Below, piece after piece: positions 1 to 64,000 of a stretch of DNA of 64,000 bases (positions are counted from its first letter, which is position 1; every line of letters starts with the position of its first letter). The DNA is from Qipengyuania flava. GTDB lineage: Bacteria > Pseudomonadota > Alphaproteobacteria > Sphingomonadales > Sphingomonadaceae. The DNA is taken from positions 434,001-498,000 of the forward strand of contig NZ_CP080410.1 in the NCBI RefSeq assembly GCF_019448255.1, read 5' to 3'. The position numbers and the translations under genes were made by a program. The notes under the pieces were generated by a model, which saw only the letters and a list, made by a program, of their open reading frames with translations, was not told the DNA's origin and ran no database searches.

Positions 1-175
1 TGTATACGTAGTCGGCCGATGAATAGCCTTGATGGTGAGCTATCACCGCCGCTGTGACCTTCAATCGCAGGTCGTGATCAACTTCTGGATGTAATGCTAC
101 CAAGCCCAGTCCACCGACATCGATTTCGGCATCAATCAATGGTGAAAGCGCGAAACGTTTTTCCAAATCTTCCAT
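1..175 (-). CDS. hypothetical protein, 3' part cut by the window edge
   Basis: An open frame on the minus strand begins at an ATG at 175 (MEDLEKRFALSPL) and runs off the left edge after about 58 residues, so its C-terminus is not seen. The same frame stays open upstream of the ATG back to the stop of the next gene, with TTG codons that could also start it, and no strong ribosome site marks one choice. I do not recognise the family. It follows the M15-like and lectin genes on the same strand and may share their transcript. Base composition here is visibly less GC-rich than the rest of the window. Confidence 0.45.
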   Translation of the reverse strand, partial: MEDLEKRFALSPLIDAEIDVGGLGLVALHPEVDHDLRLKVTAAVIAHHQGYSSADYVY

Positions 176-229
176 CGGGCTAGCGAGATCTGCTTTCAAA
201 GAGATTTGCAACAGAGAGAATTCTGGTTC

Positions 230-805
230 TCAAGATTTTGCGCTCCACCGTCCCTTCGGCACCGCGTAGCTATCCACCCGCCGCTCCGACTTTTCGTGCC
301 ACTGCACATTGACTGCCCATAGGGTCGGGAAGAAATAGAGTGAGCCGTAATCGAGGTTCGCGTCGATCCAGCGGGCGAGGATTTGCCAGTCGCCTTCCGC
401 TTGGTGGGCATCCCAGAAATCGGGAATGACGATGCAAGCGGTCGCGCCCTTGTGCCCGTTCGCGTCGAGCCTATCCCAGATATGCCCCGCAGCGTTGGCT
501 TCGTTCGAAGCGCAATTGTAGCCCGCCTTGCCTTCGGCCTGCAGCCGGTTGCCGAGCGCATTGACCTCGGGCGAGCGATAGGCACTGCGGATGGTGATGC
601 GACCCCAGCGCTCCTGTATCGGTTCGAGCAAATTCTCACACAATCGCGTGCCGATCTCGATGGCAAGGTCTGGATCTTCGGGCGCATTCATCAGCCCGTG
701 AAACTGCGCTATCTCCGAATGCAGCATGTCGCGCATGAAGAAATGCTTCGACAGCCGGACACGCCCAAGTTTGTCGAGAGTCGAGACGCTCGTTGGTTTC
801 CGCAT
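230..805 (-). CDS. M15-type peptidase-like protein
   Basis: 191 residues with no signal peptide. The middle carries a pattern typical of the D-Ala-D-Ala carboxypeptidase / M15 (VanY-like) fold: SAYRSPEVN at about 75-83, then AGHIWDRLDANG with candidate zinc ligands His and Asp, and near the C-terminus QWHE with a second candidate His. Family knowledge suggests a zinc-dependent peptidase acting on peptidoglycan peptides, but the spacing is not the textbook one, so activity is inferred. Its ATG follows the TAG stop of the lectin gene with no intervening base, which suggests translational coupling and a joint role. It may be phage- or island-derived. Confidence 0.6.
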   Translation of the reverse strand: MRKPTSVSTLDKLGRVRLSKHFFMRDMLHSEIAQFHGLMNAPEDPDLAIEIGTRLCENLLEPIQERWGRITIRSAYRSPEVNALGNRLQAEGKAGYNCASNEANAAGHIWDRLDANGHKGATACIVIPDFWDAHQAEGDWQILARWIDANLDYGSLYFFPTLWAVNVQWHEKSERRVDSYAVPKGRWSAKS

Positions 806-1141
806 CTAGACGATGGCCCAAGCAACGCGGACCTTGTTCAGCCTCGTGTTGTCCCACGTCATAAGCCTAATCTTGAAGCTTTCCTTGCCGATATCGTGCG
901 CGGTGATTTCATAGCGCAGGTTGGACGTCGCTACCGTATCGCAGTCCATCAGGCGGATCGACAGCATGATGCGGGCGTTCTCCGGCATCGGTTGACAGAC
1001 CTCGACGGTCTTGGACCAGCACCGATGCGCGCCAGCCGGCGATTCCTCGCGCATATCGGGAAACTCGCCGCAGTCGAATTCCGCAAACTGCGGATCTAGC
1101 GCGCGCGTCTTCGCATGGTCGCATTCTGGACAAGCTGCCAT
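806..1141 (-). CDS. H-type lectin domain protein
   Basis: 111 residues from an ATG at 1141; GAGG lies 9 bases upstream and a TTG one codon earlier is the alternative start. The C-terminal 60-70 residues match the H-type lectin (discoidin/helix pomatia agglutinin) pattern: a beta strand with SIRLMDCD, then RYEITAHDIGKESFKIRLMTW and the closing VRVAWAIV. Such domains bind N-acetylgalactosamine-type sugars. The N-terminus has a CPEC pair and further cysteines that could bind metal or form disulfides. It is directly joined to the M15-like gene, so a sugar-binding plus wall-cutting pair is plausible. The domain call is by eye. Confidence 0.6.
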   Translation of the reverse strand: MAACPECDHAKTRALDPQFAEFDCGEFPDMREESPAGAHRCWSKTVEVCQPMPENARIMLSIRLMDCDTVATSNLRYEITAHDIGKESFKIRLMTWDNTRLNKVRVAWAIV

Positions 1142-1318
1142 CAACTCTCTCCTCTCTGAAGGCGATGTGAGTTTCAGCTTGGCGCATGGCTAAGAGAAAG
1201 ATTGGAAATTGCCGCCAAAGCCTGTTGACCAACCAACTTTGATCCACCGCAACGACGCTCCGCGCCCGATCGCTAGCATCGCTTCTCACAGACCACGCAA
1301 GAGAAGGATGCACCCCCG

Positions 1319-1573
1319 ATGTCGCAGCACACCCCCAACGAACTCACCGAGATCTTCAAGCGCGACCGGGATCTGCTGACGCGATTGAAGCGCGAGGATG
1401 CGCATTACGCGCGGCTGGCGGAGGAGTACCACGCATTGAACCGCGAGGTGCACCGGATCGAGGCGGAAACCGAGGCGGCGAGCGATGCGCGCGTCGAAGC
1501 GCTCAAGAAGCAGCGCCTCGCCCTGCTCGATACGATCACCGCCATCGTCAAAGCGGCCCGCGCCGAGGCCTGA
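1319..1573 (+). CDS. YdcH family protein (DUF465)
   Basis: 84-residue, highly charged, mostly helical protein with the DUF465/YdcH arrangement: LTEIFKRDRDLLTRLKREDAHYARLAEEYHALNREVHRIE followed by a second helix rich in Glu, Ala and Lys. It has no membrane segment or signal, so it is probably a cytoplasmic coiled-coil hairpin. Family function is unknown. The ATG at 1319 is preceded by GAGAAGGA about 9 bases upstream. A small membrane-anchored protein follows 94 bp downstream on the same strand, but nothing links their roles. Confidence 0.85.
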   Translation: MSQHTPNELTEIFKRDRDLLTRLKREDAHYARLAEEYHALNREVHRIEAETEAASDARVEALKKQRLALLDTITAIVKAARAEA

Positions 1574-1667
1574 GCGCACGCGGCGAGCGCGCGCCGTGCC
1601 GGGGGGCTACGGAACATCCTGCACGCCCAATCCATTGATAGGGCAAAGCAAACAGGAGAAGCCCCCC

Positions 1668-1967
1668 ATGACCGATCCGGTCCCCAACCCCAATCCGACG
1701 ACCCGCTGGCTGTGGGTCGGCGTCATCGCGCTGCTCGCGGTTGTCGCCGTCATCATGTTCCTCAACCCCGATGGCGACGAGAGCCTTGAGACGATCCCGG
1801 ACTCCGCGATCACCACGCAGGAAGAGCGGATCAACCAGCCGATCGACATCAACGAACCGGGCGAGGAATCGATCGACGAACTGCTGAAATCGGAGCCGAC
1901 GGACGACACCACCATGGTCGATCCGATCGTCGTCGAAGAAGACGAAGGCCTCGAACCCGGCGAATAA
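1668..1967 (+). CDS. small membrane-anchored acidic protein, unknown function
   Basis: 99 residues from an ATG at 1668 with CAGGAGAAG about 7 bases upstream. A short Pro/Asn-rich N-terminus is followed by one hydrophobic helix (WLWVGVIALLAVVAVIMFL, about 16-34), then a very acidic tail ending EDEGLEPGE. The tail contains many Glu/Asp and no cysteine, suggesting a single-pass inner-membrane protein with a periplasmic acidic tail. I do not recognise a family. A strong hairpin follows at 1982-2007. Confidence 0.7.
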   Translation: MTDPVPNPNPTTRWLWVGVIALLAVVAVIMFLNPDGDESLETIPDSAITTQEERINQPIDINEPGEESIDELLKSEPTDDTTMVDPIVVEEDEGLEPGE

Positions 1968-1981
1968 GCAGTCCACACCAC

Positions 1982-2007
1982 GCGCCGCGCCCTGATCGGC
2001 GCGGCGC
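1982..2007. terminator. hairpin between convergent genes
   Basis: Perfect 10-bp inverted repeat GCGCCGCGCC / GGCGCGGCGC with the 6-base loop CTGATC, placed between the ends of two convergent genes (stops at 1967 and 2037). There is no clear T-run on either side, so it is a probable bidirectional transcript end or processing hairpin rather than a classic intrinsic terminator. Confidence 0.55.
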
Positions 2008-2036
2008 CTGGCCGGAATGGCAGCGGAAGGCGCGCC

Positions 2037-3602
2037 CTAGTTGCGCGCCTTCACGTCGTTCTGGATCCCGCGCCAGCCGCGCGCCCGCAGCGATTCCGCC
2101 CAGCCGACAACTTCGGCATATTCGGGACTGGCGGCGCGATTGACGCTTTCGTCCGGATCAATCGTCTTGTCGTACAGCTCGCGGGCCTTGACCGCTCCGG
2201 TCCGCCGGTCGGTCCATACCGTGTAGCGATAGCGGCCCATGTTCAGCGATTCCCCGACGGTCGTGAAGGGCTTCGCCCCGCGGACCGTGAAGGAGAAGGA
2301 GGCGCGCTTCCAATCCGTGCCTGGCGTGTCGAGGACGGGGAGGAAGGACAAGCCCTCCACCGTATCGGGCGCGGAAAGGCCCATCATCTCGGCAATCGTG
2401 GGGAAGATATCGACCGTCTCAACGATGGCGCGCTCGCGGCGCCCGCCGGCCTCGGCCAGGCTCGGGGAGCGGATGATCAGCGGCACACGCGTGTCGAGCG
2501 TGTGGTTCGACCATTTGCCCCACACACCGTTGTCGCCAAGCCGGTAGCCATGGTCGCTCCACAGGACCACCATGGTGTTGTGCGCAAGGCCGGCTTCTTC
2601 CAGCCCTTTCAGCAGCTCGCCTACCTGGCGATCTGCGAAGGAGACCGACGCCATGTAGCCCCAGCGCAGGGTCGTGGCCACGCTCTCGGGCAGGTTGTTG
2701 CCGTACTGCTTGATTTCGGAGTGGTTGATAAACTCGTTCTGGGCCGGCATCGCGAAACGGGGCGCACCGGTCTGCCCTGCCGGATTGATCGGCTTCGGAA
2801 GCCGGTCTGCGGAATAGAGGTTCCAGTCCTGCTCCGGAACGATCCAGTTCAGGTGCGGACGGTGAATGCCAACCGCCATGAAGAACCTGTCCGGCTTCTC
2901 GGCAAGACTGCCCATATGCTCGACCGCCGCCGCGACATTCGCCTCGTCAGGAAGGGGCGTGTCCGAGGTCCATCGCAGGGTCGTATGCTTATGCTGCCCG
3001 TCGCTGGTCAGCAGCTCGTTGGCTACGAGGAAATTGTAGTCTTCGTTCTCGCCCACGCGGTCCCATGCGTCCGCATCGTCCTGCCAGATGTGGTAGACTT
3101 TGCCGAAGGAGGAGGTCGTGAACTCGTTCGCCTTGAACAGGTCCGGCAGGGTCACGCCATTGAGGAACGTCGTGTGGACCTGGAAGGCAGCGCCCATCTC
3201 GATCTGCTCGACCGTCGGGCGCTTGCCGGTCAGGAACGACATGCGCGACGGTGTGCAGGCCGCAAAGTGTACATAGGCGTTTTCGAACAGCACACCTTCG
3301 CTGGCCAGACTATCGATATTCGGCGTTACGGCCCACGGGCTACCGTAGGCGCCGACTTCAGTCCGCAAGTCGTCGATCATGATGACCAGCACATTCTGGA
3401 GACCATCGATATCGCTGATGCGCGTGGGTGTCGGCGTTGGAGTAGGGGTGGGCGTCGGCGACGGCGTTGGTGTGGGCGAGGGCACCGGCGTCGCTGTCTG
3501 GACCGGGGGTGCCGGCGAGCCGCCGCTATCCCCACCGCCGCAGGATGCCACACACAAAGCAAGCGCGAGAGTACTCGCGCGGCCCAAGAATTGCCGACCC
3601 AT
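2037..3602 (-). CDS. sulfatase lipoprotein (iduronate-2-sulfatase-like)
   Basis: 521 residues. The N-terminus is a lipoprotein signal ending V-A-S-C21, followed by a Gly/Ser patch and a Thr-Pro repeat linker at about 41-60, so the enzyme is probably tethered outside the cytoplasm. The alkaline-phosphatase-superfamily domain starts with VLVIMIDDL (metal-binding D77/D78) and holds the sulfatase signature C116-T-P-S-R, whose Cys must be converted to formylglycine. Later motifs HRPH, SDHG and GKWSNH support the iduronate-2-sulfatase-like branch. Substrate is unknown, probably a sulfated glycan. No formylglycine-generating enzyme lies nearby, so activation must come from elsewhere. Confidence 0.88.
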   Translation of the reverse strand: MGRQFLGRASTLALALCVASCGGGDSGGSPAPPVQTATPVPSPTPTPSPTPTPTPTPTPTRISDIDGLQNVLVIMIDDLRTEVGAYGSPWAVTPNIDSLASEGVLFENAYVHFAACTPSRMSFLTGKRPTVEQIEMGAAFQVHTTFLNGVTLPDLFKANEFTTSSFGKVYHIWQDDADAWDRVGENEDYNFLVANELLTSDGQHKHTTLRWTSDTPLPDEANVAAAVEHMGSLAEKPDRFFMAVGIHRPHLNWIVPEQDWNLYSADRLPKPINPAGQTGAPRFAMPAQNEFINHSEIKQYGNNLPESVATTLRWGYMASVSFADRQVGELLKGLEEAGLAHNTMVVLWSDHGYRLGDNGVWGKWSNHTLDTRVPLIIRSPSLAEAGGRRERAIVETVDIFPTIAEMMGLSAPDTVEGLSFLPVLDTPGTDWKRASFSFTVRGAKPFTTVGESLNMGRYRYTVWTDRRTGAVKARELYDKTIDPDESVNRAASPEYAEVVGWAESLRARGWRGIQNDVKARN

Positions 3603-3846
3603 AACTGATTTGCGCCCCTAAAAAGTCCGAAGTGCCTTTTCCATGGAGGCGCGTGAAAGTAAATATGGAAACTTGTACTATCCGGGCAAATATTGCGGTT
3701 CCTCCAGGCCCACAACGGTGCAGTCAAAACTCCATACGAATACGGCAAGCTTTGCGAGCCTGCGGTACAGGCTGTGGGCCATGGCCGGATCTACCTGTGT
3801 AGCGCGCACGTCACCCTCCCAAGAGAAAGACGAACCCCCAATCGGC

Positions 3847-4407
3847 CTAGCACCAGCCTCCACGGCTGCCGCCATTGTAGGGCCTTGCGAGCCCATCGGC
3901 GACAAGCACATCGGCCGCGTATTCGCGCGATCCGTCGGGGAAGTGCCGATACACTTCGCGCAGCTGGCGGCCGTACTGGTCCCGCGGCCTATCGATGCGC
4001 GTGCGCGTGGTGACGCGGCCCGCGTTCAGCCAGCGCAGCATCCGCTCCTTCGCTCTCAAGGCAAGAGCGGACTCGCCATCGCAGCGGCCCTCGATTTCCG
4101 GAGTGTCGAGGCCGAGTATCCGGACCCTTTCGGATCCGATCCGGATCGTGTCGCCGTCAACAACGCAGTAGTGGCCGCGACCCCTACCGCAGGGCGTCCA
4201 GCGTGCGTCGAGGGTGACGGGTTCGGTGGTCATGATATCGGGCGTTCGCACAAGGTTCGGTTCTCGCCAGAGGGCGAGGACTGTCGCCAGTGCGATCAGG
4301 AAGAGCCACGGGCGGACGGCAACAAAAGCGCTCTGCCACCCGTTCGTGCTGCTTCGCGAAGCCGCTTTGCGACGCCGTTTGCGATCGAACTTCAGGACTT
4401 TGCCCAT
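3847..4407 (-). CDS. staphylococcal-type thermonuclease, membrane-anchored
   Basis: 186 residues from an ATG at 4407 with AGGAAA 7 bases upstream. The N-terminus is very basic (KFDRKRRRK) and is followed by one hydrophobic helix at about 33-47. The SNase domain contains VVDGDT (D84, D86), R96-I-L-G-L-D-T-P-E104 and DQYGRQL near 143-149, which match the calcium-binding and catalytic residues of Staphylococcus nuclease. It is predicted to cut DNA or RNA on the periplasmic side. It is 32 bp downstream of a lipoprotein gene on the same strand and may be co-transcribed. The 244 bp between it and the sulfatase gene show nothing recognisable. Confidence 0.82.
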   Translation of the reverse strand: MGKVLKFDRKRRRKAASRSSTNGWQSAFVAVRPWLFLIALATVLALWREPNLVRTPDIMTTEPVTLDARWTPCGRGRGHYCVVDGDTIRIGSERVRILGLDTPEIEGRCDGESALALRAKERMLRWLNAGRVTTRTRIDRPRDQYGRQLREVYRHFPDGSREYAADVLVADGLARPYNGGSRGGWC

Positions 4408-4439
4408 GGCGATTTCCTGGCTGTTGCGTTCCTGCGCGC

Positions 4440-5102
4440 CTACCAGCCCCAGGCGGGCGGGGGCGCGGCTACGGGCGCGGTCGCGTCCATCTCGACACGG
4501 AACAGGCGCGTCGGGTCGTTCTTGCGGGTGAGCTGGTAGACAAAGCCTGCGTCCGGCGTACCGGCTGCGTCCACCTCCACGCGCCACACATTGGTGAGCG
4601 ATGCGTCGAGGCCTTCGCGGGTGAAGAGGGCGATGCTCTCTTCGTCGACCGGGAAATCCTGCCCGCCCGCGCTGCCCGTGTCCCCCGGCGCGGTGGTGCC
4701 GCCGTAGAAGGTCACGGCGTCCACTTCGCCGTCGCTGTGGCGGTGGTCGTGCTTGAGCGTGATCGGACCGTTGCCGTCCTCGTAGATGTCGCGCGTGAGG
4801 ATCCAGGTGCGACTGCGGTCCCAGCCGCCTTCCTCCTCGGGATTTTCGACGTGAAAGGCGATGGCGATCCGCTCGTCTTCGCATTCGGCCCAATGCGCGA
4901 TCATGCGCTTGCCCATCCAGTCGGCGTCGCGCTCGTCCTCGCTGGCGATGCCGCCCTCGTAGGCCTTGCCGCAATGGCTCGACAGCGCGCTCCAGAACGC
5001 CTCCTGCGGTGTCTCGGCGCGCGGGGCCAGGGGCTGCGGGTCTTCGGTGCAGGCGGAAAGGGCGAGGGCGGCAATTGCCGCGGCAAGGGTGCGAATGGTC
5101 AT
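4440..5102 (-). CDS. hypothetical lipoprotein
   Basis: 220 residues with a lipoprotein signal: TIRTLAAAIAALALSAC, lipobox L-S-A-C18. The mature part is acidic and looks globular, with paired features such as HWAECEDERIAIAFHVE, TWILTRDIYED and LKHDHRHSDGEVDAVTFYGG. I do not recognise a named family; similar proteins occur as hypotheticals in Erythrobacteraceae. It diverges from the gene at 5199, with an operator-like palindrome in the shared upstream region. Confidence 0.75.
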   Translation of the reverse strand: MTIRTLAAAIAALALSACTEDPQPLAPRAETPQEAFWSALSSHCGKAYEGGIASEDERDADWMGKRMIAHWAECEDERIAIAFHVENPEEEGGWDRSRTWILTRDIYEDGNGPITLKHDHRHSDGEVDAVTFYGGTTAPGDTGSAGGQDFPVDEESIALFTREGLDASLTNVWRVEVDAAGTPDAGFVYQLTRKNDPTRLFRVEMDATAPVAAPPPAWGW

Positions 5103-5160
5103 AATGCGAGCCTACTGCCCTTGCCGGCAAAGGGAAACGCCTTGCGTGCGCACCGCCGCG

Positions 5161-5182
5161 GTGTATTGTATAAGTAATACAC
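5161..5182. promoter_or_regulatory. interrupted palindrome, candidate operator
   Basis: Perfect 7-bp inverted repeat GTGTATT-N8-AATACAC inside an AT-rich patch between two divergent starts (5102 minus, 5199 plus). The core TGTATTGTATAAG also resembles promoter elements. The symmetry and size fit the binding site of a dimeric helix-turn-helix repressor of the GntR type, but no such regulator is encoded nearby. Confidence 0.5.
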
Positions 5183-5198
5183 AATGGAGAGATGCCCG

Positions 5199-5750
5199 AT
5201 GCTAACCACCCTCGCCTCCGTGCTGCTATTCGCCCAGGCCGCCGCCGATACGCCGCCCGCCATGCCGCGCGGCGATGCTCTGCGCGAACAGATCGAGCGC
5301 AACGACGCGCAGCTGTTCTGGGGCTTCTTCGAGGGCTGCGACCCGGACGCTGTCGCCGAGCTCATTCATCCGGACTTCCGCATGCTGCACGACCTCGTCG
5401 GCATGCCGGCCTCGAGCGGCGCGCAAATGGTCGATCAGTCGCGCGAGCAATGCGCCAGGCGCGCGCCCGGCGGGGACGCAGAAGGCTACAAGAACCGCCG
5501 CCTGCTCGTCCCCGGCTCACGCCGTATCCAGCGCCTCGGCGATTGGGGCGTGCTGGAGGAGGGGCATCACACCTTCCACGAATGGCGCGCCTCCCTGAAC
5601 GATGGACAGGGCGGCTGGGAGATGACCGGCGGCGGGCGCTATATCCATTCCTGGCAGTGGATGCCCGAAGAAGGGGCCTTCCGCCTGCTCGAAAGCCTGA
5701 GCGTGGATCACGGGCCCGCCATGCCCTACCCGCCGGCAGGGGCGGACTAG
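5199..5750 (+). CDS. exported protein with NTF2/DUF4440-like fold
   Basis: 183 residues from the ATG at 5199, chosen over one five codons earlier because GGAGAG lies 8 bases upstream of it. A short signal peptide (LTTLASVLLFAQAAA) is followed by the opening typical of DUF4440/SnoaL-like proteins: LFWGFFEGCDPDAVAELIHPDFRMLHD, with later strands GRYIHSWQWMPEEGAFRLLE. Family members are small cone-shaped barrels, some enzymes and some binding proteins. The role here is unknown. It converges with the SDR gene, with stops 4 bp apart. Confidence 0.7.
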   Translation: MLTTLASVLLFAQAAADTPPAMPRGDALREQIERNDAQLFWGFFEGCDPDAVAELIHPDFRMLHDLVGMPASSGAQMVDQSREQCARRAPGGDAEGYKNRRLLVPGSRRIQRLGDWGVLEEGHHTFHEWRASLNDGQGGWEMTGGGRYIHSWQWMPEEGAFRLLESLSVDHGPAMPYPPAGAD

Positions 5751-5754
5751 CGCC

Positions 5755-6600
5755 TCAGCGTTCGGGCGTGCGGTCGCGGATACGGTCGAAACCGGCGGTG
5801 ATGTTGGCGAAGCGCTCCGCGATCACCGGCTCGAACTCGGTGTCGGTGAAGATATAGGGCCAGTCGCCCTCGATGCCTTCGCGCACCAGTTCGCCGACAT
5901 AGCGCGGGTCGATCCCGTTCTCGATCGCGGCGCGTGCGACCTGGACGAATTCGGAAGCTGCGTCTTCCTCGTTCATTTCCTCGATCTCGCCATAGCGGTC
6001 AGGCAGCGCGCGGCGCGAATCCATGATCTGCGTGCGGATGAAGCCCGGGCACAGGACCGAGACGCCAATTCCGCGCAGCGCCAACTGCGGGCGCAGACCC
6101 TCGGACAGGGCGACCACGCCGTATTTGGTGACGTTGTAGGACGGCCCGACTGCGGCCATCAGGCCTGCAATGCTGGCGGTGGAGACGATATGTCCGCCCT
6201 CGCCATGGCTCTCGATCAGGGGGCCGAAGATTTCGATCCCCCAGACGACACTCATCAGGTTCACGCCGATGGTCCAGTCCCAGCTGGCGTCGGTCCACTC
6301 GCCGTATTCGCCGCCGCCGCCGACCCCGGCGTTGTTGACCACGATATGGACCTTGCCGAAGCGTTCGATCGTCTCGTCAGCGGCCGCGCGCAGCTCGTCC
6401 TTGAGCGACACATCGGCGCGCACGCCCGCCACATCGGCGTTTGTGGCCGCGAGGCCGTCTACCGCGGCGCCCAGCGCAGCCTCGTCAATGTCGCACAGCA
6501 TCACCTTGACCCCGGCGGCGGCCAGCGCCTGCGCAATCCCGAGGCCGATCCCAGATCCTGCCCCGGTAACGAACGCGACCTTGCCTTCGAGCTTTTCCAT
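5755..6600 (-). CDS. short-chain dehydrogenase/reductase (SDR)
   Basis: 281 residues from an ATG at 6600 preceded by GGGAGAGAG. A Rossmann nucleotide-binding motif TGAGSGIG is at about 12-19, the NNAG motif near 90, and the catalytic Ser with Y-N-V-T-K (YxxxK) near 140-165, so it should be an active NAD(P)-dependent oxidoreductase of the classical SDR group. An Asp after the second strand (MLCDIDE) favours NAD(H). Substrate is unknown. It diverges from a sulfotransferase gene 127 bp away; a shared pathway is possible but not shown. Confidence 0.85.
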   Translation of the reverse strand: MEKLEGKVAFVTGAGSGIGLGIAQALAAAGVKVMLCDIDEAALGAAVDGLAATNADVAGVRADVSLKDELRAAADETIERFGKVHIVVNNAGVGGGGEYGEWTDASWDWTIGVNLMSVVWGIEIFGPLIESHGEGGHIVSTASIAGLMAAVGPSYNVTKYGVVALSEGLRPQLALRGIGVSVLCPGFIRTQIMDSRRALPDRYGEIEEMNEEDAASEFVQVARAAIENGIDPRYVGELVREGIEGDWPYIFTDTEFEPVIAERFANITAGFDRIRDRTPER

Positions 6601-6726
6601 CCGACTCTCTCCCTCTCTCTCGGCCAGCACGATGGACGCGCGCGGTCCGGTTCGCAACGTCCCTTTGCGCAAGCGGGCGTGCGTGCCATACTCCCGCCTG
6701 TCGCGCATGTAGGAGAGGGGGACAGC

Positions 6727-7638
6727 ATGACGGCAGGATTGGGGCGCCGTGCCCGCACGGTCGAAGAAATCGGGATGAACATGGGCGCTGCGGCGCAGAT
6801 CCCGGCGCAGCACTTCAAGCCGCTGGAATCGCAGCCCGGCGATGTCTTCATCACCAGCTGGGCCAAGAGCGGCACCACGATGATGCAACAGATGTTCCAC
6901 CAGCTGCGCATGGGCGCTGCCACTGGCGCGGGCGACATGGACTTCGACGACATCAGCCGCATGACGCCGTGGGAGGATACAGGCGCGCTCATCGACCATG
7001 ACGTCAACGGCGCCCAGCGCGCCGAGCCGCGCGGCTTCAAGTCGCACCGCGAATATGAGCGTTTGCCGGAGGGGTGCCGCTATGTCGTCACCCTGCGCGA
7101 TCCGCACGAGACCTACGTGTCCTTCTACCGTTTCTTCAGCGGCTGGCATTTCGAGCCCGGCGCGATCTCGATGGAAGACTTCTTCCCGATGTGGATGATG
7201 GGCGGCCCGGGCGGCTGCGACTATTACACGCATCTGCTCAGCTGGTACGCCCGCAAGGACGAACCCGACACACTGCTCGCCACTTACAAGTGGGCGGTGA
7301 AAAACAAGCGCGCGATGATCGAACGGCTGGCGCGCTTCCTCGGGATCGAACCGACCGACGCGCTGCTCGCCCTGGTCGAGGAGCATACGTCGCGCGAGTT
7401 CATGGTCGCGCACAAGGATCGCTTCGACGACGCGATGGTCGCCAAGGCGCTCGAAGAAAAGGTCGGCATTCCCGCGGCGAGCGATTCCAGCAAAGTCCAG
7501 GCCGAGGGCAGCGATGCCAAGGTCGTCCCGCCCTCCATCGCCCAGCAGATCGACGCGCTCTGGGCCGAGCGGGTGGCACCGGCGACCGGACACGCCGATT
7601 TCGCCAGCCTTGCGGCGGCTATCGATCCCCCGGCCTAG
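6727..7638 (+). CDS. sulfotransferase family protein
   Basis: 303 residues. The PAPS 5'-phosphosulfate loop is visible as SWAKSGTT at about 44-51, followed by a helix, and the 3'-phosphate region as VVTLRDPHETYVSFYRFFSGW near 118-138, the arrangement of cytosolic-type sulfotransferases. The late motif LGIE with a basic stretch before it (KNKRAMIERLARFLGIE) is also typical. It should transfer sulfate from PAPS to an alcohol or amine; the acceptor is not predictable. A sulfatase lies about 3 kb to the left. Confidence 0.85.
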   Translation: MTAGLGRRARTVEEIGMNMGAAAQIPAQHFKPLESQPGDVFITSWAKSGTTMMQQMFHQLRMGAATGAGDMDFDDISRMTPWEDTGALIDHDVNGAQRAEPRGFKSHREYERLPEGCRYVVTLRDPHETYVSFYRFFSGWHFEPGAISMEDFFPMWMMGGPGGCDYYTHLLSWYARKDEPDTLLATYKWAVKNKRAMIERLARFLGIEPTDALLALVEEHTSREFMVAHKDRFDDAMVAKALEEKVGIPAASDSSKVQAEGSDAKVVPPSIAQQIDALWAERVAPATGHADFASLAAAIDPPA

Positions 7639-7647
7639 GGGAGAGGA

Positions 7648-7794
7648 TCAGGCGTTTTTCGGATCGGCGCGGCGGTCGCGGCCGCTGCGGCGCTCGCCTT
7701 CGCGGCGGTCGTCGAACGCGATCGCGACCTGCTCGACACGGCGGTCGGTGCCGCGACGGTCGGACGAGCGGGCGCGCTGGTGTGCGTGTGCCAT
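7648..7794 (-). CDS. 48-residue basic/acidic repeat peptide, unknown
   Basis: A short frame from an ATG at 7794 with a strong site GGAGGGA 7 bases upstream, ending at 7648. The product is 48 residues with repeated R-R pairs: RSSDRRGTDRR, then VEQVAIAFDDRREGERRSGRDRR. It lies between a plus-strand sulfotransferase end and the plus-strand argB start. It has no signal or membrane helix and could be a nucleic-acid-binding or regulatory small protein. The strong ribosome site and clean frame support it; no homology was tested. Confidence 0.55.
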   Translation of the reverse strand: MAHAHQRARSSDRRGTDRRVEQVAIAFDDRREGERRSGRDRRADPKNA

Positions 7795-7918
7795 GGTCTG
7801 TCCCTCCTCGGGGTTTGTGATGGCGGCGGTATAGTGGCACCGCCTTGCCAGCGGGTTAAGCGCGCTTTCGGGGCGTTAACCTTTGCCTCCCGGCGTGTGC
7901 ATCGCTAATCGGCAGCGC

Positions 7919-8815
7919 ATGACGAACGCACCCGATATCCACGCCAAGGCGGAAACCCTGATTGAGGCGCTGCCCTATTTCCAGCGCTATGCGGGCAAGA
8001 GCTTCGTGGTGAAATACGGCGGCAACGCCATGGGCGATGAACGCGCGGCGCGCGAATTTGCCGAAGACGTGGTGCTGCTGAAGGCAGTCGGCATCAACCC
8101 GGTCGTGGTGCATGGCGGCGGGCCGCAGATCGGCGCCATGCTCGAAAAGCTCGGTGTCGAGACCACCTTCGTCGACGGCCTTCGCGTGACCGACAAGCAG
8201 ACCGCGGACGTCGCCGAAATGGTCCTGTCCGGTGCGATCAACAAGGCGATCGTCGGCTCGATTGCGCGCGCGGGCGGCAAGGCGATTGGCATCTCGGGCA
8301 AGGATGGCGGCCTCGTCACCGCGACCAAGCTGCAGCGCACGCAGAAGGACCCGGACAGCCTTATCGAAAAGGCACTCGACCTCGGCTTTGTGGGCGAACC
8401 GGCGAAGGTCGACACCACCATCCTCGAAACCGCCACCGCTGCGGGCATGATCCCGGTGGTTGCCCCCATCGGCGTGGGCGAGGACGGGCACACCTACAAC
8501 ATCAACGCCGACACCATGGCAGGCGCTCTCGCCGCCGCTCTTGGTGCTGCCCGCCTGCTGCTGCTCACCGATGTGACCGGTGTGCTCGACAAGCAGGGCA
8601 ACCTTCTCACCGACCTCACGCCTGCTGACATCTGGCGGCTGCGCGATGACGGGACGATCTCGGGCGGCATGATCCCCAAGCTCGAAACCTGCGTGCAGGC
8701 CGTGGAATCGGGCTGCGAGGCGGCGGTCGTGCTCGACGGGCGCGTGCCCCACGCCATGCTGCTCGAATTCTTCACCGCGCGCGGCGCCGGTACGCTGGTC
8801 GCAAAGGGTCGGTAA
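7919..8815 (+). CDS. argB: acetylglutamate kinase
   Basis: 298 residues from an ATG at 7919. It catalyses the ATP-dependent phosphorylation of N-acetylglutamate, the second step of arginine synthesis. The amino-acid-kinase fold is clear: [10 protein letters not shown] at about 29-38, [10 protein letters not shown] near 65-74, the substrate/ATP loop ISGKDGG, and [18 protein letters not shown]. Length and motifs are those of the family. It heads a run of plus-strand genes (yggT, folD, lipoprotein, marC), though an 81-bp gap follows it. Confidence 0.95.
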
Positions 8816-8896
8816 CCGGTCGGTCGGGGGTGGCGCGCTGCGTGTTACCCCTGTAAGACGCAACGCAAGGCAAAAACCACGGGAACGCTCGACACC

Positions 8897-9187
8897 ATGC
8901 AGGCGCTCAGCACCATTTACCAGATCGTCGCGATGCTCACCAATGTGCTGGTGATGCTGATCATCATCCAGTTCATCATCGGGCTGCTGTTCGCCTTCAA
9001 CGTGGTGAACCAGCGCAACGAGTTTCTCGGCGCCTTCTACATGTCGATCAACCGCCTGCTGGAACCGGTGCTTGGCCCGATCCGCAGGGTGATGCCCAAC
9101 ACGGGCGCGATCGACTTCTCGCCGCTGGTGCTGATCATCCTGCTCAACATCGTCCTCATCGTCCTCGGCAATGTGATCTACAGCTGA
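8897..9187 (+). CDS. YggT family inner-membrane protein
   Basis: 96 residues with two hydrophobic helices (about 8-35 and 75-95) around the conserved YggT centre: [37 protein letters not shown]. The family is implicated in membrane or osmotic-stress functions but has no firm biochemical role. The stop overlaps the start of folD (TGATG), so the two are translationally coupled. Confidence 0.88.
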
Positions 9188-10083
9188 TGAGCGCACAGGT
9201 TATCGACGGAAAGGGCTTTGCCGCCCGCCTTCGCGAGCGCGTGGGAGAACACGCGGCCGCCTTCGCCAGCGCGGCAGGCCGCAAGGCCGGCCTTGCCGTG
9301 GTGCTGGTGGGCGAAGACCCGGCCAGCCAGGTCTATGTGCGCAGCAAGCACAAGGCGACCGTGGCGGCGAACATGGAAAGCTTCGAGCACCGGCTGCCCG
9401 CCGATACAACGGAAGCGGACCTGCTTGCGCTGGTCGAGCAGCTCAACGCCGATCCGGCCGTCGATGGCATCCTCGTCCAGCTGCCGCTGCCCGATCACCT
9501 CGACGAGCAGGCGGTTATCGCAGCGATCAGCCCGGACAAGGACGTCGACGGTTTCCACGTGACCAATGCCGGCCGCCTCGCGGTCGGGCAGAGCGGTTTC
9601 GTGCCCTGCACGCCGCTTGGCTGCATGATGCTGCTGACCGACCGGCTGGGCGACTTGTCGGGTCTCGAGGCGGTGGTCATCGGCCGCTCCAACATCGTCG
9701 GCAAGCCGATGGCGCAGCTTCTGCTCGACGCCAACGCAACCGTGACTATCGCGCACAGCCGCACCAAGGATCTGCCCGGCGTGGTGAAGCGCGCAGACAT
9801 TGTCGTCGCCGCCGTGGGCCGTGCGGAAATGGTCAAGGCCGAATGGCTGAAGGACGGCGCGACCGTTATCGATGTGGGCATCAACCGCCTGCCGCCCGAA
9901 CCGGGCGCGGACAAGGGCCGACTGGTGGGCGATGTCGATTACGCGGGCGCGCAGGGTGTTGCCTCGGCCATCACTCCGGTGCCCGGTGGTGTCGGACCGA
10001 TGACCATTGCGGTCCTGCTGCGCAACACGCTGGTCGCGGCCTATCGCAACGAAGGTCTCGAGCTCGCTGAAGGCGCGCTGTGA
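9187..10083 (+). CDS. folD: bifunctional methylenetetrahydrofolate dehydrogenase / methenyl-THF cyclohydrolase
   Basis: 298 residues with the FolD signature: YVRSKHKAT (Tyr and catalytic Lys) near 50-58, [24 protein letters not shown], then the Rossmann part [18 protein letters not shown] and the C-terminal [10 protein letters not shown]. It interconverts 5,10-methylene-, methenyl- and 10-formyl-THF in the cytoplasm, supplying one-carbon units for purines and formyl-Met. It overlaps yggT by one base and the next lipoprotein gene by four bases (GTGA). Confidence 0.95.
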
Positions 10084-10799
10084 GGGCAGTCGCGGCGCTG
10101 CTCGCGCTGGCCCTTGGCGCCTGCGCGGCCAACCAGAGCCCGCGCGATCCTTATCAGCGCATCCTGTCCTCCGCACCCGGCGCTGCGCAGCCGAGCCGCA
10201 TCTATGCCCGTGAAATCGCCATGCTGCGCGAGGCGCGCGAGCAGGGAGAGGCCGCCGCGCGGCTCGACTTCGCCGCTCCGTCAGCGCAGCTCCTCACCGC
10301 CGCTGGCGCACAGGCCGCGGCCACGGCCTTGCCGTCGACGACAGCCGGAGTATCGCCCTGGGCGCCCGGCCTCATCTGGATGAGCTGCGACAGCCGCCTT
10401 GCCGTGAGCCAGGGACGCTACGAAACGCCGGAAGGGCAGGTCGGCAGCTATGTCACGAGCTGGCAGCGTGAGCGGGACGGCACCTATCGCTGGCTGCACA
10501 CCGCTTCGGTCCTCGACGATCCGCAGCCGGTCCGCACCCCGGCCGAAACGCCGGACGATCCGAACGCGATCGTCGTGCCCGGCATCCCCTCGATCGATGG
10601 CCGCGTTACCGACTGCACCCGGCCCGAAAGCGGTGCGCCGGCGCGCCACATCGACCTTCAGGAAATGCGTTCGCCCGATGGCACGCTGTCCTGGCGCTGG
10701 GGCTACGAAGGCTCTACGCGGCTCCTTCGTGTTTACGCCTTCACCGAAGGCGCGTGGCGCCGGGTCATCGACGAACGCTGGCCCGCGCCGCAAGGATAG
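10080..10799 (+). CDS. hypothetical lipoprotein
   Basis: 239 residues starting at a GTG that overlaps the folD stop (GTGA). The N-terminus [14 protein letters not shown] is a lipoprotein signal (L-G-A-C15). The mature part has a strand-rich core with [32 protein letters not shown], which recalls DUF4440/NTF2-like proteins, and Pro-rich linkers. Function is unknown. It is in an operon-like run with folD and marC. Confidence 0.72.
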
Positions 10800-10808
10800 G
10801 ATCGCCGC

Positions 10809-11432
10809 ATGACCCAGCTCTTCCTTTCCGCCTTCATCACGCTGTTCGTGGTCATCGACCCGCCGGGTTGCGCGCCGATCTACGCCGGCTTGACCAAGGG
10901 CGCGACGCCCGCGCAGCGCCGCAACATGGCGATCCGTGCCAGCGGCATCGCGGCGGTGATCCTGCTGATCTTCGCCCTGTTCGGCGAGCAACTGCTGGCC
11001 GCCCTGCATATCGAGCTCGACAGCTTCCGCATCGCCGGCGGGCTGATGCTGTTCTGGATCGCCTTCGAAATGGTGTTCGAGAAGCGCACCCAGCGCCGCG
11101 AGGAACGCGCGGAGAAGGTCGCCGCCACGCCCGAGGTGGAGGACGTCTCGGTCTTCCCCATGGCCATCCCCATGCTGGCAGGGCCCGGCGCCATCGCGGC
11201 AATCATGCTGCTGATGAACGAGGCGCAGGGTATTGAGCAGACCTTCGTCGTGCTCGGCGCGCTCGGGGCGGTGCTGCTCATTACGATGGTGGCGCTGATT
11301 GCCGCCGGGCCGATCATGCGGCTGTTCGGCGATAAGGTAGAGGCGGCGGTGACTCGCGTGCTTGGCGTGCTCCTGGCCGCGCTCGCCGCGCAATATGTGA
11401 TCGACGGCCTGCGCGGAAGCTTCGGCTTCTAG
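10809..11432 (+). CDS. MarC family integral membrane protein
   Basis: 207 residues with about six hydrophobic helices. The family start FITLFVVIDPPGCAPIYAGLTKG and the central MAIPMLAGPGAIAAIMLL are diagnostic of MarC/NAAT proteins. Some archaeal relatives transport small neutral amino acids; bacterial MarC proteins have no settled role, and the old multidrug-resistance label is not supported. The linker between helices 3 and 4 is charged (EKRTQRREERAEK). It ends 15 bp from the convergent LON-domain gene. Confidence 0.88.
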   Translation: MTQLFLSAFITLFVVIDPPGCAPIYAGLTKGATPAQRRNMAIRASGIAAVILLIFALFGEQLLAALHIELDSFRIAGGLMLFWIAFEMVFEKRTQRREERAEKVAATPEVEDVSVFPMAIPMLAGPGAIAAIMLLMNEAQGIEQTFVVLGALGAVLLITMVALIAAGPIMRLFGDKVEAAVTRVLGVLLAALAAQYVIDGLRGSFGF

Positions 11433-11447
11433 CGAATTCCCGCGCCG

Positions 11448-12059
11448 CTACTGCAGCGTAACGATCTCGTCGCCATCGTCGCGAAAGGCGAAAAACTGCA
11501 TCAGCTGGACCATCAGCTCGCAGCGCTCGGCAAGGTTGGGCGCTTCCAGAAGCGCCTGTTTCGAAGCCGGGTCGAAGGGCACGATCTGCGCCACGCCGTT
11601 GATCAGCGTCTCATCGTCGAGCCGTGCGACCGATTCCCAGTCGACCGAATAGCCCTGCATGTCGGCAAAGCGCCGGGCTTCGAACTCGAATCCTGCACGT
11701 TCCACGCTGGAGAGGACCTCGTCCTGCGGGTCTTCGATCAGCTCGGCTTCGACCTGCCTGAAGGTTGTCGTCACGTCGAGCTCGCGCAGGATGCGGAAGC
11801 GCGCCTCGCCGTCGAGCACGATATTGTAGCGCCCGTCCTCCAGCGCCTCGACATCGCCGATCCGGCCAAGGCAGCCGATTTCGTAGAGCGGTGCACCATC
11901 CTTCGACTTCTGCGGCTGGATCATGCCGATCAGTCGGTCCTTGGCGAGCGCGCTGCCCACGAGATCGCGATAGCGCGGCTCGAAGATGTGCAGCGGCAGT
12001 TGCAGCCCCGGGAAGAGGATTGCGCCCGGCAGGGGAAAGATGGGAAGGCGGGTGCTCAC
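11448..12059 (-). CDS. LON peptidase substrate-binding domain protein
   Basis: 203 residues from a GTG at 12059 with AAGGAG 5 bases upstream. The N-terminus STRLPIFPLPGAILFPGLQLPLHIFEPRYRDLV is the classic LON N-terminal (substrate-binding) domain. There is no AAA+ or protease domain, so it is a stand-alone LON-like protein with a probable protein-binding role. It lies 8 bp downstream of the thioredoxin-like gene, a pair seen together in many alphaproteobacteria. Confidence 0.88.
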   Translation of the reverse strand: MSTRLPIFPLPGAILFPGLQLPLHIFEPRYRDLVGSALAKDRLIGMIQPQKSKDGAPLYEIGCLGRIGDVEALEDGRYNIVLDGEARFRILRELDVTTTFRQVEAELIEDPQDEVLSSVERAGFEFEARRFADMQGYSVDWESVARLDDETLINGVAQIVPFDPASKQALLEAPNLAERCELMVQLMQFFAFRDDGDEIVTLQ

Positions 12060-12067
12060 GATGCTCC

Positions 12068-12991
12068 TTACCCGAAGAGGATCTTCGAGAGGCGGCGGCG
12101 CGTGGCGACCACCCAGGGGTCTTCCAGCCCGACCGCTTCGAAGATCTGCAGCAGCTTGGTGCGCGCCGCGCCCTCGTTCCATTCGCGGTCCGCTTCGAAC
12201 ATGGCCAGAAGTTCGTCGGCTGCAGCGTCACGGTCTCCGGCAGCAAAGGCCGCTTCGGCGTAGTCGTAGCGCGCCTGCATGTCGCCGCTGGCGGCCTTGG
12301 CCTTGAGGTCGGCCAGTTCGCCATCGTCGACCTTGCTTCCAGCGAGGTCGAGCGCGCTCTTGGCCTGCTCCACCTGCGGATCGTTCGCCACGGCGGGATT
12401 GGCTTCGGCCGCGGCGAGCGCTGCCTTGGCGTCCTCGACATGACCGGCCTGGACCAGCGCCCGCACGAGCCCGGCATGGGCGGCGGCGTTGTCGGGCACC
12501 ATCTGGACGACTTGCATGAACACGCCGGCGGCGCGTTCGGCGTCGCCATCGGCAAGGACCTGTTCCGCCATCTCGACGAACTGCTCGACATCCTGCTGCG
12601 GCGCCGCGCCGTCACCGCCCGCACCGCCTTTGATCGGCAGCTGGGCGAGGATCTGGTCGAGCGTCTGCTTCATCTGCGATTCGCTGCGTGCGTTGGTCAG
12701 GTCGGCCACCGGCTGGCCCTGGAACAGCGCGTAGACGGTCGGGATCGACTGTACCTGGAACTGGGCAGCGATGAACTTTTCCTGGTCGACGTCGATCTTC
12801 TTCAGAACCACGCCCTTGTCGGCGTATTCGGCGGCAACCTTTTCCAGCATCGGGGCCAGCGCTTTGCACGGGCCGCACCAGTCGGCGTAGAAATCGAGGA
12901 TGACGAGCTTGGTCATCGACGGCTCGACGACATCCGTCTTGAACCGCTCGACCGCCTTTTGCTCATCCATGCTGAGACCCATGCTCGCCAC
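12068..12991 (-). CDS. thioredoxin-domain co-chaperone-like protein (CnoX/YbbN type)
   Basis: 307 residues from a GTG at 12991, chosen because AGGGAAG lies 6 bases upstream; an ATG three codons later is possible. The N-terminal thioredoxin domain keeps an active-site pair W-C39-G-P-C42 and the cis-Pro region SIPTVYAL. The C-terminal part has TPR-like helices, ending DPWVVATRRRLSKILFG, the family signature. Relatives protect thiols and hand substrates to GroEL or DnaK. Unlike E. coli CnoX, which lacks one of the two cysteines, this one could be redox-active. Confidence 0.87.
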   Translation of the reverse strand: MASMGLSMDEQKAVERFKTDVVEPSMTKLVILDFYADWCGPCKALAPMLEKVAAEYADKGVVLKKIDVDQEKFIAAQFQVQSIPTVYALFQGQPVADLTNARSESQMKQTLDQILAQLPIKGGAGGDGAAPQQDVEQFVEMAEQVLADGDAERAAGVFMQVVQMVPDNAAAHAGLVRALVQAGHVEDAKAALAAAEANPAVANDPQVEQAKSALDLAGSKVDDGELADLKAKAASGDMQARYDYAEAAFAAGDRDAAADELLAMFEADREWNEGAARTKLLQIFEAVGLEDPWVVATRRRLSKILFG

Positions 12992-13179
12992 GTAATCTTC
13001 CCTTTCAATCGCCAGAATTCTGTTCGCCCCATGTGGGCATTGATGCGCAAATGTGAAGGAGGGCGGGCCGCCCCGCAAGGCCAGCAAAAAATCTGCATTT
13101 TTCGTCTTGCGGGACTCAGAAGCCGCTGCTAGTTGGCCGCCTCCCCACCGGGATCAAGCGGTTCCGGTAGCGCCAGTGA

Positions 13180-13254
13180 GCGGGCGTAGCTCAGGGGTAG
13201 AGCACAACCTTGCCAAGGTTGGGGTCGGGCGTTCGAATCGCCTCGCCCGCTCCA
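13180..13254 (+). tRNA. tRNA-Gly (GCC)
   Basis: Cloverleaf readable by eye: acceptor GCGGGCG / CGCCCGC, D arm GCTC/GAGC, anticodon stem CAACC/GGTTG with loop TTGCCAA (anticodon GCC at 13212-13214), T arm with TTCGAAT, discriminator T and an encoded CCA at 13252-13254. No integrase or direct repeat marks it as an attachment site. Confidence 0.97.
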
Positions 13255-13349
13255 TTTTCCTCCATCGACGGACATTCCATCGCCGCGGGCGATTTGCGTC
13301 CATGCGCGTCTCGCTCTAGCTTCAATTCGGGTTGAGGCTGGAGGGACTT

Positions 13350-13904
13350 ATGCGTGGATTCGCTTTTTCGGGTTTTGTGGCACTGGCAGTGGCTCTGAGC
13401 GCTTCGGCGCAGGCGCAGGATCGTCCGATCACGCAGCAGCGGCCCGATGCGAAGGACGTTGTCACCACACCGCTGACCGATCTCAACCTGCGCAAGGGTG
13501 AGATCCCGCCGATGCTCGAACGTGCGGTAGAACAGCCCTATGACCTGACAGGGCTTGGCTCGTGCAGCGCGCTGATTGCCGAGGTGGAGCGGTTCGACAT
13601 CATGCTCGGCGACGATTTCGACCTCCCCGAACAGGAGATGGGCGGTCTCAGCGCAGGCTCGGTCGGGAAAATGGCGGTCGGATCGCTGATCCCGTTCCGC
13701 GGGCTGATCCGCGAGATTTCCGGCGCGCGCAAGGAACAGCAGAAGCTCGAGACGGCGATCCGGGCAGGGCTGACCCGGCGCGGCTTCCTCAAGGGCGTCG
13801 GGGCCCAGCGCGGCTGCGCCTATCCCGCACGCCCGGCGCGGGCGGCTGATCGCGCGCGGATTATCGCCGAGCGCCAGGCGGAGCAGGCTGCTGCCGAGGA
13901 CTAG
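13350..13904 (+). CDS. exported hypothetical protein
   Basis: 184 residues from the ATG at 13350, with GGAGGGA 6 bases upstream. The signal peptide RGFAFSGFVALAVALSASAQAQ is followed by a mature protein with two cysteines far apart (SCSALIAEVERFDIMLGDDFD and RGCAYPARP) that could form a disulfide, and a hydrophobic glycine patch GGLSAGSVGKMAVGSLIPFRGLIREISG. I recognise it as a common sphingomonad hypothetical without a known function. It follows the tRNA-Gly gene, and a terminator-like hairpin lies just after it. Confidence 0.75.
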   Translation: MRGFAFSGFVALAVALSASAQAQDRPITQQRPDAKDVVTTPLTDLNLRKGEIPPMLERAVEQPYDLTGLGSCSALIAEVERFDIMLGDDFDLPEQEMGGLSAGSVGKMAVGSLIPFRGLIREISGARKEQQKLETAIRAGLTRRGFLKGVGAQRGCAYPARPARAADRARIIAERQAEQAAAED

Positions 13905-13913
13905 GCAGAGGCC

Positions 13914-13932
13914 GGGGACGGCGCTCGTCCCC
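13914..13932 (+). terminator. probable terminator hairpin
   Basis: Stem GGGGACG / CGTCCCC with loop GCGCT, followed by TGAAATTT, 10 bp after the stop at 13904. Short but GC-rich, suited to ending the exported-protein transcript before the TonB receptor gene. Confidence 0.5.
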
Positions 13933-14012
13933 TGAAATTTCACAGTTCGTCGAGAGCAGGACCATTTGGGCCACGGAAGGGTTGCGCTTTGCGACCTTGT
14001 CGTTATGTGGCG

Positions 14013-14027
14013 CGATATGTTGTATCG
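14013..14027. promoter_or_regulatory. palindrome over the TonB receptor start
   Basis: Perfect inverted repeat CGATA-TGTTG-TATCG that includes the candidate ATG at 14017. Zinc and iron repressors of the Fur superfamily bind imperfect palindromes of this size, and the downstream gene looks zinc-related, so a Zur-type operator is conceivable. The match to any known Zur box is only partial. Confidence 0.3.
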
Positions 14028-16239
14028 TACACCGACTTCGCTTCGTCTCTTTGGTTCCACCCTTTCACTCGCGGCCGTACTCGCAGCAGCTCCGCTGGCG
14101 GCGCAAGACGCGCCCGAGCCTGCGGCCGAGCAGGACGAGGCGCCGACGGAAGACCTGCACGATCGCCGGATCGATTATCAGGGCCAGATCATCGTCAGCG
14201 CACAGGGCCTACGCCAGTTCGACCTGCTTGCCGGAACGAGCGTCGTCGAAGGCGCCGATCTCCAGCGCAACATGGACGGGCAGCTTGGCGAGGTGCTGGC
14301 AAGCCTTCCGGGCGTTTCGACCTCGGGTTTCGCCCCTGGTGCCTCGCGCCCGGTTCTGCGCGGCTTTGCCGGAGAGCGTGTGAAAGTGCTGGTCGACGGC
14401 ATCGGCGCGATCGACGCTTCGAACACCTCGGATGACCACGCGGTCTCGATCGACCCGCTGACGGCGGAAAGCATCGAAGTGCTGCGCGGCCCAGCCGTGC
14501 TGCTGTTCGGCAGCCAGGCGATCGGGGGCGCGGTCAACGTGATCGACAAGCGCATCCCGCGCCGTATTCCCGACGAGGCGATCCATGTCGACCTGCTTGC
14601 GGGCGGGGATACGGCGAGCGACCTTCGCGAATTCGGCGGTTCGCTCGATGTGCCGCTCGGCAACAGCGGGTTCGTGGTCCATGCGAGCGGATCATGGCGC
14701 AAGACCAACGATCTCGAGATCGCCGGTTTCCAGGTCGCGCCGCTGCTGCGCGAGGAGCTGCTCGAAGAAGCGCAGGAAGAGGCCGAGGAAGGCGAGCTGG
14801 AAGAAGCCGAAGAGCTGCGCGAAGCGGCCGGCCAGACCGATTTCCTCCCGAACAGCGCAACCGAAACGTGGACCGCCAACGCCGGTATCGCCTTCTTCCG
14901 CGGTGACAGCACGCTCGGCGTTTCTTTCGGCGTCTATGACACGGCCTATGGCGTCCCCGGCCGTCCCGGTGCGGGCCACCACCATGGTGAAGAGGAAGAC
15001 GAGCACGGCGACGAAGACCACGACGAAGATCACGACGAGGATCACGGCGGTGAGGAAGAAGAGGGTGAAGAGCTCGTCAGCATCGGATTGCGCCAGTACC
15101 GCGCCGATCTGCGCGGTGACATCTTCCTTGGCGAAGGGTTTTTCGAACGCCTGAGGGTGCGCGCGGGCTATTCCGACTACACCCACACCGAATTCGAGGG
15201 CGACGAAGTCGGCACGGTCTTCAACGTGCAGGGCATCGAAGGCCGCCTTGAACTGGTCCAGAACACGCAGGGCCGCTGGCGCGGTTCGGTTGGCGCCCAG
15301 TACTATTTCCGCGATTTCGAAGCGGTCGGCGCAGAGGCGTTCGTCGCCCCCAACCGCACCGAACAGGCCGCTCTCTTTGCGCTGCAGGAATATGGCAACG
15401 GCCCGCTGCAAGTCGAAGGCTCGGCCCGCTTCGAGGCGACCAATGTCGATTCCACCGCCCTTGGCATCGCGCGCAACTTCAACACCTTCTCGGGCGCCCT
15501 GGGCCTTGCCTACGATGGCCCTCAGGCCTTCCGGGCCGGCGTGAACATCTCGCGAGTGGCGCGTGCGCCCTCGGGTGAAGAGCTGTTTTCCAACGGCCCG
15601 CACATCGCCACGCAGGCGTTCGAGATCGGCGATCCGAACCTGCGCATCGAGCGCGCCTGGGGTGCGGAGATCTACGCGCGTGGCCGGGTCGGCCGGGCCG
15701 AATTCAGCATCGCCGCCTACAAGAACTGGTTCGACAACTTCATCTACCTGAGCGCGACCGGCGCCGAGGAAGACGAACTGCCGGTCTTCCAGTACCGCCA
15801 GCAGGATGCGACCTACACGGGCATCGAGGGCGAGCTGGACGTCAACCTGTTCGACAACGGCAATGTCGCCGTGGGAACCGAGCTGCGCGGCGAATACGTG
15901 CGCGCGAAGCTTTCGGACGGTACATCCGTGCCGCGTATCCCGCCGCTGAGCCTTGCGGGCGCTCTGACGGCATCAACCGGCGAGTTCGACTTCCGCGGCG
16001 AGGTGGAATGGTTCGACGACCAGACCGATGTCGCGCCGTTCGAGACCGTGACCGAAGGCTTCACCCATGTGAACGCATCGGTCACCTGGCGTCCGCTACA
16101 GGACAACCCGAACGTCACTTTCATCCTGAAGGCCGACAACATCTTCGATGTCACGGGGCGCCGCCACACCAGCTTCACGAAGGACTTCGTGCCGCTGGCC
16201 GGCCGCAACATCAGCGCAAGCGTGCGCGCCAGCTTTTAG
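14017..16239 (+). CDS. TonB-dependent outer-membrane receptor with His/Asp-rich loop (ZnuD-like)
   Basis: About 740 residues from ATG 14017; an ATG at 14005 is equally possible and neither has a clear ribosome site. After a signal peptide (about 1-31) comes the plug domain with VVEGADLQRNMDGQLGEVLASLPGV, the VLVDG turn and IEVLRGPAVLLFGSQAIGGAVNVID, then a 22-strand-type barrel ending in an aromatic residue (VRASF). A long insertion near residues 320-355 is packed with His, Asp and Glu (HHHGEEEDEHGDEDHDEDH), and another acidic stretch lies near 250-270. Such histidine-rich loops are typical of zinc importers of the ZnuD type. Transport would use TonB-ExbBD energy. Confidence 0.85.
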   Translation: MLYRTPTSLRLFGSTLSLAAVLAAAPLAAQDAPEPAAEQDEAPTEDLHDRRIDYQGQIIVSAQGLRQFDLLAGTSVVEGADLQRNMDGQLGEVLASLPGVSTSGFAPGASRPVLRGFAGERVKVLVDGIGAIDASNTSDDHAVSIDPLTAESIEVLRGPAVLLFGSQAIGGAVNVIDKRIPRRIPDEAIHVDLLAGGDTASDLREFGGSLDVPLGNSGFVVHASGSWRKTNDLEIAGFQVAPLLREELLEEAQEEAEEGELEEAEELREAAGQTDFLPNSATETWTANAGIAFFRGDSTLGVSFGVYDTAYGVPGRPGAGHHHGEEEDEHGDEDHDEDHDEDHGGEEEEGEELVSIGLRQYRADLRGDIFLGEGFFERLRVRAGYSDYTHTEFEGDEVGTVFNVQGIEGRLELVQNTQGRWRGSVGAQYYFRDFEAVGAEAFVAPNRTEQAALFALQEYGNGPLQVEGSARFEATNVDSTALGIARNFNTFSGALGLAYDGPQAFRAGVNISRVARAPSGEELFSNGPHIATQAFEIGDPNLRIERAWGAEIYARGRVGRAEFSIAAYKNWFDNFIYLSATGAEEDELPVFQYRQQDATYTGIEGELDVNLFDNGNVAVGTELRGEYVRAKLSDGTSVPRIPPLSLAGALTASTGEFDFRGEVEWFDDQTDVAPFETVTEGFTHVNASVTWRPLQDNPNVTFILKADNIFDVTGRRHTSFTKDFVPLAGRNISASVRASF

Positions 16240-16697
16240 TCGGTCTTCGCAGCCGTCGTCGCGCCCTCGGCCTTGCCCTCGGCGTGCGCTGCGCGGACTT
16301 CGGCGTCGAGCCGCTTGGCGCGCTCGTCGGCGAGATCCATGCGGCCGCGTGCCTGGCCATAGGCGAAGACCATCAGCAACCCGCCGATGACGGCCAGGTT
16401 CTTGAGCGCCATGGCCGCCTGAACCTGGTCGGTCACCTTCTCGTGGAAGAACACCGTGGCCAGCGCGGTGAAGACGATCAGCGCGAGGCTGGCGATGCGG
16501 GTCATGAAACCGCTCGCCAGCACGAGGCCCGCCACGATTTCGAAAATGCCCACGAAGAGCGCAAGGCTGCCCGGAAAGGGCGATTCCGCTTCCATGTAGG
16601 CTGCGGTGCCGGCGGTATCCATGACCTTGCCGAGCCCGGCGAACACGAACAATGCGCCGAGCAGGATGCGCCCGATCAAGGCGGCGATGGTTGCCAT
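16236..16697 (-). CDS. DoxX family membrane protein
   Basis: 153 residues from an ATG at 16697 with GGGGAGAGAG upstream. Four hydrophobic helices carry the DoxX pattern: LIGRILLGALFVFAGLGKV, then GIFEIVAGLVLASGF and NLAVIGGLLMVFAYG, with a charged Ala/Glu-rich cytoplasmic tail. The family is linked to thiol or quinone redox processes but this member is uncharacterised. Its 3' end overlaps that of the TonB receptor gene by 4 bp, tail to tail. Confidence 0.85.
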   Translation of the reverse strand: MATIAALIGRILLGALFVFAGLGKVMDTAGTAAYMEAESPFPGSLALFVGIFEIVAGLVLASGFMTRIASLALIVFTALATVFFHEKVTDQVQAAMALKNLAVIGGLLMVFAYGQARGRMDLADERAKRLDAEVRAAHAEGKAEGATTAAKTD

Positions 16698-16751
16698 AGT
16701 CTCTCTCCCCGTTGAGTTCTCACCCAAAGGCCTCGCGGGCCCGAAAGGTTC

Positions 16752-17927
16752 CTAGTCCTCGACTGCGAAGGTCAGCTCGGCGTGGTCGCGCAGGCGTTCG
16801 ACCAGCGCTTCGCCGAGGAACGAGCCGGGCGTGCCGATGCCGCCGGGCGCGTCGCTTTCGAGCAGGGCCATACCGGTTTCCGCGATCATGCGGCTGGTCG
16901 AACCATAGCCCGGATCGTACTTGCCCTTGACCCCGTAGTGGAAGCTTTCGCCATCGCCCATCTCGGCGACGAAGACGACATCGTAGAAGCCGTTTTCGCG
17001 CTCTTCCTTGGAGGGGCCTTCACCCGGCTTGGGCGGCTTCGCACCGAACGGGTTCTTCATCATCTCGGTCGCGGCTTCGGCCATCTTCCTGCCCGCTTCG
17101 CCCGGGCTCGTGAGCACCATCTCGTCATACTGGAAGTCTTCACCATAGGGGTGGCCCAGCAGGAAGTTGGTGCGGTGCACGTTCTTGGTGTTGATCGGCG
17201 CCATGACAAAGGGCGCGGCCCATTTGTCGAGGTCCTTCTCGTAGGTCGGGACCATGCCGGAAGGCTGGCTCGGCCCATCGAAGCCCGGTGCGAGCGCGAA
17301 GGGATCGCGCAGCACATTGATGATCTTGGGGTTCTTGGCCGCCGCCTTCATCGTCGCGCCGAGGCTGGCTGCAGTGCCGCCCGAAAAGGTGCCCGCCATT
17401 GCGCGCACACGGCCGCGGATGCGCGGGGCCGGCTTGCCATAGCGTTCCTTCGCGGTCTTCTGGGTCATCAGCACGCCGAGGTCGAAGGGGATCGAATCGA
17501 ACCCGCTCGAGAAGCAGATGCGCGCCCCGCTCGCCTTGGCCTGGGCCTCGTGCTGCTCGATCTTCTCGGCCATCCATGCCGGCTCGCCCGAAAGATCGGC
17601 GTAGTCCGTGCCGGACTTCACGCAGGCTTCGACCAGCTTGTCACCATAGAGCTGGTAAGGGCCAACCGTGGTCAGCACCACGCGGGTGCGGTTGCACATG
17701 GCCTCCAGGTCGCCAAGGTCGTCGGCATTGGCGACGACCAGCGGCGTGGACTTGGGTGCGCCGATTTCGTCGCGCACGGCTTCGAGCTTGTCCATGCTGC
17801 GGCCGGCCATCGCCCACTTGGGTCCATCGTCGGCGCTGCCGTATTCGCGGACGAAATGTTCGGCCACGAGGCGCCCGGTGTAGCCGGTTGCGCCGTAAAC
17901 GATGATGTCGAATTCGCGGTCAGCCAT
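16752..17927 (-). CDS. saccharopine dehydrogenase-like oxidoreductase
   Basis: 391 residues. The N-terminal Rossmann motif IIVYGATGYTGRLVAEHF and the conserved VVLTTVGPYQLYGDKLVEACVKSGTDYADLSGE identify the saccharopine dehydrogenase-like / trans-acting enoyl reductase family. Members act on lipids or lysine-related metabolites; the substrate here is unknown. It is last in the apparent minus-strand run dcd - thioesterase - this gene, 54 bp after the thioesterase, which favours a lipid-related role. Confidence 0.85.
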   Translation of the reverse strand: MADREFDIIVYGATGYTGRLVAEHFVREYGSADDGPKWAMAGRSMDKLEAVRDEIGAPKSTPLVVANADDLGDLEAMCNRTRVVLTTVGPYQLYGDKLVEACVKSGTDYADLSGEPAWMAEKIEQHEAQAKASGARICFSSGFDSIPFDLGVLMTQKTAKERYGKPAPRIRGRVRAMAGTFSGGTAASLGATMKAAAKNPKIINVLRDPFALAPGFDGPSQPSGMVPTYEKDLDKWAAPFVMAPINTKNVHRTNFLLGHPYGEDFQYDEMVLTSPGEAGRKMAEAATEMMKNPFGAKPPKPGEGPSKEERENGFYDVVFVAEMGDGESFHYGVKGKYDPGYGSTSRMIAETGMALLESDAPGGIGTPGSFLGEALVERLRDHAELTFAVED

Positions 17928-17981
17928 GTCTCTCTCCTTTGCGCCACTGCATGGGCTGGACGCCCGGGAGAGTCAAAGCCC

Positions 17982-18764
17982 TTACGGAACGCGCGGTATC
18001 CGCGGCAGCACGCCTGTCTGGCTGGAAATCGCCAGCAACCGGCCATCCTTGGCAAAATGCCGCGCGCTGCCGTGCACGACGCCGCGGTCGAAGGCGGCGA
18101 GCTCGGTATAGGACAGGACCCATCCCGGCTCTGCCGCTTGCACGAAGCGGAACATCGCATCGAGGCTCGATCCGCCGCGCGTTGCCGGATGGGCGCCGAG
18201 GAAAAGGTCGGAGATGATGGCGAGCCAGCCTGCATCGACGGCGAAATCCGCGTGGCTGCGGGTCCAGATGGCCTGCACTCCGCGCTCTTCGTCCTGGTGG
18301 GCGATGCGATAGTCGAACTGGTCGGGCAGGCCGCCGGGCGCGGAATGGCTGATCTCGACCTTAAGGCTTTCATCCGGCCCTTTGACCTCGGGCATTTCGG
18401 AGAAGAGCGTCTGTTCGTTGGGTTCGCGCTCGCCCAGCGCGCCGCTTGCCCGGTGGGTCGGGCGTCCGTTGACGCTTGCGGATGCGGCGAACTGCGCCAC
18501 CGCCTGTCCGCCGCCGCACTGCTCGACCTCTATGGCCAGTTCCTCCGCGTGCTGGGTCGGGCCGAGGAACTGGACCTGCGCCCACAGAAGGGGCAGCTCG
18601 CTCGCCAGCTCCATCGCATCGACGATCGCGCCAAGGGCAACCCCGCCCATGATGTGCGGCGCGCCGTCGGGACCGGCGGTCGCCGGGGGCATGACAGGGA
18701 GGACATATTCGCCGCTTCGCTGGCCGGGTACGACCCTCCAGAAGGGGAAGCGGCCGACGCTCAC
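17982..18764 (-). CDS. acyl-CoA thioesterase-like double-hotdog protein
   Basis: 260 residues from a GTG at 18764 overlapping the dcd stop (GTGA). Two hotdog halves can be seen: [34 protein letters not shown] in the first, and [29 protein letters not shown] with [27 protein letters not shown] in the second, the arrangement of TesB-type thioesterases. It probably hydrolyses acyl-CoA. Coupling to dcd is positional only. Confidence 0.82.
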
Positions 18765-19315
18765 AGCCTTGGCAGCGTGACGCCGCGCTGGCCCATGTAT
18801 TTGCCCGCGCGATCCTTGTAGCTCGTCTCGCAGCGCTCGTTGCCCTTGAGGAACAGGAACTGGCAGGCGCCCTCGTTGGCGTAGATCTTGGCCGGAAGCG
18901 GCGTGGTGTTCGAAAATTCCAGCGTGACGTGGCCTTCCCAGCCGGGCTCGAGCGGGGTGACGTTCACAATGATGCCGCAGCGCGCGTAGGTGCTCTTGCC
19001 GAGGCAGATGACCAGCACGTCTTCCGGCACGCGGAAGTATTCCACCGTGCGGGCAAGGGCAAAGCTGTTGGGCGGGATGACGCAGATATCGGTTTCGCGA
19101 TCGACGAAGCTGTTCGACGCGAAATCCTTGGGGTCGACCACCGCGCTGTCGACGTTGGTGAAAATCTTGAACTCGGGCGCAACCCGCGCGTCGTAGCCGT
19201 AGCTCGACAGGCCGTAGCTGATCACACCCTCACGCCGCTGCGCTTCGACGAAGGGCTCGATCATGCCCTCGTTCTGCGCTTTCTCGCGGATCCACTTGTC
19301 GGAAAGAATCGCCAT
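18761..19315 (-). CDS. dcd: dCTP deaminase
   Basis: 184 residues, standard family length. It deaminates dCTP to dUTP, feeding dTMP synthesis. Motifs include [49 protein letters not shown] and the catalytic-site stretch [20 protein letters not shown] with the essential Glu, ending in [12 protein letters not shown]. It starts the minus-strand run with the thioesterase gene, which overlaps it by four bases. Confidence 0.96.
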
Positions 19316-19386
19316 GACCCGACGATTCCGCAGATTGCCCGGAACGGCAAGCGGGCCCGCGACGAAGCGCGGGCGCTGTCCCCCGC

Positions 19387-19914
19387 TTAAATCTGTTTTG
19401 CGCCCAGCTGCGGGTTGAGCGTGGAGACGAAGTTGAGCCAGGCCTTGGGGCGACGCAGCATGTCTTCGGGGTACTGCACCGTCAGGCCGACCAGCTTGGC
19501 GATCTCGCCCACGAAATGGATGCAGTTGCGGCTGCGCAGATCATAGAATTTGCCCGGCGCATCGCGCCATTCGCGGATCATCGCCTTGACCTTGTGGTAC
19601 TGCTCGTCGGTCAGCGTGACCGAGAAATGGCGGTTGGTCTTGCGGATGGTCTTTTCCTTTTCGACCAGCAGCATGTGTTCCACCGGGCCGCTCAGGATCG
19701 CCGGCGTGGTGCGCCGCGCGGAGAAGCCGAAGTTCTCCTTGATCTCCTTGCCGCTTTCTTCGAGCGTTCCTTCCAGTACCACGAAGGTGTGCGGATAGCG
19801 GCCGATCAGGACCGATCCGTTGAAGGAGTGGAAATGCATTTCCACTGCAGCAAGGGCGGGCGTGGCGGCTCCCAGGCCGACAAGGGCCAGAATTAGCGAG
19901 AAGAATCGAAGCAT
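19387..19914 (-). CDS. secreted permuted papain-like (NlpC/P60-type) hypothetical protein
   Basis: 175 residues with a signal peptide ending PALAA near 22. Strand [10 protein letters not shown] carries a His, and near 130 the sequence [17 protein letters not shown] puts a Cys at the start of a helix. His first and Cys later is the order in circularly permuted NlpC/P60 (papain-fold) proteins, so it may be a thiol peptidase or amidase. It lies 26 bp after putA on the same strand. The enzymatic reading is inferred from the two motifs only. Confidence 0.65.
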
Positions 19915-19940
19915 GGGCAAGGTTCTAAACCGGATATGTT

Positions 19941-22900
19941 TCAACTCGCAAGCAGCGTTGCATTGCCGCCGGCCGCGGTCGTGTCGATGCACACCACGCG
20001 TTCGGTGGCGAAGCGCGCGACATAGTGCGGACCGCCGGCCTTCGGGCCGGTCCCCGACAGGCCTTCGCCGCCAAACGGCTGGCTTTCCACGACCGCCCCG
20101 ATCTGGTTGCGGTTGACGTAGAAATTGCCAACCCGGGCGCGCGCTTCGACAAAGGCGCGCACGTCGTCATTGCGGCTGTGAAGGCCCAGGGTCAGGCCAT
20201 ATCCGGTCGCGTTGATGTCGGCGATGACCTGCGCAAGGTCGGCGGCCTTGAAGCGAACCACGTGCAGGATGGGACCGAAGTTCTCGCGCTTCAGATCGAG
20301 AATCGAATCCATCTCGATGATCGTGGGCGCGACAAAACAACCTGCCGAAGCGCCGCGGTGCAGGCGCCGCCGCCAGACCGGCCGCCCGCCTTTCTTGCGG
20401 CGCGCGACATGGCGTTCGAGCGCGGCCTTGGCGTCGGGATCGATCACCGGGCCGACATCGGTGGCGAGGTCTTCCGGATTGCCGATCGTCAGCGCTTCGA
20501 ACCCGCCGCGGATCATGCGCAGCATCTCGTCGTAGACGTCGTCCTGGATATAGAGGACGCGCAGCGCCGAACAGCGCTGGCCCGCGCTCTGGAAAGCGCT
20601 GGCGACCACGTCGCGGGTGACCTGCTCGGGCAGGGCGGTCGAATCGACGATCATCGCGTTCTGGCCGCCGGTTTCCGCGATCAAGGTGGCAATCGGCCCC
20701 TCGCGCGCGGCGAGGCTGCGGTTGATCGCCTGCGCGGTCTGGGTCGAGCCGGTAAAGGCAACCCCGGCGATGCGCGGATCGGAGGTGATCATCTCGCCCA
20801 CATCGCCCGCGCCCGGCAGCAGCTGGAAGGCGTCTTCGGGAATGCCCGCCTCATGGCACAGCTTCACGGCGAGCGCAGCGATCAGCGGGGTTTGCTCGGC
20901 CGGCTTGGCAACGACGGTGTTGCCTGCAGCCAGCGCAGCGGCCGGCGGGCCGATGAAGATCGCCAGCGGGAAGTTCCACGGGCTGATGCAGGCAAAGACG
21001 CCGCGGCCGTGCAGGCTCAGGCGGTTTTCCTCGCCCGTCGGTCCGGGCAGCGGCATCGGGCCGGTGAACTGGCGGCGCGCTTCGACCGCATAATAGCGCA
21101 GGAAGTCGACCGCTTCGCGCAGCTCGAGCACGGCATCGGTCAGCGTCTTGCCGGCTTCGCGCTGGCACAGGCTGAGGAACTCGTCCGTGTGCTCTTCGAA
21201 GAGGTCGGCCGCCGCTTCGAGCAGCAGCGCGCGCTTCTCGCCGCCAAGGCGGTCCCAGCCCGGCTGGATCGCCTCGGCGCGGGTGATGGCTTCCTCGACC
21301 TCGAAGTCGAGCGTGTCGCGCCGCGTGCCGACTTCGGCGGTGAGGTCGTGCGGCTTGTTGATCGGGGCGATTTCCGCCTCCGCGCCCGACATGAAGGTCG
21401 GCTCCGCCGTCCAGCGGCGGCTTTCCAGCGCTGCAAGCCGCTTCTGCAGCGGTTCGAGCACCAGCGGGTCCGACAGGTCTATCCCGGCGGAATTCCGGCG
21501 ATCTGGGAAGATGTCGGCCGGCAGCGCGATCGCCGGATTGCGGTATGGCTCCAGCGCGGCGAGCTCGGCCACCGGATCGGTCGCCAGCTCGCTCGCCGGC
21601 ACTTCGGCATCGGCCATGCGGTTCACGAACGAGCTGTTGGCACCGTTTTCGAGCAGGCGCCGCACGAGATAGGCGAGCAGGTCCTTGTGCGTGCCGGTAG
21701 GCGCGTAGATGCGTACCGGCGTGCGATCCTTGCCCTCCATCTGGGCCAGCGCGTCGTACACGTCCTCGCCCATGCCATGCAGCCGCTGGAATTCGAGCGG
21801 CTTGCTGCCGGCCAGCGCCTTGATCGCGCCGACGGTGTAGGCGTTGTGCGTGGCGAAGGCGGGGTAGATCGCATCGTCTGCCGCCAGCATTTTCTCCGCA
21901 CAGGCGAGATAGCTGACATCGGTGGCGAGCTTGCGGGTGAAGACCGGGAAATCGGGGAAGCCGCCGACATGGCTGAGCTTGATCTCGGTGTCCCAGTAAG
22001 CGCCTTTCACAAGGCGGACGAAGAACTTGCGGTCGTGCTTGCGGGCAAGGCGGGCGACCCAGTCGACCATCGGCGCGCCGCGCTTCTGGTAGGCCTGGAT
22101 CGCAAGGCCGAAGCCCTCCCAGCGGGTGCCGTCGGCGCGGATGAAAAGATCATCGTCGGCGGCCAGCGCTTCGATGAGGTCCATCGACAGCTCGAGCCGG
22201 TCGGCTTCCTCGGCGTCAATCGTGAAATGGATGTTCGCATCGCGCGCCTTGGCGGCGAGGTCCCAGACCACTGGATAGAGGTCCGTGATTGCAAGATCGG
22301 CGTGAAGGAAGGTGTACTTCGGGTGGAGCGCCGAAAGCTTGACCGAAATGCCCGGGCTCGTGCGCACGCTGCCGGTGGATTCCTGCGCCAGGCGTTCGAT
22401 CGCGCGCTCGTAATTGGCGCGGTAGCGTTCGGCATCCTCGAAGGTCATCGCGCCTTCGCCGAGCATGTCGAAGCTGTGCGTGAGGCCGCGGGTGCGTTCG
22501 GGTGCGGCGCGCTTGAGCGATTCCGCAATGGTCCGGCCGTAGACGAACTGGCCGCCAAGGATGCGCATGGCCTGCAGAGTCGCCTTGCGGATCACCGGCT
22601 CGCCAAGGCGGGTAACGGTGTTCTTGAGCGTGCGGCGCATGCCCTTCTGGGCTTCTTCGGGGCGCTCCAGCACCTCACCGGTCAGCATCAGCGAGAAGGT
22701 CGCCGCGTTGACGAAGGTCGAGGAGCTTTCGCCCATGTGCTCGGCCCAGTCGATGTCGCCGATCTTGTCGCGGATCAACGCATCGGCCGTGGCCGCATCG
22801 GGCACGCGCAGCAGCGCTTCGGCAAGGCACATCAGCGCCACGCCTTCTTCGGTGGCAAGGCCATACTGCTGCAGGAAGGCGTCGATGCCGCTCGCCTTGC

Positions 22901-23078
22901 GCTTGCGCGCGTCTTCGATCAGCCGGATCGCTATCCCTGCTGCTTCCTCATGCTTCGCGCTCGCGCCAGCGGCCTGGGCAAGGCGCTCGGCAACGCACGC
23001 GTTCTCCTCCATGCGATAGGCTTCGCGCACGGCTTGGCGGGAAATGGGGGACAGGCGGACGGGATCGTGCAGGGCCAT
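19941..23078 (-). CDS. putA: bifunctional proline dehydrogenase / delta-1-pyrroline-5-carboxylate dehydrogenase
   Basis: 1045 residues, the short PutA type without a ribbon-helix-helix DNA-binding domain. The proline dehydrogenase barrel spans about 120-450 (SVKLSALHPKY, FVRLVKGAYWDTEIK, FATHNAYTVGAI, EFQRLHGMGE). The aldehyde dehydrogenase half spans about 520-1010, with ISPWNFPLAIFIG, the catalytic Glu in LIAETGGQNAMIV and the nucleophile Cys in SAGQRCSALRVLYIQ near 835. It oxidises proline to glutamate, passing electrons to FAD/quinone then NAD, with channelling between sites. It is flanked by glpD upstream on the same strand. Confidence 0.95.
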   Translation of the reverse strand: MALHDPVRLSPISRQAVREAYRMEENACVAERLAQAAGASAKHEEAAGIAIRLIEDARKRKASGIDAFLQQYGLATEEGVALMCLAEALLRVPDAATADALIRDKIGDIDWAEHMGESSSTFVNAATFSLMLTGEVLERPEEAQKGMRRTLKNTVTRLGEPVIRKATLQAMRILGGQFVYGRTIAESLKRAAPERTRGLTHSFDMLGEGAMTFEDAERYRANYERAIERLAQESTGSVRTSPGISVKLSALHPKYTFLHADLAITDLYPVVWDLAAKARDANIHFTIDAEEADRLELSMDLIEALAADDDLFIRADGTRWEGFGLAIQAYQKRGAPMVDWVARLARKHDRKFFVRLVKGAYWDTEIKLSHVGGFPDFPVFTRKLATDVSYLACAEKMLAADDAIYPAFATHNAYTVGAIKALAGSKPLEFQRLHGMGEDVYDALAQMEGKDRTPVRIYAPTGTHKDLLAYLVRRLLENGANSSFVNRMADAEVPASELATDPVAELAALEPYRNPAIALPADIFPDRRNSAGIDLSDPLVLEPLQKRLAALESRRWTAEPTFMSGAEAEIAPINKPHDLTAEVGTRRDTLDFEVEEAITRAEAIQPGWDRLGGEKRALLLEAAADLFEEHTDEFLSLCQREAGKTLTDAVLELREAVDFLRYYAVEARRQFTGPMPLPGPTGEENRLSLHGRGVFACISPWNFPLAIFIGPPAAALAAGNTVVAKPAEQTPLIAALAVKLCHEAGIPEDAFQLLPGAGDVGEMITSDPRIAGVAFTGSTQTAQAINRSLAAREGPIATLIAETGGQNAMIVDSTALPEQVTRDVVASAFQSAGQRCSALRVLYIQDDVYDEMLRMIRGGFEALTIGNPEDLATDVGPVIDPDAKAALERHVARRKKGGRPVWRRRLHRGASAGCFVAPTIIEMDSILDLKRENFGPILHVVRFKAADLAQVIADINATGYGLTLGLHSRNDDVRAFVEARARVGNFYVNRNQIGAVVESQPFGGEGLSGTGPKAGGPHYVARFATERVVCIDTTAAGGNATLLAS

Positions 23079-23173
23079 ACGACTCCAAATAGGCGAGTGT
23101 GATTGCGCGCCACTTGGACCCGACGCGGCTCGCTTTCAAGCTTTGTGAAAACCCTGTTCGCCGTAGCGTTCGG

Positions 23174-24661
23174 CTAGTCCTGTGCAGAGAACCACTCGGC
23201 GACCGATTCCTGCGCTTCGGCAGGCAGGTGGAGGCCCAGCTTGCTGCGCCGCCAGAGCACGTCATCGGCGCTGCGAGCGTACTCCTCCTCGACGAGATAC
23301 CGGAGTTCCGCTTCGTACAACGTCCCGCCCAAATGGCGGCCAAGCCCGGCAAGATCGGTGGCCTCGCCAATGATCCGGTGCATGCGGGTGCCATAGGCGC
23401 GCCCGAGGCGGCGCAGCATCTCCGGCGGCATCCAGGGGTAGCGCGCGCTGGCCTGGAACAGGAAATGCGCAAAATCGGCTTGCGGGATATCGCCTCCCGG
23501 CAAGGGCGCATCGGCCGTCCAGGCCTCGCCTTCAATCGGCAGCACCTTGCCAAGCTTCTCCAGCGCGTGTTCGGCTAGCTTGCGATAGGTCGTGATCTTG
23601 CCGCCATAGACAGACAGGATCGGCGCCCCGCCGTCTGCTTCGAGCTCGAAAACATAGTCGCGCGTCACCGTCGAATTGTTCGTCGCGTTGTCTTCATAGA
23701 GCGGTCGCACGCCGGCGTAGGTCGAGGCGATATCGGTCTCGGTCACGGGGCTGGCGAAATAGCGTGAGGCGGCTTCGCACAGATAGGCGATTTCCTCCGG
23801 CGCGATCTCCACGTGATCGAGATCGCCTTCGTACAAGAGGTCGGTCGTGCCGATCAGCGTGTAATCACGCTCGTAGGGGATCGCGAAGACGATGCGGCCA
23901 TCGGGCTGCTGGAAGATGTAGGAATGCTCGCCCGGGAAGCGGCGCGAGACGATGATGTGGCTTCCCTTGACCAGCCTGAGGTGCGCCGGCGTCCCCTGTC
24001 CGAGCGCGATCTTGGCGAGCTTGTCTACGAAAGGGCCGGCAGCGTTGACCACTGCACGCGCCGTGACGGTGCGCGTGCTGTTGCCGCTCAGCAGCGTGGC
24101 CGCCCATCCTTCGTCCGATCGCTCCAGCTCGGTGCATTCGGTGCGCACCAGAACCTCGGCCCCGCGCTCCTCCGCATCCTTGGCCGTGAGCACGACGAGC
24201 CGGGAATCCTCGACCCAGCAATCGGAATATTCGAACCCGGCGGTCAGCCGCTCGTCAAGCACGCCGCGGTGCGGGGCGGCGGTGAGGTCGACGCCCTTGC
24301 TCCTCGGCAGGCTCATCTTGCCGCCGATCCGGTCGTAAAGCGCGAGGCCGATCCGCAGCATCCACTTGGGGCGCATGGTCGGCTCGTGCGGCATGACGAA
24401 GCGCAGCGGCCAGATGATGTGCGGCGCGTTGCGCAGCAGCACTTCGCGTTCGCGCAGGCTTTCCGCGACCAGGCGGAACTCGTAATTTTCCAGGTATCGC
24501 AGGCCGCCATGGACCAGCTTGGTGCTGGCAGAGGAGGTGTGCGAGGCGAGATCGTTCTTCTCGACCAGCAGGACCTTGAGGCCGCGTCCCGCCGCGTCGC
24601 GGGCGATGCCCGCACCGTTGATCCCGCCGCCGACGACAAGGAGGTCGAAGCTGTCGCTCAT
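23174..24661 (-). CDS. glpD: FAD-dependent glycerol-3-phosphate dehydrogenase
   Basis: 495 residues from an ATG at 24661 that overlaps the mtnP stop by one base. The FAD motif FDLLVVGGGINGAGIARDAAGRGLKVLLVEKND opens the protein, followed by TSSASTKLVHGGLRYLE, the GlpD signature. Later LVKGSHIIV and YGGKITTYRKLAE are also conserved. It oxidises glycerol-3-phosphate to dihydroxyacetone phosphate at the inner membrane and reduces quinone. No glpF or glpK lies in the window, so regulation by glycerol is not evident here. Confidence 0.94.
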   Translation of the reverse strand: MSDSFDLLVVGGGINGAGIARDAAGRGLKVLLVEKNDLASHTSSASTKLVHGGLRYLENYEFRLVAESLREREVLLRNAPHIIWPLRFVMPHEPTMRPKWMLRIGLALYDRIGGKMSLPRSKGVDLTAAPHRGVLDERLTAGFEYSDCWVEDSRLVVLTAKDAEERGAEVLVRTECTELERSDEGWAATLLSGNSTRTVTARAVVNAAGPFVDKLAKIALGQGTPAHLRLVKGSHIIVSRRFPGEHSYIFQQPDGRIVFAIPYERDYTLIGTTDLLYEGDLDHVEIAPEEIAYLCEAASRYFASPVTETDIASTYAGVRPLYEDNATNNSTVTRDYVFELEADGGAPILSVYGGKITTYRKLAEHALEKLGKVLPIEGEAWTADAPLPGGDIPQADFAHFLFQASARYPWMPPEMLRRLGRAYGTRMHRIIGEATDLAGLGRHLGGTLYEAELRYLVEEEYARSADDVLWRRSKLGLHLPAEAQESVAEWFSAQD

Positions 24662-25530
24662 CAGGAGTTGATCAGCCGTCCGGCGACCGCGTCGAGCTTG
24701 GCGAGCAGCGCCTTGTCGTGCTTCTCGGGCGCGGTGATCACCGCGTCGGCCAGCGCCTGGTCGATGGGCGAGGGGTTGCGCTTTTTCGGCAGTCCCTTGC
24801 AGAAAACCTCGATCGCCTTGCGTGCGGTCTTGGCGTTGGCCTGCATTTGCTCGACCACCTGCGCCACATCGACCGCTTCGCCGTCGCCGCGCCAGCAGTC
24901 GTAATCGGTGACCATGGCGAGCAGAGCGTAGGGCAGTTCCGCCTCGCGGGCGAGCTTGGCTTCGGGCATGCCGGTCATGCCGATCACCTCGGCGCCCCAG
25001 TGGCGGTAGAGGTTGCTTTCCGCGCGGCTGGAAAATTGCGGACCTTCCATCGCGAGATAGGTTGCGCCCTCGGCGCATTCGCCGCCTGCTTTCGCGACCG
25101 ACTTGGCGGCGTGCTTGGAAAGCCTGGGGCAGACCGGGTCGGCCATGGAAACATGCGCGACCAGCCCGTCGCCGAAGAAGCTGGAGGGGCGGCCCTTGGT
25201 GTTGTCGATGAACTGGTCGACCGTCACGAAGCGCCCCGGCGCCAGCTCTTCCGACAGGCTGCCCACCGCGCTGATCGCGAGGATGTCGGTGCAACCGGCG
25301 CGTTTGAGCGCATCGATATTGGCGCGCGCGTTGATGGTCGACGGGGCGATACGGTGCCCGCGGCCGTGGCGTGGCAGGAAGCGCACCCGCACATGGCCGA
25401 TGGTGCCGCACAGGATCTCGTCCGAAGGCTCGCCCCAGGGGGACTGGACCGGGATCCACTGCGCATCTTCGAGCGCATCGATGGCGTAGAGCCCCGATCC
25501 TCCGATGATGCCGATGGTCCAGTCGCTCAT
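24661..25530 (-). CDS. mtnP: S-methyl-5'-thioadenosine phosphorylase
   Basis: 289 residues from an ATG at 25530 with AAAGG upstream. GIIGGSGLY opens the phosphorylase fold; LPRHGRGHRIAPSTINARANIDALK and ISAVGSLSEELAPGRFV carry phosphate- and base-binding residues, and MEGPQFSSRAESNLYRHWGAEVIGMTGMPEAKLAREAELPYA is family-diagnostic. It splits methylthioadenosine into adenine and methylthioribose-1-phosphate in methionine salvage. The overlap with glpD implies co-transcription without an obvious metabolic reason. Confidence 0.93.
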   Translation of the reverse strand: MSDWTIGIIGGSGLYAIDALEDAQWIPVQSPWGEPSDEILCGTIGHVRVRFLPRHGRGHRIAPSTINARANIDALKRAGCTDILAISAVGSLSEELAPGRFVTVDQFIDNTKGRPSSFFGDGLVAHVSMADPVCPRLSKHAAKSVAKAGGECAEGATYLAMEGPQFSSRAESNLYRHWGAEVIGMTGMPEAKLAREAELPYALLAMVTDYDCWRGDGEAVDVAQVVEQMQANAKTARKAIEVFCKGLPKKRNPSPIDQALADAVITAPEKHDKALLAKLDAVAGRLINS

Positions 25531-25799
25531 GGTTTGCCTTTCAATTGCCGTATCGCGCGCTGCTGCTTGCGCGAGGTCAAGATCGCGTTGCCCCTCGCGG
25601 TTAACGCGGCTGCGAGGGGTGGCGGCTGGCGCGCCCCCTGTCCAGAGCCGAACGCGGTTTGGGAGGAAATTTCGCCTTCGCCGCCCGCCAGATGCGCTAT
25701 GCTCGCAACCGTATTCATCGCCGAGCCGGCGGTGCGCCGCTTGACACTCGGGGCGTATTGCCGCGGAACCGGCGACCGCTCGGGGCATAGGGAATGACA

Positions 25800-28580
25800 A
25801 TGGCTGACACGAACATCGAACCCACACTGGCAAGCCTTTCGGAGCGCTTGCGGGTCCTCCATCGCCAGACGCGCGAAACGCCGCTGTTCAACCCCGTCTT
25901 CCAGCTCTCGCTGGACCTGTCGCGCAAGCTGGAAAGCGGGGAGCTGAGCATTTCGGCGCTCGGCGGCCTGCTCGAGGAACTCGAAACCCAGTCGCTCGAC
26001 GCGCGCGCCAACCGGCTGCGCCGCCTGCTCGAGCCGCAAGGTGCCTCGCAGCGGCTTTCGGACATGACCGAGGGTGCGAGCGATTTCGACGCCTTCCGCG
26101 CCTTCTGGGAACGCCCGCACATGCACGCGGTCTTCACCGCGCACCCCACCTTCCTGCTCGCGCCCGGCCAGAGCGAGGCGGTGGCCGGCGCGCTCGCCTC
26201 TGGAAAGCCGGTGACGGCGCGCGCTTCCGGTGAGAAGCCCGACATCACGCTGGGCTATGAACACCAGTGCGCGATGACCGCGCTCGCCAACGCGCAGGAC
26301 GCGCGCGACACGATTGTCAGCGCAGCGCTCACGCAGGCGCAGAAGGCCTTTCCCGACCGCTGGACCGAGATTGCGCCGCTGCCGTTCCGCTTTGCCAGCT
26401 GGGTCGGCTACGACATGGACGGGCGCACCGACATCAAGTGGTACACCTCCATCGCCTTCCGCCTGTCGGAAAAGGCCGAGCGGCTGGGGCGCTATGCCGA
26501 CACGCTTGAGGCGATCGACCCGGCGCACGATATCCTCGCCACGCTGCGAGCGGCGCAGGCCCGGGCGCAGGCTAGCGCCGACGAGTTTGCCGGTGACCTC
26601 TCCGATCCGGCGGACCTTTCGGCGGCCGCCAACCGGCTGACCGAGGACCATCCCGACAAGCTTTTGTCCCTTGCTCCGATGATCGACCAGATCGAAGCCG
26701 ATGCCGAAGGGGCGGAAGCTAGACAAGCCGTGGCCCTGCGCACGCTCGCGGCGGCCATGCGGGCCGACGGGCTGGGCATGGGCTGGATTCACTTCCGCGT
26801 GAACGCCAAGCAGCTGCACAACGCCATCCGCACGCGGTTGGGCGATGCGGCCGACATCGACCTGTCGAGCCGTGGCGCCATTGCCGCGCTGCGCGAACTG
26901 CTCGCTAGGGTGCAGCCGCAGAGCGCCAATTTCGCGAGCCTCGCGGTCGAAAGCTCGACCGCCGTGCGCCAGTTCCTCGCCATGGCGCAGATCCTCAAGC
27001 ACATCGATGCCGATGCGCCGATCCGCATGCTGGTCGCGGAATGCGAGCAGCCCTCGACCGTCCTTGCGGCGCTCTATTTCGCGCGCCTGTTCGGCATCGC
27101 CGACAAGGTCGATGTCTCGCCCCTGTTCGAGACCGAGACCGCGTTGGAACACGGCGGCCGCTTCCTCGACCTGCTGCTGTCCGAGCCCGACTACCAGGCC
27201 TACGCCAGGGCGCGCGGCCGGGTGGCAATCCAGACCGGCTTTTCCGACGCCGGGCGGTTTGTTGGCCAGATCCCTGCAAGCCTTGCCATCGAGCGCCTCC
27301 AGGGTCGGCTTGCCGAGGCGATGGCGAACAACGGGCTCACCGATGTTGCCGCGCTCATCTTCGACACGCACGGCGAAAGCATGGGCCGCGGCGCGCACCC
27401 GTCGAGCTTCGAAGACCGTATCGAATGGGCGCTGAGCCCCTGGTCGCAGCGGCGCTTCGCCCGTGCGGGTATCCGCCTGGAACCGGAAGCAAGCTTCCAG
27501 GGCGGGGACGGCTACCTGCTCTTCGCCACGCCCGACATCGCGCTCGCCACGCTGACGCAGGTGATCGCCAGCAGCCCGGCGCACACCGACGCGGACGTCC
27601 CGACCGATCCGTTCTACCGGCGCACGGACCTCAGCCTCGATTTCTACCGCGCGATCAAGGACCACCAGCGCGAGCACCTCGAAAGCCGCACCTACAGCCG
27701 CGCGATCACCGCGTTCGGGCTTGGCCTCCTCAACGACACCGGCAGCCGCAAGTCGCGCCGGCAGAGTGACCTTGCCGCCGACCGCGACATGAGCCTGCGC
27801 CAGATCCGCGCGATCCCGCACAATTCGATCCTCCAGCAGCTCGGCTATCCGGTGAACATCATCGCCGGCGTCGGCAGCGCGGCGGAAAGCAACATCGAGG
27901 AAATCGGTGCGCTGCTCGCGGAAAGCCCGCGGGGGCGGCAGATCCTGCGCCTGGTGCGCGCCTCCAACGCGCTTGCAAGCATCAAGACGGTGGCCGCTTT
28001 CGGCGAGCTGTTCAATTCGGCCTATTGGGCGAGCCGCCCCTATCGCGGCACCGAAGAGCATCTGGCCGAAGCCTGCGAAGCGCTGGCCGAGTATCTCATC
28101 AAGGATGATCGCAACGGCGTGTTCCGCCGCCTTGCCTCGCGCTTGCGGGTCGATGCGCTCAAGCTGCACCGCCTGTTCGACCTGGTGCCGGACGATGATC
28201 CGCACCCGGAACGCGAAAGCGTGCGCCGCGCGATCGGTGTGCTGCAGGCGGTGCGCCTGGCGCTGCTCCAGCACATGTTCCTGAAGGTGGTATCGGTCCC
28301 GGCCTTCAGCCGCGCCAACGACATCAGCCGCACCGACGTGCTGGAAATGGTGTTCTCATTGAGGGTCGACGACGCGCTTGCCCAGCTGCGCCGCGCCTTC
28401 CCCACAAGCTTCCCGCGCAAGGACGACTTCGCGCTTGCCGAGGCGGGTGAATACCCGATGGGCGAGGGCGAAGGTTACGCGGCCATTCGCGAGACCTACA
28501 TCGAACCGATCGAGCAGGCTTATGAATTGTGCCTGCGTATTACTACCGCCATTGCGAACGAATTCGGCGCACACGGCTAA
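25800..28580 (+). CDS. ppc: divergent phosphoenolpyruvate carboxylase
   Basis: 926 residues from the ATG at 25800, preferred over 25794 because AGGGA lies 6 bases before it. It has the family size and the first active-site motif VFTAHPT near 113. The second classical motif, the Gly-rich FHGRGGTVGRGGGP loop, appears in altered form as DTHGESMGRGAHPSS near 525. Bicarbonate would be added to PEP to make oxaloacetate. The changed loop means catalysis should be tested. It diverges from mtnP across about 270 bp that show no other recognisable element. Confidence 0.8.
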   Translation: MADTNIEPTLASLSERLRVLHRQTRETPLFNPVFQLSLDLSRKLESGELSISALGGLLEELETQSLDARANRLRRLLEPQGASQRLSDMTEGASDFDAFRAFWERPHMHAVFTAHPTFLLAPGQSEAVAGALASGKPVTARASGEKPDITLGYEHQCAMTALANAQDARDTIVSAALTQAQKAFPDRWTEIAPLPFRFASWVGYDMDGRTDIKWYTSIAFRLSEKAERLGRYADTLEAIDPAHDILATLRAAQARAQASADEFAGDLSDPADLSAAANRLTEDHPDKLLSLAPMIDQIEADAEGAEARQAVALRTLAAAMRADGLGMGWIHFRVNAKQLHNAIRTRLGDAADIDLSSRGAIAALRELLARVQPQSANFASLAVESSTAVRQFLAMAQILKHIDADAPIRMLVAECEQPSTVLAALYFARLFGIADKVDVSPLFETETALEHGGRFLDLLLSEPDYQAYARARGRVAIQTGFSDAGRFVGQIPASLAIERLQGRLAEAMANNGLTDVAALIFDTHGESMGRGAHPSSFEDRIEWALSPWSQRRFARAGIRLEPEASFQGGDGYLLFATPDIALATLTQVIASSPAHTDADVPTDPFYRRTDLSLDFYRAIKDHQREHLESRTYSRAITAFGLGLLNDTGSRKSRRQSDLAADRDMSLRQIRAIPHNSILQQLGYPVNIIAGVGSAAESNIEEIGALLAESPRGRQILRLVRASNALASIKTVAAFGELFNSAYWASRPYRGTEEHLAEACEALAEYLIKDDRNGVFRRLASRLRVDALKLHRLFDLVPDDDPHPERESVRRAIGVLQAVRLALLQHMFLKVVSVPAFSRANDISRTDVLEMVFSLRVDDALAQLRRAFPTSFPRKDDFALAEAGEYPMGEGEGYAAIRETYIEPIEQAYELCLRITTAIANEFGAHG

Positions 28581-28636
28581 TTGCAATTCCCGCAATTGGC
28601 GCTACGGGTTTCCTCGACTGGTTTGGGGGGCGCGTA

Positions 28637-29977
28637 GTGACGAACTTTCTTTGGGGGGTTGCCGCCGGCATATTGGCTGTTGCGGCGATTGTTTTCTTTG
28701 CCTTTACTTTGTTCCGGCGCGGCGCGCTGACGTTCAAGATCGATGGCTTCTACACGCATGTCGTCGACGGCGATGTGGGGCCCTTCATCCGCGACGTGCA
28801 GGCCGATGTGCCGCAAGCCGAAGAATGCAGGCTGGACGACAAGATGTCCTGCTCGATCCGTGATGCCGTCCAGTGCCACAACACGGAAAGCCAGCCGGAC
28901 TGCAACGTCCTCTTGCTGTCGGGCGGCGGGCAATGGGGCGCATACGGCGCCGGCCTGTTCGATACGCTGAGCCGCAAGAGCGCTGACGAGCTCGCCTTGC
29001 CCGGCATCGGGGTGATCACCGGGATCTCTACGGGCTCGCTGCAGGCGCTCATGTTGATGGTCGCCCTCGATCCCAAGCACACCAAGGAAATGCGCCGCTT
29101 TGCGCTCGACCGGCTGGTCTGGGGCTACTCGCCCGAGAAAGAGAGCGATGTCGTCAGCCACACCGGGATGATCTCCGTCCCGCTGTTCGGCTCGGCCGCG
29201 GGGACCGAGCCGCTGCGCAAGCGGATTATCGAAGCGCTCATGCCCGGCGGCGACGATGTGCTGGTGAAGGCCATCGGAAATTCCAGCCTCGAAGGCTATG
29301 TCGGCTTTGTCGAAGCCGAGCGCGGGGTGTTCCGCTACGCCGATATCAAGGACCTCGTGAACTCCGCGCCGAGCCCGGAAGCGGCGGCCGAAGCGTTGGC
29401 CGCGGCGACCATGGCGTCTTCCGCCATGCCGGTGTTCCACCAGCAGCTTCGCGTTGCGGGAAGCGGCGGCGTGCCGCTGGCGCTCTATGACGGGGGCGTG
29501 CGCCGTTCGGTCTTCTTCGACCGCGCTATGGCCGCAGTCGACCAGGAAGTGCGCAAGCAGATGCAGGGCCATGCCGTCACCAAGGTGGCCGGCGGCGCCT
29601 CGCAGGAAGCGATCGCGAAGGACTACGAAAAGACTGCGCCGACCGTCTATGTCGTGCGTAACGGGCCCACGGCGCGCAAGCGCGACGATGTGTTCAACTC
29701 CAAATCAGGGCCGCTCAAGAACGGGCAGCGCGGTTACGATCTGCTCGTCAACGAAAGCGAGATCGGCGCGATTGCGGGCCTCAGGCTCAACAATCCCTAT
29801 GGCCGCATCCTGCTGACCAGCGCCGATCGCTACGACACCTTCCCGAGCGACGTGGGCGAAAACTTCAAGAAGGACGAGATGTTCAAGCCGGCCTTCATGG
29901 CGCGCCTGCGCGATCTGGGCCGCCACAAGGCCGAGCGTGACGGCGGCCCCTGGTGGCCGCTCAGCCCGATCAAATAG
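28637..29977 (+). CDS. patatin-like phospholipase, membrane-anchored
   Basis: 446 residues from a GTG at 28637 with GGGGGG 6 bases upstream. One N-terminal hydrophobic helix (VTNFLWGVAAGILAVAAIVFF) anchors it. The patatin domain has the oxyanion loop LLSGGGQWGAYGAG near 97-110, the nucleophile elbow GISTGS and the catalytic Asp in YDGGVR, so the Ser-Asp dyad is intact. It should hydrolyse phospholipids or other acyl esters. It is 56 bp downstream of ppc and ends 16 bp from the convergent ABC exporter gene. Confidence 0.85.
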   Translation: MTNFLWGVAAGILAVAAIVFFAFTLFRRGALTFKIDGFYTHVVDGDVGPFIRDVQADVPQAEECRLDDKMSCSIRDAVQCHNTESQPDCNVLLLSGGGQWGAYGAGLFDTLSRKSADELALPGIGVITGISTGSLQALMLMVALDPKHTKEMRRFALDRLVWGYSPEKESDVVSHTGMISVPLFGSAAGTEPLRKRIIEALMPGGDDVLVKAIGNSSLEGYVGFVEAERGVFRYADIKDLVNSAPSPEAAAEALAAATMASSAMPVFHQQLRVAGSGGVPLALYDGGVRRSVFFDRAMAAVDQEVRKQMQGHAVTKVAGGASQEAIAKDYEKTAPTVYVVRNGPTARKRDDVFNSKSGPLKNGQRGYDLLVNESEIGAIAGLRLNNPYGRILLTSADRYDTFPSDVGENFKKDEMFKPAFMARLRDLGRHKAERDGGPWWPLSPIK

Positions 29978-29993
29978 GAATTGCCGTTCGGCC

Positions 29994-32102
29994 TCAGGCC
30001 TGTTCGGTCAGCACGCCGCCTTCCATCACCAGGATGCGGTCGGCCGCCTCGATCGTTTCCTTGCGGTGCGCGATGATGATGCGGGTGATGCCCATGGCCG
30101 AGATCGCTGCGTTGACGGCGGCCTCGTGCTGCGCGTCGAGATGCGCGGTGCCTTCGTCCATGAACAGGATCTTGGGCTGGCGGTAGAGCGCGCGGGCAAG
30201 CAGCACGCGCTGCTTCTGTCCGCCCGAGAGCGTCGAGCCCATGTCCCCGATCAGCGATTCGTACTGCATCGGCATGCGCATGATGTCCTCGTGGATCGAG
30301 GCGGCGGAGGCGGCCTGGATGACCCGCTGCAGGTCGACCTCTTCGTCGAACAGCGCGATGTTGTCGGCCAGCGAGCCGGCGAACAGGCTGTCTTCCTGCA
30401 GCACGGCGGCGATCTGCCGGTGGAAGCTCTTGTAGCCGAAGCGGTGGAGGGGAATGCCATCGACGATCACATCCCCGCTTTCGGGCTCCACAAGGCCGAG
30501 CAGGATCTTGAGCAGCGTCGACTTGCCGCCGCCCGAAGGACCGGTGATCGCCACGTGCTCGCCCTGCGCGATCGATAGGTTCACGCCCTTCAGGACCATC
30601 GGATCGCTCGGCGAATAGCGATAATGCACATCGCGCAGCTCCATGCGGCCTTCGAGTTCGGTGGTGGCTTCGGGCGCGACGGTGAAGCTGCGGTCTTCCT
30701 CCGACAGGGCGATGTCGGACAGGCGCTCCAGGTGCAGGCCCAGCATCTTGAACTGGATCGCCTGGTCGATCAGCGCGGCCGACTTGGTGATGAACTGGTT
30801 CTTGTAGGCAAGGTAGGCGAAGACCATGCCGACGCTGAAGCCTGCCCCGTCGATGACGAAACCGACGGCGAGATAGATCGTCAGGATGTTCTCGATCCCG
30901 AAGATCAGCAGATTGGCCGTCCCCTGCCAGATGCCGATGCGCGAGAGGCGCACCTGCGAATTGACCGAATCCGTCAGCCGGGTCTGCCACAGCGCATGGC
31001 GCAGCGTTTCGCGCCCGAACAGGCGCAGCGTGACCATGCCGCGCAGCGTTTCGATCAGCGTCGTCTGTTCCTTGCCGCCGGTGATGATGGTGGCTTCCTG
31101 CGCCTCGCGCTGGAAGGAAAAGCTGACGATGCGCGCCGCGCCGTAAAGGGCAAAGGCGACAATCGCGATGAAGGCGAGCAGCGGGCTGTAGTAGAACATT
31201 ACCGCCAGCGTGAAGATGGCCATGACCCCGTCCACCAGCGCTGCGACAGCGCCCTGGGTAAGCAGGTTCTGGATCGGCACGATCGACTGGAAGCGGGAGA
31301 GGATATCGCCCGTGTGGCGCTTCTCGAAATAGTCGATCGGCAGGCGGAACAGCCGCCGCGCGATGTTGGTCGCCAGCGCGTAGCCAACGCTGGTGCCCGC
31401 GTTCAGCAGCACGAAGGACCGCAGCAGGCTGGCAATCACATTGATCAGCGTGAACAGGCCGAAGCCCAGCGCCAGCACCGTCAGCAGGTCGCCGTCCAAG
31501 GCAGGCAGCGCGCTGTCGATCGCGACCTGCATGTAATAGGGCGAAGCAAGCACGAAGGCCTGCAGCACCACGCTCAGCAACAGGATCTGCGCCAGCGCCC
31601 GCTTGAGCCCGGTCATCGCGTTCCACAGCTGCGACAGGCGCAGTTTTTCGCGCAGCGTGGTGCGGTCGAAGTCGCTGCTCGGGCGCAGTTCCAGTGCGAC
31701 GCCGGTGAAGTGGTCGGAGACCTCCTCGAGCGGCATCCAGGTCGAGCGCCCGTCGGGATTGTGGATCAGCGCCTTGCCGGCCTTTACCGCCTCGATCACC
31801 ACATAATGGTTCATGTCCCAGTGGAGCACGGCGGGCATGTGGAGGTTGCCGAGCTCCTCCAGCGGCAGCTTCACCGCGCGCGGCGTAAGGCCGATCTGGT
31901 CCGCAAGGTTGATCAGCGCGCGCAGGGGTGCGCCGCGCATCGAGGGCGAATAGCGCCGCCGCATCGTGCCCAGATCGACATCGAAGCCATGGTAGTTGGC
32001 CACCATGGTCAGGCTGGCGAGGCCGCATTCGGCCACTTCGGTCTGGCGGATCAGCCGCACGCGGCTGCGGGTCAGGAACCCAAGGTCGAGAGCAAGATCC
32101 AT
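29994..32102 (-). CDS. peptidase-containing ABC exporter (C39 bacteriocin exporter)
   Basis: 702 residues from an ATG at 32102, one base after the HlyD stop, with GAGG 7 bases upstream. Residues about 15-140 are a C39 peptidase: Q20-TEVAE-C26-G, H99 in HWDMNHYVV and D117 in HNPD give the Cys-His-Asp set that cleaves after double-Gly leaders. Six membrane helices follow at about 160-450, then an ATPase with Walker A GPSGGGKST, signature LSGGQKQRV, Walker B ILFMDEGTAHLD and a His switch IIAHR. It should trim and export the leader peptides encoded upstream, working with the HlyD adaptor and an outer-membrane TolC not present here. Colicin V-type exporters (CvaB) and Caulobacter CdzA are the relatives. 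Confidence 0.93.
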   Translation of the reverse strand: MDLALDLGFLTRSRVRLIRQTEVAECGLASLTMVANYHGFDVDLGTMRRRYSPSMRGAPLRALINLADQIGLTPRAVKLPLEELGNLHMPAVLHWDMNHYVVIEAVKAGKALIHNPDGRSTWMPLEEVSDHFTGVALELRPSSDFDRTTLREKLRLSQLWNAMTGLKRALAQILLLSVVLQAFVLASPYYMQVAIDSALPALDGDLLTVLALGFGLFTLINVIASLLRSFVLLNAGTSVGYALATNIARRLFRLPIDYFEKRHTGDILSRFQSIVPIQNLLTQGAVAALVDGVMAIFTLAVMFYYSPLLAFIAIVAFALYGAARIVSFSFQREAQEATIITGGKEQTTLIETLRGMVTLRLFGRETLRHALWQTRLTDSVNSQVRLSRIGIWQGTANLLIFGIENILTIYLAVGFVIDGAGFSVGMVFAYLAYKNQFITKSAALIDQAIQFKMLGLHLERLSDIALSEEDRSFTVAPEATTELEGRMELRDVHYRYSPSDPMVLKGVNLSIAQGEHVAITGPSGGGKSTLLKILLGLVEPESGDVIVDGIPLHRFGYKSFHRQIAAVLQEDSLFAGSLADNIALFDEEVDLQRVIQAASAASIHEDIMRMPMQYESLIGDMGSTLSGGQKQRVLLARALYRQPKILFMDEGTAHLDAQHEAAVNAAISAMGITRIIIAHRKETIEAADRILVMEGGVLTEQA

Positions 32103-32103
32103 G

Positions 32104-33336
32104 TCAGCGCCTCTGGACGGCAAAGAGGGGTTCGAAGAGCCATTCGATCAGCGACTGGTCTTCGGTGATGATGCGGGCGGTCAGGCTCATGCCGGGCACC
32201 AGGCGTTCCTCGCGCCCGAAGGCGGTGATCACGCTTGCGTCGAGCTCGACGATGACGGGATAGACCGCGATGACCGCTCCGTTCGGCAGGGCCTGGCTGA
32301 TGGCGCTGCTGGCAACGGTGGTGATGGTGCCCTGCACGGTGCCGAAGCGCTGGTAGGGGAAAGCGTCGATCGCAAGGCGGACTTCCTGGCCCGCTTTCAC
32401 AAAGCCGATTGCCTGGCTCGGTACGCGCAGTTCGGCGCGCAGTTTCGCGCCGTCGGGAATGACCGCCATGACCTGGGTCTGCGGCCCGACCCGCTGGCCG
32501 CTGCGCATGGTGAGAGCGGTGACCCGCCCGGCAATCGGTGCGGTGAGGGCATAGGAGCGCGCGCCTGCGTTCCCCGCAGCCTGCTGGGCAACCTGCGCGC
32601 GCGAGGCGGCGATGTTGGCAGCCTGGCTCTCAGCCTGTGCGGCGATGGTGGCGGCGCTGTTCGACAGTTCGGCCAATTGCGCGCGGCGCGAGGTCAGCGA
32701 CTGGCGGAGCTGGGCAAGCTGCTGCTGGCGCGACACCAGCGTGTCTTCGCGCGCCTGCAGGTTGGCCCGGCTGATAAAGCCGCGCTCGGCCACCCCTTGC
32801 GCCTTGTCGAGATCGCGCTGGGCGGAGGCAACGAGGTTCTCCTGCAGCGCGATCTGCGACTGCAATTGCGAGATTTCGGAGCGGAGGCCGGAAGCCTGCA
32901 CCGCGATCTGGCTTTGCTGCGAGGCGGCGGAGCGCTGCGAGGCGGTGAGCTGGGCGATCAGGCTGGCGTCCTGCTGGGCAATGGCCTGCTCGGTCAGGGC
33001 GGCAGCGGAAAGGCCCGAGGCGCTGTCTTCCTCGGCGCGGATGGCGACGAGTGTGGCGCCGGCCTCGACCTGGTCGCCATCGTCGACGAAGACATCGGTG
33101 ATGGTGCCTGAACGCGTCGGGATGATGGCGGCAACGCCCTTGTCGGGCACGATGGTGCCGGTGACCGTTTCCACCCGGGCGTATGTCGCCAGCGAGAGGA
33201 ACACGATGGCGACCAGCAGCGCGCCGAAGATCAGATACCCGATGACCTGCCAGGGAAGCGGTATCGCGATCGACACCTCGCCCGAGAGGCGATCCTTCTT
33301 CTGGGTCAGTACTTCCGAACGAAACAACGCCGACAT
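32104..33336 (-). CDS. HlyD/CvaA-type membrane fusion protein
   Basis: 410 residues. A short cytoplasmic N-terminus leads to one membrane helix (about 29-52, VIGYLIFGALLVAIVFLSLA), a lipoyl half (GTIVPDKGVAAIIPTRSGTITDVFVDDGDQVEAGATL), a long Gln/Ala-rich coiled coil at about 105-260, and the second lipoyl half with APIAGRVTALTMRSGQRVGPQT. This is the periplasmic adaptor of type I secretion. It is one base from the exporter gene, and the two form the export half of the peptide locus. A 176-bp gap with a hairpin separates it from the nearest peptide gene. Confidence 0.92.
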   Translation of the reverse strand: MSALFRSEVLTQKKDRLSGEVSIAIPLPWQVIGYLIFGALLVAIVFLSLATYARVETVTGTIVPDKGVAAIIPTRSGTITDVFVDDGDQVEAGATLVAIRAEEDSASGLSAAALTEQAIAQQDASLIAQLTASQRSAASQQSQIAVQASGLRSEISQLQSQIALQENLVASAQRDLDKAQGVAERGFISRANLQAREDTLVSRQQQLAQLRQSLTSRRAQLAELSNSAATIAAQAESQAANIAASRAQVAQQAAGNAGARSYALTAPIAGRVTALTMRSGQRVGPQTQVMAVIPDGAKLRAELRVPSQAIGFVKAGQEVRLAIDAFPYQRFGTVQGTITTVASSAISQALPNGAVIAVYPVIVELDASVITAFGREERLVPGMSLTARIITEDQSLIEWLFEPLFAVQRR

Positions 33337-33468
33337 GCGACCAGCGACCCCTTCTTGCCCAAGCGCCCCTTGTAGGCGCTCAGATAGGCAGGGCCAGTCG
33401 CAATGCGGAATAGTGCATGTGGGTTAGGGGAGGGCCACTCGACGTCAGTAAGCAGGCCCAAAGGGGAT

Positions 33469-33497
33469 CCAGGAGGCGGTGCTAAATCGCCTCCTGG
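33469..33497 (-). terminator. attenuator-like hairpin between peptide and exporter genes
   Basis: Perfect 10-bp inverted repeat CCAGGAGGCG / CGCCTCCTGG with a 9-base loop, 16 bp after the stop of the last zipper peptide and about 130 bp before hlyD. No T-run follows on the minus strand, so partial termination or transcript stabilisation is more likely than full termination. It would give more peptide than exporter mRNA. Confidence 0.5.
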
Positions 33498-33512
33498 AGC
33501 CTCTCGGTGGCC

Positions 33513-33716
33513 TTAGAGGCCGAGTTCTTCACCGATCGCGTCGACGGCGTCTTCGATCTCGTCTCCGAGATAGGCGCCTGCAGCAGCACCCGAGAGGGCA
33601 CCGCCCGGGCCGCCAGTGAGGCCGCCAACAACACCACCGACGACACCGCCGACGATCTTGCCGAAAAGGTCGGCGCCCGAAACGGCGTCGATTTCGAATG
33701 CATTGAGGTTTTCCAT
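33513..33716 (-). CDS. glycine-zipper bacteriocin-like precursor A
   Basis: 67 residues from an ATG at 33716 with AAAGGACAG upstream. Leader MENLNAFEIDAVSGA ends in the EI-x-x-V-S-G-A form of a double-Gly site, giving a mature peptide of about 52 residues. From G19 it has eight consecutive GxxxG steps (GKIVG, GGVVG, GGVVG, GGLTG, GGPGG, GALSG, GAAAG, GAYLG), then an acidic tail DEIEDAVDAIGEELGL. This resembles the surface-aggregating, two-peptide Cdz bacteriocin of Caulobacter, whose peptides are also type I-secreted glycine zippers. It pairs with precursor B 55 bp upstream. Confidence 0.85.
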   Translation of the reverse strand: MENLNAFEIDAVSGADLFGKIVGGVVGGVVGGLTGGPGGALSGAAAGAYLGDEIEDAVDAIGEELGL

Positions 33717-33771
33717 GATCTGTCCTTTCTGATGGATCGATCGTGAACCGGAAGGAATTCCGGCCCAGCGA

Positions 33772-33954
33772 TTAGTTGAGGTCGTGCTTCTCGCCGAATT
33801 CGTTGACGGCATCCTGCAGCTGGTCGCCAGCTTCGGCTCCGACGATGGCGCCAACCGGACCGCCGACGACGAAACCAACGGCGGCTCCGACAATGCGTCC
33901 AAAGGTGTCTGCGCCGCTGACGGCTTCGATTTCATTGGGATTGAGAATTTTCAT
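33772..33954 (-). CDS. glycine-zipper bacteriocin-like precursor B
   Basis: 60 residues from an ATG at 33954 with AAGGAG about 8 bases upstream. The leader MKILNPNEIEAVSGA closely matches that of precursor A. The mature part starts DTFGRIVG and has six consecutive GxxxG steps (GRIVG, GAAVG, GFVVG, GGPVG, GAIVG, GAEAG), then a polar tail DQLQDAVNEFGEKHDLN. Mature starts (D-x-FG-[KR]-IVG) and tails (D..xDAV...GE) are shared with A, so the two are paralogues that may act as a two-component bacteriocin. Confidence 0.85.
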   Translation of the reverse strand: MKILNPNEIEAVSGADTFGRIVGAAVGFVVGGPVGAIVGAEAGDQLQDAVNEFGEKHDLN

Positions 33955-34098
33955 TTGCTTGCTCCTTCTTCCTGCCGGGCGGGTTCCGGCATGACTTTCC
34001 CGCGCCCCGAAGCGCGGTTGCGACCCCGGAAGCTTGTGATCCCGCCGGCACCGCCCGGAAGCGGGCAGGCGGGAGAAACGTGTCGAGCGCGTCGCGGC

Positions 34099-34275
34099 CT
34101 ACTGGCCGTTGAGCGCATCCTCGGCATCGCTGGCGAGCTCGCCGGCGGCCTTCGCGGTTTCGTGGCTGAAACCGGCAGCGCGAGCGGCGAAGTAGCCTGC
34201 GAGATAACCCGCGGTCCCGGCGCCCGAGACGGCGTCGATTTCCCGCGTGTCGATGGTCTTGATGAGCGATTTCAT
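34099..34275 (-). CDS. double-Gly-leader precursor C (Ala/Gly-rich)
   Basis: 58 residues from an ATG at 34275 with AAGGAGACACACG directly upstream, a leader sequence shared with other peptides of the locus. The precursor leader MKSLIKTIDTREIDAVSGA has the same end as those of A and B. The mature peptide, about 39 residues, starts GTAGYLAGYFAARAAG and continues through an Ala-rich helix to DALNGQ; only one or two GxxxG steps are present. It could be a third toxin peptide, an accessory factor or an immunity-linked peptide. Too short for many gene callers. Confidence 0.8.
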   Translation of the reverse strand: MKSLIKTIDTREIDAVSGAGTAGYLAGYFAARAAGFSHETAKAAGELASDAEDALNGQ

Positions 34276-34304
34276 CGTGTGTCTCCTTGGGTCCTGGTTC
34301 GGGC

Positions 34305-34344
34305 CCGGAAGGATGCGGGGTGTTGGGGGCCCGCACCCTTCCGG
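34305..34344 (-). other. stable hairpin upstream of precursor C
   Basis: Stem of 14 pairs with one mismatch: CCGGAAGG-A-TGCGGG against CCCGCA-C-CCTTCCGG around a 10-base loop. On the minus strand it sits about 30 bases before the start codon of precursor C, so it may end the preceding peptide transcript or protect the 5' end of the next one. Confidence 0.45.
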
Positions 34345-34468
34345 TGCCCACGCTTTGCCGCGTCGCCGTCCCTGCCTAGCTTGGACCAGGAGAGGTCGAG
34401 CGCGCCGTCCGAGGAGTGACTCGATCGTCGCTCTTCAATCGGAACGGCCACGCGGCTGCGCATCGGGT

Positions 34469-34633
34469 TCAGCCGAACAAGTTGGCCGAGAATTCGACCT
34501 GCAGCGGGCCGCCGGTTTCGGTCGGGCTCGGCAGCATCGGGCCGGTGCAGCCTTCGCCGTTTTCACCGGCGGTGCGGCCGCCGCTGACAAGGGTGATTTC
34601 GGTTGCGGTGATGTCTTCGATACGATCGGTCAT
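34469..34633 (-). CDS. double-Gly-leader precursor D (single-Cys, Gly/Pro-rich)
   Basis: 54 residues from an ATG at 34633 with GAGGAGACACACA upstream. The 19-residue leader MTDRIEDITATEITLVSGG carries a true Gly-Gly end. The mature peptide, about 35 residues, is RTAGENGEGCTGPMLPSP followed by TETGGPLQVEFSANLFG; it has one Cys, is not hydrophobic enough for a zipper and is unlike A-C. It may be a small microcin, a dimer through its Cys, or a signal. It diverges from the response-regulator gene, and a [C/T]TAG array lies in the shared upstream region. Confidence 0.8.
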   Translation of the reverse strand: MTDRIEDITATEITLVSGGRTAGENGEGCTGPMLPSPTETGGPLQVEFSANLFG

Positions 34634-34721
34634 TGTGTGTCTCCTCTTGAAAACGCGCATCAGCACTGGCTGACGAACCCAAGATCGACGATCGCAAAAA
34701 ATCCTCAATAACACCGGTGAC

Positions 34722-34781
34722 TTAGGAGATTTCGGTTAGGCGCACCGGGCTAGCGAAGGCGGCCTAGCACGATGGGCTTAG
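34722..34781. promoter_or_regulatory. 14-bp-periodic [C/T]TAG operator array 1
   Basis: Five tetramers at exactly 14-bp steps: TTAG 34722, TTAG 34736, CTAG 34750, CTAG 34764, TTAG 34778, each separated by 10 unconserved bases. The array starts 89 bp upstream of the precursor D start and lies about 107-166 bp before the response-regulator start on the other side. Similar arrays precede two other peptide genes. It is best read as tandem binding sites for one DNA-binding protein, most simply the adjacent LuxR-type regulator. Confidence 0.65.
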
Positions 34782-34812
34782 CCCGTTTGGGTGGCCCGCT
34801 TGCGGCGGCTGC

Positions 34813-34830
34813 CTAGTCACCATGTGCTAT
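34813..34830. promoter_or_regulatory. CTAG-N10-CTAT site upstream of the response regulator
   Basis: CTAGTCA-CCA-TGTGCTA. The 17-bp core has the same two 7-base arms as the site at 36206-36222 (CTAGTCA-ATC-TGTGCTA), with only the central three bases differing. It lies about 60 bp before the likely TTG start of the response-regulator gene, suggesting autoregulation. Confidence 0.6.
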
Positions 34831-34887
34831 TGGATAATGCGCCGGTTTCAGGGCATGATGTCCCTAAATTTGCAGGAGTTTCAGACG

Positions 34888-35538
34888 TTGAGAATTCAGC
34901 GCGACAACCAGGCGCCGCGGTCCTCGCGAATGATCGTGGCCGATGACCATCCGATCTTCCGTGACGGGATCTCATCCATCCTCGCCGATCTCGATCCCGA
35001 GATCGCGGTGGAACAGGCCGGGACCTTCGACGAGCTGCTCGACGTGGCGGCGCAGGGGCCCAGCCCTTCGCTCTTCCTGCTCGACCTCAATTTCCCGGGC
35101 ATGGACATTGAAACGGCGGTGCCCAAACTGCGGCGCCAGTACCCGCTTGCATCCATCGTGGTGATTTCCATGGCGGACGACCGCCGGTCGACCGAGCACG
35201 TCATGGCCGCCGGGGTCGACGGGTTCATCAGCAAGGCCGCCACGCAGGAGCAGATCCGCGACGGTATTGCGGCCGTGATCGAGGGCGAGTTCGTCAACGT
35301 CAGCGAAGCGGGCGGGATGGCGATCAGCGCCTCGACCTCGCAGTTCTCCGGTCTGACGCCGCGCCAGCTCGATGTGCTGCGCGGGATCGCCCAGGGCCAT
35401 TCGAACAAGCAGATCGCCAAGGACCTGGGCATTTCGCCTTTTACGGTCCGCATCCATGTCTCGGCGCTGCTGCGCGAACTCAGGGTAGAGACCCGGACTG
35501 CCGCCGCGGCTATGGCAACGAAATACGGGGTCCACTAA
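34888..35538 (+). CDS. LuxR/NarL-family response regulator
   Basis: 216 residues from a TTG at 34888, preferred because AGGAG lies 9 bases upstream; ATG codons further upstream have no ribosome site. The receiver has MIVADDHPIF (acidic pair), the phospho-Asp in LFLLDLNFPGMD, a Ser in VVISMADDR and the Lys in FISKAAT. The C-terminal HTH runs LTPRQLDVLRGIAQGHSNKQIAKDLGISPFTVRIHVSALLRELRV. It sits between divergent peptide genes and close to a hybrid histidine kinase, so it is the obvious activator of the locus. A hairpin terminator overlaps its stop. Confidence 0.92.
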   Translation: MRIQRDNQAPRSSRMIVADDHPIFRDGISSILADLDPEIAVEQAGTFDELLDVAAQGPSPSLFLLDLNFPGMDIETAVPKLRRQYPLASIVVISMADDRRSTEHVMAAGVDGFISKAATQEQIRDGIAAVIEGEFVNVSEAGGMAISASTSQFSGLTPRQLDVLRGIAQGHSNKQIAKDLGISPFTVRIHVSALLRELRVETRTAAAAMATKYGVH

Positions 35539-35551
35539 GGGACCCCGTTTT
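35525..35551 (+). terminator. intrinsic terminator of the response-regulator gene
   Basis: Perfect 9-bp stem ACGGGGTCC / GGACCCCGT with loop ACTAAG, followed by TTT. The stop codon TAA lies in the loop, so transcription ends almost at the end of the coding region. Confidence 0.85.
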
Positions 35552-35573
35552 CCTGCGCACTCTACGCAACGAA

Positions 35574-35597
35574 AAAGGGCCGCTTTCGCGGCCCTTT
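35574..35597 (-). terminator. intrinsic terminator of precursor E
   Basis: Perfect 10-bp stem AAAGGGCCGC / GCGGCCCTTT around TTTC, lying 5 bp after the precursor E stop. On the minus strand it is followed by TTTTTCG. It can also back up termination of the response-regulator transcript from the other side. Confidence 0.85.
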
Positions 35598-35601
35598 GCT
35601 C

Positions 35602-35739
35602 TTACCCCTCGGGAATTTCGCTCGGCTCTGTTCCCGGCTTCCAGTCGTCTCCGAAAAGCCAGCGCCAGAAGGTCGTGCCACCGGCGACCTGGTCGATCTC
35701 GATAGCGTCAAGCGAACGCATTTCCTGCGTGGTGTTCAT
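35602..35739 (-). CDS. double-Gly-leader precursor E (short Trp-rich peptide)
   Basis: 45 residues from an ATG at 35739 with GACAGGAGACACACA upstream. The leader MNTTQEMRSLDAIEIDQVAGG is 21 residues and ends Gly-Gly. The mature peptide is only 24 residues, TTFWRWLFGDDWKPGTEPSE plus IPEG, aromatic at the front and acidic at the end. The F-x-x-W-x-FG core and Pro/Glu-rich tail are shared with precursor F. Size, composition and position between regulator and sensor genes would suit a secreted signalling peptide, but a microcin is equally possible. It has its own array, 5' hairpin and terminator. Confidence 0.8.
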   Translation of the reverse strand: MNTTQEMRSLDAIEIDQVAGGTTFWRWLFGDDWKPGTEPSEIPEG

Positions 35740-35746
35740 TGTGTGT

Positions 35747-35789
35747 CTCCTGTCCAAGCAATCGGCGGCATTGGCGCCGTCGACAGGAG
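35747..35789 (-). promoter_or_regulatory. 5'-UTR hairpin masking the precursor E ribosome site
   Basis: On the mRNA, CUCCUGUC (35789-35782) is exactly complementary to GACAGGAG (35754-35747), the Shine-Dalgarno region of precursor E, and an inner CGGCG/CGCCG pairing extends the stem. The fold would hide the ribosome site, so translation may be held low until the structure is opened. Confidence 0.5.
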
Positions 35790-35833
35790 GCATAGTGCGG
35801 GGGTGGAGGGGGCCTTTCACTTGGTCGGGTGGC

Positions 35834-35865
35834 CTAGGCTGCCCGGCCTAGGCGCAAGCGACTAG
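35834..35865. promoter_or_regulatory. 14-bp-periodic CTAG operator array 2
   Basis: Three CTAG tetramers at 35834, 35848 and 35862, exactly 14 bp apart, with weaker matches one step outside on each side (CTTG 35820, CAAG 35876). The nearest is 95 bp upstream of the precursor E start, nearly the same distance as array 1 from precursor D. Confidence 0.65.
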
Positions 35866-35915
35866 TGCACTTGCACAAGGGTGAGGGACGTCCTGCTGGG
35901 CTTGTCGCAAGCACG

Positions 35916-35943
35916 AAAAAGGGGCTGCCTTGGCAACCCCTTT
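35916..35943 (-). terminator. intrinsic terminator of precursor F
   Basis: Read on the minus strand, AAAGGGGTTGCC pairs with GGCAGCCCCTTT (one G-T pair) around AA and is followed by TTTTT minus one or two overlapping bases and CGTGC. It lies about 32 bp after the precursor F stop, separating F from precursor E and making each a single-gene unit. Confidence 0.75.
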
Positions 35944-35974
35944 CCCTCTTCCGCGACCCGGAGTGTCTGTGCGC

Positions 35975-36124
35975 CTACTCGGGCGGTTCATCGCCGGTTT
36001 CCCAAGGCGGCTTGCCAAACGGCCACCAGTCGAAAATGCCGATGGCGGGCGGCAGGTCCGTGCCGCCTGTTACGCGTTCGATCTCGCTCCCGTTCAGCGG
36101 CTGGATTTTGTCCAGTTCTTGCAT
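35975..36124 (-). CDS. double-Gly-leader precursor F (short Trp/Pro-rich peptide)
   Basis: 49 residues from an ATG at 36124 with GACAGGAGACCGACA upstream, almost the same untranslated end as precursor E. The leader MQELDKIQPLNGSEIERVTGG ends Gly-Gly. The mature peptide is 28 residues, TDLPPAIGIFDWWPFGKPP then WETGDEPPE, with three Trp, six Pro and an acidic tail. It is a diverged copy of precursor E. It lies directly downstream of the hybrid kinase gene (109 bp) on the same strand. Role unknown: signal peptide or microcin. Confidence 0.8.
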   Translation of the reverse strand: MQELDKIQPLNGSEIERVTGGTDLPPAIGIFDWWPFGKPPWETGDEPPE

Positions 36125-36143
36125 TGTCGGTCTCCTGTCCAAG

Positions 36144-36175
36144 CCTTGCCGGTCCGACTCGCCGCACCGGCAAGG
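36144..36175 (-). other. 5'-UTR hairpin of precursor F
   Basis: Perfect 10-bp inverted repeat CCTTGCCGGT / ACCGGCAAGG around a 12-base loop, about 20 bases before the precursor F start. It leaves the ribosome site free, unlike the precursor E leader, and may stabilise the mRNA or terminate read-through from the kinase gene. Confidence 0.5.
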
Positions 36176-36205
36176 CAATCATGCAAAGGGGATTGGACGC
36201 TTGCA

Positions 36206-36223
36206 CTAGTCAATCTGTGCTAG
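36206..36223. promoter_or_regulatory. CTAG-N10-CTAG operator 3
   Basis: CTAG at 36206 and 36220, 14 bp apart. The core CTAGTCA-ATC-TGTGCTA repeats both arms of the site upstream of the response regulator. It is 82 bp upstream of the precursor F start and just after the kinase stop codon. Confidence 0.65.
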
Positions 36224-36233
36224 CGCCCGGAAA

Positions 36234-38414
36234 TCAGCCTTGCCGTGCTGCCATCAAGGCAGACCGCAGCTCGGCTGCGCGCAGCGGCTTGGCGAGGATC
36301 AAGCCCGAGTGGGACGCGATCGTCTCGCGAATCTGCGCAGGGTGGTGTCCGGAGATGATGATGATCTGCGTTCCCGTTTCCTCGGCCTGCAACACGAGAT
36401 CATGCCTCCCGGCGAGCGTGCTGCCGCCGCCGAAATCGTAGTCGCTCAGCAGGATGTCGCAGTCGGGTAGGTCTTCGGGCAGCTGCGCGAAGGTCTGCAC
36501 GGTGCAGCCCCACTGCTCGAGCAGCCCGCGGGTCGAGGCGAGCGTTTCCTCGTCGTCATCGGCCAGCGCGACGCGCAGCCCCGACAAGGGCAGCGGGCGA
36601 TCGGCGTTGGCGGCGGCCTTGGCATCTTCCTGTTCGACGACTTCCAGCCCCTCGATCGTGGCGACGGTGCCGCGGCCTTCCTCCGAGCGCAGCGTCAGCT
36701 TGACGTGGAGCATGTCCGCCAGCCGGTTGACGATCGCCAAGCCCAGGCCCTTGTTCTCCGAACTGAGCGTCGACTTGCGCGACGAGCGGAAGAACTCCTT
36801 CTTCACATGCTCCATGTCGCTCGAAGAGATGCCACGTCCGTTGTCGACCACATAGATCGCAAGCCGGCCGGCTTTCATCCGGCACCCGACCAGGACGCCC
36901 TTGCCCGGCGAATACTTGATCGCGTTCGAAACGAGGTTCTGGATCATCGTGCCGATCAGCGCCGGATCGGTGCGTACCATGAGATCGCAGGGCACGAGCC
37001 TCAGGTCGACATTCGCCTGCTCGGCCGACAGTGCGTTCTGGCTATCGATGCCTGCGAGAAGTTCGTTCATCGCCACGGGCCGGATGTCGGTTTGCAGGGT
37101 CCCGCTCTCGATCGCAGCGATATCGAGCAGCGCGCGGAACATCCGGCTGGCGTTGTCGACCGACCAGGAGATTTTCGAGACGAGCTTGGCCTGATCGTCG
37201 CTGAGGTCGGTTTGCGACAGCCGTTCGGCCAGCAGACCGATGGCGTGGATCGGCTGGCGCAGGTCGTGACTGGCCTGCGCCAGGAAGCGCGACTTGGTTT
37301 CCGCCGCGCTGCGGTAGGTCCGCACCGCGCCTTGCCCGCGCTGCCACAGTTTGGCGATGGCGAGGATCAGCAGCAGGAACAGCCCGTGCGAGGTCTGCAC
37401 GAATATCAAGTGCTGCTCGAAGACGATCGGGCTGAGCGCGATGCCGACGAAAGCGACCCCGGCCACGATCCGCCCATAGGGCCGGGGCAAATACATCCAG
37501 GCGAGCCCTGCAAGTACGGCAATGAGGAAGGTGGGCACCCAGCCCAGGACCCGGGGCGGCCCCCTGATCAGGGTCTCGGCAGCCATGACCCAGACCGCCG
37601 CCTTCTCGGTGTAGGTGTCGTTCGGCGTGTCGCGCGTGTCGCGGCCCAGAGTGCTCGTGAAGCTGACGATGACCGGCCGGTTCTCGAACACGCTCGTATC
37701 GAAATCTTCCGCGAGCACTTCTGCCGCGCTGACGCTGGGGATGGTGCCGGGCCTGTAGCTCAGATCGACGTTGATGACGTTGCGCTCGGCACCCCTGGTC
37801 CCGCCGGCAAGGATGGTGGCGAAGGACGGAACGGGGCCGCCGTCCTGCTCCACCGCGAGGGGAACGAAGATCGGCGCGCCGAAGGCATAGGACCGCATGG
37901 TCGCAACAGCCGGCCGGACACGATTGGCGAGCGCTGGGTCGAGGGCGGCCGAGGAATCAACAAAGCTGTCCGCGTCCATCGCCGGGGCGCTTTCCGACAG
38001 GCTGCCGGCGGCTTCGGGCGACAGCTCGACATGCCAGTAGGGCCGCTCGGGTAGCGCTTCGAGCGCCGCCGAAAGCTCGGCAAGGCTGCTAGAATCCTCG
38101 TCCTGGAAATACTGCTGGTCGACCAGGATGACCTCGGGCTCGCTCTGACCCAGCTTGGTCAATAGGGCTGCAAGCTCGCTGCGGGTCCAGCTGCGCGAAG
38201 GCAGGTTGCGTTCTGTTTCCTCATCGATCGCAACGATGATGGCGTTGCCCTCGTAATCCTTGGCGTTGATCGCCGCGGTGACCGAGCTTTGCAGCCAGTC
38301 GTAGGGTTCGAAGGGTTCGATTACCGCGATGAAGGCGGCCAGCAGCGCGAACAGCGCAAGTTCGCGGCGAGAAGGTTTCCTCAATCGCGATTGTCTGGTG
38401 ACGAGGCGGTTCAT
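36234..38414 (-). CDS. CHASE2-domain hybrid sensor histidine kinase
   Basis: 726 residues. One membrane helix at about 18-36 is followed by a large periplasmic CHASE2 domain to about 280 (IIVAIDEETERNLPSRSWTRSELAALLTKL, VILVDQQY), then two or three more helices to about 360. The kinase core has the H box FLAQASHDLRQPIHAIGLLAERL near 384, N box NLVSNAIKYSP, G1 VVDNGRGIS and G2 NKGLGLAIV. A C-terminal receiver (VALADDDEET, D near 655 in LLSDYDF, K in LAKPLR) makes it a hybrid. It probably senses an extracytoplasmic cue, possibly an exported peptide, and controls the LuxR-type regulator nearby. Confidence 0.9.
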   Translation of the reverse strand: MNRLVTRQSRLRKPSRRELALFALLAAFIAVIEPFEPYDWLQSSVTAAINAKDYEGNAIIVAIDEETERNLPSRSWTRSELAALLTKLGQSEPEVILVDQQYFQDEDSSSLAELSAALEALPERPYWHVELSPEAAGSLSESAPAMDADSFVDSSAALDPALANRVRPAVATMRSYAFGAPIFVPLAVEQDGGPVPSFATILAGGTRGAERNVINVDLSYRPGTIPSVSAAEVLAEDFDTSVFENRPVIVSFTSTLGRDTRDTPNDTYTEKAAVWVMAAETLIRGPPRVLGWVPTFLIAVLAGLAWMYLPRPYGRIVAGVAFVGIALSPIVFEQHLIFVQTSHGLFLLLILAIAKLWQRGQGAVRTYRSAAETKSRFLAQASHDLRQPIHAIGLLAERLSQTDLSDDQAKLVSKISWSVDNASRMFRALLDIAAIESGTLQTDIRPVAMNELLAGIDSQNALSAEQANVDLRLVPCDLMVRTDPALIGTMIQNLVSNAIKYSPGKGVLVGCRMKAGRLAIYVVDNGRGISSSDMEHVKKEFFRSSRKSTLSSENKGLGLAIVNRLADMLHVKLTLRSEEGRGTVATIEGLEVVEQEDAKAAANADRPLPLSGLRVALADDDEETLASTRGLLEQWGCTVQTFAQLPEDLPDCDILLSDYDFGGGSTLAGRHDLVLQAEETGTQIIIISGHHPAQIRETIASHSGLILAKPLRAAELRSALMAARQG

Positions 38415-38664
38415 GCGGCGTGTCCCTTAAGCCGGCAGGCGGCGGTGAGCGTTCTGGCCGCGCGATCCCCGTGCGGCCCTGCGACCCTGACCGCCCGGGG
38501 ATAGTGCGCGATCTTCGCGCAAGAACAAGCCTGTACTAGCTCATTCGTCCATAGAACACGTGTGTTATTCTCCCTGCGCGGACCTGGCTGTCAGGGGCAG
38601 GGTCGCCGATGCGTTGAGCAGCAGCTCAGAGGAGAAAAGGGGGGCTTCTGCAGGCGTGGTCAAA

Positions 38665-39267
38665 TCAGGATGCGCCCAATTTCTTGCGCAGGTCCGCGAG
38701 AGTGGTGGGATCGTCTACATCCGCAAGATACTCGGCCGGACAGGTGATCAGTCGCGCATCCTGGAGGAGAGAGCGGGCGCCCTTGTCTCCTTCCAACTGC
38801 ATGAGCTCGTCGAAGCGCGCGCGGTTGAAGCAGGCAGGCGGCATTGGCACCGCCCCCGAAGAGGAGGCGACGACGCCATGTCCTGCCACGCCGTCAGCGG
38901 CGTCCAGCACAGCCCGGAAATGCGCGAGGGGAACCAGCGGCATATCGGCCAGCGCAACCAGAAGGCTGTCCGCTCCTTCCCTCTTCGCAAGCTCCGCTGC
39001 CAGCGCGACCGAGGTGCCCATGCCCTCTGATGCGCGCGGGTTGACGGCGATATCGAAACCAGCGGCTCGCCAGCCTTCAGCGCACGGATGGTCAGCGCTG
39101 CTTGCTATCACCCAGCGGCTCTCTGCCTCGCACCGGGCAAGGGTGTGCGCGGCGTAAAGGCCGAGCGGTTTCCCGCCAAGCTCGGCGGCGAGCTTGTCTT
39201 GCGCGCCGAACCGCTGCGACCGACCAGCCGCAAGCAGGGCAATCGCGACGCGCGGCCGCTCAGCCAT
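38665..39267 (-). CDS. nucleotidyltransferase, MocA-like molybdenum cofactor cytidylyltransferase
   Basis: 200 residues. The GT-A type nucleotidyltransferase start IALLAAGRSQRFGAQDKLAAELGGKPL has the LAAGxSxRxGxxK pattern, and LLVALADMPLVP holds a metal-binding Asp. MocA proteins add CMP to molybdopterin for hydroxylases of the xanthine/aldehyde oxidase family, which fits the neighbouring Moco subunit and XdhC genes. It overlaps xdhC by 8 bp, so both are translated from one message. Confidence 0.82.
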   Translation of the reverse strand: MAERPRVAIALLAAGRSQRFGAQDKLAAELGGKPLGLYAAHTLARCEAESRWVIASSADHPCAEGWRAAGFDIAVNPRASEGMGTSVALAAELAKREGADSLLVALADMPLVPLAHFRAVLDAADGVAGHGVVASSSGAVPMPPACFNRARFDELMQLEGDKGARSLLQDARLITCPAEYLADVDDPTTLADLRKKLGAS

Positions 39268-40204
39268 GGAGCGGGTCGAAAGCGGCGCTTTGGTAAGCGA
39301 GCATGATCTGGCCCAGCGCCGACAGGGCGAGAGTGTGCGGATCGCGCGAGGAATGAAACAGGCCGATGGGTGCGTGGATCGTCTCGATCGCCTCCTGCGC
39401 CACGCCTGCTGCCGCCAGCGCCTCGCACCGCGCCGTATGGGCCGTCCGGCCGCCCATTGCGCCCAGGTAGAAATGGGAAAGATCGAGCGCCGCCTTCATA
39501 AGCGCGATCTCCCAATCGTGATCGTGGAAAAGGAACACGATGGCAGTCCAGGGATCGCTTTCGAGCAACTGCGTGTCGGTGGTTTTCGACAGGCGATGCG
39601 TGCAGATCGCATGCCCTCGCAGGGAGGCTTCGATGCGCTCGTCCGGCGTAAGGGCCTCGACCTCGCAATGGAGGGTGCGGGCCAACAGCGCGAGCGCCTC
39701 GACCCCGGCACCGTGCCCCACGATCATCAGACGCGGAGAGGGCCAGTGCCCGAATGTGCCGGTGTTCGTTTCACGGTCGAACGGCGTATCCCTCCAGCCC
39801 TTGAGAAGCGACGCGCCTCCTGCGTCGATGGCGATGGAGAACGGCTTACGGGCGTCAAGCGCCTCGCAGGCGGTGCGCACTTGGTCGCGCGGCGGATCGG
39901 GCTGGAAATGCAGGTCCAGCCCGCCGCCGCAGGGCAGGCGAATGTCGAGATAGGGCGAGCCGGCGCCGAAGCGCGTGAAGCGCGGCTGCCCTTGCGCAAT
40001 GGCATCCTTTGCCTCTGCGACCACGGCGTTCTCGATGCAGCCGCCCGAAAGCGAGCCTTCGAAGCTGCCGTCCTCGCTCACCGCCATGTGGGTGCCGGGG
40101 TTGCGCATGGACGAGCCTTCGACCGCGCACACGGTCACCAGCGCGGTGCGCGCGCCCTCACGCTGCTTGCGATCGAGGAACCGGAATACGCGCGCTGTGT
40201 CCAC
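39260..40204 (-). CDS. XdhC-family molybdenum cofactor maturation factor
   Basis: 314 residues. N-terminal VTVCAVEGSSMRNPGTHMAVSEDGSFEGSLSGGCIENAVVAEA is the XdhC/CoxI signature, and the second half has a Rossmann-like RLMIVGHGAGVEALALLARTL. XdhC proteins bind and sulfurate the molybdenum cofactor and insert it into hydroxylases; the target is probably the large subunit encoded just upstream. It is 23 bp after the cytochrome c gene. Confidence 0.87.
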   Translation of the reverse strand: MDTARVFRFLDRKQREGARTALVTVCAVEGSSMRNPGTHMAVSEDGSFEGSLSGGCIENAVVAEAKDAIAQGQPRFTRFGAGSPYLDIRLPCGGGLDLHFQPDPPRDQVRTACEALDARKPFSIAIDAGGASLLKGWRDTPFDRETNTGTFGHWPSPRLMIVGHGAGVEALALLARTLHCEVEALTPDERIEASLRGHAICTHRLSKTTDTQLLESDPWTAIVFLFHDHDWEIALMKAALDLSHFYLGAMGGRTAHTARCEALAAAGVAQEAIETIHAPIGLFHSSRDPHTLALSALGQIMLAYQSAAFDPLHG

Positions 40205-40227
40205 GGATCGGCCGCGCAGGCTGCGGA

Positions 40228-40692
40228 TCAGGCGCCGAGGCTGGCGAGGTAAGCGATGATGGCCGCGCGGCGTTCATCGTCGGCGACAGCCCCGGCGGAC
40301 ATGGACGTCCCGGGAACCTTCGCAGTGGGATTTTCGAGGAAAGCGTCGAGCTCGGTCTCGTCCCACACGATGCCGGAGGCGGCCATGGCTTCGGAATAGC
40401 CGAAGCCTTCCAGCGTGCCCGCGGCCCGCCCGACGACGCCGTTGAGGTTGGGGCCGACACCCGAGCCGCCGCCGGCTTCGACGCTGTGGCAGGCCGAGCA
40501 AACGGCAAAGGCGGCCTGTCCTGCGGCAACCAGGTCGGCGCCGGCGTCCGCCACAGGGGCGGCGGGTGCTGCCTCGCCCGGTTCGCGAACGACGATCTGT
40601 TCGACCGGCGGTTCTTCGGACGATCCGCAGGCGGTCAGGGTGAGGGCGCCCGCGAGAGCGAGCATGGCGGCGTGGTGACGCTTGGCGATCAT
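40228..40692 (-). CDS. c-type cytochrome lipoprotein
   Basis: 154 residues with a lipoprotein signal ending L-T-A-C22 and a Pro/Ala/Glu linker, so it is probably membrane-tethered in the periplasm. The haem site CSACH (CxxCH) is near 66, the distal Met is likely in GTSMSAG, and GVGPNLNGVVGR fits the class I cytochrome c (cytochrome c552/c2 type) core. It should accept electrons from the molybdenum hydroxylase encoded 14 bp upstream and pass them to the respiratory chain. Confidence 0.88.
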   Translation of the reverse strand: MIAKRHHAAMLALAGALTLTACGSSEEPPVEQIVVREPGEAAPAAPVADAGADLVAAGQAAFAVCSACHSVEAGGGSGVGPNLNGVVGRAAGTLEGFGYSEAMAASGIVWDETELDAFLENPTAKVPGTSMSAGAVADDERRAAIIAYLASLGA

Positions 40693-40706
40693 GGTGTCGT
40701 GTCCAA

Positions 40707-42959
40707 TCAGGCGAATTGCTTGGCGATGGGAAGCGAGCGCAGGCGCGTGCCGGTCGCCGCAAAGATTGCGTTGGTGAGCGCGGGCGCGGCGGGCGGCACG
40801 CCGGGTTCACCGGCGCCGCCCACGGGCACATCCCCGCTGTTGATGATGGCAACCTGGATATCCGGGCATTCGTTCATGCGCAGCATCTTGTAATCGTGGA
40901 AATTGCTCTGCTGCACGGCCCCGTCGACAAGGTCGAGCTCGCCATAGAGCGCCGCGGTAAGGGCGAAGACGATGCCGCCTTCGATCTGGTTGCGGAAGCC
41001 ATCGGGGTTCATCACGTAGCCCGCATCGCAGGCGGCCCAGACCGTGTTCATGCGCGGCTTTCCGCTCGACATGTCGACCTCCATCACCTGGGCGGCGATG
41101 GTGCCGAAGGATTCAACCATGGCGACACCCTTGGCAGTGCCCTCGGCAGCCGGAGCGCCCCAATTGCTCATCTCGGCCACCTTCTCCAGCACCGCTCTGT
41201 GGCGCGGCGCGCCTTCGAGCATCGCGAGACGGTATTCGAGCGGGTCGGCCCCGGCAGCATGCGCCGCCTCGTCGATGAAACTTTCGACGAAAAAGCCCTG
41301 CTGCGAATGGTCGACCGATCGCCATGCGGCGAACGGCAGGTGCAGCCCCGCCTCGGCCACGCGGATCGAGGTGTTGGGAATGTCGTAGAACGCCGGGATG
41401 CAGGCTTCGGCGGGATCGTGGCGCTGGGTGAAGATGCTGTCGTAGCTCACCAGCCTGCCATTCTCGTCGAGCCCGGCGCGCAGCCGGTTCAGGTCCGCCG
41501 GGCGGTACATCGCCTTTTGCGTGTCCTCCTCGCGCGACCAGATCATCTTGACCGGATAGCCGGTGGCCTTCGCCACGCGCGCTGCCATGGCGACATATTC
41601 GCTGGTCAGGCGCCGCCCGAAGGCCCCGCCGAGCATCGGGTGGTGGATGGTGATGTCGTCCTTGGCGATCCCGACCGAATCGGCGACCGCGCTGCGCGCG
41701 GCAAGCGGCACCTGGGTGCTGGTCCAGACATCGCAGGTTCCGTCGCGGAACCAGGCGGTGCAGTTCATCGGCTCCATCGGCGCGTGGGCGAGATAGGGCA
41801 CGGAATACTCCGCCTCGATCGTGGTGGCCGCGCTGCCGAATGCCTGCGAAGCGTCGCCCTTGCCGGCGACTTTCTCTCCGCCTTCCGTTCCGGCTTCGTC
41901 GAGCGCGGCTGCAAAGGCGGCGAACTGGTCCTGGGTGGTGCGAATGGGGCTTTCCGACGCGCTCCAGTCGACGTCCACGGTGGCGAGCGCCTGCTGGGCT
42001 TCCCAGTAGCTGTCGGCCACCACGGTCACGAAATTGCCCATGTTGAGGATCTGCAGCACGCCGGGCATCGTCTTGGCCTGCTCGGCGTTCATCGCGTTTG
42101 CCGAGGTGCCGGGCACGGGCGCGCGGCGCACGGCGGCGTAGGCGAGCGAGAGACCCTCTGGCGCCTGGTCGATCCCGAACTGCGCGGTGCCGTTGACCTT
42201 GGACGGAATGTCGGTGCGCGCGATGCTCTTGCCCATGAGCCTGTATTCGGACGCCGGCTTGAGCTTGGGCGTGTGGTCCATCGGCTGCTCGGCCGCGAGC
42301 GCCGCGAATTCGGAGTAGGGCGCGCTGCGGCCCGATGCCTCGTGGATGAGCGTGCTGTCGCGCGTCACGATTTCGGACGCCGGAACGCCCCATTGTTCGG
42401 CCGCCGCGCCTACCAGCATGCCTCGAGCCGCGGCCCCGGCAATGCGCATCTGGTATTGGCCCGTGGTGCGGATCGAGGACGAGCCGCCGGTCAGCATCGC
42501 GTCGGCGAGCCTGCCGATCTGCGTGAACAATCCCTCGTATGTGGGCTCGAGCCAGTTGGCCGCGTTCATGGTGAAGGGCGCGACGAACATGCGCGCGGTG
42601 TCGGTGACGATGTAATTGCCATCGGCCGGGGCCTGCATGACCTCGACCTTGTCCCAATCGGCGTCGAGCTCGTCGGCGAGCATTTGCGCGAGGACGGAAT
42701 GCACCCCCTGGCCCATCTCGCAATGCGGGACGATGGCGGTAACGGTATTGTCCGCGCCGATCTTGACCCAGCTGTTGACCAGCTCCTCGCCCTCGCCACC
42801 AGCGACGATCGGCTTCAGGCGGCCAACCGGATTGCCTGCGCGCACACCGACGCCGATGATCAGCGCGCCGCCCGCAAGGACGCCCGCGCCGATGAACCCG
42901 CGGCGGGTCCATTTCCCAAGGCGGCTGCGTTCGGTTTTGGTTTCGCCTGCCTCGCTCAT
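40707..42959 (-). CDS. molybdenum hydroxylase large subunit (IorB/aldehyde dehydrogenase type)
   Basis: 750 residues from an ATG at 42959 overlapping the 2Fe-2S subunit stop (ATGA). A Tat signal is visible: W-T-R19-R20-G-F-I-G followed by a hydrophobic stretch, so the folded enzyme goes to the periplasm. The Moco-binding region appears as [44 protein letters not shown] and the C-terminal Glu site [15 protein letters not shown]. It belongs to the isoquinoline-1-oxidoreductase beta family, which oxidises aldehydes or N-heterocycles with water as oxygen source. Substrate unknown. Confidence 0.9.
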
Positions 42960-43441
42960 GCCTCGGCTCCTTCGCCGCGCGCGGGCTGCATTCCGGCCGC
43001 CACTTTGATCGCCCGGCGAATGCGGGTGTAGGTGCCGCAGCGGCAGATGTTGCCCGCCATGGCGGCATCGATCTGCGCATCGGTCGGCTGCGGCGTATCG
43101 CGGAGCAGCGCAGTGGCGCTCATGATCTGGCCCGACTGGCAATAGCCGCACTGGGGAACCTGTTCGCTCACCCAGGCCTGCTGGACCTTGCTGAGTTCGC
43201 CATCGGGACCTGCGATGCCCTCGATGGTGGTTATCTCACGCCCCTCAGCCTCCGAGATGGGCGTCGAGCAGCTGCGCACCGGCTTGCCGTCCAGGTGCAC
43301 GGTGCAGGCACCGCACTGGGCAATTCCGCAGCCGAACTTGGTACCGTTGAGCCCGATCTTCTCGCGCACGACCCACAAGATCGGCATCGCCGGATCGGCA
43401 TCAATGGTGACGGGCGCTCCGTTGAGCAGGAATTCGGCCAT
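42956..43441 (-). CDS. 2Fe-2S subunit of molybdenum hydroxylase (IorA type)
   Basis: 161 residues from an ATG at 43441 with GGGAGTAACC upstream. Two iron-sulfur sites are readable: plant-ferredoxin type [18 protein letters not shown] with a later C in VRSC, and the four-helix type [10 protein letters not shown] with ICRCGTY. It relays electrons from the Moco site of the large subunit to the cytochrome c. It has no Tat signal of its own and presumably hitch-hikes with the large subunit. Confidence 0.92.
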
Positions 43442-43515
43442 GGTTACTCCCTCGCAAGGCGGGGAGCAGGCTATCGTGAACCCGCTGCGTTTGAAAGGCC
43501 GGCGGCCTACCGGGC

Positions 43516-43560
43516 TGAAAAACAAGAAGCTCTCCGGGCGCGCTGCCCGAAGAGCTTCTT
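43516..43560 (-). terminator. intrinsic terminator of azoR
   Basis: On the minus strand AAGAAGCTCTTCGGGC pairs with GCCCGGAGAGCTTCTT (one mismatch) around a 5-base loop, followed by GTTTTTC. It lies about 32 bp after the azoR stop and separates it from the molybdenum hydroxylase genes. Confidence 0.85.
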
Positions 43561-43592
43561 ATGTCCTGCACTTTTTGGCAGTCCGATGGGGC

Positions 43593-44189
43593 TCAGGCGG
43601 CGAGGCGCTGGGCCTCTTCGCGCGCTGCGACGATCTTCTCTTCGCCATCGGCGCCCATGATGCCATCGGCGTAGACCATTTCGACATCGGTCAGACCGAT
43701 GAAGCCGAGGAAGAACTTCAGCCAGGGCGACATGAAATCCATCTCGCCGCCGATCGGCGTGCCGCCCGAAGCTGCGGCGATATAGACCTTCTTGCCTTCC
43801 AGCAGGCCGACCGGCCCAGTCTCGGTGTATTTGAAGGTGGTACCGGCGCGGGCAACCAGGTCGGCCCAGGCCTTGACCGTCGCGGGGACGCCGAAATTGT
43901 AGATCGGTACGCCGAAGACGATCGTGTCGGCGGCCTGCAGCTCCTTGATCAGCGTATCGGCAATGTCAGCAAGCTCGCGCTGGCCGTCGTTGCGGTCGGC
44001 ATAGGGCGTGAGATTGGCGGCAAAGCGATCTGCGTCGATGAAGGGCAGGTCGTTGCGGGCAAGGTCACGGGTGGTGACGCTGGCGCCGGTCTTGGCGGCA
44101 AGGCCGTCAACCAGGGTCTGCGAAAGGCCGCGCGAGACGCTTTCTTCGCTGCTGCGGATGCTGGCGGTGATATGAAGGATGTTGGTCAT
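43593..44189 (-). CDS. azoR: FMN-dependent NADH:quinone/azo reductase (AzoR type)
   Basis: 198 residues of flavodoxin-like fold: ILHITASIRSSEESVSRGL (phosphate loop), IVFGVPIYNFGVPATVKAWADLVARAGTTFKYTETGPVGLLEGKKVYIAAASGG and FFLGFIGLTDVEMVYADG are characteristic of AzoR/AcpD. It reduces quinones and azo compounds by two electrons, protecting against quinone and thiol stress. The pirin gene lies upstream on the same strand and a LysR regulator is divergent to it, a common redox-response arrangement. Confidence 0.9.
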   Translation of the reverse strand: MTNILHITASIRSSEESVSRGLSQTLVDGLAAKTGASVTTRDLARNDLPFIDADRFAANLTPYADRNDGQRELADIADTLIKELQAADTIVFGVPIYNFGVPATVKAWADLVARAGTTFKYTETGPVGLLEGKKVYIAAASGGTPIGGEMDFMSPWLKFFLGFIGLTDVEMVYADGIMGADGEEKIVAAREEAQRLAA

Positions 44190-44229
44190 GGGAGTGGCTC
44201 CTGGGAATGGTCAGCGTGGGATGGAAAGC

Positions 44230-44260
44230 GCCCCTCCCGCCGGGGGGAGGCGAGAGGGGC
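44230..44260 (-). terminator. hairpin between pirin and azoR genes
   Basis: On the minus strand GCCCCTC pairs with GAGGGGC, with inner GCC/GGC pairing, followed by GCTTT. It lies 8 bp after the pirin stop and could partly end transcription before azoR. Confidence 0.45.
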
Positions 44261-44267
44261 TGGGGGA

Positions 44268-44969
44268 TCAGGCGGCGTCGACGAGCACCAGCTCGCTGTC
44301 TTCGAGCGCGGTGATGGTGACGGAGGCATGCTGCGTGATGGCGATGCCGTCGCGGGCGCGGGCTTCGACATCCTCGACCTTCACCTTGCCGGTGGCCGGC
44401 ACGAGGTAGAGGTGCCGCGAAGCATCGCTCGGCGTGTAGGTCACGCTTTCGCCGGCCTTCACCGTTGCGCCCAGAACGCGGGCGTCGGTGCGGATCGGCA
44501 GCGCATCGTCATCGTTGGCAGCGCCGCTGGCGAGGGGCACGAACTTGCCGGCACGGTCGCCCTTGGGGAAGGGGCGCGCACCCCAGTCCGGCTCGCCGCC
44601 ACGCTCGCTCGGGATGATCCAGATCTGGAAGATCTGCGTTTCTTCATCCTCGAGGTTGTATTCCGAGTGGCGCACGCCACTGCCGGCGCTCATCACCTGT
44701 ACGTCGCCCGCTTCGGTGCGGCCTTCGTTGCCCAGACTGTCGCGGTGGGTGATCGCGCCTTTGCGCACATAGGTGATGATTTCCATGTCGTTGTGCGGGT
44801 GGGTCGGGAAGCCCGTGCCCGGTGCGATCGTGTCGTCGTTCCACACGCGCAGCGAACCCCAGTTCACCCGTGCGGGATCGTGGTAGCCGGCGAAGGAGAA
44901 GTGGTGGTGGGCATCCAGCCAGCCGTGGTTGGCGGAGCCGAGGCTATCAAAGGGACGCAGTTCGATCAT
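44268..44969 (-). CDS. pirin family protein (YhhW/quercetinase type)
   Basis: 233 residues from an ATG at 44969 with GGAGATACGCC upstream. The bicupin start DAHHHFSFAGYHDPARVNWGSLRVWNDDTIAPGTGFPTHPHNDMEIITYVRKG holds the His and Glu metal ligands, and MSAGSGVRHSEYN is also conserved. Relatives open quercetin rings in vitro and respond to redox stress. The 106-bp divergent gap to the LysR gene probably holds its operator. Confidence 0.9.
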   Translation of the reverse strand: MIELRPFDSLGSANHGWLDAHHHFSFAGYHDPARVNWGSLRVWNDDTIAPGTGFPTHPHNDMEIITYVRKGAITHRDSLGNEGRTEAGDVQVMSAGSGVRHSEYNLEDEETQIFQIWIIPSERGGEPDWGARPFPKGDRAGKFVPLASGAANDDDALPIRTDARVLGATVKAGESVTYTPSDASRHLYLVPATGKVKVEDVEARARDGIAITQHASVTITALEDSELVLVDAA

Positions 44970-45075
44970 GGCGTATCTCCTGAAGGAGTGTTGCTTGGAT
45001 GACGAACAGATAGGCCTTGGCGTTTCGCTCGATAAGCGCGATAAAAATGCTCGAAATGTTCGGATTTGTTGAACA

Positions 45076-45972
45076 GTGAAGATTGGCGAGCCCAGTCTCG
45101 ACCAGCTGCGCATCTTCCTCGCGGTGGAGGAGGAGGGCAGCTTCGGCGGCGCAGCGCGGCGCATGGGGCGCGCCGTATCGGCCATCAGCTATGGTATCGC
45201 GCAGATGGAAGCCCAGCTTGGCGTCACGCTGTTCGAACGCGAGGGTTCGCGTAAGCCCGTGTTGACCGAAGCAGGGCGAGGCCTGCTGCCTGAAGCGCAA
45301 GCGGTGGCCGACCGAGCCGACGCGCTCCTAGCCAAGACGCAGAGCCTTCACGCGGGCCTTGAAAGCGAGGTCGGGCTGGTGGTCGATGTGATGGTCCCCG
45401 GCGAAACGACAGCGCAAGTCCTGCGCGACTTTCGGGCCATGTTCCCGACCGTGGCGCTGCACCTGCAGGTCGAAGGGTTGGGCGCGGTGGCCGCCTGCCT
45501 GCTGGAGAAATCCTCGCAGCTGGCTGTTGGCGGGCCCGTTATCGGCGACCATCCGCAGATCGAGCGGCAGGTTATCGGCGAGGTCGAGCTGGTCCCTGTC
45601 GCTGCGCCCGGCCATCCGCTTGCGCGGCCTGGGATCGCACCGGGCGAAAGCCGCGAGCATCTCCAGCTCGTCCTCAGCGACCGTTCCGCCCTCACCGAAG
45701 GGCGCGAGTTCTCGGTGCTCAGTCCGCTGAGCTGGCGGCTGGGCGATCTTGGCGCCAAGCACGCGCTGCTCAAGCAGGGGATTGGTTGGGGCAACATGCC
45801 GCGCCCGATGGTTGCAGGGGACCTGACAAGCGGCGCGCTTGTGGAGCTCGAGCTCCCCGAAAAGCCGGGCGCGCTCTACGAGTTCAGCGCCATGTGGAGG
45901 CGCGACCAGAAGCCGGGACCGGCAACGAGCTGGATCATCGACGCCTTTCGTTCCGCCAGCGAAGCGCGCTAG
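45076..45972 (+). CDS. LysR-family transcriptional regulator
   Basis: 298 residues from a GTG at 45076. The N-terminal HTH is standard for the family: LDQLRIFLAVEEEGSFGGAARRMGRAVSAISYGIAQMEAQLGVTLFERE, followed by an effector-binding domain of two Rossmann-like halves. It is divergent from pirin-azoR and so probably controls them, as in other alphaproteobacteria with this gene trio. The inducer, perhaps a quinone or electrophile, is not predictable. Confidence 0.9.
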   Translation: MKIGEPSLDQLRIFLAVEEEGSFGGAARRMGRAVSAISYGIAQMEAQLGVTLFEREGSRKPVLTEAGRGLLPEAQAVADRADALLAKTQSLHAGLESEVGLVVDVMVPGETTAQVLRDFRAMFPTVALHLQVEGLGAVAACLLEKSSQLAVGGPVIGDHPQIERQVIGEVELVPVAAPGHPLARPGIAPGESREHLQLVLSDRSALTEGREFSVLSPLSWRLGDLGAKHALLKQGIGWGNMPRPMVAGDLTSGALVELELPEKPGALYEFSAMWRRDQKPGPATSWIIDAFRSASEAR

Positions 45973-46013
45973 ACCTGCCCCTTACCATAGAGCCGACCCG
46001 CGGGAGGGGGACC

Positions 46014-46775
46014 ATGCCAGAAGCCACCAGCCAGACCATCGGCGAATACGTGTCCATCGCGCGCGATGGGGCCATCGCGACCGTGACCTTCGATCGCGGC
46101 GACAGGCTCAACGCGCTGTCCGTTCAGGCCATGGAAGAATTGACGCAAGCCGCCCGCGCGCTGGCCTCGGACACGGCCTCTACGGCCATCGTCCTCACCG
46201 GCGGACAGGCCTTCTCGGCCGGAGCGGACCTCAGCGATCCTCGCCTGACCGAGCGAACGGGCCTGAGCCTGATCGAGCAGCGCGAGGCGGTGAAGCTGGG
46301 GCCGGACATGTGCCAGGCCTGGGCAGACCTTGAACAGATCACCATCTGCGCGATCGAGCGCTTCTGCATCGGCGGCGGTCTTGCCCTTGCGGCGGCCTGC
46401 GATCACCGCGTGATCGCCGAAGACGCGCACTTCCGCTTGCCCGAAGTCCCGCTTGGCATGAACATGAGCTGGCGCTCCGTCCCGCGCCTCGTCGCGTTAC
46501 TTGGCCCTGCCCGCGCGAAGGAGCTCGTCATCCTCGGGCGCAAGGTTGAAGCCGACGAGGCGGAGCGCTGGGGGCTGGCAGACAGGGTCGTCGGGGCGGG
46601 CGAAACGCTTGCGGCGGCCCGCGAGCTTGCCGTGGCCTATGCCGCGCTGCCCCAGGTTGCCGTGCGGATGAGCAAGCAGGCGATCGATGCGAGCGCAATG
46701 CCGCTGGGCTACGCGACGAGCTTCATGGACCGCGACCAGTTCCTGCTCACGCGCATGGACGCGGCCCGCGATTAA
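46014..46775 (+). CDS. enoyl-CoA hydratase/isomerase family protein
   Basis: 253 residues from an ATG at 46014 with GGGAGGGGG upstream. Crotonase-fold signs are the CoA/oxyanion loops FSAGADLSDPRL near 66-77 and ERFCIGGGLALAAACDHRVI near 115-135. The usual catalytic Glu region reads LPEVPLGMNMSW, with one Glu kept. The reaction could be hydration or isomerisation of acyl-CoA. It is 41 bp downstream of the LysR gene and may be co-transcribed. Confidence 0.87.
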   Translation: MPEATSQTIGEYVSIARDGAIATVTFDRGDRLNALSVQAMEELTQAARALASDTASTAIVLTGGQAFSAGADLSDPRLTERTGLSLIEQREAVKLGPDMCQAWADLEQITICAIERFCIGGGLALAAACDHRVIAEDAHFRLPEVPLGMNMSWRSVPRLVALLGPARAKELVILGRKVEADEAERWGLADRVVGAGETLAAARELAVAYAALPQVAVRMSKQAIDASAMPLGYATSFMDRDQFLLTRMDAARD

Positions 46776-46815
46776 GCGGGGCCCCGAGGGGCATATGCTC
46801 ATGATTTCGGGGAGA

Positions 46816-46902
46816 TGGTGCGGTCGAGAAGACTCGAACTTCCACGGCCTTGCGGCCACAACGACCTCAACGTTGCGCGTCTACCAGTTCCGCCACGACC
46901 GC
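46816..46902 (-). tRNA. tRNA-Leu (GAG)
   Basis: Class II cloverleaf on the minus strand: acceptor GCGGTCG / CGACCGC, D arm with AACTGGTAGACGC, anticodon stem CAACG/CGTTG with loop TTGAGGT (anticodon GAG, plus-strand 46866-46868), a long variable arm GGCCGCAAGGCC, T arm with TTCGAGT, discriminator A and encoded CCA at 46818-46816. Confidence 0.97.
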
Positions 46903-47015
46903 ACACAGTCTGCATCGGGAGCGAATCCGGTAAAGGCCGGCTCCCGTCGGTAGGAGCGCGCCACTAGCAGCGAGGCACCGGCCCCGCAAGCACCTTTGTC
47001 ACCCAATTTGGAAAG

Positions 47016-47855
47016 CTAGCGCGGCGCCCAGCCGATATCGGCGAAAACAGCCGATTTGGGCACATCGGTCACCGCTTCGTTGATCGTCAGCTCCTCGCCC
47101 GGCGCAAGGCTCGACTGCGGGGGCTGGACCACCCAGCTGTAGACCTGCCGCTCGCGCTGGTCGCGCAGCACGATGAGGATCGGCGGGATCGGGCGCGATT
47201 CGCGCGCGGTGTTGGTGACGATAATGCGTGCGCCGAAAAACTCGGTGCCGTTGGGCAGCGTGCGGCGCTCCTGCTGGTCAACCGGGAAGCTGAGCTCGAG
47301 ATCGGGCTGCGCAACCCCGAACAGCGGGCGCGAGACCGGGACCCAATCGGGCACGCCGACGAAATTGACTGCAACAACCGTGCCCAGCGCGAGCGCCGCG
47401 AAGATGCCGGCTGCCCAGGTCCACACCCGCGTCATATTGCGGCGCGGGCGGAAGGGCGGGGCGTGGTCGAAGCGCGAGGGGCCTTCGTCCTCTTCGGCCG
47501 CGGGCGGAGGAGGCAGATCGTCCTGCACATCGCCATAGGGCGGTTCGGTCTCGTCGAAATCGGGACCATCGCGCTCGGGCAGTTCGGGCTCGCCCGCCGT
47601 ATCGTCGTAGGTGAAGCCGGGCTTGGCCTGCGGATCGGGGGGTGCCGGTTCGGACGCGGGTGGCGGAGGCGGCGCCGGGGCCGGTGAAGGCGGCGGGGTC
47701 GGAACAGCGGCGACAGCGGCCAGCCGTTCGGCATCGGGGCCGTCCTGGAACCAGCTGTGCTTGCATTTCGCGCAGCGCACGGTGCGCCCTTCGATTCCGA
47801 TGGCGCTGTCAGGCACGACATAACGCGTGGAACAGGCGGGGCAGGCAATGATCAT
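47016..47855 (-). CDS. MJ0042-type zinc-ribbon membrane protein
   Basis: 279 residues. IIACPACSTRYVVPDSAIGIEGRTVRCAKCKHSW is the MJ0042 zinc-ribbon with two CxxC pairs. A long Pro/Ala/Asp-rich linker follows at about 48-135, then one membrane helix (WAAGIFAALALGTVVAVNFV) and a DUF3426-like beta domain with ITNTARESRPIPPILIVLRD. It is divergent from ftsE, a conserved pairing in alphaproteobacteria; function is unknown but may touch cell division or envelope. Confidence 0.85.
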   Translation of the reverse strand: MIIACPACSTRYVVPDSAIGIEGRTVRCAKCKHSWFQDGPDAERLAAVAAVPTPPPSPAPAPPPPPASEPAPPDPQAKPGFTYDDTAGEPELPERDGPDFDETEPPYGDVQDDLPPPPAAEEDEGPSRFDHAPPFRPRRNMTRVWTWAAGIFAALALGTVVAVNFVGVPDWVPVSRPLFGVAQPDLELSFPVDQQERRTLPNGTEFFGARIIVTNTARESRPIPPILIVLRDQRERQVYSWVVQPPQSSLAPGEELTINEAVTDVPKSAVFADIGWAPR

Positions 47856-48010
47856 GGTGACCGAAGGCCTTAGGCTGCCACGCGAATCACGACAAGCGAC
47901 GTCCCTGTTTGCAAACCCCGCAGACGGCTTTTTTCCACATGCGAGCGCGGTTATAGGCTGTCGGCGACGATGATGGGCGCCTCTTTCTCCTTTACCGACC
48001 GGGCCGGACG

Positions 48011-48736
48011 ATGAGCGCGTCCGAAGACGAGATCGTGCAGTTCGACAATGTCGGCCTGCGTTACGGGACCGACCGCGAGGTGCTTTCCAACGTCTCGTTC
48101 ACGCTCTTTCCGGGGCGCTTCTATTTCCTCACGGGTGCCAGCGGTGCGGGCAAGACCTCGCTTTTGAAGCTGCTCTATCTCGCCCAGCGTCCCTCGCGCG
48201 GGGCCATCCGCATGTTCGGCACCGATGTCATAACCCTGCCGCGCGAGCGCCTTCCGGCCTACCGCCGCCGTATGGGCGTCGTGTTCCAGGACTTCCGCCT
48301 GGTCGACCACCTTTCCGCCTTCGACAACGTTGCGCTTCCCTTGCGCGTTTCCGGCGTGCGCGAGGCCGATTTGCAGGGGCCGGTCTCCGACATGCTCGAA
48401 TGGGTCGGGCTGGCGCACCGCGCCGATGCGCGTCCTGCAACGCTGTCGGGCGGGGAGCAGCAGCGTGTCGCCATCGCGCGTGCGGTGATCGGGCGCCCGG
48501 AGATGCTGGTGGCCGACGAACCGACCGGAAACGTCGATCCCGAAATGGCGCTGAAGCTCATCCGGCTGTTCGAAGCGCTCAACCGCCTCGGCACGACCGT
48601 GGTGGTCGCAACCCACGATGTGCACCTGCTGCGCAAGGTTCCCGACTCGCTCATCATGCGGCTCGACAAGGGCCAGCTGTCCGATCCGACCGGCGCGCTG
48701 CGCTACCCGCCGCGCCGGGTGGGGGCGGGCGAATGA
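48011..48736 (+). CDS. ftsE: cell-division ATP-binding protein FtsE
   Basis: 241 residues. ABC ATPase motifs: Walker [10 protein letters not shown], signature [14 protein letters not shown], Walker [13 protein letters not shown] and the switch ATHD. With FtsX it forms an inner-membrane complex that controls periplasmic peptidoglycan hydrolases during division. The stop overlaps the ftsX start (ATGA). Confidence 0.94.
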
Positions 48737-49665
48737 AGAAGCCGCCCGTCATGACCCGCGCCGCCGAGCGCGGTCTGTCACCCTTCAAGGGCCGCCGCGC
48801 CGCGCACCTTCTGCCGAGCGCCCGGCTGGGCGGGCCAATGCCCTGGGTCATCGCCATCATGGTCGCCCTGACCGTGCTTGCGGCAGGCGGCGGGCTCGCG
48901 CTCGACAACCTTGCCGACCGCGCACGGGGCGAACTGGCCGGCAGCGCCACAGTCCAGATCGTAGAGGCCGATCCTGAGCTGCGCGCCCAGCAGGCGGAAG
49001 CCGCCGCCAACCTGCTGGTGCAGGATCCTGCGGTCGCCGGCCTTTCGGTCGTGCCGCAGGAGACGGTCGAACAGCTGCTCGAGCCTTGGCTGGGCACCGG
49101 CGCGCCCGAAGACGCGGTGCCGATCCCGGCGCTGATCGACTTGCGCCTGCGCGGAGGTGCGGATGCCGAGACGCTGAACCGGTTGCAGCGACTGCTGGCC
49201 GATGAAGCCCCTGCCGCGCGGATCGATGCGCAGGCGCAATGGCTTTCGCCTGTCCTGTCCGCGCTTTCGGCGCTGGGGTGGATGGCGCTTGGCCTGATCG
49301 TGCTGCTGGCCTTTACTGGCGCAGCGGCGGTCTGGCTCGCGGCGCGCAACGCGCTGGGTACCAACCGCGACACGATCGAGATCGTCCACCTTCTCGGCGG
49401 AGACGACAACCAGATCGCGCGTATCTTCCAGCGCTCCATCCTGGCCGACGCGCTGATCGGCGGCAGTCTTGGACTGGTGCTGGGGCTCGCGGCGCTGTGG
49501 CTGATGGGCGCGCAATTCGCCGCGCTCGATTCGGGCCTCGTATCGGGCGGCGGATTGACGCTCATCGATTGGCTGGTCTTGGGCCTTGTCCCGGTGGGGG
49601 CGGTTGTTCTAGCGGTCTACACCGCGCGGTTCACCGTGCTCGCCTCGCTCAGGAAAATGCTGTGA
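48733..49665 (+). CDS. ftsX: cell-division permease-like protein FtsX
   Basis: 310 residues from an ATG overlapping the ftsE stop. A cytoplasmic N-terminus leads to a first helix (WVIAIMVALTVLAAGGGLAL), a periplasmic domain of about 120 residues and three more helices near 175-310, the FtsX layout with four membrane segments. It transmits FtsE ATPase activity to murein hydrolase activators. It is followed by the ydcF-like gene with a 4-bp GTGA overlap. Confidence 0.93.
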   Translation: MKKPPVMTRAAERGLSPFKGRRAAHLLPSARLGGPMPWVIAIMVALTVLAAGGGLALDNLADRARGELAGSATVQIVEADPELRAQQAEAAANLLVQDPAVAGLSVVPQETVEQLLEPWLGTGAPEDAVPIPALIDLRLRGGADAETLNRLQRLLADEAPAARIDAQAQWLSPVLSALSALGWMALGLIVLLAFTGAAAVWLAARNALGTNRDTIEIVHLLGGDDNQIARIFQRSILADALIGGSLGLVLGLAALWLMGAQFAALDSGLVSGGGLTLIDWLVLGLVPVGAVVLAVYTARFTVLASLRKML

Positions 49666-50192
49666 TCATCCGCTTCTTCGCCGCCGTGCTGCTTGTCTAT
49701 GCGTTCGGCTTTCTCGGCTTTGCCGTGACCCTGCCCAAGCCGGTGTCGGGCCAGACCACCGACGCAGTGGTCGTCCTGACCGGCGGCCCTGGCCGGATCG
49801 CGCGCGGCTTGTCGATCGTGGAGCAGGACCTGGCGGAAGAAATGTTCGTCTCGGGCGTCGATCCCGATGTTCGCCCGGCGGAGTTCGCAGCCGAGTTCAA
49901 CGTTTCGCGACGCACCATGCAGTGCTGCGTCACGCTGGGATATCTTGCAGTCGACACGCGCAGCAACGCGGGCGAAGCGGCGCAGTGGCTGAAGGAGAAC
50001 GAGTTCGATTCAGTGCGCCTCGTCACCACCGACTGGCACATGGCCCGCGCCAGCTCGGAGTTTTCCGAAACGCTGCCGGAAGGCATGCGCGTGGTCGAGG
50101 ATGCGGTGCCCTCACACCCCGATCTTGCGACGCTCTATCTTGAATACAACAAGCTGCTGGCCTCTGCCGTGTCGCAGGGGCTGCCGAGCTGA
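49662..50192 (+). CDS. YdcF/ElyC family protein (DUF218)
   Basis: 176 residues from a GTG that overlaps the ftsX stop. One N-terminal hydrophobic helix (FFAAVLLVYAFGFLGFAV) is followed by the DUF218 core: TDAVVVLTGGPGRIARGLSIVEQ, TRSNAGEAAQWLKENEFDSVRLVTTDWHMARASSEF. E. coli ElyC influences envelope biogenesis; some family members bind nucleotides. Its fixed place between ftsX and plsC suggests an envelope role. Confidence 0.88.
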   Translation: MIIRFFAAVLLVYAFGFLGFAVTLPKPVSGQTTDAVVVLTGGPGRIARGLSIVEQDLAEEMFVSGVDPDVRPAEFAAEFNVSRRTMQCCVTLGYLAVDTRSNAGEAAQWLKENEFDSVRLVTTDWHMARASSEFSETLPEGMRVVEDAVPSHPDLATLYLEYNKLLASAVSQGLPS

Positions 50193-50194
50193 CC

Positions 50195-50881
50195 ATGCTG
50201 ATGCGTCTGCTGCGCAATCTGGCGTTCTATCCCGCTTTCTACAGCGGCAGCCTGCTGATTACCGCTTCCTCGCTGGCTGCTTTGCCGTTCAGCGTGGACG
50301 CATTCCGCAGGCGCGTGCGGAACTGGGCGGAATGGCAGCGCTGGTGCGTCACGCACCTGCTGGGCTGCGAAATCGTGCTCGAGGGCGCGCCGCTCGACGA
50401 GCCGGTGCTTTACGCCATCAAGCACGAGAGCTTCTTCGAGGCGATAGACGCGCCGCGCCTGTTCCACCTGCCGAGCGTCTTTGCCAAGCAGGAGCTGTTC
50501 CGGATCCCCCTATGGGGCCGGGCCGCAGCGGCGTTCGGCCTCGTGCCGGTGGAGCGCGACGCGGGCGCGCGGGCGCTGATGAAGATGATCCGTTCGGCCA
50601 AGGCGCTGGCTGCCGAAGGGCGCCCCTTGGTGATCTTCCCCGAGGGCACACGCGTCCCGCATGGCGAACGGCGCGAGCTGCAATCGGGCTTTGCCGGGCT
50701 CTACAAGATGCTGGGGCTGCCGGTGGTGCCGGTGGCGGTCGACAGCGGGCCTGTCTACCACAAGATCCTCAAGAAGCCGGGCCGCATAACCTACCGTTTT
50801 GCCGAACCGATCCCGCCCGGTTTGCCGCGCGCCGAAGTCGAAGCGCGCGTGCGCGAGGCGATCAACGCCCTCAATCCGTAG
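50195..50881 (+). CDS. plsC: 1-acyl-sn-glycerol-3-phosphate acyltransferase
   Basis: 228 residues. One N-terminal hydrophobic segment precedes the acyltransferase motifs KHESFFEAID (the HxxxxD box in the variant form H-x4-E), RIPLWGRAAAAFGLVPVERD and IFPEGTRVPHGERRELQSG, the last being the phosphate-binding EGTR. It should acylate lysophosphatidate to phosphatidate at the inner membrane. It closes the ftsE-ftsX-ydcF-plsC run. The Glu in box I differs from the usual Asp. Confidence 0.87.
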   Translation: MLMRLLRNLAFYPAFYSGSLLITASSLAALPFSVDAFRRRVRNWAEWQRWCVTHLLGCEIVLEGAPLDEPVLYAIKHESFFEAIDAPRLFHLPSVFAKQELFRIPLWGRAAAAFGLVPVERDAGARALMKMIRSAKALAAEGRPLVIFPEGTRVPHGERRELQSGFAGLYKMLGLPVVPVAVDSGPVYHKILKKPGRITYRFAEPIPPGLPRAEVEARVREAINALNP

Positions 50882-51043
50882 CGTCATCCAGACGTTGGCG
50901 CTTGCGCAAGCGGAACTGGGGCTTTCCCAGGCGACTAGGATTGTGCAAACCGCATCTTCGAATTTGCGCGGAATCGCCTTTAAGTCCGCGCTGTGACATG
51001 ACACAAAGGTTTCGAATCACGACTTAAGCTGGAGCCCAAGCCC

Positions 51044-52240
51044 ATGAATCTCGAGTTCACGCCCGAAGAGCAGGCCTTCCGTGAAGAAGTCCGCGCGTTC
51101 ATCGCCGAGAAGTATCCCAAGCACCTCGGTGACACCGGCATGCGCGAAGATCTTTCGCGCGAGGATTTCGTCGCTTGGCACAAGATCCTCGGCGAAAAAG
51201 GCTGGTCGGTACCGGCCTGGCCGACCGAGTATGGCGGCACCGGCTGGACCCCGACCCAGCGCTACATCTGGTCGGAAGAAAACGCCCGTGTGAACGCGCT
51301 CATGCCGCTGCCCTTTGGCGTCTCGATGGTCGGACCGGTGATCTACACCTTCGGCAGCGAAGAGCAGAAGGCGCAGCACCTGCCCGGCATCCGCAGCGGC
51401 GAAGTCTGGTGGTGTCAGGGCTATTCGGAACCGGGCGCCGGTTCGGACCTCGCCTCGCTCAAGACCACTGCGGTGCGCGATGGCGATCATTATGTGATCA
51501 ACGGCCAGAAGACCTGGACCACGCTGGCGCAATACGCCGACTGGGGCTTCTTCCTGTGCCGCACCGATCCCGATGCAGCCAAGCCGCAGGAAGGCATCAG
51601 CTTCATCCTCGTCGACATGAAGACGCCCGGCGTCGAAGTGAAACCGATCAAGCTTCTCGACGGCGGCTACGAGGTCAACGAGACCTGGCTTACCGACGTG
51701 CGCGTGCCGGTCGAAAATCTCGTCGGGCAGGAAAACAAGGGCTGGACCTACGCCAAGTTCCTGCTCGCCCATGAACGCAGCGGCATCGCCGGCGTCGCCC
51801 GCTCCAAGCGCGGCGTGGAGAAACTGCGCGAGATCGCGGCGAACGAAAGCCTCGATGGCGAACCGCTGATCGACGACTTCGATTTCGCCCGCAAGGTGAG
51901 CCAGCTCGAAATCGACCTGGCTGCGCTCGAAATCACCGAGCTGCGCACGCTGGCCGGCGAACAGGCGGGCAAGGGCCCGGGGCCGGAAAGCTCGATCCTC
52001 AAGATCAAGGGCACCGAAATCCAGCAGCGCCTCACCGAACTGACGATGGAAGCGGTCGGCACCTATTCGGCGCCCTATTACGGCAGCATCCAGGACCCGG
52101 GCTCGAACGAGCACCCGATTGGCCCGGACTACGCCCATCACGCCGCGGCGACCTATTTCAACATGCGCAAGACCTCGATCTATGGCGGGTCGAACGAAAT
52201 CCAGCGCAACATCATCACCAAGATGATCCTCGGCCTCTGA
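51044..52240 (+). CDS. acyl-CoA dehydrogenase
   Basis: 398 residues. N-terminal helical domain MNLEFTPEEQAFREEVRAFI, the central FAD/acyl motif WCQGYSEPGAGSDLASLKTTA and DGDHYVINGQKTWTT, and the C-terminal ITKMILGL with YGGSNEIQRNI are typical. It introduces the alpha-beta double bond into an acyl-CoA and reduces electron-transfer flavoprotein. The second dehydrogenase follows 28 bp downstream; such pairs act as heteromers on branched or sterol-side-chain CoA thioesters in some actinobacteria and sphingomonads. Confidence 0.92.
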   Translation: MNLEFTPEEQAFREEVRAFIAEKYPKHLGDTGMREDLSREDFVAWHKILGEKGWSVPAWPTEYGGTGWTPTQRYIWSEENARVNALMPLPFGVSMVGPVIYTFGSEEQKAQHLPGIRSGEVWWCQGYSEPGAGSDLASLKTTAVRDGDHYVINGQKTWTTLAQYADWGFFLCRTDPDAAKPQEGISFILVDMKTPGVEVKPIKLLDGGYEVNETWLTDVRVPVENLVGQENKGWTYAKFLLAHERSGIAGVARSKRGVEKLREIAANESLDGEPLIDDFDFARKVSQLEIDLAALEITELRTLAGEQAGKGPGPESSILKIKGTEIQQRLTELTMEAVGTYSAPYYGSIQDPGSNEHPIGPDYAHHAAATYFNMRKTSIYGGSNEIQRNIITKMILGL

Positions 52241-52268
52241 GCCGCAAGACCAGATCCGGAGAGAACAC

Positions 52269-53399
52269 GTGGACTTCAACTTCACCGAAGAACAGGAAAT
52301 GGTGCGCGACGGCCTCTCGCGCCTGGTGCGCGAACAGTACGACTGGGAAACGCGCCGCGCGGCGATCGAAAGCGATGCCGGTTGGCGGCCTGAAATCTGG
52401 TCGCAGCTGGCCGAACTCGGCATCCTTGGCATGCCCTTTAGCGAAGAGGACGGCGGCTTTGGCGGCGGCGCGGTCGACGCGATGGTCGTCATGGAAGAGT
52501 TCGGCAAGGGCCTGGTGGTCGAGCCTTTCGTTCCCACCGTCGTCTGCGCAGGCGGCTTCCTGAAGCACGCCGGCACGGCGGCGCAGAAGGAAGAGCACAT
52601 TGGCGGGATCGTCGATGGCAGCCGCGTCTTTGCCTTTGCCTATGCCGAACCGCGCGGTCGCTATGACTACGCGGACCTCGAAACCACCGCCAAGAAGGAC
52701 GGCGATGGCTATGTCCTCAACGGGCACAAGGCCGTCGTGATTGGCGCGCCCTGGGCGAGCCACCTTGTCGTCACTGCGCGCACCGGCGGATCGCGCCGCG
52801 ACCGCGAAGGCGTGTCGGTCTTCGTGGTCGATAAGGCGACCGCCGGCGTCGTCACCCGCGACTATGTCACGGTCGATGGCCGCCGCGCGTCGGAAGTCTA
52901 TTTCGAGAACGCCTCGATCCCGGGCGATGCGCTGATCGGCGAAGAAGGCGGCGCCCTGCCGCTGATCGAGCAGGTCACCGACGAAGCGATTGCCGCGCAG
53001 TGCGCCGAAGCCTGCGGCGCGATGAAGGTCGCCCATGCGATGACGCTCGAATACGCCAAGCAGCGCAAGCAGTTCGGCGTTCCGATCGCATCGTTCCAGG
53101 TGCTGCAGCACCGCATGGTCGACATGTACACGGCCTATGAGACGGCCCTGTCGCTGACCTATCTCGCCACGCTGCGCCTCGGCGCGTCGGAGAAGGAGCG
53201 CAAGCGTGCGGCTTCGGCCGCCAAGGTCGGCGTGGGCCAGTCGGCCCGCCTGATCGGCCAGGAAGCGATCCAGATCCACGGCGGCAACGGCGTGACCGAC
53301 GAATACGCCATCGGCCACTACTTCAAGCGCCTGACGATTTTCGAATCCGAGTTCGGCGATGTAGACCATCATCTGAAGCGCCACGTGAAGCTGGCGTAA
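52269..53399 (+). CDS. acyl-CoA dehydrogenase, second subunit-like
   Basis: 376 residues from a GTG at 52269 with GGAGAG upstream. It has the family layout DFNFTEEQEMVRDGLSRLVREQYDWETRR, FAYAEPRGRYDYADLETTAKKDGDGYVLNGHKAVV and QIHGGNGVTDEYAIGHYFKRLTIFE. The catalytic base is not obvious by eye. Close spacing to the first dehydrogenase suggests a two-chain enzyme as in the ChsE-type heterotetramers. Confidence 0.9.
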   Translation: MDFNFTEEQEMVRDGLSRLVREQYDWETRRAAIESDAGWRPEIWSQLAELGILGMPFSEEDGGFGGGAVDAMVVMEEFGKGLVVEPFVPTVVCAGGFLKHAGTAAQKEEHIGGIVDGSRVFAFAYAEPRGRYDYADLETTAKKDGDGYVLNGHKAVVIGAPWASHLVVTARTGGSRRDREGVSVFVVDKATAGVVTRDYVTVDGRRASEVYFENASIPGDALIGEEGGALPLIEQVTDEAIAAQCAEACGAMKVAHAMTLEYAKQRKQFGVPIASFQVLQHRMVDMYTAYETALSLTYLATLRLGASEKERKRAASAAKVGVGQSARLIGQEAIQIHGGNGVTDEYAIGHYFKRLTIFESEFGDVDHHLKRHVKLA

Positions 53400-53456
53400 G
53401 AGGACGCGTCCCGGCCGGTCGGGGGGCTGGCCGGACACATTCGGGGGAGAGAGACA

Positions 53457-54326
53457 ATGGCAGCGCGCAACCTGCTGACGGTGGCAATCGTATCGGCGCT
53501 CGGGCTGGGCTTTGCCTGGCTGGCGGGCAGCAACAGCGTGTCGCTTGCAGGCTATTCCGCTGTCTTCGTCTGCGCGCTGGTAGCGCTGGCGGTGAACTGG
53601 ATTGCCTTCATCCCTTCGGCCGCAGCCCAGACCGACCGGCTCTACGACACCATCGGCGCGGTGACCTACCTGTCGGTCCTCGTGACCGCGAGCCTGGCCG
53701 CCTGGCCTCTCGACACGCGCGCAATGGTTGTGGCCGTAATGGTCGGCATCTGGACCATCCGCCTCGGCAGCTTCCTCTACCGGCGGATCCACGCAGCAGG
53801 CGGGACCGACCAGCGCTTTGCCAAAATCAAGACCGATCCCGCGCGATTCCTCGTCGCCTGGACGCTGCAGGCGCTGTGGGTCATCTTCACCGCCTCGGCC
53901 GCGCTGGTCGCGATTACCGCTACCGAAACGCAGCCGCTCGGCCTGGCCTTCTGGCTCGGTGCAGCGCTGTGGGTCCTTGGCTTCACCTTCGAAGTCGTCG
54001 CCGACAACCAGAAGAGCGCGTTCAAGGCCGACCCGGCCAACGAAGGCAAGTTCATCAACACGGGCCTGTGGGCCTGGTCGCAGCATCCCAACTACTTCGG
54101 GGAGATCACGCTGTGGCTCGGCATCCTGGTGATTGCCTTCCCGCTGCTGTCGGGCTGGTCCTATCTCGCGATCTTCTCGCCCATCTTTGTCACGCTGCTG
54201 CTGACCAAGGTGAGCGGGATCAACCTGCTCGATGGCATTGCCAAGTCGCGCTGGGGCGATGATCCGGCCTATCAGGCCTATCGCAAGAACACGCCCGTGC
54301 TCATCCCGCGCCCGCCCAAGGGCTAG
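53457..54326 (+). CDS. DUF1295 / steroid 5-alpha-reductase-like membrane protein
   Basis: 289 residues with seven or so hydrophobic helices. The C-terminal NTGLWAWSQHPNYFGEITLWLGILVIAF and SRWGDDPAYQAYRKNTPVLIPRP are the DUF1295 signature, related to the methyltransferase/reductase region of sterol reductases. It is probably a membrane oxidoreductase or lipid-modifying enzyme; the substrate is unknown. It lies 57 bp after the acyl-CoA dehydrogenase pair. Confidence 0.85.
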   Translation: MAARNLLTVAIVSALGLGFAWLAGSNSVSLAGYSAVFVCALVALAVNWIAFIPSAAAQTDRLYDTIGAVTYLSVLVTASLAAWPLDTRAMVVAVMVGIWTIRLGSFLYRRIHAAGGTDQRFAKIKTDPARFLVAWTLQALWVIFTASAALVAITATETQPLGLAFWLGAALWVLGFTFEVVADNQKSAFKADPANEGKFINTGLWAWSQHPNYFGEITLWLGILVIAFPLLSGWSYLAIFSPIFVTLLLTKVSGINLLDGIAKSRWGDDPAYQAYRKNTPVLIPRPPKG

Positions 54327-54344
54327 GCCCGGCGCCCGCCCCGA

Positions 54345-55250
54345 TCAGTGATCCTTGCGCCCGAAGTCCGGGCGCGCATCGTCCTGCCCTTCCTCGATGA
54401 TCGAGCGACGGATCGCGCGCGTGCGCTCGAACAGGTCGAACAGCGTGTCGCCGTCGCCGTTGCGGATCGCGCGCTGGAGCAGGCTCAGGTCTTCGGTGAA
54501 GCGGCCAAGAACTTCGAGCACGGCGTCGCGGTTCGACAGGAAGACGTCGCGCCACATGGTGGGGTTGCTGGCCGCAATGCGCGTGAAATCGCGGAAGCCG
54601 CCGGCCGAATACTTGATCACCTCGCCGCGAGTCACATCCTCAAGGTCGCTCGCCGTGCCGACTATGGTGTAGGCGATGAGGTGGGGGATATGACTGGTTA
54701 CCGCGAGCACGAGGTCGTGGTGGTCGGGTTCCATGATCTCGACCTTGGCGCCGAGCCCTTCCCAGAAGTCCGAGACCGCATCGACTGCGTCCTGCGGCGC
54801 GCCTGCGGGCGGGGTGACAATGCACCAGCGGTGGCGGAAGAGTTCGGGAAATCCAGCGTCCGGCCCGCTCTTCTCGGTACCCGCCACCGGGTGGGCGGGG
54901 ATGACCACGGCCTCGGGCAGGGCGGCGCGCAGCGCATCGCCGACACTGCGCTTGGAGGAGCCGACATCGCTGACAATGGTGCCAGGGCGAATGTGCGGGG
55001 CGATTGCCTGTGCCGCATAGCCCATCGCGCCGACCGGGACGCAGAGGATGACGAGGTCGGCCTCGGCGACGGCATCCGCGACGGTATCGCAGACCGTGCC
55101 TACAAGGCCGCGCTCGGTTGCGCGCGCCCGCACATCGGCATCGGCGTCCCAGCCGGTTGTCGCGACATCCGGTAGGTTCTCGCGCACCGCCAACCCGATC
55201 GAACCCCCTATGAGGCCCAGGCCGATGATCGCGACGCGGGAAATCGTCAC
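54345..55250 (-). CDS. tyrC: prephenate/arogenate dehydrogenase
   Basis: 301 residues from a GTG at 55250 overlapping the hisC stop (GTGA). The NAD motif is [15 protein letters not shown], and [17 protein letters not shown] with [15 protein letters not shown] are family motifs. It oxidises prephenate or arogenate in tyrosine synthesis. It is translated with the aminotransferase gene upstream, which can also serve aromatic amino acids. Confidence 0.92.
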
Positions 55251-56347
55251 GCCGCTTCCCCGCACAGGTCGCGCAGAACTGCGGCAATCTCGTCCATCTG
55301 CTTGCCCGTCCCGATCGTGATGCGCAGCGCATGGGGCAGGCCTTGTCCCGGCAGGTGGCGCACGGCGTATCCCGCCTCGCCGATTGCTTCGAGCGCTGCT
55401 TCAGCCTTCACCGCGCCTTCGAAGAGGACCAGCAGGAAGTTCGCCTTGCTCGGCACGGCGCGCAGGCCATGGTTGCCGAGCGCCGCGATGGCCTCGGCAA
55501 AGCGCGCCCGCTCGATCCGGTTGGCCTCGCGCGAGCGGGAAAGGAAGGCGTGGTCTGCGAGCGCGGCGAGCGCGGCACGCTGTCCGCTCGCAGTTACGTT
55601 GAACGGCCCGCGTATGCGGTTGAGCACATCGACGAGGTGCGGCGCGCCGGTTGCCCAACCGATGCGCTCTCCCGCCAGGCCATAGATCTTGGAGAAGGTC
55701 CGTGTGACCAGCACGTTCTGGTGCCGCGCGGCAAGGTCGAGTCCGCCGTCGCCCTCTTCGGGTTCGAGGTATTCGGCATAGGCCTGATCGACCACCAGCA
55801 GCACGTCGGCGGGAAGCCCCGCATGCAGCCGCTCGACTTCCGTGCGCGGCAGATAGGTGCCGGTCGGATTGTTCGGATTGGCGAGGAAAACGACACGCGT
55901 TTTCTCGGTCACCGCCGCCAGCAGGGCATCGACATCGGTGGCGTAATCGTCGTCCGGCGCCTCCACCGGCGTCGCCCCGCAGCGGCGGGCGGCAATGTCG
56001 TAGACGGCAAAACTGAAGCGGCTGAAAAGCACCTCGTCGCCCGGCCCGGCGAACCCTTGAGCGGCCAGGTTGAGCAGTTCGTCCGAACCCGTCCCGCATA
56101 CGATCCGCGCCGGGTCGACGCCGTGGAGTCGCGCGATCGCTGCGCGCAGGGCGTTCGCGTCGGGGTCGGGGTAGGCGGCAGGGGCATGGCCCTGCGCCAG
56201 CCCGCCGAGCGCGGCCGGGCTGCAGCCGAGCGGGTTCTCGTTTGCCGAGAGCTTGACCAGCGCGCGGCCGTCCTTGGCCGTGGACTTTCCGGGAACGTAG
56301 GCGTGGATGCCCTCGATCCAGGGCTTCATTTCGGGTTTGTCTGCCAT
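55247..56347 (-). CDS. hisC: histidinol-phosphate / aromatic aminotransferase
   Basis: 366 residues from an ATG at 56347; the ribosome site is weak. Class II PLP-enzyme motifs: [42 protein letters not shown] and [15 protein letters not shown] with the PLP Lys. The family converts imidazole-acetol phosphate and often aromatic keto acids. Coupling to tyrC points to a role in tyrosine and phenylalanine as well as histidine. Confidence 0.9.
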
Positions 56348-56441
56348 TTCAGCTTCGTCGCATGAAAGAAATACGGCCCTTCGACAAGCCGTGGGTGAGC
56401 GGATAGAGACAGGGTTTGATTGTTTCACCCCAAGGTCCGAT

Positions 56442-57530
56442 TTGAACGCTCGCTCGCAAACGCTGACACTACCCGCCCCGCTGCCGCTCGACGGCGGCGG
56501 CGAGCTGGCGCGCGTCGAGGTCGCATACGAGACCTATGGCGAGCTTAATGAGGACCGTTCGAACGCGATCCTGCTGTGCCACGCGCTGACCGGCGACCAA
56601 TATGTCGCCTCGCCCCACCCGATTACCGGCAAGCCGGGCTGGTGGGAGCGCATGGTGGGGCCGGGCAAGCCCATCGATACGGACCGCTTCTTCGTCATCT
56701 GCGCCAATGTGATCGGCAGCTGCATGGGCTCGACCGGCCCGGCGAGCGAGTCTTCGGACGGCAGCCCCTACGCAATGCGTTTCCCCGTCATCACCATCCG
56801 CGACATGGTCCGCGCGCATGTCGGCCTGCTCGATGCGCTGGGAATCGAAACGCTGCACGCCGTGGTCGGCGGATCGATGGGTGGGATGCAGGCGCTCAGC
56901 CTTGCAGCCAACTGGCCGGAGCGAGCGGAGCGCGTGTTGGTGATCGCCTCGACCAGCCGTCACTCGGCGCAGAACATCGCGTTTCACGAACTTGGTCGGC
57001 AGGCGATCATGGCCGATCCGCGCTGGCACAAGGGCGACTATTACGGCAGCGAAACGCCCGACAACGGGCTCGCCGTGGCGCGCATGGCGGCGCATATCAC
57101 CTACCTCTCCGAAGAAGCGCTGACCGAGAAATTCGGGCGCAATTTGCAGGACCGCGAGGCCAAGAGCTTCGGCTTCGATGCCGATTTCCAGGTGGAGAGC
57201 TATTTGCGCTACCAGGGCAGCGGCTTCACCCAGCGCTTCGATGCAAACAGCTACCTCTACATCACCCGCGCGATGGACTATTTCGACCTTGCCGAGGAGC
57301 ATGGCGGCAGGCTCGCCGATGCCTTTGCGGGCACCACCGCGCGCTTCTGCCTCGTCAGCTTCGATTCCGACTGGCTCTACCCGACCAGCGAAAGCCGCCA
57401 CGTAGTCCACGCGCTCAACGCAGCAGGCGCACCGGTGAGCTTCGTCGAACTGTCCGCCCCGCATGGCCATGACAGCTTCCTGCTCGATGTGCCTGCGCTC
57501 GACCGCGTGATCGGGGGATTCCTCGGGTGA
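56442..57530 (+). CDS. metX: homoserine O-acetyltransferase/succinyltransferase
   Basis: About 362 residues from a TTG at 56442 with AAGG 6 bases upstream; upstream in-frame ATGs would overlap hisC and look wrong. The alpha/beta-hydrolase core shows [25 protein letters not shown], the nucleophile elbow [12 protein letters not shown], and the catalytic Asp (FDSDWLYP) and His ([11 protein letters not shown]). It activates homoserine for methionine synthesis. metW follows with a 4-bp overlap. Confidence 0.92.
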
Positions 57531-58111
57531 CCCTGCGCCCCGATCTTCAGGTAATCGCCAGCCATGTCGCGCCCTCGAGCCGCGTGCTCGACATTGGCTG
57601 CGGCGACGGCGCACTGATGATGGCGCTGCGCGAGAAGGACTGCGACGTACGCGGGATCGAGATCGACGGCGACTGCGTCGAGCGCTGCGTATCGCAAGGC
57701 CTTTCTGTGGTGCAGGGCGATGCCGACCGCGATCTCGGCGACTATCCCGACAAGGGCTTCGACTACACCATCCTCAGCCAGACGCTCCAGACCGCCGAAC
57801 GGCCCGATCGCATGCTCGACGAGCTGCTGCGCGTCGGCACGCGGGCCTTCGTCTCCTTCCCCAATTTCGCCCACTGGCGCACGCGCGCCGCGCTGATGTT
57901 CGGCGGGCGCATGCCGGTGACGCGCAGCATTCCGGTGAGCTGGTACGAGACACAGAACATCCACCACGTGACGATCAAGGATTTCCGCGAACTGGCCGAG
58001 GCCAAGGGCGCGAAGATCGTCCGCGACTGGTATTTTGCAGGCGAGAAGCCGGTGTCGCGCGCCGGTGCCAACGCCCGCGCGGAATTCGCGGTGTTCGAAC
58101 TGGCGCGCTGA
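57527..58111 (+). CDS. metW: methionine biosynthesis protein MetW
   Basis: 194 residues from a GTG at 57527 (GTGA overlap with metX). SAM-methyltransferase-like fold: [71 protein letters not shown], followed by [16 protein letters not shown], as in other MetW proteins. MetW pairs with MetX and is needed for its activity in several proteobacteria. Confidence 0.93.
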
Positions 58112-58115
58112 AGCC

Positions 58116-58622
58116 TCAGGTTTCTTTTACGGGGATTGCCGCGACCACGGGGTCATGACCCCAGTGGCGCAGCAGCGCGAGAACATCCGCGCCCGCGAGG
58201 CCCAGCGTGCCGGTGTTGCGCAAGGGGTGGACGTTGATGCGATCTGCTGACGCGAGGCCCGCATCGAGAACGACCGTGACGCTCCCAGGCTCCGCGTTGA
58301 TCATCGCAAGCGGCGTGACCGAGCCTGGTGTAATGCCGAGCAGGCTTTCCATCGCGTCGGGCTTGCCGAAACTCACCCGCTTACACCCGATTGCGGCGGG
58401 CAGCGCCTTCAGGTCGACGCGCGCCTCTGCGGGCACGGTCACCAGCCAGTAGGCGCCGCCTGCATCTTTCAGGAACAGGTTCTTGGTGTGCGCGCCGGGG
58501 ATCTCGGCGTCGATTTTCCGGCTTTCCTCGACCGTGAAGACCGCTGCGTGTTCATGCGAAGCGAAAGGGATTGCCAGCGCGCCGAGGTCGGCCAGCAATC
58601 CCTTTTCGCCCCTATTCAGCAA
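58116..58622 (-). CDS. prolyl-tRNA editing protein (YbaK/ProX family)
   Basis: 168 residues from a TTG at 58622, 3 bases after the preceding stop; a second TTG eight codons in has a better ribosome site but would remove the conserved GEKGLLADL. Motifs SHEHAAVFTVEES, GAHTKNLFLKD and KRVSFGKPDAMESLLGITPGSVTPLAMIN define the family, which clears Ala mischarged on tRNA-Pro. The start is the least certain part. Confidence 0.85.
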   Translation of the reverse strand: MLNRGEKGLLADLGALAIPFASHEHAAVFTVEESRKIDAEIPGAHTKNLFLKDAGGAYWLVTVPAEARVDLKALPAAIGCKRVSFGKPDAMESLLGITPGSVTPLAMINAEPGSVTVVLDAGLASADRINVHPLRNTGTLGLAGADVLALLRHWGHDPVVAAIPVKET

Positions 58623-58625
58623 GCC

Positions 58626-59000
58626 TTACGATCCGATGCGATGCAGCGCGCAAAGCTTGTTGCCGTCGGGATCGCGTAGGTAGGCGAGGTACATGCCCGA
58701 GCCCGGACGCTCGCCCGGCGGGTCTTCGATCGCGGTTCCGCCGGCTTCCACGCCCGCGGCGTGCCAGGCATCGGCCTGTTCGGGGGTCATGGCAAAGCCG
58801 ATGGTGCAGCCGTTGCCGGCCGTGGCGGGCTTGCCGTCGATCGGCGGGGTGACAAGGAATGCGCCGCCATTGTGGAGGTACATCAGGCGGCCCTTGTCGT
58901 CCTTGATGCCTTCGCGGCCGCCCATGGCCTTGAAGGTGGCGTCGTAGAAGGTCTTGGACCGGTCGATGTCGTTCGAACCGACCATCATGTGACTGTACAT
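58626..59000 (-). CDS. VOC-family glyoxalase/bleomycin-resistance-like protein
   Basis: 124 residues with the vicinal-oxygen-chelate pattern: MYSHMMVGSNDIDRSKTFYDATFKAMGG at the start and GTAIEDPPGERPGSGMYLAYLRDPDGNKLCALH at the end. His and Glu metal ligands of the fold may be H4 and others, but the set is not certain. It is 3 bp from the ProX-like gene on the same strand. Confidence 0.85.
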   Translation of the reverse strand: MYSHMMVGSNDIDRSKTFYDATFKAMGGREGIKDDKGRLMYLHNGGAFLVTPPIDGKPATAGNGCTIGFAMTPEQADAWHAAGVEAGGTAIEDPPGERPGSGMYLAYLRDPDGNKLCALHRIGS

Positions 59001-59105
59001 GAAACTCTCTCCTTTGGGTTTCGATTCGCCACCTTAAGGGCGGGGGCGGCGCTTACAAGCGGCTTGTCGCTTGCGGTTCAGCTTGCCGGGCCTAGAAGCG
59101 CTGCC

Positions 59106-59462
59106 ATGCTTTCGCTTCTTGCCCCGCTCGCCCTTGTCCTCACCCAGGCACCCGCCGCGCAGGCGCTCCCCGAGCTCAACCTCGAGCAGGGCAGCGCGCT
59201 CAGGTGTTCGGTCGCTTTCGGGCTGGTCCATCGCGGCCAGCTGGGCGGCGATCCGGCGATGGCGGCCTATCCCGTGATGGCCGAGCGCGGACAGGAATTC
59301 TTCGTGCGCACCGCCGCGCAGCTGATGGATGACCTCGATATCGACCGAACCACGATCATGGGGCTGGTCGAACGCGAGAGCGCCGAGTTCGCCGCAGCGC
59401 CGCAGCGCCTTGGCGAGGTCATGCCCGCCTGCCTCATGATGCTGGACGCTGCCGGGCTTTGA
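59106..59462 (+). CDS. small secreted hypothetical protein
   Basis: 118 residues from an ATG at 59106. A signal peptide LSLLAPLALVLTQAPAAQA is followed by a helical mature part with two cysteines (LRCSVAFGLVHRGQLG and MPACLMMLD). I do not recognise a family; related short proteins are annotated as hypothetical in sphingomonads. The 92 bp to fzlA show nothing recognisable. Confidence 0.65.
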   Translation: MLSLLAPLALVLTQAPAAQALPELNLEQGSALRCSVAFGLVHRGQLGGDPAMAAYPVMAERGQEFFVRTAAQLMDDLDIDRTTIMGLVERESAEFAAAPQRLGEVMPACLMMLDAAGL

Positions 59463-59554
59463 TCCCCGCGCAAATGTTCCACCGCTAAATTAGCGCCTTG
59501 CCCACCCGCGCTGGTGGACGCGGCGCCCCGGCTTGTGGCAAGGCCGCAGGTCCC

Positions 59555-60226
59555 ATGTGGCAGCTATACCAATTTCCCCTGTGCCCTTTCAGCCGCAAGC
59601 TGCGCCTGCTGATGGGCGAGAAGAACATCGCCTACGAACTGGTGCGCGAGTACCCGTGGGAAGGGCGCGACGGCTTCTGGCAACTGAACCCGGCCGGGCG
59701 CACCCCGGTGCTGCACGATGCGGGGCGCAAGGTCGCGCTGTCGGACAGCCAGGCGATCTGCGAGTTTCTCGAAGAGACGGTCGAGCGCAATCCGATGATC
59801 AACGGATCGGCTTTGCAGCGCGCCGAAATCCGCCGGCTGGTGGCGCTGTTCGACGACAATTTCTACGCCGATGTGACCGAGCCCGCGCTCTACGAGAAGA
59901 TGAAGAAGCGTCTGGTTCTGCGCCAGTCGCCCGACGGACAGGTGCTGCGCCAGATGAGCCGGATGCTGCATGGCCACCTCGACTATATCGACTGGCTGGT
60001 CGACACGCGCCAATGGCTCGCGGGGCCGCAGCTGAGCCTCGCCGACCTGACCTGCGCGGCGCATCTCTCGGTGGTCGATTACTTGGGCGCGGTGGACTGG
60101 AAAGGCCACGAACAGGCGCGCGACTGGTACATGGTCGTCAAGAGCCGCCCCAGCTTCCGCCCGCTGCTGAGCGAGAAGATGGAAGGCCTGCCCCCGCCGC
60201 GAGAATACGCTTCGCTCGACCTTTAA
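59555..60226 (+). CDS. fzlA: FtsZ-localised GST-fold protein FzlA
   Basis: 223 residues from an ATG at 59555. The GST N-terminal half starts WQLYQFPLCPFSRKLRLLMGEK and the C-terminal half has DTRQWLAGPQLSLADLTCAAHLSVVDYLG. The tail PPPREYASLDL is the conserved C-terminal extension of FzlA, which in Caulobacter binds FtsZ and couples division to wall synthesis through that tail. Called from the start motif and tail together; a plain GST is the alternative. Confidence 0.8.
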   Translation: MWQLYQFPLCPFSRKLRLLMGEKNIAYELVREYPWEGRDGFWQLNPAGRTPVLHDAGRKVALSDSQAICEFLEETVERNPMINGSALQRAEIRRLVALFDDNFYADVTEPALYEKMKKRLVLRQSPDGQVLRQMSRMLHGHLDYIDWLVDTRQWLAGPQLSLADLTCAAHLSVVDYLGAVDWKGHEQARDWYMVVKSRPSFRPLLSEKMEGLPPPREYASLDL

Positions 60227-60510
60227 TGGTCAGTTTGCGGAGGCGATGGGGAGAACAGCCCTCTTCGCTTAGCAAGTGCGTAGAGTAGGGCCCCAAGCGC
60301 CAAGGTCGTGGCCACGCCGAGCACCCTTTCGTCCAAAGAAAATTGTGCTTTGAAAGTAAGTAGAGCGATATTTGCCGTCAGCGGTATCGAGATCGCGAGG
60401 CGGGCAGCCAAGCGTTTGCCTTTTGATCGGGCCAATAGGCCGTAGATGAGCCCACCGAACACAAGCATGTTCATCGTTACTGAAAATACGATTTCGAAGT
60501 GCGAGGTCAT
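60223..60510 (-). CDS. small membrane protein, unknown
   Basis: 95 residues with three or so hydrophobic helices (VFSVTMNMLVFGGLIYGLLA, ISIPLTANIALLTF, VLGVATTLALGALLYAL) joined by basic loops. Base composition is clearly less GC-rich than its neighbours, so it may be a recent arrival. Its stop overlaps the fzlA end by 4 bp, tail to tail. No family recognised. The 75 bp up to mutM have no other feature. Confidence 0.6.
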   Translation of the reverse strand: MTSHFEIVFSVTMNMLVFGGLIYGLLARSKGKRLAARLAISIPLTANIALLTFKAQFSLDERVLGVATTLALGALLYALAKRRGLFSPSPPQTDH

Positions 60511-60585
60511 TTCACCTCAATAGATGAGACCGCTTGATCTTCCAAACGTCTTGCTTCCGAAGCGCATTTTAGCCTTGATACGGCA

Positions 60586-61401
60586 TCACCTTTGACAAAC
60601 CGGGCAGAACCACGTGCTGCGCCCGCCCTGCACGATGCGGCGGATCGTGCCGCCGTCCTCGTGGTGGCAGGGCTCGCCCTCGCGGCCGTAGACGTGGAAG
60701 CGGGTGGCGAAATAGCCCAGCTCGCCGTCGGGCTGGGCGAAATCGCGCAGGGTGCTGCCGCCGTCGCGGATGGAGCGCTCCAGTACATCCTTGATCGCGG
60801 GGACGAGGCGGCGGAGCTGCGGCATGGTCACCTTGCCGCCGGCCTTTCGCGGGTGAATCCCTGAATGCCACAGCGCCTCGCAGACATAGATATTGCCGAG
60901 GCCCGCCACGATCCGCTGGTCCAGTAGCAGCAGCTTGATAGCCTGCTTGCGGCCCCTCGTGGCTGCGCGCAAATGCTCCGCCGTCAGCGCCTCGCCCAGC
61001 GGCTCCGGTCCCAGCGCGGCGAAGGGCGGCCACAGGTCCAGTTCGGGCGCGAGCAGCAGGTCGACCGATCCGAAGCGCCGCGGATCGTTCAGCGCAAAGA
61101 CGTTGCGCGCGGTCTCGATCACGAGATGGTCGTGCTTGTCCGCCTCCTCCGGATCGATCCGCCACCGCCCGCTCATGCCGAGGTGGAAAACCATCGCGTG
61201 GTCGCGGTCGGTATGGATCAGCCCGTATTTCGCCCTGCGCGACAGGCCCGAAACGGTCGCACCGGTCAGCGCCTGCACCAGGTCGGGTGGAAAGGGACGG
61301 CGCATATCCGGTCGGTTCACGCGCACCGAGACGATGCGCTCGCCCTCAAGAAAGCGCGCGAGGCCGCGGACGGTGGTTTCGACTTCGGGTAACTCGGGCA
61401 A
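60586..61401 (-). CDS. mutM: formamidopyrimidine-DNA glycosylase
   Basis: 271 residues from a TTG at 61401 that places PELPEVETTVRGL directly after the initiator, as needed for the catalytic N-terminal proline. The beta-hairpin Lys is in SRRAKYGLIH, and NIYVCEALWHSGIHPRK and TRFHVYGREGEPC follow. The C-terminal zinc finger ends FCPVCQR but its first pair reads C-H-H-E-D-G-G rather than CxxC. It removes 8-oxoguanine and formamidopyrimidines. Confidence 0.92.
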   Translation of the reverse strand: MPELPEVETTVRGLARFLEGERIVSVRVNRPDMRRPFPPDLVQALTGATVSGLSRRAKYGLIHTDRDHAMVFHLGMSGRWRIDPEEADKHDHLVIETARNVFALNDPRRFGSVDLLLAPELDLWPPFAALGPEPLGEALTAEHLRAATRGRKQAIKLLLLDQRIVAGLGNIYVCEALWHSGIHPRKAGGKVTMPQLRRLVPAIKDVLERSIRDGGSTLRDFAQPDGELGYFATRFHVYGREGEPCHHEDGGTIRRIVQGGRSTWFCPVCQR

Positions 61402-61465
61402 TTCCTGATTTTCCGGCGAGTGGCGGGGTGTCGCAGGAGAAAATGGCAGATCGCCGGATGCCGCG

Positions 61466-61535
61466 CCAGCCCTCACCCCCACCCGGCCACCCATCAGTAT
61501 AATTCCGTGGGTGGCCGGGTGGGGGTGAGGGCTGG
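61466..61535. repeat. 70-bp palindromic repeat element
   Basis: A perfect 28-bp inverted repeat: the left arm (61466-61493) begins CCAGCCCTCACCC and ends GGCCACCCA; the right arm (61508-61535) is its exact complement in reverse, with a 14-base AT-rich loop between. It lies between the divergent mutM and ubiE starts. This is the shape of a REP-like mobile palindrome and could also act as a transcription barrier. Confidence 0.85.
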
Positions 61536-61630
61536 TGCCGAAGGGACGGACGGATGTCCGGCCCGCACGTAACAAGGACTCCCTCTAACACCCTTTGCGC
61601 TTGGCTCAATTCCCCCTAAGGCCCTTGCCC

Positions 61631-62362
61631 ATGAACGACACCGTTTCCTTCGGCTACGAAGACATCGACGCATCGGAAAAGACCGGCCGCGTGGGCGAAG
61701 TCTTTTCGAGCGTTGCCGCCAAATACGACATCATGAACGATGCCATGTCGGGCGGCATGCATCGCTTGTGGAAGAACCGCTTCGTCAGCCGAGTGAAGCC
61801 GCAGCCCGGCGAGCAGATCCTCGACATGGCCGGCGGCACGGGCGACATCGCCTTCCGCATGGCGACACGCGGCGCGAGCGTTACCGTCTCCGACATCAAC
61901 CAGGACATGCTCGACGTCGGCATCGAACGCGCGATGGATCGCGGGATCGACGGGTTGGTATGGTCTCGTCAGAACGCCGAGGAGCTGACCTTCTCCAGCC
62001 GCACTTTCGATGCCTACACCATCGTTTTCGGCATCCGGAACGTGACCTTCATCGACAAGGCCCTTCGCGAGGCGCACCGCGTGCTGAAGTTCGGCGGGCG
62101 CTTCTATTGCATGGAATTCAGCCAGACCGACTGGCCCGGCTTCAAGGAAATCTACGACCTCTATTCGCACAAGGTCATGCCGCAGATCGGCAAGGCGATC
62201 GCCAACGACGAGGACAGCTATCGCTACCTTGCCGAGTCCATCCGCCGCTTCCCCAAGCCGCCCGTGTTCGAAGCGATGATCCGCGATGCGGGCTTCGTGA
62301 ACACGCGTGTCGAATCGATCCTCGGCGGCGCGGTGAACATCCATTCGGGGTGGAAGGTTTAG
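61631..62362 (+). CDS. ubiE: demethylmenaquinone/2-octaprenyl-benzoquinol methyltransferase
   Basis: 243 residues from an ATG at 61631. Motifs: YDIMNDAMSGGMHRLWKNRFV, the SAM site ILDMAGGTGDIAFRMA, IVFGIRNVTFIDKALREAHRVLKFGGRFYCMEFSQ and the C-terminal GGAVNIHSGWKV. It methylates the ubiquinone ring carbon. ubiB starts 4 bp after its stop. Confidence 0.95.
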   Translation: MNDTVSFGYEDIDASEKTGRVGEVFSSVAAKYDIMNDAMSGGMHRLWKNRFVSRVKPQPGEQILDMAGGTGDIAFRMATRGASVTVSDINQDMLDVGIERAMDRGIDGLVWSRQNAEELTFSSRTFDAYTIVFGIRNVTFIDKALREAHRVLKFGGRFYCMEFSQTDWPGFKEIYDLYSHKVMPQIGKAIANDEDSYRYLAESIRRFPKPPVFEAMIRDAGFVNTRVESILGGAVNIHSGWKV

Positions 62363-62366
62363 GGAC

Positions 62367-63929
62367 TTGGCTCGTCCTTCGACGCATATCTTCCGCCTCC
62401 TGAAGTGGGGGCGCACGCTCGCAAGGCACGGCGCTTTGCGGGGCATCGAGCGCGACCCGAACACGCCGCCGCCGGTCAAGCGGCTGGCGCGCATCGCCCG
62501 TTTCGGCACGATCCAGCCGAAGGAGCCCGACTACGCCGGCGCATTTCGCGAGATCGGTCCCGCCGCGATCAAGCTCGGCCAGACGCTGGCGACGCGGCCC
62601 GACCTTGTGGGCGAGGATGCGGCGCGCAACCTGCTCAAGCTGCAGGATGATTTGCCGCCGGTCGGTTTCGACCAGATCAGGACCGCAATCGAGGCGAGCT
62701 TCGAGCAGCCGCTCGAGAATCTCTATTCGGAATTCGATGCCGAACCGGTCGGCGCGGCGTCGATCGCGCAGGTCCACCGTGCGGTAACGACCGAAGGCAA
62801 GAAGGTGGCCGTCAAGGTTCTGCGTCCCGGCGTGCGCGAACAGTTCGCCAAGGACATCGACACCTACGAATGGGCCGCCGCCCATGTCGAGGCGATGGGC
62901 GGGGAAGCCGCGCGCCTGCGCCCGCGGCTGGTCATCGCCAATTTCAAGCGCTGGACCAATCGGGAGCTCGATCTCCGGCGCGAGGCGGCCAGCGCCTCGG
63001 AACTGGCCGAGCACATGATCGGCACGGAAGGCTATGAAGTCCCCGGCATCGACTGGGACCGCACCAATGGCCGGGTGATGACCGTCGACTGGATCGACGG
63101 GATCAAGATCAGCAACACAGAGGCCATCCGCGCCGCTGGCCACGATACCGAAGAGCTGGCGAGCCGCCTCGTCCTCGCCTTCCTCAAGCAGGCCATCGCG
63201 GCGGGCTTCTTCCACGCCGACATGCACCAGGGGAATCTGTTCGTGAAAGCGGACGGGACCATCGCCGCGATCGATTTCGGTATCATGGGCCGCATCGACC
63301 GGCGCGCGCGCATGTGGCTGGCGGAAATCCTCTACGGGCTGACGACGGGCAACTACAAACGCGTCGCCGAAATCCATTTCGAGGCGCAATATGTGCCGAG
63401 CTATCACGACGTGAACGAGTTCGCGACCGCGCTGCGCGCCGTGGGCGAGCCGATGCGCGGCAAGCCGGTGAGCGAGCTTTCGGTCGGCCAGATGCTCGAT
63501 GGGCTCTTCGCCATCACGCGCGATTTCGACATGCAGACTCAGCCGCACCTGCTTCTGCTGCAGAAAACCATGGTGATGGTCGAAGGCATCGCCACGCAGC
63601 TCAATCCCAAGATCAACATGTGGGACACCAGTGCGCCCTATGTGCGCAGCTGGATCCGCGACGAGCTGGGCCCGGAAGCCGCCATTGCCGACCGCATCCG
63701 CGAGGACACGGAGACGCTGCTGCGCATCCCGGACCTCGTCCGCCGGATCGAGGACCGCTTCCCGGCCAAGGGCGGCGCACCCGAACCGCCGCCGCTGCCG
63801 GACATCGAATTGATGTGGGAAAAGCGCCGTGAGACGGCGCGCTCGCGCGGCTGGCTGGGCTATGCCCTCGCGGCAGGTGCAGGGGGTCTCGCAGCATGGA
63901 TAGCGATAGCGCAAGGGTTGATCGGCTGA
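62367..63929 (+). CDS. ubiB: UbiB-family atypical kinase for ubiquinone synthesis
   Basis: 520 residues from a TTG at 62367. The KxGQ motif IKLGQTLATRPDLV, the Lys strand KKVAVKVLRPG, GFFHADMHQGNLF and AIDFGIMGR are the ADCK/UbiB kinase-like signature. Two hydrophobic helices at the C-terminus (GYALAAGAGGLAAWIAIA) anchor it. It supports ubiquinone synthesis, probably by extracting lipid intermediates. Confidence 0.94.
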   Translation: MARPSTHIFRLLKWGRTLARHGALRGIERDPNTPPPVKRLARIARFGTIQPKEPDYAGAFREIGPAAIKLGQTLATRPDLVGEDAARNLLKLQDDLPPVGFDQIRTAIEASFEQPLENLYSEFDAEPVGAASIAQVHRAVTTEGKKVAVKVLRPGVREQFAKDIDTYEWAAAHVEAMGGEAARLRPRLVIANFKRWTNRELDLRREAASASELAEHMIGTEGYEVPGIDWDRTNGRVMTVDWIDGIKISNTEAIRAAGHDTEELASRLVLAFLKQAIAAGFFHADMHQGNLFVKADGTIAAIDFGIMGRIDRRARMWLAEILYGLTTGNYKRVAEIHFEAQYVPSYHDVNEFATALRAVGEPMRGKPVSELSVGQMLDGLFAITRDFDMQTQPHLLLLQKTMVMVEGIATQLNPKINMWDTSAPYVRSWIRDELGPEAAIADRIREDTETLLRIPDLVRRIEDRFPAKGGAPEPPPLPDIELMWEKRRETARSRGWLGYALAAGAGGLAAWIAIAQGLIG

Positions 63930-64000
63930 CGGACGCCAAGGCGGCGCCCGCCTGGGACCGCTTCGCCCATTGGGGCGCCTGGCCCGCGCGCATCCTGCTT
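63896..64000 (+). CDS. hypothetical protein, cut by the window edge
   Basis: An open frame from an ATG at 63896, overlapping the ubiB end by 34 bp and running off the window after 35 residues (MDSDSARVDRLTDAKAAPAW then DRFAHWGAWPARILL). The end looks like the start of a membrane segment. A start inside ubiB is common in this style of genome, but too little is visible to name it. Confidence 0.4.
   Translation, partial: MDSDSARVDRLTDAKAAPAWDRFAHWGAWPARILL

What the first reader, a model, noticed from the sequence alone, without database searches (positions are those of the whole stretch)
29994..38414. Regulated multi-peptide type I secretion locus: six double-Gly precursors, C39 exporter, HlyD, LuxR regulator and CHASE2 hybrid kinase
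Seen: six short frames (67, 60, 58, 54, 45 and 49 residues), each with a good ribosome site and a leader ending EI-x-x-V-[S/A/T]-G-[G/A], around a C39-peptidase ABC exporter, an adaptor, a response regulator and a hybrid sensor kinase. Known: C39 exporters cleave such leaders; colicin V and Caulobacter CdzCD use this route. Inference: one exporter serves at least four unrelated mature peptides under two-component control, a richer layout than the known single- or two-peptide systems.
Basis: partly seen in the sequence, partly recalled or inferred. Interest (0 to 1): 0.92.

Follow-up and report, generated by a model that had tools for sequence, protein, structure and literature searches.

The report
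Genome-wide regulon of exported small peptides
An alphaproteobacterium appears to use one membrane pump to trim and export at least nine different small peptides, whose genes are scattered around its chromosome but share one DNA switch that goes with a dedicated sensor-regulator pair, suggesting a coordinated and possibly self-signalling peptide arsenal.

Summary
Six double-glycine (DG) precursors, a C39 exporter, a HlyD adaptor, a LuxR-type response regulator (RR) and a CHASE2 hybrid kinase (HK) are present; a strict scan finds 6 precursors here, 0 in the rest of the window and 0 in 200 shuffles. The real system is larger. A tandem operator, CTAG-N10-CTAG (14-bp period), stands before three precursor units, and a one-mismatch copy before the RR. 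It occurs only 10 times in the 2.85-Mb genome: four times in this locus and three times before unlinked DG-peptide operons. The only C39 exporter found thus serves at least nine peptides of about seven kinds. The box tracks the RR/HK (21 sites in 12 exporter loci with them, 1 in 45 without), and one unlinked peptide family is confined, among 60 genomes of the genus, to the five with this exporter and one with a broken copy. A short Trp-rich peptide lies between HK and RR in 12 of 12 RR/HK loci and is the only linked peptide found in four; it is the candidate signal, untested. The system works like pneumococcal ComAB/ComDE networks but uses Gram-negative type I secretion parts. Binding, export and activity are not shown; all nine mature peptides are acidic.

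The parts
29994..32102 (-). C39-peptidase ABC exporter (702 aa), the only Peptidase_C39 match found in the genome
   Evidence: PF03412, PF00664, PF00005 over cut-off; single genome match at E <= 0.001; motifs located
32104..33336 (-). HlyD-type periplasmic adaptor (410 aa)
   Evidence: PF13437 and PF16576 over cut-off; near the exporter in most relatives examined
33513..33716 (-). p1: DG precursor, glycine-zipper mature peptide (67 aa)
   Evidence: PF05433 glycine zipper 26.5 bits, cut-off 24.2
33772..33954 (-). p2: DG precursor, paralogue of p1 (60 aa)
   Evidence: 58% identity to p1 in the mature part; PF17508 MccV E 7e-5, below cut-off
34099..34275 (-). p3: DG precursor of a family also in L046, L082, L083 (58 aa)
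   Evidence: 32-54% identity of mature parts to p3
34469..34633 (-). p4: DG precursor, first gene of the row running towards the exporter (54 aa); resembles the CT-containing peptides of L045, L046, L068, L083, L085
   Evidence: family likeness judged by eye
34736..34767 (-). operator before p4: CTAG-N10-CTAG-N10-CTAA
34799..34830 (+). operator copy before the RR gene: CTTG-N10-CTAG-N10-CTAT (one mismatch; suggests autoregulation)
34888..35538 (+). LuxR/NarL-type response regulator (probable start; open frame from 34822)
   Evidence: PF00072 and PF00196 over cut-off; start
35602..35739 (-). p5: DG precursor, short Trp-rich acidic peptide between HK and RR (45 aa)
35834..35865 (-). operator before p5: three CTAG boxes at 14-bp period
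35975..36124 (-). p6: DG precursor, short Trp-rich acidic peptide directly 3' of the HK (49 aa); candidate signal
36192..36223 (-). operator before p6: CTAG-N10-CTAG-N10-CAAT
36234..38414 (-). CHASE2 hybrid histidine kinase (726 aa)
   Evidence: PF05226, PF00512, PF02518 over cut-off; REC below Pfam cut-off; C-terminal half nearest NahK/ErcS type, below cut-off

Best explanation
This is the control and export hub of a distributed DG-peptide regulon. The CHASE2 kinase senses an unknown periplasmic cue and signals to the LuxR-type regulator. The regulator binds tandem CTAG boxes at 14-bp spacing just upstream of a promoter and switches on its own gene, precursor units at the hub and at least three unlinked precursor operons. 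The single C39 exporter with HlyD (and presumably a TolC encoded elsewhere) cuts each precursor after the double glycine and exports the mature peptide. Shown here: genes, frames, the operator and its placement, and co-occurrence with the exporter. Inferred: that the RR is the binder, phosphorelay, cleavage, export, and any function of the peptides (probably interbacterial competition for the glycine-rich ones).
For: Six DG frames, none by chance. CTAG-N10-CTAG: 10 sites in 2.85 Mb, four within 1.5 kb here; spacings N7 to N9 together give 7 sites in the genome, 0 in the window. CTAG pairs in eight distinct RR/HK loci: 14 bp 18 times, 28 bp 9, 42 bp 6, 56 bp 3, any other distance up to 60 bp at most twice. 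One rule applied to all 38 remote N10 clusters of eight genomes and to 40 of the 83 N7-9 control sites of those genomes: DG precursor 20-250 bp downstream at 9 of 38 against 0 of 40, Fisher p = 0.0009. Box with RR/HK: 21 sites in 84 kb, 9 of 12 loci; 1 site in 299.6 kb, 1 of 45 loci without. HK matches at E <= 1e-35 in 7 of 397 family genomes, all 7 within 6 kb of the exporter. Unlinked peptide family A2 in 6 of 60 genus genomes: the 5 with an exporter at least 85% identical, and G046 with a broken one. Cys-rich partner gene at E < 1e-60 in 6 of 397, all among the 7 HK genomes. Promoter profile R1 at E <= 10: 6 hits in the own genome (sites used in training), all at the hub or the three remote operons; 0 in G003, G008, G030, which lack the exporter; one each in G085 and G046 (not in training), both before a damaged Cys-rich gene.
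Against: No binding, expression or secretion data. The rule was settled after I had seen 20 of the N10 loci, so it was not blind. With readings by eye 16 of 38 remote clusters lead to a DG operon; 22 gave no hit. Three of 12 RR/HK loci (L046, L082, L084) have no exact CTAG-N10-CTAG. The RR/HK loci stem from one or two origins on the exporter tree and include near copies, so counts over loci are not independent. R1 at E <= 10 does not recover the p4 and RR promoters although both were in its training set; the G046 hit nearly copies a training sequence of G024. Unlinked precursors were found only through boxes, so others may be missed. The Cys-rich gene has weaker homologues in six genomes outside the set, and G082 lacks it. 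In G046 a DG frame stays open although the exporter is broken.
Confidence: 0.8

Rival explanations
1. Pheromone reading: the Trp-rich peptide beside the HK (p6, perhaps p5) is an autoinducer. It is exported by the C39 exporter, sensed by the CHASE2 domain, and closes a positive loop, as in Gram-positive three-component systems; the other peptides are the regulated output.
For: A DG peptide with 2 or more Trp in 45 or fewer mature residues occurs in 12 of 12 RR/HK loci, each between HK and RR, and in 1 of 45 exporter loci without RR/HK. In L041, L042, L058 and L084 it is the only linked peptide found, while G024, the genome of L084, has other DG peptides elsewhere behind the same box. Purifying selection. 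Box copies before the RR and before the HK in the four L041-type loci (CTAG-N10-CTAT) fit a positive loop.
Against: No ligand test. Sensor domains diverge no faster than in other CHASE2 kinases at equal kinase identity (29.7% against 31.4% at 50-60%). A 23-35-residue peptide would have to reach the periplasm of the receiver, and I saw no uptake gene at the locus. Few independent lineages. L069 (Aquimonas) has Trp-rich DG peptides without such a kinase.
Confidence: 0.35
2. Weapon reading: the peptides are class II microcins or Cdz-like contact-dependent bacteriocins, and the two-component system senses an environmental cue such as starvation or envelope stress, not a peptide.
For: p1/p2 are paralogous glycine-zipper peptides with weak MccV similarity. 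Cdz of Caulobacter is a two-peptide type I secreted system with glycine-zipper CdzC, no TolC in the cluster and stationary-phase induction (passages of PMC5380434). Glycine-rich peptides look the most changeable between loci (by eye). L082 and L083 have small hydrophobic frames beside such peptides (by eye), possible immunity genes.
Against: No immunity-like frame next to p1-p3 in the window (by eye). All nine own-genome mature peptides are acidic (charge -3.1 to -9.2), several are Pro/Trp-rich, and some are well conserved between genomes.
Confidence: 0.45
3. The exported peptides build or decorate the cell surface or bind metal, and are not toxins or signals.
For: Acidic, Pro/Trp-rich and repeat-rich peptides (L082, L083), and a co-regulated protein with 8 invariant Cys in three relatives.
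Against: No structural or metal-site evidence; the model of the Cys-rich protein is unusable (mean pLDDT 39.7).
Confidence: 0.15
4. The CTAG boxes belong to another transcription factor, and the RR/HK are neighbours only.
For: The binder was not tested; G085 and G046 keep a box without an intact exporter.
Against: The box follows RR/HK presence among exporter loci, a copy lies before the RR itself, and G003, G008 and G030 have no profile hit.
Confidence: 0.1

Closest known systems
Pneumococcal ComAB/BlpAB-ComDE double-glycine peptide network (passages of PMC7595303)
   Same: C39 exporters serving several DG peptides encoded at different loci, several induced together through a kinase/regulator pair, with a DG peptide as the kinase ligand
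   Different: Gram-positive and with more than one exporter; here one C39 exporter with HlyD, a CHASE2 sensor and a LuxR-type regulator; signal role of the Trp-rich peptide unproven
Caulobacter CdzABCDI contact-dependent bacteriocin (passages of PMC5380434)
   Same: Alphaproteobacterial type I exporter and adaptor without TolC in the cluster; glycine-zipper peptide
   Different: Two peptides and an immunity gene in one cluster; the word two-component does not occur in its main text; no unlinked peptides in the passages read
Class II microcins / colicin V (Pfam MccV, PF17508)
   Same: DG leader and C39 exporter with adaptor (recalled); weak profile similarity of p1, p2 and the unlinked TIGEY peptide
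   Different: Below the Pfam cut-off; no immunity-like frame seen beside p1-p3; acidic and Trp/Pro-rich members; chromosome-wide operator
NHLP/NHLM leader-peptide export systems (TIGR03796)
   Same: Best NCBIfam hit of the exporter (465.9 bits)
   Different: Far below the cut-off (853.3); the six precursors give no NHLP family hit at E <= 1

Membership tests
C39 peptidase-containing ABC exporter (PCAT) | C39 domain, ABC membrane domain and ATPase in one chain, with the Q/C/H/D motif residues | tested here: met
   residue roles recalled, catalysis not tested
Class II microcin / MccV | Precursor over the curated MccV profile cut-off | tested here: not met
   p2 23.7 bits, p1 16.3 bits, cut-off 27
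Class II microcin / MccV | Adjacent immunity gene | tested here: not met
   No small hydrophobic frame beside p1-p3 in the window (judged by eye)
Class II microcin / MccV | Antibacterial activity | not testable with these tools
   Needs co-culture
Three-component DG-pheromone system (ComCDE/Blp type) | Small DG peptide beside a histidine kinase and response regulator, conserved together | tested here: met
   12 of 12 RR/HK loci, from one or two origins
Three-component DG-pheromone system (ComCDE/Blp type) | Response regulator operators before the peptide operons | tested here: inconclusive
   CTAG arrays in place; binding by the RR not tested
Three-component DG-pheromone system (ComCDE/Blp type) | Kinase activated by the secreted peptide | not testable with these tools
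   Sensor divergence gave no support
NHLM/NHLP export system | Exporter over TIGR03796 cut-off | tested here: not met
   465.9 against 853.3 bits
Cdz-like system | Two bacteriocin peptides (glycine-zipper type) with exporter, adaptor and immunity gene | tested here: inconclusive
   p1/p2, exporter and adaptor present; no immunity gene seen; CdzC/D sequences not compared

The most novel reading that the evidence does not exclude
A Gram-negative peptide quorum-sensing regulon: a Trp-rich double-glycine peptide exported by a C39 type I system is the ligand of a CHASE2 hybrid kinase, which through a LuxR-type regulator and 14-bp CTAG arrays switches on a chromosome-wide set of exported peptides that share one exporter.
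Probability: 0.35. Interest if true: 0.92.

Novelty: new variant of a known kind. Interest (0 to 1): 0.76.

Why it matters
Double-glycine peptides are usually sought next to their exporter (my own knowledge). Here one operator links a single exporter to precursor genes scattered over the chromosome, so a neighbourhood search would miss three of the nine peptides found in this genome. If the Trp-rich peptide is the kinase ligand, CHASE2 would gain a ligand, and the old idea of DG-peptide signals in Gram-negative bacteria (Dirix 2004, seen only as a cited title in PMC3262810) would become directly testable with a reporter and a synthetic peptide.

Tried and rejected
Sensor hypervariability as a sign of ligand co-evolution: rejected, since control CHASE2 kinases show the same ratio. 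Fold of the Cys-rich regulon protein: model unusable; no Pfam or NCBIfam family over cut-off. Filing the exporter as NHLM or the peptides as MccV: cut-offs not reached. PMC3262810 (Azoarcus; passages): only a weak C39 candidate, not a parallel. I first took the G046 match of family A2 for a short remnant; its open frame keeps the core but shows no DG leader. Paper searches that returned nothing: double-glycine leader + CHASE2 + peptide; double-glycine + Erythrobacter + bacteriocin; class II microcin + genome mining + Sphingomonas. Listings, some capped: 25 of 45 papers shown; 12 of 15; 20 of 25; 9 of 9; 15 of 48; 15 of 20; in the titles and abstract starts shown I saw no such regulon. I read passages of three papers only (PMC3262810, PMC7595303, PMC5380434).

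Full report
What is there. The window lies in a complete 2.85-Mb single-contig genome. The locus holds a C39 exporter, a HlyD adaptor, six DG precursors, a NarL/LuxR-type response regulator (RR) and a CHASE2 hybrid kinase (HK). A strict leader test finds exactly the six frames, none in the other 55.6 kb of the window and none in 200 dinucleotide shuffles. The exporter is the only Peptidase_C39 match in the genome at E <= 0.001.

Relatives. The exporter has matches at E <= 1e-100 in 42 of 397 family genomes and at E <= 1e-60 in 10 of 60 genus genomes. I compared 57 exporter loci of at least 40% identity, the window included: 12 carry both RR and HK (window, L041, L042, L045, L046, L055, L058, L068, L082, L083, L084, L085) and 45 do not. 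Several of the twelve are close to each other (L041, L042, L058, L084; L068 and L085), and a few of the 45 are short contig ends. The twelve hold 1 to 7 linked DG precursors. On a tree of 47 exporters the RR/HK rows need two changes and one origin is not excluded, so locus counts are not independent events.

The operator. In the RR/HK loci CTAG recurs at a strict 14-bp period: in eight distinct loci, pairs lie 14 bp apart 18 times, 28 bp 9 times, 42 bp 6 times and 56 bp 3 times, and no other distance up to 60 bp occurs more than twice. CTAG-N10-CTAG occurs 10 times in the own genome, four times in window 34750-36223. Spacings N7, N8 and N9 together give 7 sites in the own genome, none in the window. 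In up to 7 kb upstream of the exporter the box is found 21 times in 84 kb of the 12 RR/HK loci (9 of 12) and once in 299.6 kb of the 45 others. A third, degenerate box (C[TG]AT-like) often follows at the same period. In 16 of 24 measured cases its end lies 54-73 bp before the start codon; the full range is 54-162. Placing the RR start at TTG 34888 gives 57 bp; the RR copy of the box has one mismatch.

The unlinked part. All 38 remote N10 clusters of eight genomes were fetched, with 40 of the 83 N7-9 control sites of the same genomes. One rule for a DG frame 20-250 bp downstream gives 9 of 38 against 0 of 40 (Fisher p = 0.0009). The rule was settled after I had looked at 20 of the N10 loci, so this is a controlled but not a blind comparison. 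Reading by eye adds two sites in L126 and five where a Cys-rich gene comes first and a long-leader DG frame follows: L118, L125 and L133 with leaders of 42-44 residues, and L193 and L199, where I saw the Cys-rich gene and the start of the DG frame but not its glycines. That makes 16 of 38; the other 22 gave no hit. Of nine exact three-box sites outside the hubs in six genomes, seven point at a DG operon and two point away from a box pair whose other side faces one. The own genome has three such operons, at 423404 (minus), 1071732 and 2134643. It thus has at least nine DG peptides and one C39 exporter; its three other remote N10 sites show nothing.

Co-occurrence and decay. The peptide family with RFPGG-type cores (A2) is in 6 of 60 genus genomes at E <= 0.01: the five with an exporter at least 85% identical, and G046, where the exporter survives only as fragments with stops and the A2 frame keeps the core but shows no DG leader. 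The Cys-rich gene is found at E < 1e-60 in 6 of 397 family genomes, all among the seven with exporter and HK; G082 of the seven lacks it, and six other genomes have weaker homologues. A sequence profile of 24 boxes (R1) was searched in six genomes at E <= 10. The own genome gives 6 hits, all at the hub or the three remote operons (sites used in training; the p4 and RR copies are missed). G003, G008 and G030, without an exporter match, give none. G085 and G046, not in training, give one each, both before a Cys-rich gene; the G046 box nearly copies that of G024, so the G085 hit is the more independent one. In G085 the Cys-rich gene is truncated, I found no DG frame after it, and no match to the exporter query reached the C39 part (best 25% identity). 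In G046 the Cys-rich frame changes near its end, while the DG frame after it stays open. The fit is loss or damage of remote genes alongside loss of the exporter, in two genomes.

The kinase and its peptide. HK sensor matches at E <= 1e-35 occur in 7 of 397 family genomes, all within 6 kb of the exporter; the next are at E 3e-20 with 24-30% identity, apart from two short matches at 34-35%. A DG peptide with two or more Trp in at most 45 mature residues is found in 12 of 12 RR/HK loci, each between HK and RR, against 1 of 45 other exporter loci (L069). In L041, L042, L058 and L084 it is the only linked peptide found; G024, the genome of L084, keeps other DG peptides elsewhere behind the same box. 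Its frames evolve under constraint (dN/dS 0.05-0.34 over six pairs; A2 peptides 0.12-0.19 over five pairs, a sixth undefined). Trp makes up 9.0% of this class against 0.8% in the four large proteins. A kinase ligand would show this pattern, but a conserved effector would too. Sensor divergence gave no support: at 50-60% kinase identity the sensors share 29.7% in these loci and 31.4% in 23 other CHASE2 kinases.

Function. p1/p2 are glycine-zipper-like paralogues, like CdzC in general character (passages of PMC5380434). I saw no immunity-like frame beside them, and all nine own-genome mature peptides are acidic. I take competition as the likeliest use of the glycine-rich peptides and leave the rest open.

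Comparison. The nearest working analogue is the pneumococcal network in which ComDE induces several DG peptides exported by ComAB and BlpAB (passages of PMC7595303). The parts here are Gram-negative, and the sensor, regulator and operator differ. My searches (some listings capped) showed no description of such a regulon; only open-licence papers were searched.

Noticed in passing
L243 8605-9343 (G000:C1 about 422604-423342): Unlinked operon of a Cys-rich protein without a known family plus a DG peptide with an unusually long (44-residue) leader; the same pair stands in six of the seven HK genomes.
   Followed up: partly
L082 and L083, about 1.4-1.6 kb upstream of the exporter: Small hydrophobic frames (56 and 68 aa) beside glycine-rich DG peptides: possible immunity proteins; none seen in the window.
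   Followed up: no
L069 (Aquimonas voraii): Trp/Pro-rich DG peptides around a distant exporter that lacks the RR/HK pair.
   Followed up: no
L082, L083: DG precursors whose mature parts are Pro-rich repeats (PDPFPF-like).
   Followed up: no
G046:C99:115288-116150, G046:C72:6875, L303 (G085): Broken or missing exporter together with damaged unlinked regulon genes.
   Followed up: partly
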